Shown here one piece after another: positions 1-34,259 of a stretch of 34,259 nucleotides of DNA; the first letter of the stretch is position 1, and every line of letters begins with the position of its first letter. The position numbers and the translations under genes are program-made. The DNA comes from an uncultured Spirochaetia bacterium. Its GTDB lineage: Bacteria; Spirochaetota; Spirochaetia; JABEVK01. The stretch is taken from contig CALGPJ010000014.1 of assembly GCA_937960645.1 (NCBI GenBank), forward strand, positions 1 to 34,259, in the 5' to 3' direction. A model generated the notes under the pieces. That model saw nothing but the letters and a program-made list of their open reading frames with translations, was not told where the DNA came from and searched no databases.

Positions 1-773
1 AAAACCTGAACCTGACCCGTCCCGATCCCAGCTTGAGCACGGCCGAAAACATCCTCTACCAGCTTCGGGGAACGAAGGACTTCACCCGACTCGAGGCCAT
101 GTTGCTCGACATGGCTCTGGTCCTGCATGCCGAACACGGCGGTGGTAACAACTCCACCTTCTCGCTGCGGTTGGTCACCAGCGCCCTCACCGATACCTAC
201 TCCGCCATCGCGGCTGCCCTGGGCTCGCTCAAGGGGGTGCGCCACGGCGGTGCCAACATCAAGGTCCGGGAGATGGTCCAGGACATCCGTGCCCACCTCT
301 CCGATACTTCGGACAAGGCGCGCCTCAAAGATTACCTGGTCAAGATCGTAAAAAAGGAGGCCAACGATCGCACCGGTCTGATTTACGGACTGGGCCATGC
401 CGTGTACACCCTCTCGGACCCGAGGGCCGAGCTACTGCGCGAGCGGGCACGGGAGCTTGCCCGGGAAAAGGGACGCGAAGACGAGTTCGAGTTCTATCAA
501 AGCATCGAGAAGTTGGGCAAGGAGGTGTTGATCGAGGTCAAGGGCATCCCCGAGAACGAAATCTGCGCCAACGTGGACCTCTACAGCGGCTTCGTCTACG
601 AGATGCTGGGCATCCCGGAAGAGATGTACACACCGCTTTTCGCCATTGCACGGATCGCCGGCTGGTGCGCCCACCGCATCGAGGAGATCGTCAGCGGCGG
701 CAAGATCATCCGCCCGGCGTACAAGGCGGTGATGACCAACAACGTCTACAAACCCCTACACGAACGCGGCTAA
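1..773 (+). CDS. gltA: citrate synthase, C-terminal part (5' end outside window)
   Basis: Condenses oxaloacetate with acetyl-CoA to citrate. The reading frame is open from the left edge, so this is the 3' part of a larger gene; the TTG at 33 is not a convincing start because in-frame coding continues upstream of it. Family signatures are visible: a GGNNSTF stretch near nt 152, the HGGAN motif with an active-site histidine near nt 244, a second active-site histidine in GHAVY (nt 396-398), and the catalytic aspartate in NVDLYSG (nt 575-577). GHAVYTLSDPR replaces the GHRVY of the E. coli enzyme; I recall this variant from citrate synthases of anaerobes. 2-Methylcitrate synthase cannot be excluded from a fragment. 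The gene converges on galT with only 6 nt between the stop codons. Confidence 0.93.
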   Translation, partial: NLNLTRPDPSLSTAENILYQLRGTKDFTRLEAMLLDMALVLHAEHGGGNNSTFSLRLVTSALTDTYSAIAAALGSLKGVRHGGANIKVREMVQDIRAHLSDTSDKARLKDYLVKIVKKEANDRTGLIYGLGHAVYTLSDPRAELLRERARELAREKGREDEFEFYQSIEKLGKEVLIEVKGIPENEICANVDLYSGFVYEMLGIPEEMYTPLFAIARIAGWCAHRIEEIVSGGKIIRPAYKAVMTNNVYKPLHERG

Positions 774-779
774 CCAAAA

Positions 780-1796
780 TCACAGGACAGCCGCACACTC
801 CCGCAGGCGTTGGGCTGCCAACTCGGGGGTGATGTCGCGCTGGGCCTGAGCAAAGATTTCGTAACCCACCATGAACTTGCGAACGGTGGCGCTCCGCAGA
901 AGCGGGGGCGCGAACGCCCAAAACAGGCCCCAGTGCTCTGTGTGATCGGTGTTGGCGGGAGCCTGGTAGATGCCCATCGAGTAGGGAAAGGGGCATTGGA
1001 ACACCTGGTCGTAGGTACGGATGAGCTGTTGCAAAATATTCCCGAGGCTTTCCTTTTGATCGGCTTGCAGCAATCCCAGATGGGAGATCGAAAACCTCGG
1101 CAGCACCAGGGTTTCGAACGGCCACACCGCCCAAAACGGTACCACGACCATCCAGTGCGGGTTTTGCAGCACCACACGCTCTTTTGCCTCATCCTCCTTC
1201 TGCGCCAATTCCTCCAGCAGGTTGACGCCGTGTTTTTCTCGGTACCGTCGCAGACTCTCATCCATGCGCTCGGGGACGCTGGGCATAAAATTGCTGGCCC
1301 AGACCTGGCCATGCGGGTGGGGGTTGGAGGCTCCCATCATCTCGCCGCGGTTTTCGAAGATCTGAACCCAGCGCACCCACCCGAGCCCACCGAGATCCCG
1401 GTACTGGTCCTGCCACATGTCGATCACGGCGCGCATTTCCTCGGCGGTCAAATCGGCCAGGTGGGCAAGGTGGTTGGGGTGGTAGACCAGCACCCGGCAC
1501 AGGCCTCGTACCTGCTCGGCCCGGAACAGTCCCACGTTCCATTCGCCCGCATCATCCTGGGGACTCAGGGCCGCGTAATCGTTATCGAATACGAAGGTGG
1601 ACGTGTAATTCGGATTGCGTTCCCCGTTGGCCCGGAGGTTGCCGGGGCAGAGGTAGCAGTTGGGATCGACGGTCCGGGGAACCGGGGGCTCGACCTTGCC
1701 CTGCCAGGGGCGTTGGGTGCGGTGGGGGCTGACCAGGACCCACTCGTTCAGGAGGGGGTTGTAACGCCGGTGGGGGCGCTGGGGGTTGAAGCTCAT
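780..1796 (-). CDS. galT: galactose-1-phosphate uridylyltransferase
   Basis: Leloir-pathway enzyme exchanging UMP between UDP-glucose and galactose-1-phosphate in the cytoplasm. The 338-residue protein has the HIT-superfamily active site HPHGQ at 160-164, with H162 the expected uridylylated histidine, and zinc-ligand cysteines in CYLC (47-50). The N-terminal RRYNPLLNEWVLVSPHR stretch is typical of the family, and the length matches the usual 330 to 350 residues. It is the last gene after lon, vanY and trmL on the minus strand, 31 nt below the trmL stop. It also appears to have its own promoter inside the trmL 3' end (see 1803-1831). No Shine-Dalgarno sequence precedes the ATG. No other Leloir genes are in the window. 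Confidence 0.95.
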   Translation of the reverse strand: MSFNPQRPHRRYNPLLNEWVLVSPHRTQRPWQGKVEPPVPRTVDPNCYLCPGNLRANGERNPNYTSTFVFDNDYAALSPQDDAGEWNVGLFRAEQVRGLCRVLVYHPNHLAHLADLTAEEMRAVIDMWQDQYRDLGGLGWVRWVQIFENRGEMMGASNPHPHGQVWASNFMPSVPERMDESLRRYREKHGVNLLEELAQKEDEAKERVVLQNPHWMVVVPFWAVWPFETLVLPRFSISHLGLLQADQKESLGNILQQLIRTYDQVFQCPFPYSMGIYQAPANTDHTEHWGLFWAFAPPLLRSATVRKFMVGYEIFAQAQRDITPELAAQRLRECAAVL

Positions 1797-1802
1797 GGGT
1801 AC

Positions 1803-1831
1803 AGCATGCCAGCGCTTGGGCCCCAGGTCAA
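1803..1831 (-). promoter_or_regulatory. candidate galT promoter, leaderless type
   Basis: On the minus strand: TTGACC (5 of 6 to the sigma-70 -35 consensus), a 17-nt spacer, CATGCT (3 of 6 to the -10), then 6 nt (GTACCC) to the galT ATG. The expected start of transcription is the A of the ATG or within a base of it, giving an mRNA without a leader. This agrees with the lack of a Shine-Dalgarno sequence. The -10 is weak, so the call leans on the -35 match, the exact spacing and recurrence of the same layout elsewhere in the window. Confidence 0.45.
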
Positions 1832-2328
1832 GGGAAGCGGCTGCCGTCCCGGCGGGGCCCCCAGTCCTGAAGTCCGGGAAAGCCCAGCTGCCGCAGGGCC
1901 TCGTACACCACCACGGCGGCCGCGCTGGAAAGGTTGAGGCTGCGTCGGTTGGGCAGCATCGGGATACGGAGGGAGCGGTCCAGGTAGCGCTCCAGCAGCT
2001 CCTCGGGCAGGCCCGCCGTCTCCTTGCCGAAGATCAAGTAGTCTCCTTCCCGGTAGCACGCCGTGGTATGGTTGCGAACGGCCTTGGTACTGGCCAGCCA
2101 GACCCGCGTCGGATCGACCGTCTCCCAAAACGCCGCGAAGCTCGGGTGTTGCACGATTTCCACGTGGTACCAGTAGTCCAGGCCGGCCCTTTTCAGTTTG
2201 GCGTCGGTGATGGTGAAGCCCAGCGGGTGAACCAGGTGGAGGCGGCAGCCGGTGGCCGCGCAGGTGCGGGCCACGTTGCCGGTGTTTTGCGGGATTTCCG
2301 GTTCGACCAGGACGACGTTAAGGGGCAC
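1828..2328 (-). CDS. trmL: tRNA (cytidine/uridine-34-2'-O)-methyltransferase TrmL
   Basis: SPOUT-class methyltransferase expected to 2'-O-methylate the wobble nucleotide of leucine tRNAs using S-adenosylmethionine. The 166 residues match the minimal TrmL length and carry the family motifs in order: an N-terminal LVEPEIPQNTGN stretch (about 7-18), the FGKETAGLP knot motif near 100-108, and RSLNLSSAAAVV near 128-139 forming the trefoil-knot cofactor site. There is no extra RNA-binding domain, as expected for TrmL rather than TrmH or RlmB. The start is a GTG that overlaps the end of the upstream peptidase gene by 11 nt, so translation is probably coupled. The ribosome binding site is poor. Confidence 0.93.
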   Translation of the reverse strand: MPLNVVLVEPEIPQNTGNVARTCAATGCRLHLVHPLGFTITDAKLKRAGLDYWYHVEIVQHPSFAAFWETVDPTRVWLASTKAVRNHTTACYREGDYLIFGKETAGLPEELLERYLDRSLRIPMLPNRRSLNLSSAAAVVVYEALRQLGFPGLQDWGPRRDGSRFP

Positions 2329-3097
2329 GGCGGACCCGCCGCAGGAGGTCTTTGTGTTCGTGGAGCCAGGTGAGCATCAGATACTGCAAATCGTCGAAAA
2401 AATCACGCTGAAGCACGCAGGCCTCGAAGCCGATGTAGCGCCAGTGCCAGCTCTCCCACTGGTAGCCTGTTCGCGCCTCGTGGCCGCGCGGGTAGGAGAG
2501 GCTGAACCCGAACCGCCACGCGTTGGCCTTGAGCCATTGACCTTCCGGTGTTTCGGCAAAGGCGTTGGTGACGTCGCCGAAGTCCAGGGTGGTGCCGAGC
2601 TGGTGCTGGCTGTGACCCGCACGCGCACTGTAGGTGTTGGCCCGGGCCTCTCCGTCGCGGCGGGCGTAGGACGCAAACAGGGCCCGTTGGGTTTCGTAAC
2701 TCCGAAAGGCGCTGGATACCACCAGGTTCAGCCCTTCCCGACGGGCAGCCTGGACAAGGCTGCTCAGGGCCGGAAGGACGAGGGCCCGTACACTCAGGCC
2801 CGATCGGCGCACCGGGACTGACAGGCCGTCGAGGGAGACCAGGTCCGTCGGGGCATAGTCGACGGGTAGGGGGTGCTCTTTGTCCACTAAAATCCACAAA
2901 CCCGCATCCGATTGCAACACCTTGTCCAGGAGGCTCAGGAAGCGCCTCGGGTTTTGCAACACCTTCGGGAGGACGCTTTCCCATTGGTTCGTGAACAATT
3001 TTTCCAGCTGCGGCGTTTCTAAATCGAAGTTCGGGTGCAGGACCTGAGCCCCCAGCTCGGCGGCCAGCAGGCAGAGGATCAAAACACGAGCTGCCAT
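2318..3097 (-). CDS. D-alanyl-D-alanine carboxypeptidase, VanY type (peptidase M15B)
   Basis: Exported zinc peptidase predicted to trim the terminal D-Ala from peptidoglycan stem peptides. The 259-residue protein starts with a short signal peptide (hydrophobic 4-13, likely cleavage near LGAQ at 15-18). The C-terminal half has the M15B zinc site: H165 and D172 in HQLGTTLDFGD, then E215 and H218 in ESWHWRY, giving the usual two His, one Asp and one catalytic Glu. The SAFRSYETQ segment at 129-137 is also typical. The gene overlaps the lon 3' end by 19 nt and trmL by 11 nt, so it lies inside a coupled run, although lon has no functional link. A vancomycin-resistance role is not suggested, because no vanHAX-type neighbours are present. 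Confidence 0.9.
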   Translation of the reverse strand: MAARVLILCLLAAELGAQVLHPNFDLETPQLEKLFTNQWESVLPKVLQNPRRFLSLLDKVLQSDAGLWILVDKEHPLPVDYAPTDLVSLDGLSVPVRRSGLSVRALVLPALSSLVQAARREGLNLVVSSAFRSYETQRALFASYARRDGEARANTYSARAGHSQHQLGTTLDFGDVTNAFAETPEGQWLKANAWRFGFSLSYPRGHEARTGYQWESWHWRYIGFEACVLQRDFFDDLQYLMLTWLHEHKDLLRRVRRAP

Positions 3098-5427
3098 ACT
3101 TCTTCGATTTTTTCTACAGGGTAGGGCTTCAGACCCTTGCGGATGTACTCGGGTATCTCCTCCCAGTCCTTGAGGTTGGACTGGGGAAAGATGATGTTTT
3201 TGATTCCCTGTCGACGGGCTGCGATGGTTTTTTCCTTAAGACCGCCGATGGCCATCACCTTACCGGTCAGCGAGAGCTCGCCGGTCATCGCGAAGGTAGG
3301 CTTCACTTTTTTCTCCCTTGCCAAACTCAGCAAACTCGTCGCCATGGTGATGCCGGCACTCGGTCCATCCTTGGGGGTGGCCCCCTCGGGAATGTGTAGG
3401 TGGATGGTGTTCTTCTCGAAGAACTCGGGGGGGATGTTGTGTTTTTTGGCACGCGACATCACCACGGTGTAGGCAATCTGGGCGCTCTCGCGCATCACTT
3501 CCCCCATTCGGCCCGTCAGTCGCAGTCCCCCTTTGCCCAGGCTCTTGACCGATTCGATCACCAGGACCGTTCCGCCCAGGCTGGTCCAGGCCAGGCCGTA
3601 GACCATACCCACGCTGTCCAGCTTGAGCTCGTTGTCTTCCGGGTAGAGGGGCTTTCCGAGGTACTCGTTGAGGTGCTCGACCCCCAGGCTGAGGGGTTCC
3701 TTGAGCTGGTCTTTCACGATCTTGCTGGCCAGCTTTCGGTGGACCTTGTTGATAGCCTTCTCCAGATTCCGCACACCGGCCTCGCGGGCGTAGCCCCGAA
3801 TGATGCCGATGAGGGCCGGCTTGGAGAATCTGACCAGCCTGGGCGGGATGCCGTGGGACTCCTCGCTCTTGGGGATCAGGTAGCGGGTGGCGATGGCCAC
3901 CTTTTCTTCCTCGATGTAGCCGCTGAGGCGGATGACTTCCATCCTGTCCAGCAGCGGACGCGGGATCCCCTCAAAGGTGTTCGCGGTGGCGATGAAGAGC
4001 ACCCGGCTGATGTCGAAGGGGAGGTCGAGGTAGTGGTCCCGGAAGCTCACGTTTTGCTCGGGGTCCAGGACCTCGAGCAGGGCAGAGCTGGGGTCGCCCT
4101 GGTAGCTCTGCGCCAGCTTGTCGATTTCGTCGATCATGAACACCGGGCGCTTGGATCCGGTGATCTTCAATCCCTGGATGATCTTGCCGGGAAGGGCGCC
4201 CACGTAGGTTCGCCGATGTCCCTTGATCTCTGCCTCGTCCCGCATACCGCCGACGCTGAAACGGAAAAAGGGCCGGTCCAGGGCCCGCGCGATGCTCTTG
4301 CCGATGCTGGTTTTCCCGACCCCGGGCGGCCCGATCAGGCACAGGATGCTGCCCTTCGAGTCCTTCTTGAGTTTGCGCACGGCGATGAACTCCAGGATGC
4401 GTTCCTTCACGTCCTCCAACCCATAGTGGTCCTTGTTCAGGATACGTTCGGCCTTGGCCATGTCGATGACCTCCGGTGGCGGATCGTTCCAGGGCAGCTT
4501 CACGATGGTTTCCAGGTAGTTGCGGGTCACGATGTACTCGCTGGAATTCGGGTCCATGAGGTTGAACTTTTCCAGTTCGGAATCCACCGTCTCCTTGACT
4601 TCGCCCTCGAAGTGGAAGCTGTCGATTTTTTCTTTGAACTTGTTGTAGTCCGATCCCTTGGCGTCCGTGGTGATGCCCAATTCCTTTTGGATGGCCTTGA
4701 GCTCCTCCCGGAGAAAGTATTCGCGCTGGTTTTTCTCGATGCGCTCGTTGATTTGGTGCGTGATCTTTTTCTGGATCTTCACCAGCTCGAGCTCTTTTTG
4801 AATCGCCACCAGCACGTTTTCCAGCCGACGGCGCACGTTGAAGTCCTCAAGGAATTCCTGTTGCTGATCTCGGGGAAGATTGAGGATGCTCGCCAGGAAG
4901 TCTGCCAACTTGTTTGGCTGCATGACATCGTTCAGGTTGAGTCGGATCTGTTCGGTAAAGATGGGATTGTTTTCCGACAGCTGTTTCAACACCGCATAGA
5001 TGGACCGCATGAGGGCCTTGATTTCCAGAGAGTCGCCGTCGTCGTCTTCCTCCGGAGGATATTCCACGATGGCGGACTTTCGCTGGCCGTCGGCCATGAA
5101 CTTGAGCACGCGAAACCTTCGGAGGGTCGTCACGAAGATGTTGATGCCGTCATCCGGAAGGTTGATTTTCTTGACGATCTTGGCGACCGTACCCACCTCG
5201 TAATAATCTTGCCGGGTGGGGGCGTGAGGTTCCTCCCCTTTTCGCGTCAGGAGGAAACCGACCATCTTGGTGGTGGAAAGGGACTCTTCCACGGTTTCGA
5301 TGTCGGAGGGCGAAGTGATCATGATCGGGGTGAAGATGCCCGGAAAGATGGGCCGCCCCTCCAAACCGATCAGAAGCAAACGCGGGGGAAGGAGTTGATC
5401 CGAAGGAAGGAGGGGACCGTCGCTCAT
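3079..5427 (-). CDS. lon: ATP-dependent Lon protease
   Basis: Cytoplasmic AAA+ protease that degrades misfolded and regulatory proteins. The 782 residues are full length for bacterial LonA: N-terminal substrate-binding domain (about 12-210), coiled-coil region (about 210-260), AAA+ module with Walker A GPPGVGKT at 366-373, and C-terminal serine protease domain. The catalytic dyad is S690 in PKDGPSAG and K733 in GGLKEK, with the same 43-residue spacing as in the E. coli enzyme. An acidic stretch EEDDDGD near 126-132 lies in the N-domain. The ATG at 5427 has a GAAGAGG ribosome binding site 6 nt upstream. It heads the minus-strand run lon-vanY-trmL-galT and diverges from recO. I saw no CIRCE or other heat-shock operator. 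Confidence 0.97.
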   Translation of the reverse strand: MSDGPLLPSDQLLPPRLLLIGLEGRPIFPGIFTPIMITSPSDIETVEESLSTTKMVGFLLTRKGEEPHAPTRQDYYEVGTVAKIVKKINLPDDGINIFVTTLRRFRVLKFMADGQRKSAIVEYPPEEDDDGDSLEIKALMRSIYAVLKQLSENNPIFTEQIRLNLNDVMQPNKLADFLASILNLPRDQQQEFLEDFNVRRRLENVLVAIQKELELVKIQKKITHQINERIEKNQREYFLREELKAIQKELGITTDAKGSDYNKFKEKIDSFHFEGEVKETVDSELEKFNLMDPNSSEYIVTRNYLETIVKLPWNDPPPEVIDMAKAERILNKDHYGLEDVKERILEFIAVRKLKKDSKGSILCLIGPPGVGKTSIGKSIARALDRPFFRFSVGGMRDEAEIKGHRRTYVGALPGKIIQGLKITGSKRPVFMIDEIDKLAQSYQGDPSSALLEVLDPEQNVSFRDHYLDLPFDISRVLFIATANTFEGIPRPLLDRMEVIRLSGYIEEEKVAIATRYLIPKSEESHGIPPRLVRFSKPALIGIIRGYAREAGVRNLEKAINKVHRKLASKIVKDQLKEPLSLGVEHLNEYLGKPLYPEDNELKLDSVGMVYGLAWTSLGGTVLVIESVKSLGKGGLRLTGRMGEVMRESAQIAYTVVMSRAKKHNIPPEFFEKNTIHLHIPEGATPKDGPSAGITMATSLLSLAREKKVKPTFAMTGELSLTGKVMAIGGLKEKTIAARRQGIKNIIFPQSNLKDWEEIPEYIRKGLKPYPVEKIEEVWQLVF

Positions 5428-5446
5428 GATGACCTCTTCAGGTGAT

Positions 5447-5475
5447 TTGTCTTACGATAACTTGAGTTATAAGGT
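5447..5475 (+). promoter_or_regulatory. candidate recO operon promoter
   Basis: TTGTCT (4 of 6), 17-nt spacer, TAAGGT (3 of 6). Transcription would start near 5482, just before the GGGAGG ribosome binding site at 5486-5491. The next possible hexamer, TATAAA at 5475-5480, has no -35 at suitable spacing. The region is AT-rich compared with its surroundings, which supports a promoter here, but the exact boxes are uncertain. Confidence 0.33.
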
Positions 5476-5499
5476 ATAAAGACTCGGGAGGTTGTGCAA
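5471..5499 (-). promoter_or_regulatory. candidate lon promoter
   Basis: On the minus strand: TTGCAC (4 of 6), 17-nt spacer, TACCTT (3 of 6), leaving a leader of roughly 37 nt before the lon ATG with its own ribosome binding site. The -10 overlaps, base for base, the -10 proposed for recO on the other strand (5470-5475), inside the AT-rich element TTATAAGGTATAAA. If both are real, the two genes compete for RNA polymerase. Confidence 0.3.
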
Positions 5500-5503
5500 G
5501 ACC

Positions 5504-6232
5504 TTGCAGCGGCACCATCAGACCCAGGCCCTCTTGCTCAAAAGCGATGCCCTGGGAGAAACCCACCGGTTGGGGACCTTTCTGTCGGCCGATCTGGGAC
5601 TGTTTCGGGCAACCTTTTTCGGAGCCCGAAGCCCGAACAGCCGTCTGGGTGCCCTGGCGGTGCCGTTTCAACACCTGGAACTCTGGCTTTACCATCAGCC
5701 TGTCAAGAACTACTGGAAGGTGACCGATGCCCGCGAGATTTTGCCCCTGGACGGTTTACGACAGGATCTGGAGCGTTACCTCGCCGCCTGCCTCTGGGCC
5801 GAGCTGGCCCTGTATTCGCATGCCGAGGGAGACTGGGCCGCCTCCTACCAGCACCTGGCCGAGGCTCTCACCCTGCTCAATTCGTGGCCGCCCTCGGAGG
5901 TACGGCCGCTCAACATCCAGTTTTGCCTCCGGTGGGTGGCCTTTTTGGGGTATCCCGTCACTTTCCACGATGCGAAATCGGACAAAATCGGGGAAAAAAA
6001 TCATATTATAGTTGAGCCAGAATCCCTGGGTGCCCTGATTCGGTCGCCTCTGGGGGAATACCCGCCTGTGAACAATCCGGCCCTCGTGGAAGATCGGATT
6101 TTTCAGTATCTTGAAGAGGTGCTGGGTCGGACTCTCCTGACACTGAAAAGCTGGAGGCAGGCGCACGTCGCACAACGCCCCGGAGGCGATGCCAGCGATC
6201 TCAATGAAAAAAAGGAAGGAGCGGCAACATGA
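5504..6232 (+). CDS. recO: DNA repair protein RecO
   Basis: Recombination mediator that helps load RecA on SSB-coated single-stranded DNA in the RecF pathway. The N-terminal OB-fold is recognisable from TQALLLKSDALGET and the following DLGLFRATFFGAR segment. The LWLYHQPV...KVTD segment matches what I recall of spirochaete RecO. There is no four-cysteine zinc finger in the C-terminal half, unlike many RecO proteins. I chose TTG at 5504 (242 residues) because it leaves a normal short N-terminus before the OB-fold; the alternative TTG at 5492 sits one base from the GGGAGG ribosome binding site and is too close. The stop overlaps the next ATG by 4 nt (ATGA). Confidence 0.85.
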   Translation: MQRHHQTQALLLKSDALGETHRLGTFLSADLGLFRATFFGARSPNSRLGALAVPFQHLELWLYHQPVKNYWKVTDAREILPLDGLRQDLERYLAACLWAELALYSHAEGDWAASYQHLAEALTLLNSWPPSEVRPLNIQFCLRWVAFLGYPVTFHDAKSDKIGEKNHIIVEPESLGALIRSPLGEYPPVNNPALVEDRIFQYLEEVLGRTLLTLKSWRQAHVAQRPGGDASDLNEKKEGAAT

Positions 6233-7536
6233 GGATGGTGGACCTGATTCGCAAAAAACGTGAGGGTGAATCCCTGCTGCGTCACGAAATCGATTTTTTT
6301 ATCCGCGGCCTGGTCAGTGGCCAGATCCCCGAGTATCAGGCCAGCGCCTGGCTCATGGCGGTGTATTTCAGGGGGATGAGCTTTGAGGAAACCGCGGCCC
6401 TCACCCAGGCCATGATCGACTCGGGCACGGTACTGAACTTTCCCGGTCTCGGTCCCCTGGTGGACAAACATAGCACCGGCGGAGTGGGGGACAAGATCAG
6501 CCTGCCCCTGGCCCCGCTGGCGGCGGCTTGCGGGATCAAGGTGCCCATGATGAGCGGCCGCGGCCTGGGGCATACGGGCGGGACCCTGGACAAGCTGGAG
6601 AGCATGACGGGCTACTCCACCCAGCAGAGTCCCCAATCGGTGGAGGATCTTCTGCACAAATGCGGTTACGCGATGTTCGGCCAGAGCAAGACCATGGTGC
6701 CCGCGGACCGCATCCTCTATGCGTTGCGCGACGTTACCGCCACGGTGGAGTCCATCCCCCTGATCACCGCCAGCATCCTCTCCAAAAAATTCGCCGAGGG
6801 GGCGGATGGTCTGGTCTTCGATGTGAAATGCGGCAAAGGTGCCTTCATGAAGGACCTCGATTCGGCAAACCGGCTGGCCCGGAGTCTGACCGAGACCGCC
6901 CGCGTGCTGGGCAAGAGGGCCGTGGCCGTGGTCACCGCCATGGACGAACCGCTGGGGTACATGATTGGCAACTGGCTGGAGGTGGAGGAAAGCCTCGATG
7001 TGCTGGAGGGCCGCGGCCCTGCCGATGTCACCGAGCTGACCCTGCGCCTCAATGCGTGGATGCTGGTGCTGGGCGGTTTGGTTGGGGACGTGGAGGCGGG
7101 GTTGGCCCTCAGCCGTGAGGTTCTGGCCAGCTCCAAACCCCGAGACCTCTTCCTCCGTAACGTGGCCCTCCAGGGCGGGAATCCCGATCAGGTGCTCGCC
7201 GACCGCGGCAAGCGGCGTGCGTACTATTGCAAGGTTGTCACCTCTCCTACAGACGGATACGTTCAGGGCTGGGATTCCCTGCGGCTGGGCCTTTTGGCCG
7301 GCTCCCTCGGGGCGGGGCGGGCCACGGTGGAAGACCGTATCAATCCCAACGTGGGCATCGAGCTTTTGGTCAAACGGGGAGATCGTGTGGTCAAGGGCCA
7401 AAAGCTGTGTCACCTCTGGCTGGATAACGACGCGCTCATGAGTCAGGCCCAGGAGGAAGTTGTCCAGGCCCTGAACATTGCCCAGAGTGCACCGCCGCCC
7501 GTCTCGCTCATCCTGGGAGAAGTGACGGCCCTATGA
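6229..7536 (+). CDS. deoA: pyrimidine-nucleoside (thymidine) phosphorylase
   Basis: Cleaves thymidine, deoxyuridine or uridine with phosphate to the free base and (deoxy)ribose-1-phosphate. The 435 residues fit the family. The signature KHSTGGVGDK is at 80-89, where it forms the phosphate site, followed by SGRGLGHTGGTLDKLE at 109-124. An N-terminal helical domain and a C-terminal pyrimidine-nucleoside phosphorylase domain (GYVQGWDSLRLG and onward) are present. The choice between thymidine phosphorylase (deoA) and the broader Pdp cannot be settled by eye. It overlaps recO and recJ by 4 nt on either side, so it is translationally coupled to DNA-repair genes. Its pathway partner deoC is about 10.5 kb away at 18060. 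Confidence 0.93.
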   Translation: MRMVDLIRKKREGESLLRHEIDFFIRGLVSGQIPEYQASAWLMAVYFRGMSFEETAALTQAMIDSGTVLNFPGLGPLVDKHSTGGVGDKISLPLAPLAAACGIKVPMMSGRGLGHTGGTLDKLESMTGYSTQQSPQSVEDLLHKCGYAMFGQSKTMVPADRILYALRDVTATVESIPLITASILSKKFAEGADGLVFDVKCGKGAFMKDLDSANRLARSLTETARVLGKRAVAVVTAMDEPLGYMIGNWLEVEESLDVLEGRGPADVTELTLRLNAWMLVLGGLVGDVEAGLALSREVLASSKPRDLFLRNVALQGGNPDQVLADRGKRRAYYCKVVTSPTDGYVQGWDSLRLGLLAGSLGAGRATVEDRINPNVGIELLVKRGDRVVKGQKLCHLWLDNDALMSQAQEEVVQALNIAQSAPPPVSLILGEVTAL

Positions 7537-9665
7537 AATGGGAGCGCAGGGAAATCAGCGGACCTCAGGTTAAAAGCCTTGCCCGGAAACACGAAATCGA
7601 GAACCTCGAGGCGGCCATCCTGGTGCGGCGCGGCATCGTTCAGCCCGAGGCGCTCAAGTTTTACCTGCAGGACGATCTGCGGTGGACCCACAACCCCTTC
7701 CTCTTTCGGCAGATGGAGGATGCCGTCGATCGCATCCTCCTGGCCCGGGACGAGGGCGAAAAGGTCCTGGTGTTCGGGGACCGGGACACCGACGGCATCA
7801 CCAGCACCACCCTCCTGGTGGAAACCCTACAGTCCTTCGGCATGAGCCACGTGGAGTGGCGCCTTCCGATGGGAGACGAGCCTTACGGCCTGACCCGGCG
7901 GGTGATCGACGATTTTGCCGCACGGGACGGCACCCTGATCATCTGCGTGGACTGCGGCATTTCCAACGTGGTCGAAATTGCCTGGGCAAAGGAGCTGGGG
8001 ATCGACGTGATCGTGGTGGACCACCATCAGGCCGGCGAGACCTTGCCGCCTGCCCTGGCGATCATCAATCCCAAGGTCCCGGGTGAAACCTATCCCTTCG
8101 CCCATCTGGCGGCCTGCGCCGTCACCGCCAAACTCTGCTGGGCGTTGCGATTTGCGGATACCGAGCTTTATAACCAGGGTTTTTGTATTCTCAACGCCAC
8201 GCCGGGGGACGGGTTTTTGCGCGTGGAGGCCGTCAAGCTCGTCAACCTTTTGGAAACGCGGCGGATTTCGATCGATTTTCGATCCACCAGTACCGCCCAT
8301 GATCGGGAGCGTCTGGCCAGCTTCCTGATGGGCACCGAGATTCTTGTGTATGGGGCCAGCCTGCAGTCCTCGCTTTTGCGCTCGATTTTTGGCCGCGGAG
8401 TGGACATTCACCTCACCGACATGGCGCCCGTCATCGCCAAGGCCTTTCCTGTCCTGGCGAATTTGGATCTCGCCGGCCTCTGTGCCCGCAGCCTGATTCC
8501 CAGGTACCTCAGCAGCGAGCCCTCGGAAATCGATATCCTGATCAGCCTTTGCATCAGCTACTTTTACAAGTCCAAGCCCGGCCTCAGCCAGGAATACCTC
8601 AGGCAGCTCGATCTGGTAGCCCTCGCCACCCTGGCCGACATGATGCCCCTCGAGGACGAAAATCGCATCCTGGTCAAGAAGGGCCTGAGGGTCCTCAACA
8701 ACACCTCCCGTCTGGGACTGCGCAATCTCCTGCTTCAAACGCGGCTGGGCACCCGGAAGCTCGGGGCACAGGACATCAGCTGGAACCTCACCCCCCTGAT
8801 CAACAGCACGGGGAGGATGGGGGTCCCCGACAAGGCTGTCCGCCTTTTGTTGGGGCAGAAGCCCGAGGAGCTAACCGCCCTGGCCAAAGAAATCGCCGCC
8901 CACAACGAGGACCGCAAAAGTCAAAGCGAGGCTGCCTGGGACAAGTTTCTCCAGCCGGCAAAAGAAAGCCGCGATGTTTATCGCAACTTCTCCTGTGTCG
9001 CCTCCGAGGAGATTCCCCGCGGCATCACCGGCATCCTGTCCAACCGCCTCATGAATGCCCTGAATGTTCCCTCGGTGGTACTCAGCCTGGCCGGGGATCA
9101 CGTGGTCGGCAGTCTGAGGAGTTGCCGCAACTTCGAGACCCGCCGCTTTTTGGAGACCTTCGGCGACATCTTTTTGGACTTCGGAGGGCACGCTGTGGCC
9201 GCCGGGTTCCAGCTGGAGAAGTCCAAACTCCCCGCTTTCTTTGAACGGCTGGGCCAGGTGGCCGCAGATTTTCCGCTCAACGACCATCCCGATGAAGCCG
9301 TCCTCATGATCGATGCCGAGCTGCCGGTCAGTTCTTTCAACAGTCAGGTCTTGCTCAGAGTCCTGGATCTGTTCGAGCCCTATGGCGAGGCCTGGGGCCC
9401 ACTGACCTTCGTGGTTCGCGGGGCAAGGCTCAAATCCCTGGAAGCGATCGGCAAGGAGGGGCGCCATCTCAAGTTGGGCCTGGAAATCGGCGAGAACCTC
9501 TGGACGGGGGTGAGCTGGGATAGTGCCGATCTCAAGGGCAAGGGGGCCTGGGTCGCCGGGGCCCTGGTGGATGTAGCCTTTCATGTCCAACGAAACTATT
9601 ATCAAGGCAGCGAAAGCCTGCAGCTTTTGATCAAGGATTTGCACAATGCCGATAAAACTGTTTAA
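7533..9665 (+). CDS. recJ: single-stranded-DNA-specific exonuclease RecJ, enlarged
   Basis: 5'-3' exonuclease of the DHH superfamily acting with RecO-pathway repair. Visible motifs are the DxDxDG metal motif DRDTDG (83-88), DHH at 163-165, the LVALATLADMMPL segment (361-373), RGITGILSNRL (496-506), and the DHHA1 glycine-rich GGHAVAAGF (551-559), followed by an OB-fold-like C-terminus. At 710 residues it is much longer than the roughly 570 to 580 of E. coli RecJ. Most of the excess is an extra segment, about 205-355, between the DHH motif and LVALATLADMM. I recall similarly long RecJ proteins in spirochaetes. The ATG overlaps the deoA stop by 4 nt, and the 3' end overlaps the M23 gene by 20 nt. 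Confidence 0.92.
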   Translation: MKWERREISGPQVKSLARKHEIENLEAAILVRRGIVQPEALKFYLQDDLRWTHNPFLFRQMEDAVDRILLARDEGEKVLVFGDRDTDGITSTTLLVETLQSFGMSHVEWRLPMGDEPYGLTRRVIDDFAARDGTLIICVDCGISNVVEIAWAKELGIDVIVVDHHQAGETLPPALAIINPKVPGETYPFAHLAACAVTAKLCWALRFADTELYNQGFCILNATPGDGFLRVEAVKLVNLLETRRISIDFRSTSTAHDRERLASFLMGTEILVYGASLQSSLLRSIFGRGVDIHLTDMAPVIAKAFPVLANLDLAGLCARSLIPRYLSSEPSEIDILISLCISYFYKSKPGLSQEYLRQLDLVALATLADMMPLEDENRILVKKGLRVLNNTSRLGLRNLLLQTRLGTRKLGAQDISWNLTPLINSTGRMGVPDKAVRLLLGQKPEELTALAKEIAAHNEDRKSQSEAAWDKFLQPAKESRDVYRNFSCVASEEIPRGITGILSNRLMNALNVPSVVLSLAGDHVVGSLRSCRNFETRRFLETFGDIFLDFGGHAVAAGFQLEKSKLPAFFERLGQVAADFPLNDHPDEAVLMIDAELPVSSFNSQVLLRVLDLFEPYGEAWGPLTFVVRGARLKSLEAIGKEGRHLKLGLEIGENLWTGVSWDSADLKGKGAWVAGALVDVAFHVQRNYYQGSESLQLLIKDLHNADKTV

Positions 9666-10629
9666 CCTGTTTTTCCTCACAGTCAATCTCGCCGGCACCT
9701 TTCAGTCGGAGCCCACCCTGAGTGTCACCCCAACGGCCGGACAGGGGGAGTGGTTTTCTGTCCTGATCGAAAACTACGAGGAGCGCGAGGGGCGGGATGC
9801 CCGGTTTCAGGTTCGTTTCCTGACTCTGGCAGAGAAGGAGCTCATCAACCGACAAAGCTTTCCCCTGCGCTATGGTTTCGGCCCGGCGGTCCAGGCCTTC
9901 GTGATCGGCACCTACCTGGAGTGGCCGCCGGGGGATTACATCGTAGAGGTCAAAAGCCTGCGCACCAACTGGATTAAGCGCGAGACGGTGCGGATCACTC
10001 CCGTAGGCTACCCGTCTGCCGAGCTGCGGCTCGATCGGGCCCTGACCGACCTCATCACCGCACCCGATCCACGCAAGGAAGAGGATACCCGGGAATTCTG
10101 GCGGATCATGAACACCTACGAGCCTTTTGCGGCTCCGCTTTTGCCCGAGTTCGTGAAACCCGTCGTCGATCCACACAGGACCAGTTCACCGTTTGGGGTG
10201 CGTCGAACCTATATTTATCATACGGGCCGACGCTCCGTTTCCTATCATTGGGGTGTCGATTACGCCGGACCTACCGGCACGCCCGTGTACGCCCCTGCCC
10301 CGGGCCGCGTCGTGCTGGCCAAATCCCGGGTGGTGAGCGGCAACACGGTCATGATCGAACACCTTCCCGGGGTGATCAGCATCTACTACCACCTAAACAC
10401 CATCGAGGTCGCACGGGAGCAGGAGGTTCAGACCGGGACCTTGATCGGTACCATCGGGAGCACTGGGTTGAGCACCGGTCCCCACCTGCATTTCGAGGTT
10501 CGGGTGCACGGAATACCGATTTCGCCCGAGACTCTTTACAAAGATCTGTTGGTGAGACTGCCGCAACACTACCTTTCCCCGCCGGCCCCCACTCCCGCCG
10601 TGGCTCCGGCCGTGGGGGCGGGAGAGTGA
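9646..10629 (+). CDS. exported M23 (LytM-type) metallopeptidase
   Basis: Predicted periplasmic zinc endopeptidase or peptidoglycan-binding regulator. The 327-residue protein has a short N-terminal hydrophobic segment (4-17) that looks like a signal peptide. A beta-rich region (about 25-125) of unknown role follows, then a LytM domain in the C-terminal half. The metal site is intact: H201 and D205 in HWGVDYAG, catalytic H249 in YYHL, and H280 and H282 in HLHFEV, so it should be active rather than an EnvC/NlpD-like inactive form. The tail is proline- and alanine-rich. The start lies 20 nt inside recJ, which implies coupled translation. Its target in cell-wall remodelling is not evident from context. 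Confidence 0.9.
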   Translation: MPIKLFNLFFLTVNLAGTFQSEPTLSVTPTAGQGEWFSVLIENYEEREGRDARFQVRFLTLAEKELINRQSFPLRYGFGPAVQAFVIGTYLEWPPGDYIVEVKSLRTNWIKRETVRITPVGYPSAELRLDRALTDLITAPDPRKEEDTREFWRIMNTYEPFAAPLLPEFVKPVVDPHRTSSPFGVRRTYIYHTGRRSVSYHWGVDYAGPTGTPVYAPAPGRVVLAKSRVVSGNTVMIEHLPGVISIYYHLNTIEVAREQEVQTGTLIGTIGSTGLSTGPHLHFEVRVHGIPISPETLYKDLLVRLPQHYLSPPAPTPAVAPAVGAGE

Positions 10630-10633
10630 GGGG

Positions 10634-10665
10634 CTCAGTCCAAAGGGTCAAAACTCGGGACTGAG
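10634..10665. terminator. possible hairpin between convergent M23 and hom genes
   Basis: A perfect 8-bp inverted repeat (CTCAGTCC at 10634-10641 and GGACTGAG at 10658-10665, 16-nt loop) spans the 19-nt gap and the end of hom. Neither strand has a good T-run after it, so intrinsic termination is doubtful; it may protect mRNA 3' ends. A second 8-bp repeat (10592-10599 with 10617-10624) lies just inside the M23 gene. Confidence 0.25.
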
Positions 10666-11925
10666 GACTTCCCGGGGGGTGCTCACAATCGGATAACAGC
10701 GGGCCTCCGGCCCCAGCACAGTTCGCAGGGTTCCCAGGGTAGCGGGCTGGGTGACGAGGCGATACACCTTGCCATCGGGGAACTCCAACCGGTTGATCCC
10801 CTCCAGCTCCAATCCTGCCTGAGCCATCGAGAGCTGGGGACTCGATCCCGCCTGAACGGGGAGGATCACCAGCCATCGGCGCAGGACGATGTCGTCGCTG
10901 AGGGCCTCGGCCTCGGGTGCGATACCGGGAAGGATCTCGAAGTTTTTCTGGAAAACCTGGGTAAGGTCCAGGGCAAGCTGGATCAGATCGGCGACCACGG
11001 CGTTTGCTGTCGGGTAGGAACCGGCACCCCGGCCAATCAAGGTTTGAAGTCCGAAGGCAGATCCCAAAAGGGTAACCCCGTTGAATACCCCGCTGACGTT
11101 GGCGAGAGGGTGGCCGGCCTCCAAAAAGGCGGGGCCGACACGGATGGCAAACCCTTCCTGCCGCAGCTCGGCAGTGGCCAGAAGTTTGAGCTGATATCCG
11201 AGACTCTCACCTGATCGGACATCGTTGAGGCTCAGGCTTTGGATGCCATAGGTGGGCACCGATTTCAAGGGGATGGTCCGCCCGAAGGCCAGGCCAGCAA
11301 TCAACGTGATTTTGTGCGCGGTGTCGGCCCCGGACACGTCGAGGGTGGGGTCGGCCTCGGCATATCCCTCCGCCTGAGCCTCCTGGAGGGCATGCGCGTA
11401 GGTGACGTGGTCCCGCTGCATTCGGGTGAGGATGTAGTTGGTGGTTCCGTTGAGGATGGCATGAATGGCACCCAGGCGGCTGGGGCCGTAGGCGGTCCCC
11501 AAAAGCTCGATGATGGGGATACTGCCGCCGCAGCTGGCCTCCCAGCCCAGGCTCACCCCGGCCGCCCTGGCCTTGCTGAAGATCTCGCTTCCTTTCTCGG
11601 CGAGCAGCTTTTTATTGGCCGTTACGATGTGTTTTCGGTGTTCGATAGCCTCCTGAAGGAGTTGAAAAGCGAAGCCGGTGCCGCCGACAAGCTCAACGAT
11701 GACATCGGTTTTGGGATCGTTCAGGGCCTCCCTGTAATCGGTCCGAAACAAGGTTTGGGGCAGGCCCAGCTCACGCACCTTGCCGTGATCCAAATCGACG
11801 AGGTGCCGTAGTTCCAGCTCCACACCGAACCGTTGCCGGATTGCTTCTTTACGGACATGAATGAGGGATGCGGTGCCGCTTCCGACGGTACCGCAACCCA
11901 CTATGGCGATTCCCAGGGTTTTCAT
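10648..11925 (-). CDS. hom: homoserine dehydrogenase
   Basis: NAD(P)H-dependent reduction of aspartate semialdehyde to homoserine, the branch point to threonine and methionine. The 425 residues give a monofunctional enzyme: Rossmann motif GCGTVGSG at about 10-17, the TANKKLLAE stretch near 103-111, the NGTTNYIL motif and EADPTLDVSGADTAHK carrying the family's conserved Asp and Lys, then a C-terminal region (about 345-425) of the size of an ACT regulatory domain. It is not fused to aspartokinase. The ATG lacks a Shine-Dalgarno sequence and lies 16 nt after the LysM lipoprotein gene. It may be co-transcribed or served by its own promoter at 11934-11962. No thrB or thrC is nearby. Confidence 0.95.
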   Translation of the reverse strand: MKTLGIAIVGCGTVGSGTASLIHVRKEAIRQRFGVELELRHLVDLDHGKVRELGLPQTLFRTDYREALNDPKTDVIVELVGGTGFAFQLLQEAIEHRKHIVTANKKLLAEKGSEIFSKARAAGVSLGWEASCGGSIPIIELLGTAYGPSRLGAIHAILNGTTNYILTRMQRDHVTYAHALQEAQAEGYAEADPTLDVSGADTAHKITLIAGLAFGRTIPLKSVPTYGIQSLSLNDVRSGESLGYQLKLLATAELRQEGFAIRVGPAFLEAGHPLANVSGVFNGVTLLGSAFGLQTLIGRGAGSYPTANAVVADLIQLALDLTQVFQKNFEILPGIAPEAEALSDDIVLRRWLVILPVQAGSSPQLSMAQAGLELEGINRLEFPDGKVYRLVTQPATLGTLRTVLGPEARCYPIVSTPREVLSPEF

Positions 11926-11933
11926 AAGGTCGA

Positions 11934-11962
11934 AGGATAATTTACTGCGGGGGGATGATCAA
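11934..11962 (-). promoter_or_regulatory. candidate hom promoter, nearly leaderless
   Basis: On the minus strand: TTGATC (4 of 6), 17-nt spacer, TATCCT (4 of 6), then 8 nt to the hom ATG. Transcription would start about 0 to 2 nt before the ATG. It overlaps the last codons of the upstream lipoprotein gene. Confidence 0.42.
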
Positions 11963-13273
11963 TTGCCAGCCGGGAAAGATCAGGTCCGGATTTTGAACCA
12001 GGCGGCGGTTTCGATACCAAATCTTTGGCCAGAGGAGGGCGTCTCCGTAGATTTCCGGATATTCGGCGATTCGCCACAAACAGTCGCGCCGCTCCGGAAT
12101 CAGGCGCACGGTGTAGAGTTTGTCGACGGCCATCGCCTCGTAGAGTCGGACGTATCGCAGGGCTTCCCGGAAATAGTCGTCAGCGACCGCGAAGTTGCCC
12201 CGCTCCTTTTCATCGACCCCCTTGAGCCAGGACTCCTGGGCAAGGGTGAGGTAGGTGACCCGGTTGACCTCTTCGAGCACGACAACCCGGTTTTCATCGA
12301 TGAGGCGGCTTTGGGGTTCTTCGGGTTTGGCTTCCTGCTGGCGCTGTCGTTGACGGAGAGCTTCTTCGCTGTCCCAGCCCTGGCCGCGGATGACATTGTT
12401 GTTTTCGTCGACCACGGTGAGGCGGCTGGCCCGCTCGATGGCCTGACGTGTGGCTTCCATGAGAGCCTCGGTGCGCTGTTGGGCCGTGCCGCCGCGAATT
12501 TTCTGGCTGGCAAGCTGGGCCAAATACCGGGCCTGCGTGAAGGAATCCTCGGCGTTGGTGAGATTGAACTGCCGTTGCGCACTCAATCCCCTCAGGAAGG
12601 CCTTGTTCGCGTTTTCCATCTCTTCAGGGGCCCAAATCGCGGCATCGCTCTTTTCCGCGGTGTCGAGGTTTTGACGGGCTTCGATGCGCAGCCGAGTGAC
12701 GGTTTGGATACGAGCCTCCAGACGGTCACGATGATCGACCATGTCGCCGATCAACGGCTGAGACCTTTCCCGGATCGCCGCAAGATCCCCGGACGCCATG
12801 AGAGTCATGGCCTCGTCGTAACGAAGTTTGAGGGCCTGGTATTCCTCGGGGGTGTATTTGTCGGCATTGATGCCTAAAAGCAGGTTGTGTGCATCCTCCA
12901 ACCTCTTGCGCTGTGCAGCGATAGAACCCTGGCGGGCCTCGTTTTGCGCCCGAAGGGCTGCCTCCCGGGCCAGGGCCAGGGCGGCACGAGCATCCTCGTA
13001 CTTTCCTTCTTGATCGAGCTGCCTCGCTCTTGCGAGTTCATTTTGTGCACTGCTGAGTGCATCGGGGGCGTAGCGGGCAGCTTCCAGATCCTCGGCAGCC
13101 TTGATCGCCGACTCGACTTCCTGGTATTCCTCCATGGACAGCTGCCTGGGCGTCGTCACGACGCCGCCATCGGTAGGGGCGGGCTCAGGAGTGGGCTCGG
13201 GTGTGGGAGGTGTCGAGGGACAAGCGGTGAAAAAGACCAGAGCGACCAGTGAGAACCATGAAAGTTTTTTCAT
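11942..13273 (-). CDS. LysM-domain lipoprotein with long helical region
   Basis: Predicted membrane-anchored periplasmic protein that binds peptidoglycan. The 443 residues begin with a lipoprotein signal peptide (KK, then hydrophobic 5-16) and a spirochaete-tolerant lipobox ending FFTAC with C18. A proline/threonine-rich linker follows (19-35), then a long, charged, mostly helical region (about 45-385) with tetratricopeptide-like character, and a C-terminal LysM-like domain (about 388-442: ERRDCLWRIAEYPEIYG ... NPDLIFPGWQLIIP). The ATG has a strong AAGGAGG ribosome binding site 7 to 8 nt upstream. It diverges from the FecR-domain gene and precedes hom. I cannot assign a precise role; tethering or organising the periplasm is an inference from architecture. 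Confidence 0.85.
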   Translation of the reverse strand: MKKLSWFSLVALVFFTACPSTPPTPEPTPEPAPTDGGVVTTPRQLSMEEYQEVESAIKAAEDLEAARYAPDALSSAQNELARARQLDQEGKYEDARAALALAREAALRAQNEARQGSIAAQRKRLEDAHNLLLGINADKYTPEEYQALKLRYDEAMTLMASGDLAAIRERSQPLIGDMVDHRDRLEARIQTVTRLRIEARQNLDTAEKSDAAIWAPEEMENANKAFLRGLSAQRQFNLTNAEDSFTQARYLAQLASQKIRGGTAQQRTEALMEATRQAIERASRLTVVDENNNVIRGQGWDSEEALRQRQRQQEAKPEEPQSRLIDENRVVVLEEVNRVTYLTLAQESWLKGVDEKERGNFAVADDYFREALRYVRLYEAMAVDKLYTVRLIPERRDCLWRIAEYPEIYGDALLWPKIWYRNRRLVQNPDLIFPGWQLIIPPQ

Positions 13274-13300
13274 GACATTTCCTCCTTGATGAACACACTT

Positions 13301-13329
13301 AACATAGCATGTTTGGCCCTGTTAAGCAA
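13301..13329 (-). promoter_or_regulatory. candidate promoter of LysM lipoprotein gene
   Basis: On the minus strand: TTGCTT (3 of 6), 17-nt spacer, TATGTT (4 of 6) preceded by TGC, an extended -10. It leaves a leader of about 20 nt containing AAGGAGG. It overlaps the proposed FecR-gene promoter on the other strand. Confidence 0.42.
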
Positions 13330-13347
13330 TCAAAAAGGGAGTACACT
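13319..13347 (+). promoter_or_regulatory. candidate promoter of FecR-domain gene
   Basis: CTGTTA (3 of 6), 17-nt spacer, TACACT (4 of 6), with transcription starting near 13354 and a leader of about 30 nt carrying the GAGGAG ribosome binding site at 13371-13376. The -35 is weak and the call is tentative. Confidence 0.3.
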
Positions 13348-13383
13348 AGTGTTGGTGACATAAAAAGATCGAGGAGTTTGGGA

Positions 13384-14493
13384 ATGAATAAAAAATGGGT
13401 GATTTTTAGTCTTTTGGCATCTTTGGGATTGGAACTTTGGTCCCAGCAGATCGGGAGCATTGCGGTTTTGAGGGGAACGGTGCGCATCCAGAGGAACGGG
13501 CGCGATGTCGCCGCTCGGGAACTGGACCTGGGCGCCGCTATCGAAAACCAGGACCTGATTCGAACCTCCCGCGGATCGGTGCTCGAAATTGCCATGGACC
13601 CCAGGACTGGCTTCAACGGACGGCTCACCATCCGGGAAAACACGACGGTACAGGTGGAATTGAGCAAAATCAGAAACAATTCGCGGGGGCAAATCGAACT
13701 CATCACGGGCAGTGTCGGCATGAGCGTCAATAGGCTGGCCAGCGGTTCGACCGTCAATGTTCGGACCCAGTCGGCCAACATGGGTGTGCGCGGTACGGCC
13801 TTCGACGTGACCACCGAACCGGGCGGCAGTGTGCTGGTGTCCACCACCGAAGGTCGGGTGGCCTGTGAGGATCCCGAGGGGAACACCGTTTACAGCGAAC
13901 CGGGATCGGTCGTGGAAGCCGGGGAGGAAGAAGGAAGTATGCGGGTGATACCGGTCGCCCTGTCTTCCCTGGAGCAATTCCGCCGGGAGTGGACGGCCCA
14001 GAAGATCGAATCCTTCCGCCCCAACGCGGCTCGGGCTGCCCGACAATTCGCCAACCAGTACCAGCGGTTGCTGAGGGAGTTCAATCAGGCTTATTCCCGG
14101 CTCGAGGCCCAGAACGCCATCATTCAGAAGTGGAGTAACGAGCACCGCCAGGGACAGACCGGTGGAAGGCAGGAGGCGATTCGGGAAAAACGGGCCATCA
14201 TCGGGCCGCTGATGAACCTGCGCCGCACCCTGTTTCTGTTCGAACGGATCTACTATCGACTTCTCGAGATTCGCGAATATTTGGACAATTCAGCCCTCAA
14301 CACGTCCCTGGGCGCTGGTCAGACCTTGCGCAGCTTTTTTGCCCAGGTCGATCGGGATGCTCCGGTTTTGAGCCAAAAAATGGGGCAGATACGCTTTGTG
14401 GCGAAATTGTACGCCCTCCGGAACGACGGAGAGCTGCCCATCCCCGGCTTTGGCGAGGATGATTCTGAGGATTCCGACAGTTTTTTTGAATAG
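13384..14493 (+). CDS. exported FecR-domain protein
   Basis: The 369-residue protein has a signal peptide (MNKK, hydrophobic 5-17, possible cleavage near LWS). A FecR-like beta domain follows (about 22-185), recognised from GSIAVLRGTVRIQRNG, IRTSRGSVLEI, the ELITGSV segment and VRTQSANMGVRGTAFDV. After this come a charged helical region (about 200-340) and an acidic tail rich in D, E and S. In spirochaetes FecR domains occur in periplasmic proteins unrelated to iron-siderophore signalling, and no sigma factor or TonB receptor is nearby, so I do not infer iron regulation. I chose the ATG at 13384 because GAGGAG lies 7 nt before it and the signal peptide follows at once; the in-frame ATG at 13309 would add 25 unlikely residues. 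Confidence 0.82.
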   Translation: MNKKWVIFSLLASLGLELWSQQIGSIAVLRGTVRIQRNGRDVAARELDLGAAIENQDLIRTSRGSVLEIAMDPRTGFNGRLTIRENTTVQVELSKIRNNSRGQIELITGSVGMSVNRLASGSTVNVRTQSANMGVRGTAFDVTTEPGGSVLVSTTEGRVACEDPEGNTVYSEPGSVVEAGEEEGSMRVIPVALSSLEQFRREWTAQKIESFRPNAARAARQFANQYQRLLREFNQAYSRLEAQNAIIQKWSNEHRQGQTGGRQEAIREKRAIIGPLMNLRRTLFLFERIYYRLLEIREYLDNSALNTSLGAGQTLRSFFAQVDRDAPVLSQKMGQIRFVAKLYALRNDGELPIPGFGEDDSEDSDSFFE

Positions 14494-14519
14494 ATCGTTT
14501 TGCCTGAATGAAAGAAGAA

Positions 14520-14548
14520 ATGACAAATCCTCCTTCATGGATTATAGT
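14520..14548 (+). promoter_or_regulatory. strong candidate promoter of HAMP-protein gene
   Basis: ATGACA (5 of 6), exactly 17 nt, TATAGT (5 of 6): the best sigma-70-type match in the window. Transcription should begin near 14555, only about 15 nt before the GTG start at 14570, leaving the AGAAGGAGG ribosome binding site as nearly the whole leader. Confidence 0.65.
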
Positions 14549-14563
14549 TGACCCAGAAGGAGG
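14529..14563 (+). promoter_or_regulatory. hairpin that would mask the HAMP-gene ribosome binding site
   Basis: CCTCCTTC (14529-14536) pairs with GAAGGAGG (14556-14563), and after a bulged A the TGG at 14538-14540 pairs with CCA at 14553-14555. This gives 11 bp with a 12-nt loop. The 3' arm is the Shine-Dalgarno sequence. The 5' arm lies upstream of the predicted transcription start, so only read-through RNA from the FecR gene could form it. There is no T-run after it, so it is not an intrinsic terminator. Confidence 0.5.
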
Positions 14564-14569
14564 TTGACT

Positions 14570-15094
14570 GTGGCCAAGACAGCGCGTCTCAAATACCTTG
14601 TCAGTCACAACATTCAAACTCGGTTCATTATCAACTTCGTGGCGGGTATCATCATCGTTTTTATCCTGGTGACGGCGGGATTTGTCGGGGCTAGTTGGGC
14701 GGCAAACAACCTGGGTGAGGGTAAGACCGAGGAAATTTTTACCCTTTCCACGCGAGTTCCCTCGGATGAGTTCATCATCGACCCGGTGACCGGAGAAAAG
14801 GAACCTGCCTACGTGCAAAAGATCAGCATCCTGTGGCGTTGGGAGATCGTGACCCCGGCCATCCTGATCAACAACCTTCTCATCCTCATCGTGCTGATCG
14901 TCGGCGGGATCATGTATACGCATCGGATCGCGGGTCCCCTGTACAACATCAACCGATCTCTGCAAAGGGCCTTGCATGGCAAGCTCCACCACCAAATTCG
15001 GCTGCGCAAAAAGGATCTTCTTCACGAGACGGTCGGACTCATCAACCAGGTTCTGGAAAAGGCTAATCTCATCACCCCGCCGCCAGGGGAGTAA
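14570..15094 (+). CDS. small two-helix membrane protein with HAMP-like domain
   Basis: A 174-residue inner-membrane protein. TM1 lies at about 20-46 and TM2 at about 98-116. A periplasmic loop of about 50 residues sits between them, and a cytoplasmic HAMP-like segment starts at HRIAGPLYNI and runs through IRLRKKDLLHE to the end. It has no kinase, cyclase or methyl-accepting output domain, so it ends where signalling proteins usually continue. The GTG at 14570 is chosen because AAGGAGG ends 6 nt upstream; the TTG at 14564 directly abuts that site. The function is unknown; it may be a partner subunit of a signalling or envelope complex. It sits 76 nt after the FecR gene and 12 nt before rlmB. 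Confidence 0.78.
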   Translation: MAKTARLKYLVSHNIQTRFIINFVAGIIIVFILVTAGFVGASWAANNLGEGKTEEIFTLSTRVPSDEFIIDPVTGEKEPAYVQKISILWRWEIVTPAILINNLLILIVLIVGGIMYTHRIAGPLYNINRSLQRALHGKLHHQIRLRKKDLLHETVGLINQVLEKANLITPPPGE

Positions 15095-15106
15095 ATTTTT
15101 CCCATC

Positions 15107-15811
15107 ATGCGGATTACACAAAAACACGCCATCGAAGAACAGCTACGCCAGGGGGCCAGGGGGGCCGTCCTGGTTGTTTTGAAGAAGAGTCCTGTTTCGG
15201 AGGAGCTCGCGGCCCTGGCCAAAACCCAGGGAATACCCGTGCGAATGGCAAAAGACGCCCGGCGGGCCGAGGCAGAGAAGGGGTACTACCTGGAACTGGC
15301 CGACCGGGTCACGGGGGAGCGAAACTGGGGCGAGCTGCTTGCCGAGTGGCAGCAAGCCGATAAAGTCCTGGTGCTGGTGCTCGATGGGGTGGAAGACCCG
15401 CAAAATTACGGAGCCATCCTGCGCAGTGCCGATCAGTTCCGCGTGGATGCCGTGGTGAGTCCCCAACGGCGCTCGGCGGGTCTGAGTCCCGGGGCCATGG
15501 CCGCATCCAGCGGGGCCCATGCCTGGGTTAACCGTTGCACGGTTCCCAACCTGGCCAGGGCCCTGGAGGACCTGAAAAAGGCGGGGTTTTGGGTGTATGG
15601 AGCCGACATGGACGGCAAACCCTTGCCCGACATCGCCTTTCCTCCCAAGACCGCCCTGGTTCTGGGGTCCGAGGGGAAGGGCCTCGGACGGCTGGTGCGC
15701 GAAAGTTGTGATGAAATCGTGAGCATCCCGACCCAGGGGCACATCGACTCCCTGAACGTCAGTGTTGCGGCGGGCATCCTTCTTTATGCGGTCAGGACCC
15801 GTTCTGGCTGA
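15107..15811 (+). CDS. rlmB: RNA 2'-O-methyltransferase, TrmH/RlmB family
   Basis: SPOUT methyltransferase predicted to 2'-O-methylate a guanosine of 23S rRNA (G2251 in E. coli numbering). The 234 residues comprise an N-terminal substrate-binding part (about 1-80) and a knotted catalytic domain with the three family motifs: LDGVEDPQNYGAILRSA near 91-107, LGSEGKGLGRLV near 185-196, and IPTQGHIDSLNVSVAAGI near 205-222. RlmB is the best fit on length and motif 3, but other TrmH-family members acting on rRNA or tRNA cannot be excluded. No clear ribosome binding site precedes the ATG. The 3' end overlaps the convergent adenosine deaminase gene by 20 nt. Confidence 0.87.
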   Translation: MRITQKHAIEEQLRQGARGAVLVVLKKSPVSEELAALAKTQGIPVRMAKDARRAEAEKGYYLELADRVTGERNWGELLAEWQQADKVLVLVLDGVEDPQNYGAILRSADQFRVDAVVSPQRRSAGLSPGAMAASSGAHAWVNRCTVPNLARALEDLKKAGFWVYGADMDGKPLPDIAFPPKTALVLGSEGKGLGRLVRESCDEIVSIPTQGHIDSLNVSVAAGILLYAVRTRSG

Positions 15812-16892
15812 AATCGTCGAGGCAGCTGTCGGCGGCAGTGCGTGCCTCGCTCCCGAGCAGGGCTTCCAGTTCGGCAACGATGTGCTGTCTGATCCATTGG
15901 GGCTGCGAGACCTCGGGGTGGAAGGCACAGAGGAACGAGTGGAGCAGGGTGCGAACGACCCCCGTCACCTCATAGTTCTTGCCCCCCCAGATCGATTCCC
16001 ACTCTCGGGATAGGGTGGTGGTGCTGATGAGGGTGTTGTCGGTGTTGATGGTCACCAACAGTCCCTGCTGGAGGTAGTCTCGCAGCGGATAGTTTGCGAT
16101 GTCCTTCCAGGCCCCGGTTTGCAGGTTGGAGGAGGGACAAAGCTCCAGGGCGATCTTCTGCTCTCGCAGACGCCGGGTAAGGGGCTGCTGCGGGCTCGCC
16201 CACTCTTCGATTAACCGCACACCGTGACCCAGCCTTCGTGCTCCCTGGTCCAGGGCCGCGACCATGGACGACGGCCCCTCGGCCTCGCCCGCGTGAATGG
16301 TGATGGGGATGCCCTCTCGCACAGCCGTTTGGAAGAGCGGGGAAAAGAGGCCGGGTGGGTGGCCGCGCTCCGGGCCCGCCAGATCGACGGCCAGGGGTAT
16401 TCCGCTGTTCGCGAAGCCCCGCCAGAGCCGGGGCAGGTGTTCCCACTCCGCCCGATGGCGCAGGGCACAGAGGATCAGACCGCTCTCGATTTTCAGCTCC
16501 TGGCGGGCCCACTTCAGCCCGTCGAGCACCGCCTCCATCACCGCTTCGAGGCTCAGGCCGGATCGTTGATGCAGGTTCGGGGCAAAACGCAGCTCGGCGT
16601 AGCGAATGCCCTCTGCGGCCCAGGATCGGGCACAATCCTGAACAGCCTCGGTCAGGGCCTCGGTGGTTTGAAGAGCGCGCAGGGTCACCTCGAAGAGCTC
16701 GAGGTAGCGCTCCAGGCTGCCGGCCCGACGCGATCGCACCCATTCGAGGCAGCCCTCCGGGGTCTCGAAGGGCAGCTCGAAGCCCTCGGCCTCCGAGCGG
16801 CGCAGGAGGAACTCGGGGCTGAGGCTGCCATCCAGGTGCTGATGGAGTTCGGCTTTGGGGAGTTGGCGAAAAAATTCGGTTTCGGGAGCCAT
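15792..16892 (-). CDS. add: adenosine deaminase
   Basis: Zinc hydrolase converting adenosine (or deoxyadenosine) to inosine and ammonia in purine salvage. The 366 residues match the family: metal-binding HQH at 17-19 in ELHQHLDGS, the HAGEA motif, LGHGVRL and CPSSNLQTG, then INTDN where many enzymes have NTDDP. The catalytic Asp is kept, and the N variant is known from a branch of bacterial adenosine deaminases. An adenine or N6-modified adenosine substrate is a less likely alternative. It diverges from tk across 49 nt and, with deoA, tk and deoC, forms a loose nucleoside-salvage group. No ribosome binding site precedes the ATG; a TATGAT hexamer lies 6 nt before it. Confidence 0.92.
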   Translation of the reverse strand: MAPETEFFRQLPKAELHQHLDGSLSPEFLLRRSEAEGFELPFETPEGCLEWVRSRRAGSLERYLELFEVTLRALQTTEALTEAVQDCARSWAAEGIRYAELRFAPNLHQRSGLSLEAVMEAVLDGLKWARQELKIESGLILCALRHRAEWEHLPRLWRGFANSGIPLAVDLAGPERGHPPGLFSPLFQTAVREGIPITIHAGEAEGPSSMVAALDQGARRLGHGVRLIEEWASPQQPLTRRLREQKIALELCPSSNLQTGAWKDIANYPLRDYLQQGLLVTINTDNTLISTTTLSREWESIWGGKNYEVTGVVRTLLHSFLCAFHPEVSQPQWIRQHIVAELEALLGSEARTAADSCLDDFSQNGS

Positions 16893-16898
16893 GATACC

Positions 16899-16904
16899 AT
16901 CATA
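16899..16904 (-). promoter_or_regulatory. candidate add -10 box, leaderless type
   Basis: TATGAT (5 of 6) on the minus strand, 6 nt before the add ATG. The hexamer 17 nt upstream, TGGTCC, is a poor -35 (3 of 6). The predicted transcription start coincides with the ATG. Confidence 0.42.
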
Positions 16905-16929
16905 ACCTAGGCAAAGTTTTCGGACCAGC

Positions 16930-16935
16930 TATAAT
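16930..16935 (+). promoter_or_regulatory. candidate tk -10 box, leaderless type
   Basis: A perfect TATAAT, 6 nt before the tk ATG, with no convincing -35 and no Shine-Dalgarno sequence. It mirrors the add promoter on the other strand, including the 6-nt gap, so both divergent genes would make leaderless mRNAs. Confidence 0.5.
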
Positions 16936-16941
16936 GGGCAC

Positions 16942-18063
16942 ATGGAAGACCCCCGGACGGCCCTCGAAAGCCTGGGCTTGCCGAACCTCGACGTTCATCC
17001 GCCGTTCAACCACTACGATTTTACCCGGCAACCCCGAATAATCCTGGTGGTGGGCCCCATGGGAAGCGGCAAGACCGAGTTCAGCGCGCGGGTCTGGAGG
17101 GATGCCCAGGTCCTGAGGCGGAAGTCCGAGGTTTTTGCTGTTCAAACTACCGAGAGCGGGGCAGACCGCCGCAACGTGTTTTTCGTGCGCTCCAGCCTGG
17201 ACAGGAAGCGCTTTCCCAACTATCCGCCCGATGCCCTCGCGTTCCGGGGCGGCTACGAGCGCCTGGGAAACCAGATTGCTACGGTCGAGGACACCTGGCA
17301 GCTGGAGGAGGTGATCCGGGCCCACCCGGACTTCGGTACCTGGATCGTCGACGAGGCCAGTTTCTACGAGGAGAGGCTGGCCTACCTGATCCGGGAGTAC
17401 CATCGCGACAGACGGCTCACCTTCATCCTTCCGACATTGATTTTGAACTTTCGCAACGAGATTTTCAACCAGACGGCCCGGCTGTTGTTGGAAGTCGCCA
17501 CGGACGTCTTTCCTCTGACCGCCTACTGCGAGCACCCTGATTGTTCCCTCGACGCTCATCAAACCTGGAGGTACTACAGTTTGGCAGACCGACAGATCCC
17601 GGCTCCTTATTTCGATCCCCTGATCATCGTGGGGGGCGACGCCCGCTCCCACGACGCGCGTCAGCCCAACTATGAGACCCGCTGTTCCCGTCATCACGTC
17701 CTGCCCGCCAAGGTTTACACCTTTCTGACCCTGCGTCCCCTCGCCGAGCGCTACCGCCGGGGGTTGGACCGGGACCTCATCACCGAGATTCGCAATCTGG
17801 CTCATTTACCGCGTCAAAGTCTTTTGGCACACCAGCTGGAAAAGGAAGGTCAGGAAGCGTTGGCGATACTCGACCTTCCCGTACTCGCCGAGAGGGCCCT
17901 CGTCTACCTTTGTGCCGAAGCGGGGCTGCTGACCCTGGCCGAGTCGGTCCGAATCATTCGTTCGCTTGATTTAGACGAAGTATACTTTAGAATGAGAATT
18001 CAGGATCAACAGGGTTACCGACTGGGCCAGGAAACCAAAACGCCCGAAGGAGAGTCTTCATGA
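16942..18063 (+). CDS. tk: thymidine kinase, type II, with C-terminal extension
   Basis: Phosphorylates (deoxy)thymidine with ATP for salvage. Visible features are the P-loop GPMGSGKT at 38-45, the Walker-B-like VDEAS at 136-140 with E138 in the place of the catalytic glutamate, and the structural zinc site made by C196, C201 (CEHPDC), C248 and H251 (YETRCSRHH). QTWRYY after the second Cys matches the family's TxR. The 373 residues far exceed the usual 190 to 230; a roughly 110-residue mainly helical tail (about 260-373) has no motif I recognise. The identity as thymidine kinase is well supported by the combined motifs, but a divergent substrate is possible. It overlaps deoC by 4 nt (ATGA), giving a thymidine/deoxyribose salvage pair. 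Confidence 0.82.
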   Translation: MEDPRTALESLGLPNLDVHPPFNHYDFTRQPRIILVVGPMGSGKTEFSARVWRDAQVLRRKSEVFAVQTTESGADRRNVFFVRSSLDRKRFPNYPPDALAFRGGYERLGNQIATVEDTWQLEEVIRAHPDFGTWIVDEASFYEERLAYLIREYHRDRRLTFILPTLILNFRNEIFNQTARLLLEVATDVFPLTAYCEHPDCSLDAHQTWRYYSLADRQIPAPYFDPLIIVGGDARSHDARQPNYETRCSRHHVLPAKVYTFLTLRPLAERYRRGLDRDLITEIRNLAHLPRQSLLAHQLEKEGQEALAILDLPVLAERALVYLCAEAGLLTLAESVRIIRSLDLDEVYFRMRIQDQQGYRLGQETKTPEGESS

Positions 18064-18728
18064 CACCACAGGAGTTAGCCGGGTATATCGATCATACTTT
18101 ATTGAAACCCGAGGCCTCGGCACGGCAAATCAAACAGCTCTGCGAGGAGGCCGTCGAGTGGGGCTTCTACGCCGTCTGCGTGCAACCCTGCCGGGTCCCT
18201 CAGGCTGCCGAGTACCTTGCCGGATCTTCGGTCAGGTTGGCCAGCGTGGTGGGCTTTCCGCATGGGGCAAACACCACCTTTATCAAGGCCGCCGAAGCCG
18301 CTCGGGCCGTCCAGGATGGGGCGCATGAAATCGACATGGTGATGAACCTCGGTTGGGCTGTCCAGGATGATTGGCAGAATGTCGAGGCCGACATCGCCGA
18401 AGTGGTGCGCCAGGCGCAGCCGTCTCTGGTCAAGGTGATTCTGGAAACCGGGCTTCTGAGCGATCCGCAAATCGTGAGTGCCTGTCAGGCAGCCGAGGCC
18501 GCCGGAGCCGCCTTCGTCAAGACCAGCACGGGTTTTCACAACAGCGGCGCCGAGGTCAGGGTGGTGGAGCTGATGCGCCGTACCGTCAGCCCCCGGGTTC
18601 AGGTCAAGGCCAGCGGCGGCATCCGGGATTGGGACACTGCCCTGGCCATGATTCGTGCCGGGGCTTCCCGGCTGGGCATGAGTGGGGCGGTGCAAATACT
18701 CAGGGGCCAAACCTCTACCGGGTACTGA
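18060..18728 (+). CDS. deoC: deoxyribose-phosphate aldolase
   Basis: Splits 2-deoxyribose-5-phosphate into glyceraldehyde-3-phosphate and acetaldehyde. The 222-residue TIM-barrel protein carries the Schiff-base lysine K154 in FVKTSTGF, the second active-site lysine K183 in VKASGGIRD, and the aspartate D92 in EIDMVMNLG. IDHTLLKPEA at the N-terminus is the usual family start. It is coupled to tk by a 4-nt overlap and followed after 6 nt by a chemotaxis receptor. With deoA (6229) it would feed deoxyribose from DNA-derived nucleosides into glycolysis; no deoB is in the window. Confidence 0.96.
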   Translation: MTPQELAGYIDHTLLKPEASARQIKQLCEEAVEWGFYAVCVQPCRVPQAAEYLAGSSVRLASVVGFPHGANTTFIKAAEAARAVQDGAHEIDMVMNLGWAVQDDWQNVEADIAEVVRQAQPSLVKVILETGLLSDPQIVSACQAAEAAGAAFVKTSTGFHNSGAEVRVVELMRRTVSPRVQVKASGGIRDWDTALAMIRAGASRLGMSGAVQILRGQTSTGY

Positions 18729-18734
18729 AGTAGC

Positions 18735-20525
18735 ATGACAATTCGCGAAAAGCTAATTCTGAACAATATCAGCATCGCCCTCTCCATCGTTTTGATCGTT
18801 ACCCTGTCCGTCCTCACCATCACGGGATTTTGGGATCAAATGCAGAAGGTCAAAAGGGTTGTCGGGGATTACGAACTGGCCCAGCGACTGCGCGTCGCAT
18901 TGACTTCACATCAGGTCACGATTCTGGACTATTTTTATCTTCTTTCCCTGAGGCGTTCAACCGCGGAGTTGGAGGCTCGGGAACAAAGCCGAAAAAAGAC
19001 GGGGACCGATCTGCGAGAAGTCGCCAGCCAGCTCAACGCGGGACTGACCGATCAAGTGTTTCGATTTCCCAAGCAGGAAATCTTCGAGGCTTATCAGGAC
19101 TACTCCCGCTGGGAAGCCCAGATCCTCGCTCAAATCGGCTCCGGGTGGTCGATGGACCAGCTCTACCTCCTCGTCAAGGGGCTGACCGATCGTTACCAGA
19201 GCTTCGCGTCCAAGATCATCAACCTCGAAAACAGCCTGGATCTCAACCTTCGTCGTACACTGGTAGACATCGAGACTACCATTGTGAATAGCAGCCGTCT
19301 CCTGGTCCTCCTGGCCGCCGTCACCTTTATCGGATCGATTTTCCTGCTTTTTTGGTCCCGCCAGGGGATTCTGAGCGGATTGAAATCGGTCCAATCCATC
19401 TTCAAGCAGGTGGACGATGGGAACCTCCGTATCGAATACCAGAGAACGCAGCAAGACGAGTTTACAACCCTCGGGAAGCAACTTGCCTTTGTTTTTTACC
19501 GCCTATTCACCATTCTGGGCAGGGTCAACGATCTCTCGGCTCAAAACACCGTCACCAGTGCCCAGGTCCTCGAAATGATCGATAAAACTCGCAACCAGCT
19601 TCAAAGAACCGAGACCCTCGTTCGCAGTCTGACCAACTCCGCGGGCGAGATGGACAATGTATTCACCCAGATTCGACGTCTGAGTACTGAAGTGATCCAG
19701 CAAATTCAGAAACTCCAGTCCCAGATGTTTCGCCAGAACAATGCCATTCAGGAAGCCTCCTCGGCAGTCCATTTGATCAGCCAGTCGGTCAACGACACCT
19801 CCCGGCAGAACAAGGAGATGCTGAAGATGGTTCAAAAGATGTCTCAGAGTGCACGTGCCGGAGACACCAGCATCCGTTCTGCTCTTTCGGTGATCAGCCG
19901 CACCACCAACAGCGCCGAGGTGATCTTCGATCTTTTGAAGGTCATCAACGACATCTCCGAACAAACCAACATGCTCGCCATGAATGCAGCAATCGAGGCC
20001 GCTCACGCTGGGGCCAGCGGCAAGGGGTTTGCAGTGGTCGCCTCCGAAATCCGCAAGCTGGCCGAATCCAGCGCCAGCAACGCAAAAACTATCGAGGAAA
20101 GCTTGAAAGGGGTGATCGAGGACATTCAAAATAGTCGTGAGGCCGCCGTGCGCACCAGCGAAGTTTTTGAAAGCATTTATGCCCACATTCAGGGTGTGAG
20201 CGAAAAGATGGAGGCGGAGCGGCAGGCGGTTCAGCAGCTCACGAAGGACATCTATCATGTCGACAACAGCCTTCGGCAGCTGGTATCGAGCAACAAGGTA
20301 GTGGATGAGATCAGCCAAAGCATCACCCGGCAGAATCATCACATCGACGAGACCCTGCAGGATTTAATTCAGGTGAGTAACCGTACCCGAACCGAAACTC
20401 AGGAGATCAACTCCTTGATTGCCGAAATCAGCCAGTTGAGCGGCCAAATCCAACGCAACACCCAGGCAGCCGATTTGGCGATCAAGACCACAGCCGAGGA
20501 GCTGGTCAAACTGGTGAAGCGGTAG
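18735..20525 (+). CDS. methyl-accepting chemotaxis protein
   Basis: Transmembrane chemoreceptor signalling to CheA/CheW. The 596 residues have TM1 at about 11-32, a periplasmic, mostly helical ligand region at about 33-187, TM2 at about 188-207, a HAMP linker (about 208-262) and a long coiled-coil signalling domain. The conserved hairpin tip, starting [18 protein letters not shown], lies at about 409-444. There is no NWETF-type CheR-docking tail. The sensor part has no domain I recognise. It begins 6 nt after deoC, so it should be expressed with the thymidine/deoxyribose salvage genes; a nucleoside or pentose ligand is a guess from that position only. Confidence 0.95.
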
Positions 20526-20530
20526 GGTTG

Positions 20531-20559
20531 TTGCCCTCGATCCATTGAGGGGCTAATTT
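20531..20559 (+). promoter_or_regulatory. candidate sugar-dehydrogenase promoter, near leaderless
   Basis: TTGCCC (4 of 6), 17-nt spacer, TAATTT (3 of 6), then 5 nt to the ATG at 20565. A GAGGGG lies 12 nt before the ATG, rather far for a ribosome binding site. Weak boxes; listed because the layout repeats that of other genes here. Confidence 0.3.
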
Positions 20560-20564
20560 ATCGT

Positions 20565-21704
20565 ATGGCACGTTTTTCAAAGCAAGGGTGGAGGTGGATC
20601 TTCCTGGCCCTTGTTCCGGCGGTTATCGGGGCCCAGCCCGTGTGGAACCCACCACGGGTTGTGGCCGATGGTTTGTCTGCCGAGGGGGAGGGGTTTCGCG
20701 TCGTTCAACTCGTTACGGGATTGATGAACCCCTGGTCTCTGGCCTTTTTACCCGGGGGAGAGCTTCTGGTGACCGAGCGCGGCGGCCGTCTGTGGCGCCT
20801 GTCGCCGGGACGGAGCCAGGCGGTGGAGGGACTTCCCCCGATCCGTGCCCTGGGTCAGGGAGGGCTTCTGGACATCGTGCTGCATCCTCGGTTTGAGACC
20901 AATCAGCTGGTGTACTTTACCTTCAGTCAGGCGGGGGCTGGTGGGGCCGGCACGGCCCTTGCTCGCGCTCGGTTGGGTCAGGATCGCTTGCAGGATGTGC
21001 AGATCCTGTTCAGCCTCGAACCCAAAACCGGGGCCGGCCAGCACTTCGGGTCGCGGCTGGCCTGGCTTCCCGACGGCACCCTGCTCATGAGCATCGGCGA
21101 CCGTGGCGATCGTAACCGGGCCCAGGATCCTCGCGATCCGGCCGGTTCGGTTTTGCGATTTACCGAGGACGGCCGGCCGGCCCCCGACAATCCCGGATTT
21201 GGTCATCCGGCGATTTACACCCTGGGAAATCGCAACATCCAGGGATTGGCGGTGCAGCCGGCAACCGGTTTGGCCTTTGCAACCGAGCATGGCCCCCGGG
21301 GCGGCGACGAGCTGAATCTCATTGAAAAAGGGGCCAACTACGGCTGGCCCCTCCTCACCTACGGGCGGGAGTACAGCGGGGCCATCATCACCACCGAAAC
21401 GAGCCGCCCCGGCTACGCCGACCCCCTCTACCAGTGGACTCCCTCCCTGGCGCCCAGCGGTCTGGCGTTTTACAAGGGGAGCGCCTTCCCCGGTTGGACG
21501 GGCTTGCTGCTGTCGGGCAATCTGGCCGGCCAGCAGCTGGTGGGGATCCGCCTCGATTCTCGGAACAAGGTCAGCCGGGTGTTTACGGTGATGGGGAATG
21601 TCATCGGCCGAATTCGAGATGTGAGGGTAGGGCCCGATGGACTGGTCTACTTGTTGACCGACAACGGCCGGGACGGTGTCTTTCGCCTGGAACCGCTCAG
21701 GTAG
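20565..21704 (+). CDS. exported PQQ-dependent aldose sugar dehydrogenase-like protein
   Basis: Six-bladed propeller of the glucose/sorbosone dehydrogenase family (soluble aldose dehydrogenase, YliI-like), predicted to oxidise aldoses in the periplasm with pyrroloquinoline quinone. The 379 residues begin with a signal peptide (hydrophobic 11-22, cleavage near IGAQ). Family motifs are visible: NPWSLAFLPGGELLVTERGG, GQGGLLDIVLHPRF, HFGSRLAWLPDGTLLMSIGDRGDRNRAQ, EHGPRGGDELN and the final GPDGLVYLLTDN. No PQQ-synthesis genes are nearby, and spirochaetes may have to import the cofactor, so activity with PQQ is unproven. The gene follows the chemoreceptor by 39 nt, and its 3' end overlaps convergent murJ by 58 nt. 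Confidence 0.88.
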   Translation: MARFSKQGWRWIFLALVPAVIGAQPVWNPPRVVADGLSAEGEGFRVVQLVTGLMNPWSLAFLPGGELLVTERGGRLWRLSPGRSQAVEGLPPIRALGQGGLLDIVLHPRFETNQLVYFTFSQAGAGGAGTALARARLGQDRLQDVQILFSLEPKTGAGQHFGSRLAWLPDGTLLMSIGDRGDRNRAQDPRDPAGSVLRFTEDGRPAPDNPGFGHPAIYTLGNRNIQGLAVQPATGLAFATEHGPRGGDELNLIEKGANYGWPLLTYGREYSGAIITTETSRPGYADPLYQWTPSLAPSGLAFYKGSAFPGWTGLLLSGNLAGQQLVGIRLDSRNKVSRVFTVMGNVIGRIRDVRVGPDGLVYLLTDNGRDGVFRLEPLR

Positions 21705-23242
21705 GTCGCCAGGGTCCGAATTTCGGGGATGCACAAAAGCCAGCCGGCGACAGCGAAACAGCTCAGGAAAACCAGGCTGGCAACACCGGAGCGCCAGAGG
21801 CTGTCCAGTTTGTCTGTGAACGGCGAGGGAATGACCGCGCGGCAGAGTTCCGCAACCAGGCCCGCGATCAGCCCCATGATCAGCAACCGACCCAGGTCCT
21901 CGAGGCTCTTGAGTAACCAGGGGCGCAGCTGACTCATTCGGGCCATAAAAAAGTAGAGAGCGGCCGTTTGCAACAACCAGCCGGCGCTTCGGCCCAGGCC
22001 CAGGGCGGCCACCTGCAACACCTCGATTTCCAGCCGTGTCACCAGGATGGTGGTTCCCACACCCAGAAGGGCCGCCACCAAGGGGATCCAGCTCTGTCGG
22101 ATGGCGTAATAAAACCGAACGAAAAGGACCGTCACGTTGAAGAAGAGGGCTCCGGGGGCCAGGAGGAGGAGGGTGGTGGACGTCAGCCTCACGTCCTGCT
22201 CGGTGAAGCGCAGGTAGCCCATCAGCAGATCGGGGACCTCGAACCGTAACACCCCGGGAAGGAAGGTGGCTGGAATGGCCAGGAGGATCAACAGCCGCAT
22301 CTTGTCTCGAAAGGATTCCCCCAGGGCAGGCCAGTCCCCGGCATCCCAGTGTTTCAGGAAGATTGGGAAGGCGGTGGTGGCCAGGCTGGCCGCCACCAGG
22401 CCGTGCGAAACCAGGGCCAGGTTCTCGGCGTTGTCGTAGATCAGGAGGCTGCCCAGGGCCAGGAAGCTGCCGAAGCCCACCAGGATCACCCGGGTGAACT
22501 GTTCGCTGGCCAGAGCCCCGACTCGGGGCAGGGCGTTCCAGATCAGATCGCCCAGTTCCCTGTCCCTTCGGGGAAGGCTGGGTCTCCAGCGCCAGCCCGC
22601 CCTGAGAGCCCCCACCATCTGGATTCCGGCGTGAGAAGCAGCTCCGAGGACGACTCCCCAGGTGACGCCGTGGATGCCCCACCACCGGCTGAACACCGCC
22701 AGCCCCACGATGATGCCGATGTTGTAGGCGAGCATCGCGAAGGAGTAGGCACGGTAGACCTGCAGGGCGTTGAGCAGGCTGCCGAACACACTCGAGACGC
22801 TCATCAACAGGACCTGAATCAACAAAATGCGGGTCAGATCGACCGCGGTCGACCGCAGGGAGGCGTCGGTCCACCCTGTCAAGAGGACGTGGTCGATCAG
22901 CCAGGGAACCCAGAAATACACCACCAGGAGAAGGAGGCCCAATCCCAACAGAAAAAGGTTGATGAAGGCCGAAACGGTGCGGCGCAGGTCCTCGGGATTC
23001 GATTCGCGTTTGAGGAAGTAGGGGATGAGGACCACCGAGGTCATTCCCGAGATGACAAGAGTAAACACGATGTCCGGGATTTTGAAGGCAGCCGTGTAGG
23101 CATCGGCCAGTCCCTCTCCACCGGTGGCCCCGTAAAAGGCGCTCAAAAGGGTGCTGCGCAACAAGCCCAGCAATCGAGAAAGGAAGGTTGCCACGGAAAC
23201 CAAAAAAGTTGATATTAGGAATTGACGCTGATGCGAGGGCAC
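21647..23242 (-). CDS. murJ: lipid II flippase MurJ
   Basis: Moves the peptidoglycan precursor lipid II across the inner membrane. The 531-residue polytopic protein (about 14 hydrophobic helices) starts with the family pattern TFLSRLLGLLRSTLLSAFYG (about 19-38). It continues with AFKIPDIVFTLVISGMTSVVLIPYF, where the conserved motif of helix 2 and the loop is seen. The loop YDNAENLALVSHGLVAASLATTAFPIF matches the usual MurJ middle segment. The start is taken as GTG at 23242, with a weak AAAGG just upstream. The 3' end overlaps the convergent sugar-dehydrogenase gene by 58 nt. It fits with the wall peptidases elsewhere in the window but is not in an operon with them. Confidence 0.95.
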   Translation of the reverse strand: MPSHQRQFLISTFLVSVATFLSRLLGLLRSTLLSAFYGATGGEGLADAYTAAFKIPDIVFTLVISGMTSVVLIPYFLKRESNPEDLRRTVSAFINLFLLGLGLLLLVVYFWVPWLIDHVLLTGWTDASLRSTAVDLTRILLIQVLLMSVSSVFGSLLNALQVYRAYSFAMLAYNIGIIVGLAVFSRWWGIHGVTWGVVLGAASHAGIQMVGALRAGWRWRPSLPRRDRELGDLIWNALPRVGALASEQFTRVILVGFGSFLALGSLLIYDNAENLALVSHGLVAASLATTAFPIFLKHWDAGDWPALGESFRDKMRLLILLAIPATFLPGVLRFEVPDLLMGYLRFTEQDVRLTSTTLLLLAPGALFFNVTVLFVRFYYAIRQSWIPLVAALLGVGTTILVTRLEIEVLQVAALGLGRSAGWLLQTAALYFFMARMSQLRPWLLKSLEDLGRLLIMGLIAGLVAELCRAVIPSPFTDKLDSLWRSGVASLVFLSCFAVAGWLLCIPEIRTLATYLSGSRRKTPSRPLSVNK

Positions 23243-23247
23243 AACCT

Positions 23248-23276
23248 TTCTTAAACTACAGGAGTATCAGGGTCAA
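23248..23276 (-). promoter_or_regulatory. candidate murJ promoter, near leaderless
   Basis: On the minus strand: TTGACC (5 of 6), 17-nt spacer, TAAGAA (3 of 6), then 5 nt (AGGTT) to the GTG. The rest of the 85-nt gap to oadG shows no clear promoter on the plus strand. Confidence 0.38.
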
Positions 23277-23327
23277 GACGGTCCTGGTCGTTGGGGGAAG
23301 CGGCACAACTCGGAAAGCGGGGGGAAA

Positions 23328-23552
23328 ATGCTGAGTACGCATGGTTTGCTGATTGCAGGAATGGGAATGGGAATCGTCTATCTTTTTTTGATAGTGATGA
23401 TTTTGTCCCTGAAGGTCCTGGGTGCGATGACCCGTCACGTCAGAGACGAGGACATCGAGCAAAAGAACAGGTTGGCCGATTCCGCTTCCGATGACATCAC
23501 CAAAATCGCAGCCGCGGCCTGGGCCTATCATCAAAAGGAGAAACGCGAATGA
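23328..23552 (+). CDS. oadG: sodium-pumping decarboxylase gamma subunit (OadG family)
   Basis: Small membrane subunit that holds the decarboxylase complex together. The 74 residues have one N-terminal transmembrane helix (about 7-28, LIAGMGMGIVYLFLIVMILSL) followed by a charged cytoplasmic tail ending in [13 protein letters not shown]; this helix-plus-tail layout and the I-A-A-A motif are typical of OadG. GGGGGG lies 3 to 4 nt before the ATG. The ORF overlaps oadA by 4 nt. The sequence is short, but its position at the head of oadGAB makes the call secure. Confidence 0.9.
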   Translation: MLSTHGLLIAGMGMGIVYLFLIVMILSLKVLGAMTRHVRDEDIEQKNRLADSASDDITKIAAAAWAYHQKEKRE

Positions 23553-25330
23553 AAAAGCACGTCCACACCATGATTACGGCTTTTCGCGACGGATTTCAGA
23601 GCTGCTACGGCGCCCGGGTTCTCACGGACGATTTCATCGCGGCGGTCGGGGCCGTGACCCGCGCGGGGATGACCCACCTGGAGGTGGCCGGCGGCGCCCG
23701 CTTTCAAAGTTTGTACTTTTACTGCAACGAGGATGCCTTCACCATGATGGACCGCATCCGCGAGGCCGCCGGCCCTGAGGCCGAGCTGCAGAGCCTCAGC
23801 CGCGGCGTGAACGTGGTGGCCCTCGACACCCAACCGCGCGACATCATCAAACTTCACGCTGAGCTGTTCAAAAAGCACGGTATCACCACGGTGCGGAATT
23901 TCGACGCGCTCAACGATGTGGACAACCTGGAATACAGCGCCCACTGCCTGAAGGACGCCGGCCTGAAACACGAGGTCGCGATTGCCGTGATGGAGCTGCC
24001 GCCCGGGAAGAGCGGGGCGCACAACGCCGAATTTTACCAGCAAATCCTGAGGCGAATTCTGGACCGAGGACTTCCCTTCGATTCGCTGTGTTTCAAGGAT
24101 GCGACGGGAACCCTGACCCCCAAAACAGCCTACGAGACGGTTCGTGCCGCACGCCATCTGTTGGGAGACGGGGTCAAGATCGTGTTTCACAACCACGAGA
24201 CGGCCGGCATCGGGGCCCTGACGTACCGGGCGGCCCTGGATGCGGGGGCGGATCAGATCGATCTGAGCCTGGCGCCCGTCAGCGGCGGCACCTGTCAAAC
24301 CGATGTGGCCGTGATGTGGCACGCCCTGAGGGGAACCGACTACGATTTGGGACTGGATATCCGCAAGGTGCTCGAGGCCGAACGCATCCTCAAAGAATCC
24401 CTTAAGGACTATTACCTGCCGCCCGAGGCCACACAGGTCGAACCGCTCATCCCGTTCAGCCCCTTGCCCGGTGGGGCCCTGACCGCCAACACCCAGATGT
24501 TGCGGGATAACGGCCTCCTGGACCGTTATCCGGAGGTGATCGCCGCCATGGAGGAGGCCGTGGCGCGGGGGGGCTTCGGCACCAGCGTGACCCCGGTCAG
24601 CCAGTTTTATTTTCAGCAGGCCTTTCTCAACGTGCAGAACGGAGCGTGGAAAAAGATCAGCGAGGGCTACGGCCGGATGATCCTGGGCTACTTTGGCAAG
24701 ACCCCGGTTCCGCCGGACCCCGAACTCGTACGGCTGGCCGCCGAACAGCTGAACCTGCCGCCGACGGACAGGACCGCCCTCGAGCTGGCCGACGCCGACC
24801 CGACCAAGGGCGTCGAGGCGGCCAGGTCCCAGCTGGTCCAAAACGGCCTGGAGACCACCCCGGAAAACATCTTCATCGCGGCCACCTGCAAGGAAAAGGG
24901 AATCCTGTTCCTCCAAGGCAAGGCCAGGGTGAATGTGCGCAAGGTTCGGGCGGCCGCCAGTACCTACATCGTCGAAGCCGGGGGACAGCGCTATCGGGTC
25001 GAGGTGCGTGAGGATGGGGCGGTGGTGGATGGGACCTTCATCTCGGTCCGCCCCACGGGGAACGAGTCGGCCTCCGTTCCCGCCGGGCACACACCGGCGG
25101 CAGAGGGGGCACTCCAATCCCTTCTCGCGCCCCTGCCCGGTCTCGTGGTGCGCTTTCTGAAGAAGCCCGGGGAGGCATTCAAGTCCGGTGAGACCCTTCT
25201 GGTAATCGAGTCCATGAAGGAGGAACACGCCATTCCGGCCCCGGCGGACGGCAGTCTCGAGTCCTGGCTGGTCCACCAGGGGGACCAGGTCCGAAGCGGC
25301 CAGGCACTGGCAGGCTGGAGGGCTCTATGA
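23549..25330 (+). CDS. oadA: oxaloacetate decarboxylase alpha subunit (biotin carboxyl-carrier type)
   Basis: Carboxyltransferase that moves CO2 from oxaloacetate to biotin, the first step of the sodium pump. The 593 residues have a TIM-barrel domain with metal-site residues in AFRDGFQS (about 11-18), the CFKDATG lysine and [16 protein letters not shown] conserved domain follows (about 290-480), then a C-terminal biotinyl domain. The predicted biotinylated lysine is K557 in ESMKEE; the canonical motif is EAMKM, so both flanking positions differ. The RDGFQS/YGARV and ARFQSLYFY variants fit an OadA branch I recall from epsilonproteobacteria and anaerobes. Methylmalonyl-CoA decarboxylase is unlikely given the barrel type. 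Coupled to oadG and oadB by 4-nt overlaps. Confidence 0.93.
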
Positions 25331-26541
25331 ATCTCGATCAAATTGCACGAAAGCTCTGGGAGTCCACCGGTATCTACGGGTTTTTTGTCGACGGAGGATG
25401 GGCCAATCTCCTCATGATCGGGATCAGCCTGGTGCTCATTTACCTGGCCATCAGGAAACAATACGAGCCCCTCCTTCTCCTGCCCATCGGGTTCGGGGGA
25501 CTTCTGGCCAACCTGCCGCTGACCGGCATATTGGCCCACACCGTCTCCGTGGTTGACCCCGAGCTGGGCAGGGTGGTGGTGCAGGAGTACGGCGGCTTCC
25601 TGGGTCAGGTCTTCGATTTTGGCCTGCAGTCGGGCATCTTCCCCATCCTGATCTTCATGGGGGTGGGCGCCATGACCGATTTTGGCCCCCTGATCGCCAA
25701 CCCCATCACCGCCATCCTCGGCGGGGCGGCTCAGCTGGGCATCTTCGGGGCCTTTTTGGGGGCCCTGGCCCTCAACGCCACCGGCCTGGTCTCCTTCACC
25801 ATGGCGGATGCGGCCAGCATCGGCATCATCGGGGGTGCGGACGGACCCACCGCCATTTACCTGACCTCCAAACTCTCCCCCAACCTGTTGGGGGCGGTGG
25901 CGGTGGCCGCTTATAGCTACATGGCTCTGGTGCCCATCATCCAGCCGCCTATCATGAGGCTCCTCACCACCAAAAAAGAGCGCCTGATCCGGATGGAGCA
26001 GCTTCGGCCGGTCAGCAAAACCGAAAAAATCCTTTTCCCGCTTTTGGTCCTCCTCCTGACCGGACTGTTTTTGCCGACCGCCGTTCCGCTGGTGGGGGCC
26101 CTGATGCTCGGCAACCTGGCCCGGGAAAGCGGGGTGGTGCAGCGTCTTTCGGATACCATGCAGCATGCCCTGATCAACATCGTGACCATTCTGTTGGGCC
26201 TTTCGGTGGGGTCCAAGCTTGAGGCCAGCGTCTTCCTCCGAGCGGAGACGTTGGGCGTGATGTTCCTCGGCGTGCTGGCCTTTTCTCTGGGAACGGCGGG
26301 CGGCGTGCTCATGGCCAGGGTGCTCAACCTGTTTCTCCGGAAAAAGATCAACCCGCTCATCGGCTCGGCGGGGGTGTCGGCGGTTCCCATGGCTGCCCGG
26401 GTGTCCAACAAGCTCGGGTTGGAATCCGATCCCGGCAACTACCTGCTGATGCACGCCATGGGGCCCAACGTTTCGGGTGTCATCGGGAGTGCCGTGGCCG
26501 CCGGCGTATTGTTGGTCATGGTGCCACTTTTGGGTGGTTGA
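25327..26541 (+). CDS. oadB: sodium-ion-transporting decarboxylase beta subunit
   Basis: Integral membrane subunit that decarboxylates carboxybiotin and exports sodium ions. The 404-residue polytopic protein has the hallmark [12 protein letters not shown] segment, with D172 in the place of the essential aspartate of the family, and [17 protein letters not shown] just before it. The serine/asparagine-rich stretch [17 protein letters not shown] at about 348-364 matches the second conserved ion-path region. It overlaps oadA by 4 nt and is the last gene of oadGAB. The complex would couple oxaloacetate (or related) decarboxylation to a sodium gradient in a fermenting cell. The TTGACC of the fba promoter overlaps its stop codon. 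Confidence 0.96.
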
Positions 26542-26566
26542 CCAAGCGAAAAAGGGAAAGTAGAGT
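26538..26566 (+). promoter_or_regulatory. candidate fba promoter
   Basis: TTGACC (5 of 6), 17-nt spacer, TAGAGT (4 of 6); transcription would start near 26573, leaving a leader of roughly 28 nt with TAAGGAG at 26589-26595, 5 nt before the ATG. A conventional leadered promoter, fitting a highly expressed glycolytic gene. Confidence 0.6.
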
Positions 26567-26600
26567 AGGGCAGGATCTGATCAAACTATAAGGAGTCACT

Positions 26601-27677
26601 ATGGGAGTGTTCGATTTTATCAAGCCGGGTGTTGTTTACGGCAAGGATCTGGCCAAGCTGTTCAGCATCTGCAAGGAACAGGACTGGGCCATGCCCGCTG
26701 TCAACTGTATCAACACCGAGAGCATCAATTCGGTCATGGAAGCGGCCAGGGCAGTGAACAGCCCCGTCATCATCCAGTTTTCCAACGGCGGTGCCGCCTT
26801 CTTTGCGGGTAAGGGACTCAAACTCGAGGGCCAGGAAGCCGCGGTGTTGGGTGCTGTCAGCGCTGCCCGTCATGTTCACCTTTTGGCCGAAAAATACGGG
26901 GTAGCGGTCGTCCTCCACACGGACCACTGTGCCAAAAAGCTCCTTCCCTGGATCGATGGCCTGCTGGACCACGGCGAAAAGTTCTACAAGGAAACCGGCA
27001 AGCCGCTGTTTTCCAGCCACATGCTCGACCTTTCCGAAGAACCCATCCACGAGAACATTGAAATCAGCAAGAAGTATCTGGAACGCATGTCCAAACTCGA
27101 GATGTTTCTGGAAATCGAACTGGGCATCACCGGCGGTGAGGAAGACGGGGTGGACAACACCGGTAAGCGCGAAGACGACCTCTACACCAAGCCGGAAGAA
27201 GTCGATTACGCTTATTCCGAGCTCCTCAAGGTGAGTCCGAATTTCACCATCGCGGCCGCCTTCGGGAATGTCCACGGTGTCTACAAGCCCGGCAACGTCA
27301 AGCTCAAGCCCTCCATTCTCAAGAAGAGCCAGGATTACATCATCCAAAAGCATGGCCTCAAAGAGGCGGAGCCGGTGACCTTCGTGTTCCACGGGGGCTC
27401 GGGTTCCAGCCGAGAGGAAATCCGGGAGGCCATCAGCTACGGCGTGGTGAAAATGAACATCGACACCGACACTCAGTGGGCCACCTGGGAGGGTGTGCTC
27501 AAGTACTACAAAGAAAACGAGGCCTACCTCCAGGGGCAGCTGGGCAATCCCACCGGCCCGGATGCACCGAACAAGAAGTACTACGACCCGCGTGTCTGGC
27601 TGCGCAAGGGGCAGGAAACCATGGTGGCCCGCCTGAAGCTGGCCTTCGAGGACTTGAACGCCCTTAACCGAAATTAA
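26601..27677 (+). CDS. fba: fructose-bisphosphate aldolase, class II
   Basis: Zinc-dependent reversible cleavage of fructose-1,6-bisphosphate to dihydroxyacetone phosphate and glyceraldehyde-3-phosphate. The 358 residues match the E. coli FbaA (class IIA) length. Active-site residues align with little shift: D108 and H109 in TDHC, H225 in GNVHGVY and H264 in FHGGSGS, with the phosphate-binding NIDTDTQW motif following. Strong TAAGGAG ribosome binding site. It has its own promoter after oadB and a strong terminator after it, so it is probably monocistronic. Confidence 0.97.
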   Translation: MGVFDFIKPGVVYGKDLAKLFSICKEQDWAMPAVNCINTESINSVMEAARAVNSPVIIQFSNGGAAFFAGKGLKLEGQEAAVLGAVSAARHVHLLAEKYGVAVVLHTDHCAKKLLPWIDGLLDHGEKFYKETGKPLFSSHMLDLSEEPIHENIEISKKYLERMSKLEMFLEIELGITGGEEDGVDNTGKREDDLYTKPEEVDYAYSELLKVSPNFTIAAAFGNVHGVYKPGNVKLKPSILKKSQDYIIQKHGLKEAEPVTFVFHGGSGSSREEIREAISYGVVKMNIDTDTQWATWEGVLKYYKENEAYLQGQLGNPTGPDAPNKKYYDPRVWLRKGQETMVARLKLAFEDLNALNRN

Positions 27678-27713
27678 GTTTTTTCTATACGCGACGAAAT
27701 GTGACCAAAACAG

Positions 27714-27736
27714 CCCGGCTTCTGGCCGGGTTTTTT
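27714..27736. terminator. bidirectional intrinsic terminator after fba and the flavodoxin-like gene
   Basis: CCCGGC (27714-27719), 5-nt loop TTCTG, GCCGGG (27725-27730), then TTTTTT on the plus strand. On the minus strand the same stem is followed by CTGTTTT, so it can also end the flavodoxin-like transcript, whose stop codon lies inside the T-run. Confidence 0.88.
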
Positions 27737-28280
27737 ATTCGAATCCGCCGCGCTGGATTCGAGCGTAATATTCAGCTTTTTGTTCGATTTTTTGCCGAAA
27801 AAGGCCGGCCCAGTCGCGCACCTCATTCCAATCGATAACGTCCAGAGGGGCATCTTTGGGCACTCCAAAAAGAAGGCGGGCAAACCAGGGCAAAGGAGCG
27901 GCCAGGCGCCCGCCAAAGGTATGGGCCAGATCGTGGGGCTGAAGAGCCGGTTGGTTTTTGAAAAAGTCCGCGAGCTGGGCCCGCAGGCGTGGACGGGCGG
28001 TCTTGATGAGGTAAGAGGTCGCCACCAGGCCAACGACCCGGTTGCGGTACTGGTGACGGTGGCTGTGGAAGAAGTCCATGGCCCCCTTGAGCCATTTCAT
28101 CCCCTGGATCGGCGCCGCCAGGATGAGACCCAGGTAGGGCTCGATGTTGATGATCTGATCCAGGGAATGGACGTCGGTGGCAAAACCGGCCTTGACGAAC
28201 TCTTCCTTGAGAAAGAGGGCAACATCCCGGGTGGCGCCATTCACGCTCAGGTAACCGATCAGGATCTTTTTTTCGATCAT
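27735..28280 (-). CDS. flavodoxin-like protein
   Basis: A 181-residue protein with a flavodoxin-type fold: the N-terminal strand and phosphate loop GYLSVNGATRDVA (about 8-20), the middle LGLILAAPIQGMKWLKGAMDFF segment, and VVGLVATSYL. It resembles the flavodoxin family that includes protoporphyrinogen oxidase HemG and other electron carriers. The C-terminal half (about 100-181) is less typical and may bind a partner. I chose the ATG at 28280, which overlaps the stop of the large fusion gene by 4 nt (ATGA); the longer in-frame start at 28367 would lie inside that gene. The coupling suggests it works with the fusion enzyme, perhaps re-oxidising its lipoyl group, which is an inference. Confidence 0.72.
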   Translation of the reverse strand: MIEKKILIGYLSVNGATRDVALFLKEEFVKAGFATDVHSLDQIINIEPYLGLILAAPIQGMKWLKGAMDFFHSHRHQYRNRVVGLVATSYLIKTARPRLRAQLADFFKNQPALQPHDLAHTFGGRLAAPLPWFARLLFGVPKDAPLDVIDWNEVRDWAGLFRQKIEQKAEYYARIQRGGFE

Positions 28281-31200
28281 GGGCGCTCCAGGATGCCGGC
28301 TCCGTAGGTAAAGCCGCCGCCAAAGGCCACCAGCAACAACCGCTCGCCGCTTCTGATTTGGGGCCACACATCTCCCAGGCCGATCGGTATCGTGCAGCTG
28401 GACGTGTTGCCGTTTTCTCGGATGTTACTGAACACCTTCTCGGCTGGGATGCGCAGTTTCTGCCGCACGGCGTTGATGATACGCTGGTTGGCCTGGTGCG
28501 GAATGACCAGGGCGATGTCATCGACCGAGAGCTTGGCCTGGGCCAGCGCTTCCAGGGAAGAGGCCGTCATCCATTTTACCGCTTCCAGATAGACCTTCGG
28601 ACCGTCCATGACGATGAATTCGTTGGGACCGGCGGGAACGCGCAGGGCCGATCCGTCCTCGCCCTGGGCTCCGATGATGGGCCGGCGGAACAAGAAGCCC
28701 TCGGCGGCCTTACCGGGCGCCGCCGGGCCCAGGAGGAGGCTGGCGGTAGAGGCGTCGGCAAAGATGGGGGCCGTGCCAAAATCACTCATGTCCACCCGGG
28801 GACTGAGGATCTCGGTATTGATCAACAGGACCCGTCCTGCGGGATGACTCGCCAGGAAATCGTAGGCCGCCGTGAGGCCGTACAGATAGCCCGAGCACGC
28901 GGAGGACAAATCGTAACACGGCATGGTCAGTTCCCCGTAGCTTTTGGAAAGCTCGTGCTGGATCATGCCCGCCAGGCTGGGACTGAAATGGATGGGGGTT
29001 CCGGTGGCGCAGATCAAAAGGTCGATGTCTCGGGCGGAAAGACCCGTTTGGTCGAGGACGCGCCTGGCCGACTCGACCGAGAGGGTCAGGGCGTTTTCTC
29101 CCTCGGCCACCCATGGGCGGGACTCGATCCCCACCCTCTTGAAAATCTCTTCCTCGCTCCAGCTGGGGCTGAGTTTGGCAAGCTCGGCATTGGTCACCAC
29201 CCGGGAGCCCTTGCGGATGGCGACGGCTTGCAGGAGGGGAAGTCCCTCGGCCCTCAGCAACACCTGCGGGGCGGCGGCCTCCCGCGGTGGCAGCTCAATG
29301 TGGGGCTCGCCCGGCTCTTCGCGGGTCACCGGCTTGATGATGGCCTCTTCTTCTCCTACGCGGACCTGAAGCAGGTTGGCCCCCACGCCAACGGTATCGC
29401 CCTCGCCGACCAGGATTTTTTCCACCACGCCGCTGACGGGGCTGCGAAGGTCGAAGGCCGCCTTGTCGGCTTCCATGTCGGCGATCATTTGGCCCTCCGC
29501 GATGGTGTCGCCTTCCTTGATTTTCCATTGCACCACCGTGATGCTTTCGTCCGAGGGGCTGGACCCGATGGCCGGCACGAAGAATACCCCGGCCTCCGGT
29601 TTGGGCTGGGACTTCCACGTGACGGTCCCGCCCAGCATCTCCACTGCGGTGTCCACGATGCGCTTGTACCCGGGCAGCACCTCGAGCTGGTTACCGTAAT
29701 TGCAGGGGACGAAGGTGTCCTCGCGGACAACCCGCCGCGCCTGAACGGGCCGCGAGGCGTGCTCCAGGACCTCGGCCATGATCTCCGCCCCCATGCCGGC
29801 CGACTTGTTGTCCTCGTGGACCACGATGAGGCGGCCGGTCTTTTCCGCCGATTTGACCACGGCGCTGCGGTCCCAGGGCATCAAACTTCTCAGGTCCAGG
29901 ATTTCGGCCTCCACCCCGGCAGCGGCCAGAATATCGGCCGCCTTGCGGCACAACGAAACCGTGTTGCCGTAGGCCACCAGGGTCAGATCGCGGCCCTCGC
30001 GGACCAGGCGCGCCACACCCAGGGGAACGAAGTGTTTCTCAATATCGGGGGAAGTGGCTTGAGAGGGGTCGTTGAGGCAGTTTTTAGGGTAAAAGAACAG
30101 GGTGGGGCGGCCGCTCTCGAAGGCCGCGTTCAACAGGCCGGCGGCATCCCCAGCGGAGGAGGGCATCATCACGTCCACGCCCGGCGTATGCACGGCCAGG
30201 GCTTCGAAACTGGACGCGTGGAAGGGCCCCAGGCCCGGCCGGTATCCCCCACAGGTGATCATCACGATCACGGGGCATTGCCAGCCTCCGTCGGTCCGCC
30301 AGTACATGCTGGCCAGCTCGCTCACGATCTGGTTGTAGGCGATGGGCAAAAAGTCCGCAAACTGCAGGAAGGCCACGGGCCTCCGGCCGGCCAGGGCCTC
30401 GCCAATGCTGATCCCCACAATACTCGCCTCGGCCAGCGGGGAGTTCTTCACCCGGCCCGGGAAGGCCGTCGAGAGGCCCTTGGTGATGCCGAACACGTCA
30501 CCTTTGGGATCTTCGAGGTCCTCGCCAAAGAGGGTCACCCGCTCATCTCGCTGCAACCGTTTCTTCAGAGTTTCGCGGATGGCCTCGAGCATGGTCAGCT
30601 TGGTCTCCGACTCCTCCAGCCTTCCCCGATACTCCGCGGCCTTGTCGAAAAAGCGCCCCTCCAGGGGCTTGAGGGCGGTGTGCACCGCCCTGGGCTCGGG
30701 GCTTCTCTGCGCTTTTTTGGCCTCTTGACGCAGGTCCTTGCGGATGTCCTCGACTGTCCTGTCGAACCAGTCCTGCCCAACCCCCAGGCCCCGCAGGTAG
30801 TCCTGAATCCGTGGAATCGGATCTCCCGAGGAGCGCACGGCTTCGATTTCCTCGGCCGGGCGGTACACCCGCTGGTCATCGGCGTTGGTGTGGTTGTCCA
30901 GCCGGTCCACGTAGAAAATCAGGATGGCGGGCTTGCGGTCTTGACGCATCCGGGCAACCAATCCCTCGAAGGCTTCGAAAGACAAAAGCGGATCGCGCCC
31001 GTTGACCCGGTGGATGGGGATGCCATGAAACTCGGTGGCCTCTCGGTCCGGCAGGTCATAAAAGGTTTTCCCCTTGGTGATGGTGGAGATGGCAAACTGG
31101 TTGTCCTGGATCAGAAACAGAACGGGTAGGCCCTCCCGCGAGGCGTGGGCAAGGGCCTCCAGGGCCTCGCCCTGCTGGGTCATACCATCGCCCATGCTAC

Positions 31201-31618
31201 ACAGCACGATGGGGCTCCCCAGGTTGTTTTTGACCACGTTGGCAACGCCCACCGCGTGCAGAGCGTTGTTGCCGACCGGGCCCGTGAGGCTCATCACCTT
31301 GAGCTCGGGACTGCTCATGTGGGCGTTCATCTGCCGGCCCCGGCTATGAGACTGATCCTTGTTGAACAGGGCCAGGAAAAATTGTGAAGGGGGGATGCCC
31401 CGCGCAAGCATCAGGGCCTTGTCGCGGTAGTGGACGTGCAGCCAATCCTGCGGACCCAGGAAAAATTGAAGGGCGGCTGCCGACTCGTGCCCCGCACCGC
31501 TGACATGGAAAAACGCCTCGCCCCTCCCGGTATATTCCTGCTCGATTCGGTCCATTTCTCGGGCCTGAGCCATCCACATAAAAAGCTGTTTCGCTTGGTC
31601 AAGGCTGGGTTTACTCAT
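28277..31618 (-). CDS. fusion: 2-oxoacid dehydrogenase E1-alpha/E1-beta, lipoyl domain and beta-ketoacyl-ACP synthase III
   Basis: A 1113-residue multidomain enzyme with no stop or frameshift. Residues 1-300 are E1-alpha (AGHES at 42-46; thiamine-diphosphate motif GDG at 143-145 through N173). Residues 340-665 are E1-beta (GEDLEDPKGDVFG, ANYG-like CNYGNQLEVLPG). Residues 690-755 are a lipoyl domain with the expected lipoylated K719 in EADKAA. Residues 795-1113 are KAS III (FabH type) with the complete triad C908 (SSACSG), H1041 (PHQAN) and N1071 (ENGNTSS). No E2 catalytic motif (HxxxDG), subunit-binding domain or E3 is present. E1-alpha/beta fusions are known; the KAS III addition I do not recall as described. 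Likely product: a 3-oxoacyl-ACP starter from a 2-oxoacid. A leaderless promoter and palindrome lie upstream; the flavodoxin-like gene overlaps its end. Confidence 0.9.
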   Translation of the reverse strand: MSKPSLDQAKQLFMWMAQAREMDRIEQEYTGRGEAFFHVSGAGHESAAALQFFLGPQDWLHVHYRDKALMLARGIPPSQFFLALFNKDQSHSRGRQMNAHMSSPELKVMSLTGPVGNNALHAVGVANVVKNNLGSPIVLCSMGDGMTQQGEALEALAHASREGLPVLFLIQDNQFAISTITKGKTFYDLPDREATEFHGIPIHRVNGRDPLLSFEAFEGLVARMRQDRKPAILIFYVDRLDNHTNADDQRVYRPAEEIEAVRSSGDPIPRIQDYLRGLGVGQDWFDRTVEDIRKDLRQEAKKAQRSPEPRAVHTALKPLEGRFFDKAAEYRGRLEESETKLTMLEAIRETLKKRLQRDERVTLFGEDLEDPKGDVFGITKGLSTAFPGRVKNSPLAEASIVGISIGEALAGRRPVAFLQFADFLPIAYNQIVSELASMYWRTDGGWQCPVIVMITCGGYRPGLGPFHASSFEALAVHTPGVDVMMPSSAGDAAGLLNAAFESGRPTLFFYPKNCLNDPSQATSPDIEKHFVPLGVARLVREGRDLTLVAYGNTVSLCRKAADILAAAGVEAEILDLRSLMPWDRSAVVKSAEKTGRLIVVHEDNKSAGMGAEIMAEVLEHASRPVQARRVVREDTFVPCNYGNQLEVLPGYKRIVDTAVEMLGGTVTWKSQPKPEAGVFFVPAIGSSPSDESITVVQWKIKEGDTIAEGQMIADMEADKAAFDLRSPVSGVVEKILVGEGDTVGVGANLLQVRVGEEEAIIKPVTREEPGEPHIELPPREAAAPQVLLRAEGLPLLQAVAIRKGSRVVTNAELAKLSPSWSEEEIFKRVGIESRPWVAEGENALTLSVESARRVLDQTGLSARDIDLLICATGTPIHFSPSLAGMIQHELSKSYGELTMPCYDLSSACSGYLYGLTAAYDFLASHPAGRVLLINTEILSPRVDMSDFGTAPIFADASTASLLLGPAAPGKAAEGFLFRRPIIGAQGEDGSALRVPAGPNEFIVMDGPKVYLEAVKWMTASSLEALAQAKLSVDDIALVIPHQANQRIINAVRQKLRIPAEKVFSNIRENGNTSSCTIPIGLGDVWPQIRSGERLLLVAFGGGFTYGAGILERP

Positions 31619-31624
31619 TCTCTC

Positions 31625-31653
31625 ATCCTATCATGAAAAGTTGTGATCGTCGA
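31625..31653 (-). promoter_or_regulatory. candidate promoter of the E1/KAS III fusion gene, leaderless type
   Basis: On the minus strand: TCGACG (4 of 6), 17-nt spacer, TAGGAT (4 of 6) preceded by TGA, an extended -10, then 6 nt (GAGAGA) to the ATG. The predicted start of transcription is at the ATG. Confidence 0.45.
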
Positions 31654-31656
31654 TCA
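31644..31656. promoter_or_regulatory. 13-bp palindrome on the fusion-gene -35 box, possible operator
   Basis: TGATCG-T-CGATCA, a perfect 6-bp inverted repeat around one central base, covering the proposed -35 hexamer (31648-31653). A repressor bound here would block the promoter. The single-base centre rules out an RNA hairpin. Which protein would bind is unknown. Confidence 0.35.
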
Positions 31657-31683
31657 AATCGAACCGAAGTGTGTGAACGGAGG

Positions 31684-32262
31684 CTACAGGACGCGTTTGA
31701 TTTCTGCCTTCAAACGGTCCAGGTATTCCTGTAACTGCTGCCGGATATTTTCTGCATTCTGATTGAAAATTTTCAGGAATTCGGGATCCCGCTCCATCAC
31801 GTAATTGGTCGAGACCCCGGCCTGACGTGCCATCTGTTCGGCACGTTGGCGAAGCCTTGGCCCCAGCTGCTGGACGATCGCTTCCCGAAGGTTTTCCAGT
31901 TCGTCCTGGTAGCGTTGGATCACCTGCTGCATCTGATCGAAGAGTTTCGATCCCTCTTTTTTGGTGACCAGCTTGAAAAGGTACGAAGCCTGCTGAATCG
32001 GGAGCGGACCCGAGGCCGAAAGCTGGAAGGGGGCGATGGCCGCCTCGACTGCACCACCGATAAACGAAGCCTGGTCCACCGAGGCGTCTTCGAGACAGGC
32101 GCGCAGCTCCGTCTGTGCCCATTCCTGCGAATTTTCCAGGGCTTTCAATCCAAAAGCCCGACCTTTTTTGAAGCTTTCCTTCCGTTTGAGTTCGTTTTTA
32201 TCGAGCGTAAGCCCCTGGGTCTTTTCGAGCGCGATTTCCCATGCTGACTTGATGGTTCCCAT
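31684..32262 (-). CDS. conserved hypothetical protein, helical
   Basis: A 192-residue soluble protein with no signal peptide or membrane segment. The N-terminus (IKSAWEIALEKTQGL) resembles what I recall of a small spirochaete family of unknown function; I cannot confirm this. The rest is charged and helical, with coiled-coil-like stretches at about 110-140 and 165-190. The ATG at 32262 is chosen because a promoter-like -10 lies 6 nt before it and the family-like start follows; the GTG at 32286 would add 8 residues (MNSDYSRG). It lies between 5-formyl-THF cyclo-ligase, from which a terminator separates it, and the fusion enzyme, 65 nt downstream. No function assigned. Confidence 0.72.
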   Translation of the reverse strand: MGTIKSAWEIALEKTQGLTLDKNELKRKESFKKGRAFGLKALENSQEWAQTELRACLEDASVDQASFIGGAVEAAIAPFQLSASGPLPIQQASYLFKLVTKKEGSKLFDQMQQVIQRYQDELENLREAIVQQLGPRLRQRAEQMARQAGVSTNYVMERDPEFLKIFNQNAENIRQQLQEYLDRLKAEIKRVL

Positions 32263-32268
32263 GCCTCT

Positions 32269-32297
32269 AGAATAATCGGAATTCACGGTCTGATCAA
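32269..32297 (-). promoter_or_regulatory. candidate promoter of the helical hypothetical gene, leaderless type
   Basis: On the minus strand: TTGATC (4 of 6), 17-nt spacer, TATTCT (4 of 6), then 6 nt (AGAGGC) to the ATG at 32262. The AGAGG in the gap is too close (1 nt) to act as a normal ribosome binding site. Confidence 0.48.
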
Positions 32298-32322
32298 GTA
32301 AAAAACGGTTTGATGAAAATGG

Positions 32323-32339
32323 AAAAGGGGGACACCCCC
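32323..32339 (-). terminator. intrinsic terminator after 5-formyl-THF cyclo-ligase
   Basis: On the minus strand: GGGGG, loop TGT, CCCCC, then TTTTCCATTTTC. It lies 15 nt after the stop codon and upstream of the next gene's promoter. Confidence 0.6.
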
Positions 32340-32353
32340 CGCAACGCCGCCGG

Positions 32354-32914
32354 TTACGCGGGGGGCAGGATTTGCAGCCCCCCGGGGCTCAGAATCGCCC
32401 GAAAGGGAACATCCCAGGGGTCAACGGGAAGGGTGCTTCGGATTTGTTCGTTCAAAACGTGGAGCACCGAAAACACGGTTGGGTGGGAGGCCAAAAAGCG
32501 GTCGAAAAAGCCGCCGCCGCGTCCCAGCCGATAGCCGCGAACGTCCACCGCCAGGGCAGGAGCGAACAGCAGGGCCGGATGTCCCTCCCAGCGCGGCGAG
32601 CCCTCGGTTGGGCCCCGAAATCCTCGTTCATCGTCCACGAAGTGCTCGGGACTGCCCTCGAGGAAGTTCAGCCGTTCCTCCCTGGTTCGGGGATAAAACA
32701 CCCGCAGTCCTCGCTGGATAGCCCAATCACGAATCAGATAAGAGGGCAACTCACCCAACAATGGCTGGTAGAGCAGGACGCTGGTCAGGCCCGATAGGTC
32801 AATCTGGTCCAGCCAGGGACGGGTCTGCCGCGCCGCGTCTTCCAGATACGAAGGGGACAGTCCCGAAAGAAAAAGTTTCATGTGGTTGCGGAGGTGCTTT
32901 TTTTCCGGAATCAA
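32354..32914 (-). CDS. 5-formyltetrahydrofolate cyclo-ligase
   Basis: ATP-dependent conversion of 5-formyl-THF to 5,10-methenyl-THF (MTHFS/YgfA family), recycling an inhibitory folate. The 186 residues have the family signature in the C-terminal half: ALAVDVRGYRLGRGGGFFDRFL (about 129-150), where GYRLGRGGGFFDR is the ATP/folate site, plus an N-terminal basic start and the YQPLLGELP segment near 49-57. The first codon is TTG at 32914, supported by an AAGGAG ribosome binding site 5 nt upstream; the ATG at residue 12 would remove part of the N-terminal helix. It diverges from the 7TM-HTH gene across 44 nt and ends at a terminator. Confidence 0.88.
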   Translation of the reverse strand: MIPEKKHLRNHMKLFLSGLSPSYLEDAARQTRPWLDQIDLSGLTSVLLYQPLLGELPSYLIRDWAIQRGLRVFYPRTREERLNFLEGSPEHFVDDERGFRGPTEGSPRWEGHPALLFAPALAVDVRGYRLGRGGGFFDRFLASHPTVFSVLHVLNEQIRSTLPVDPWDVPFRAILSPGGLQILPPA

Positions 32915-32923
32915 GTCAGCTCC

Positions 32924-32952
32924 TTGACGGATCGGGGCCGGCCCACCATCTT
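32924..32952 (+). promoter_or_regulatory. candidate 7TM-HTH gene promoter, leaderless type
   Basis: TTGACG (5 of 6), 17-nt spacer, CATCTT (3 of 6), then 6 nt (CTAGTT) to the ATG at 32959. There is no Shine-Dalgarno sequence. The TTGAC also forms part of the ribosome binding region of the divergent gene on the other strand. Confidence 0.42.
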
Positions 32953-32958
32953 CTAGTT

Positions 32959-33828
32959 ATGAACATCCTAGCGATCCTCGCCCTGCTTGTCGCCCTGGGT
33001 TTCAGCCTGCAGGCGGCCCCTCGGTTTTGGGAATTGGCCCGACGTCGACACAAGAGGGCATGCCTGGGTCTTGCCCTGTTAACGGCCAGCCTGGCATTTA
33101 CCGCGGCCCTTCACCTGGCCAGCTTACTGGTCGGGCTTTGGGGAATGGACGCCCATCTATTAATCGTTTACCGTTGGGTTTTGGCAGGATCGCTCGTCGG
33201 TCAGGGATGGCTTGTCCTGACAGACCTGGTTCCCTCCCTCAAAAAAACAGGGTTGCTGGTGATCGTTTTCATCGTCTTTGCCGCCGTAGTCACTCTCGCT
33301 GCCCTGGGGTTGACGGACTGGGCCGAACTCGTGAACTGGGTTTCTGGCCTGCTCCTCAACGTGGTCCTCTACCGAAACATCCACCGAAGCGCCCCCTTGA
33401 GGCGGCGGGACTGGGACCTGGGACTCTTTCCCTCGCTCCTCCTGCTTGCGGCCGTCCTGGCCGAAAGGTTTGGCCCCTTTTTTCCCAGCTGGCTGAGCGG
33501 CATCTCCTGGCCCTTGGTCCTGGCGGGTCTGGCCTTCTCTCTCCAACGAACCGCCAGCGGTATTCTGAATGTGCCCAGCTACCTCAAACGCGGAAAACTG
33601 AGACGCTCCTTCAAGAGGGAACATTCCCTCTCGCGGCGGCAGTTTTGGGTGATCCGTTACCGGCTGCAGGGAAAAACCCTGGCCGAGGCCGCAGAAAAAA
33701 CAGGACTCGATACCCGCAAGGTTCGTGCCGTGTATCGGAGTACCCTGCGCCGACTCGGATTGAAATCCCGACTGGAGCTGCGCGATCTGGTCCTCAGTGG
33801 TTCGAACACGGGGGAGAACCTGTCCTAG
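32959..33828 (+). CDS. seven-helix membrane protein with C-terminal LuxR-type helix-turn-helix
   Basis: A 289-residue protein with seven hydrophobic segments: about 2-20, 34-62, 66-90, 98-118, 124-140, 153-172 and 180-197. A short basic linker (207-221) and a LuxR/GerE-type DNA-binding domain (about 222-280) follow, with LSRRQFWVIRYRLQGKTLAEAAEKTGL as its start and TRKVRAVYRSTLRRLGLKSR as the recognition-helix region. It would bind DNA from the membrane after sensing a membrane or envelope signal; one-component regulators of this build occur in spirochaetes. No cognate enzyme or receptor is nearby, and its targets are unknown. The ATG at 32959 is chosen because the first helix starts there; upstream in-frame sequence is hydrophilic and overlaps the divergent gene. 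Confidence 0.83.
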   Translation: MNILAILALLVALGFSLQAAPRFWELARRRHKRACLGLALLTASLAFTAALHLASLLVGLWGMDAHLLIVYRWVLAGSLVGQGWLVLTDLVPSLKKTGLLVIVFIVFAAVVTLAALGLTDWAELVNWVSGLLLNVVLYRNIHRSAPLRRRDWDLGLFPSLLLLAAVLAERFGPFFPSWLSGISWPLVLAGLAFSLQRTASGILNVPSYLKRGKLRRSFKREHSLSRRQFWVIRYRLQGKTLAEAAEKTGLDTRKVRAVYRSTLRRLGLKSRLELRDLVLSGSNTGENLS

Positions 33829-33997
33829 GGCCGTTGGTTGGTTATGGTAGTGCCTCGGCAACTGTCCCTGGCTCGGGCGACCTTAGGCGGAATTTTCTGC
33901 GGTTTTTCCCTGTTTCACCCCCTTTTCCTCCATTTCCTGTGTAAAAACTCGCACAAAACGCGCACTTTTCCGCCTTATCTAGCGGAGGTACCGCGTC

Positions 33998-34259
33998 ATG
34001 TCCTTTGTTCCCCTGTTCTGTCCCAACCCGGAGTGCGCCCACCACCCGCGCCGCTTCCCCCTTGCCGCTGGTGAGCCCCCCTGGTTCCGCATCAAGGGCC
34101 GCTTCACCACCGAGCGCAACGGGGAGGTGCAGCGCTACCAGTGCAAACACTGCGGCCGCACCTTTTCCCAACAGAGCGGGCGTTTCCGGCTCGGGAGCCG
34201 CTGCGGGAGTTTCATCGGCGGAACTGGAACCGGGAGGACGGACTGTGGACGGTGGACGG
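33998..34259 (+). CDS. zinc-ribbon protein, N-terminal part, cut by window edge (possible transposase)
   Basis: An open frame starting at ATG 33998 with GGAGG 9 nt upstream and running to the right edge (87 residues visible). It has two cysteine pairs: CPNPEC at 8-13 and CKHC at 51-54 within QCKHCGRTFSQQ. This Zn-ribbon followed by GRTFS is typical of the N-terminus of IS1/IS1595-like transposases and related DNA-binding proteins. After about residue 60 the sequence (SGRFRLGSRCGS) stops resembling those families. A different frame then reads more protein-like (FHRRNWNREDGLW), so a frameshift or decayed element is possible. No inverted repeats can be checked because the 3' end is missing. Confidence 0.5.
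   Translation, partial: MSFVPLFCPNPECAHHPRRFPLAAGEPPWFRIKGRFTTERNGEVQRYQCKHCGRTFSQQSGRFRLGSRCGSFIGGTGTGRTDCGRWT

Follow-up and report, generated by a model that had tools for sequence, protein, structure and literature searches.

Acyl groups made from 2-oxoacids by textbook dehydrogenases leave the lipoyl arm via an E2 acyltransferase to CoA, and FabH takes up the acyl-CoA. One gene in the window (the whole 34,259-nucleotide stretch of DNA analysed here) raises the question of whether a chain that lacks E2 and ends in a FabH-like domain could bypass both E2 and CoA. A preliminary description of this DNA had claimed a single uninterrupted gene of 1113 codons encoding E1-alpha, E1-beta, lipoyl and KAS III modules, with a linker of about 40 residues where an E2 would be expected. 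ORF analysis, Pfam and full-length homologues bear this out: the gene (28277–31618, minus strand) is a single intact frame of 1113 codons with an ATG start and no internal stops. Its codon-position GC of 64/44/81%, in a window of 60% GC, is as expected of a real gene, and full-length homologues at 43–72% identity in dozens of genomes exclude both a chance frame and an assembly chimera. A 923-residue ORF on the plus strand was rejected as a shadow of the fusion gene. The features of the locus are as follows.

28277..31618, minus strand: whole fusion gene E1-alpha–E1-beta–lipoyl–KAS III, 1113 residues (ORF, Pfam, full-length homologues)
30689..31573, minus strand: E1-alpha, residues 16–310, TPP-site R65, D144, N173 and H243 (Pfam PF00676)
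30074..30601, minus strand: E1-beta pyrimidine-binding part, residues 340–515, with E397, H467 and the motif Q419-F-A-D-F423 (Pfam PF02779)
29684..30019, minus strand: E1-beta transketolase C domain, residues 534–645 (Pfam PF02780)
29579..29635, minus strand: short E1–lipoyl linker, residues 662–680 (alignment)
29369..29578, minus strand: lipoyl domain, residues 681–750, lipoyl-lysine K719 in EADKA (Pfam PF00364)
29462..29464, minus strand: K719 codon, predicted lipoylation site (alignment; K719 in 47/47)
29231..29359, minus strand: flexible lipoyl–KAS linker, residues 754–796 (low confidence in both structure models; alignment)
28286..29224, minus strand: KAS III (FabH-like), residues 799–1111, triad C908-H1041-N1071, and R1046 (Pfam, NCBIfam, Foldseek)
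29147..29149, minus strand: E824 codon, at the position of FabH W32, CoA adenine stacking (alignment)
28778..28780, minus strand: F947 codon, at the position of FabH R151, CoA adenine stacking (alignment)
27735..28280, minus strand: flavodoxin-domain gene, downstream of the fusion (Pfam PF12724)
31684..32286, minus strand: DUF6657 gene, upstream of the fusion (Pfam PF20362)

Pfam matches cover the chain in the order E1_dh (residues 16–310, 1e-39), Transket_pyr (340–515, 3e-24), Transketolase_C (534–645, 7e-29), Biotin_lipoyl (681–750, 5e-17), ACP_syn_III (902–962, 2e-14) and ACP_syn_III_C (1025–1111, 2e-28), a domain set that confirms the four-part anatomy without E2. The same scan found no 2-oxoacid_dh (E2) acyltransferase domain (PF00198), no peripheral subunit-binding (E1/E3-binding) domain and no ACP domain in the fusion protein. 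Nor is an E2 concealed between the lipoyl and KAS domains, where the linker gave no match and is only ∼43 residues long (754–796), close to the length first claimed. K719, C908, H1041 and N1071 are all present as previously described. We read the protein, with a probability of roughly 0.6, as an enzyme that starts fatty-acid (or related lipid) synthesis on one chain and independently of CoA. Its E1 part would decarboxylate a 2-oxoacid on TPP and reductively acylate the lipoyl group at K719, the lipoyl domain would swing on its two linkers over to the KAS III part, and the acyl group would there be loaded onto C908 and condensed with malonyl-ACP to 3-oxoacyl-ACP. The dihydrolipoyl arm could then be reoxidised in trans by dihydrolipoyl dehydrogenase, a suitable E3 being encoded in the host's pyruvate dehydrogenase operon.

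Both its domains and its TPP-site residues place the front half among the alpha2beta2-type 2-oxoacid dehydrogenase E1s. An alignment of 47 fusions showed R65, N173, H243, E397 and H467 to be invariant and the D144 position to be D or E throughout; in E1-beta, Q419, F420, D422 and F423 are likewise present in all 47 and A421 in 44. The nearest solved E1-alpha structure is the branched-chain E1 of Thermus thermophilus (1um9), followed by human BCKDH. At the E1-beta motif the solved branched-chain E1s 1um9 and 2bp7 have QFADY and Geobacillus PDH has QFFGF, compared with QFADF in the fusion. Together, this motif and the best matches to branched-chain E1 structures point to a branched-chain 2-oxoacid as the probable substrate. 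Pyruvate, which with malonyl-ACP would yield acetoacetyl-ACP and would alter the substrate only, is a tentative alternative that we consider unlikely. It draws on E1-beta also matching PDH E1-beta models and on an E1-alpha segment, GPVGNNALHAVG, that is not clearly of BCKDH type, but QFADF agrees with branched-chain E1 and the host already has a separate, full PDH and a free FabH. The latter two enzymes also make the fusion an extra starter in this genome.

The fusion is not peculiar to its host but belongs to a broad, widespread family. The database check proposed in the preliminary description found the same four-domain architecture recurring in several bacterial phyla. Of 98 sampled relatives of the host, which its FlaA marks as a spirochaete, 26 carry it, as do 34 of the 338 genomes examined on the Verrucomicrobia side and 3 of the 294 on the Planctomycete side. 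Full-length copies were absent from the plasmids searched. In the E1 tree the fusions group as a single clade with SH-aLRT support of 100, and the KAS tree gives them a single clade with the same support. The likely ATG of the flavodoxin gene overlaps the fusion stop codon (ATGA), so the two genes probably share an operon, and the flavodoxin-domain and DUF6657 genes both adjoin the fusion in a same-genus genome (L042). Among the copies compared, no neighbours are conserved beyond the genus and none links the fusion to fatty-acid synthesis. In part of the Verrucomicrobia set the recurring neighbours are a GAF/PEP-utilising protein, an ammonium transporter, a permease and a Tsx-type channel, and neighbours of this kind give no functional clue.

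This distribution bears on whether the product is destined for bulk membrane fatty acids or, at the level of pathway only, for a specialised lipid or polyketide such as a signal, a pigment or a stilbene-like compound. The latter would suit the patchy occurrence of the fusion within the phylum (14/393 genomes) and has a parallel in Photorhabdus, where a pyrone is built from the branched 3-oxoacyl thioester formed by BkdABC (PMC4578411). We nevertheless judge a specialised product improbable, since no conserved gene cluster surrounds the copies compared and the fusion is present in every one of the seven genomes sampled within the family of its host.

The Biotin_lipoyl domain, with K719 invariant (47/47 fusions) in a DKA turn, is that of a lipoyl carrier, lipoylation itself being predicted. 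The E1–lipoyl linker is constant in length (18–20 residues), and all 23 fusions aligned there have W668; the lipoyl–KAS linker, ∼43 residues in the window protein, spans 44–102 in the family. Its KPxTxExPGxP motif is mostly conserved. An initial set of 23 sequences suggested that it was family-wide, but E767 occurs in only 38 of 47 fusions and the motif was therefore dropped as a diagnostic. In the second structure model the lipoyl and KAS domains are both well folded, with no trusted docking between the two. A lipoyl-lysine arm, at ∼14 Å, is shorter than the phosphopantetheine arm that the FabH tunnel accommodates, and may be short for that tunnel.

A Cys-His-Asn triad is the mark of a condensing enzyme, and C908, H1041 and N1071, together with R1046 (equivalent to E. 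coli R249, ACP docking), are invariant in all 47 fusions; the catalytic residues of every module are thus kept across the family, as the preliminary description had claimed for this protein. The triad and the two ACP_syn_III domains identify the C-terminal part as KAS III/FabH, and Foldseek matches its model to FabH structures with a TM of ∼0.90 by target length. Its best NCBIfam matches are condensing KAS III enzymes, at scores below threshold for both the fabH model TIGR00747 (222 bits versus a cut-off of 292) and the PRK09352 model NF006829 (244 versus 249), cut-offs that the host's free FabH passes. In FabH, W32 and R151 stack the CoA adenine (PMC4606726). Both equivalents are lost in 47/47 fusions, position 824 never being W and 947 never R, whereas the free KAS III enzymes of fusion-bearing genomes keep both (27/27), as do the aligned FabHs of Aquifex, Bacillus and Neisseria. 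This contrast supports, without proving, a direct hand-off from acyl-lipoyl to KAS III, the transfer that the preliminary description had proposed. At the level of sequence, loss of the adenine site fits a KAS III donor other than acyl-CoA, and acyl-ACP as the donor would also fit it.

The E1 tree offers a further argument, since the sister group of the fusions (support 98) carries an E2-like domain at the KAS III position of the same scaffold. These single-chain proteins (L125, L138–L142) share the order E1-alpha, E1-beta, lipoyl and differ in their final domain, which is E2-like, with DHRPxNG replacing DHRxxDG. That KAS III stands in place of this domain supports, as judged from domain order, the direct hand-off. 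We lean towards acyl-lipoyl as the direct donor to the KAS III cysteine of the same chain, a route by which 2-oxoacids would prime fatty-acid synthesis with neither CoA nor E2 involved; the protein family is common to spirochaetes, Verrucomicrobia and planctomycetes.

The host genome does encode one E2, elsewhere, inside the pyruvate dehydrogenase operon, and a search for fusion-bearing genomes without any free E2 found none, at least one being present in each of the 61 checked, so that acyl-CoA could be supplied in trans. The fusion would then act by proximity: a free cell E2 (here that of PDH) would unload the lipoyl arm onto CoA, and the resulting acyl-CoA, the usual FabH substrate, would be taken up by the fused KAS III. 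We regard such channelling as quite improbable, because no fusion retains the CoA adenine site, the one E2 of the host sits in a PDH-type operon and the fusion has no Pfam domain known to recruit an E2. About as improbable is a KAS III part that works as an acyltransferase, moving acyl groups from lipoyl to an ACP pantetheine with no condensation, as proposed for KAS III-like loading enzymes of natural-product pathways: the dnacin and naphthyridinomycin clusters do pair a KAS III-like protein with transketolase/ACP loading genes, and this protein is the proposed loader of an acyl group onto ACP (PMC7570522), but the condensing triad is complete in 47/47 fusions, the best NCBIfam matches are to condensing enzymes and a Pfam scan of ten neighbouring genes found no ACP.

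Comparison with known systems sets the fusion apart from each. Bacillus-type branched-chain 2-oxoacid dehydrogenase complexes and FabH share with it the E1 chemistry, the lipoyl carrier and the KAS III condensation with malonyl-ACP that starts branched fatty acids (PMC6461809), but there E1, E2, E3 and FabH are separate and E2 makes an acyl-CoA intermediate, whereas the fusion chain has no E2 and its KAS III no CoA adenine site. In the two-carbon loading systems QncN/QncL/QncM, NapB/NapD/NapC and SclQ1-4, TPP-enzyme parts and a lipoyl domain also hand an acyl group to a carrier protein (PMC6335953, PMC7570522). These systems use a ketose phosphate donor, an E2-type acyltransferase and a dedicated ACP, neither of which domains is present in the fusion, and yield acyl-ACP rather than a condensed 3-oxoacyl-ACP. 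For Photorhabdus BkdABC, branched-chain 2-oxoacid metabolism is reported to lead to a 5-methyl-3-oxohexanoyl thioester (PMC4578411, PMC4901931), but this system by description comprises three proteins, of which BkdB has a carrier-protein domain, and not a single chain. Two Streptomyces plasmids (NZ_CP061282, NZ_CP108424) encode an E1-alpha/beta fusion of the wider family (38–39% identity) adjoining a lipoyl–E2–ACP–KS megasynthase, in which a lipoyl domain again leads to a ketosynthase; here E2 and ACP domains intervene between lipoyl and KS, and the ketosynthase is a modular-type KS instead of a KAS III.

The open-licence literature searched yielded no published account of the fusion or of acyl-lipoyl transfer to a ketosynthase, in keeping with the preliminary description, to whose author none of the four-part enzyme was known. 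The enzyme parts are known; their combination is a real, widespread new variant. With an E1 front half, a lipoyl arm and a fatty-acid-starting enzyme on one protein, it probably feeds lipid synthesis directly, routing amino-acid-derived acyl groups there without formation of acyl-CoA. If this is true, a widespread enzyme that replaces E2 by a condensing enzyme would mean that 2-oxoacids reach lipids by a new route, in which lipoyl serves as the donor for carbon–carbon bond formation. It would also provide a compact catalyst with which to engineer branched starter units, and would help to explain branched fatty acids in bacteria that have no dedicated branched-chain dehydrogenase complex.

The preliminary description had claimed an uninterrupted frame for the fusion, and this was borne out. 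At 64/44/81%, its codon-position GC is typical of a coding frame; a long plus-strand ORF opposite the gene is a shadow of the fusion frame. The gene and its neighbours are:

28277-31618, minus strand: fusion gene, ATG start, 1113 codons, no internal stops
Downstream of the fusion: flavodoxin-domain gene, probably with an ATGA overlap with the fusion stop codon
Upstream of the fusion: DUF6657 gene

Both neighbours still flank the fusion in the single same-genus genome examined, and the gene neighbourhoods of the fusion yielded nothing informative on function. Elsewhere in the window (23549-26541, plus strand), genes for an oxaloacetate-decarboxylase-like alpha subunit with a biotin domain and a Na+-pump beta subunit precede one for a class II fructose-bisphosphate aldolase. 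The Pfam order of the fusion (E1_dh, Transket_pyr, Transketolase_C, Biotin_lipoyl, ACP_syn_III, ACP_syn_III_C) upholds the four modules proposed earlier; Pfam found neither an E2 catalytic domain nor a subunit-binding domain in the protein, which reached none of 25 listed NCBIfam cut-offs, E1 and FabH models included.

In an AlphaFold model of the whole chain (mean pLDDT 81, pTM 0.64) the E1, lipoyl and KAS parts are folded and confidence is low at the lipoyl–KAS joint; a separate lipoyl–KAS model has a mean pLDDT of 88. FabH structures match the KAS part with a TM, by target length, of about 0.90; for the E1-beta part, the structural matches are to PDH and BCKDH E1-beta. The lipoyl tethers, of 18-20 residues to E1 and 44-102 to KAS III, fit a swinging lipoyl arm. 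Both E1 (alpha2beta2) and KAS III form dimers with two-fold symmetry, and on general grounds a fusion homodimer could meet both symmetries. Most fusions keep a KPxTxExPGxP motif in the lipoyl–KAS linker (residues 761-775; window 29294-29338, minus strand), which may be a docking peptide.

Across 47 fusions R65, N173, H243, E397, H467, K719, C908, H1041, N1071 and R1046 are invariant, and the D144 position is D or E. In the E. coli FabH row used as reference, the known positions W32, R36, C112, R151, H244 and N274 landed as expected. Phe87, part of the acyl-pocket lining in E. coli FabH, is absent from the 24 fused domains of the first alignment; we attach little weight to this because the alignment is gapped there. 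At the positions of W32 and R151, none of the 47 fusions has W or R; both residues are present in all 27 free KAS III proteins from fusion-bearing spirochaete genomes, as well as in aligned Aquifex, Bacillus and Neisseria FabHs. In FabH the CoA adenine stacks between these two residues (PMC4606726). Since the sequences are related, the 47 fusions are not 47 independent events; a single loss at the clade root, maintained since, would explain them all.

We propose, with a probability of roughly 0.6, that the E1 part would pass an acyl group to the lipoyl arm and thence to C908, where it would condense with malonyl-ACP, the arm being reoxidised by E3 acting in trans. The kept Cys-His-Asn triad would argue for condensation over plain transfer, and the kept R1046 (E. 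coli R249) for ACP as the continuing partner. A route in trans, in which the acyl group reaches the fused KAS III by way of CoA, is possible because a free E2 was found in every fusion-bearing genome checked (61/61, with none lacking it); the lost adenine site would argue against acyl-CoA as the donor. As substrates of the proposed enzyme, branched-chain 2-oxoacids are probably favoured over pyruvate, by about three to one, because branched-chain E1 structures are the closest matches to the E1 parts, which have the motif QFADF (QFADY in 1um9 and 2bp7 versus QFFGF in Geobacillus PDH).

The single E2 found by a PF00198 search of the host genome lies in a separate operon with E1-alpha, E1-beta and E3. 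These three score above NCBIfam cut-offs for components of pyruvate dehydrogenase or for dihydrolipoyl dehydrogenase; the top model for the E2 is PDH acetyltransferase, at a score slightly below cut-off. The host's free FabH exceeds the fabH cut-off, and FlaA, a hallmark of spirochaetes, has strong matches in the genome, on which ground the host is taken for a spirochaete. In another genome, G053 (93% complete), the one PF08541 match is the fusion, possibly its sole KAS III, an assembly gap being equally likely.

The preliminary description had raised the phylogenetic spread of the architecture; in sampled genomes, part of them incomplete, copies occur in spirochaete, Verrucomicrobia and Planctomycetaceae sets. 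The fusion, whole or in clear fragments, was found in 26 of 98 relatives of the host, mostly of its class, including all 7 host-family genomes. An even draw across the host phylum gave 14 of 393 genomes; a fifteenth match, in G291, belongs to the type that ends in E2. The scan centred on the Verrucomicrobia locus L036 found the fusion in 34 of 338 genomes of the phylum (31 at full length; the G856 copy is cut off ahead of the KAS part), and the one centred on the Planctomycetaceae locus L037 found it in 3 of 294. A spirochaete-type fusion on Marinobacter halodurans contig NZ_SJDL01000060 (L034) is a likely contaminant, since its GC (51.7%) is below that of other loci of that genome (about 60-65%) and its E1 part nests among spirochaete fusions in the E1 tree. 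In the single-contig genome G052, one fusion is split into three frames by two ATGA-type mid-domain frame changes (L059:7823-11315) and a second is likewise in pieces (G052:C1:1146697-1148886), through either decay or sequencing errors.

An earlier account of the E1-alpha/E1-beta/lipoyl/KAS III fusion was not found in the open-licence literature. The Qnc, Nap and Scl systems hand a two-carbon group to an ACP by means of TPP-enzyme parts together with lipoyl and E2-type acyltransferase domains (PMC6335953, PMC7570522); Photorhabdus BkdABC yields a branched 3-oxoacyl thioester, its carrier domain sitting in BkdB (PMC4578411, PMC4901931). On Streptomyces plasmids an E1-alpha/beta fusion gene adjoins a megasynthase starting lipoyl-E2-ACP-KS, which as a loading module may likewise bypass free CoA:

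L120:11956-26223: Streptomyces plasmid cluster, E1-alpha/beta gene preceding the megasynthase
L121:9905-21911: Streptomyces plasmid cluster, E1-alpha/beta gene preceding the megasynthase

The L120 cluster has pabB and chorismate mutase genes alongside. Unlike the present fusion, none of these systems joins lipoyl directly to KAS III.

All 27 KAS-fused proteins form one clade in the E1-part tree (SH-aLRT 100), and the 27 fused domains form one in the KAS tree (100), separate from the 27 free KAS III of spirochaete genomes; both trees are quick searches with one outgroup row apiece, which leaves their rooting less secure than the clades themselves. The sister of the fused clade in the E1 tree (support 98) comprises six proteins with the E1-alpha/E1-beta/lipoyl scaffold and an E2-like last domain, and about 22 further Verrucomicrobia matches of roughly 1000-1100 aa resemble this type by length and match extent. 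In the single-chain proteins at loci L138-L142 and L125 the E2-like domain has DHRPxNG in place of DHRxxDG (catalytic Asp to Asn), and such a domain possibly uses an acceptor other than CoA. On a plain reading, a single ancestral scaffold would have acquired either E2 or KAS III in one position.
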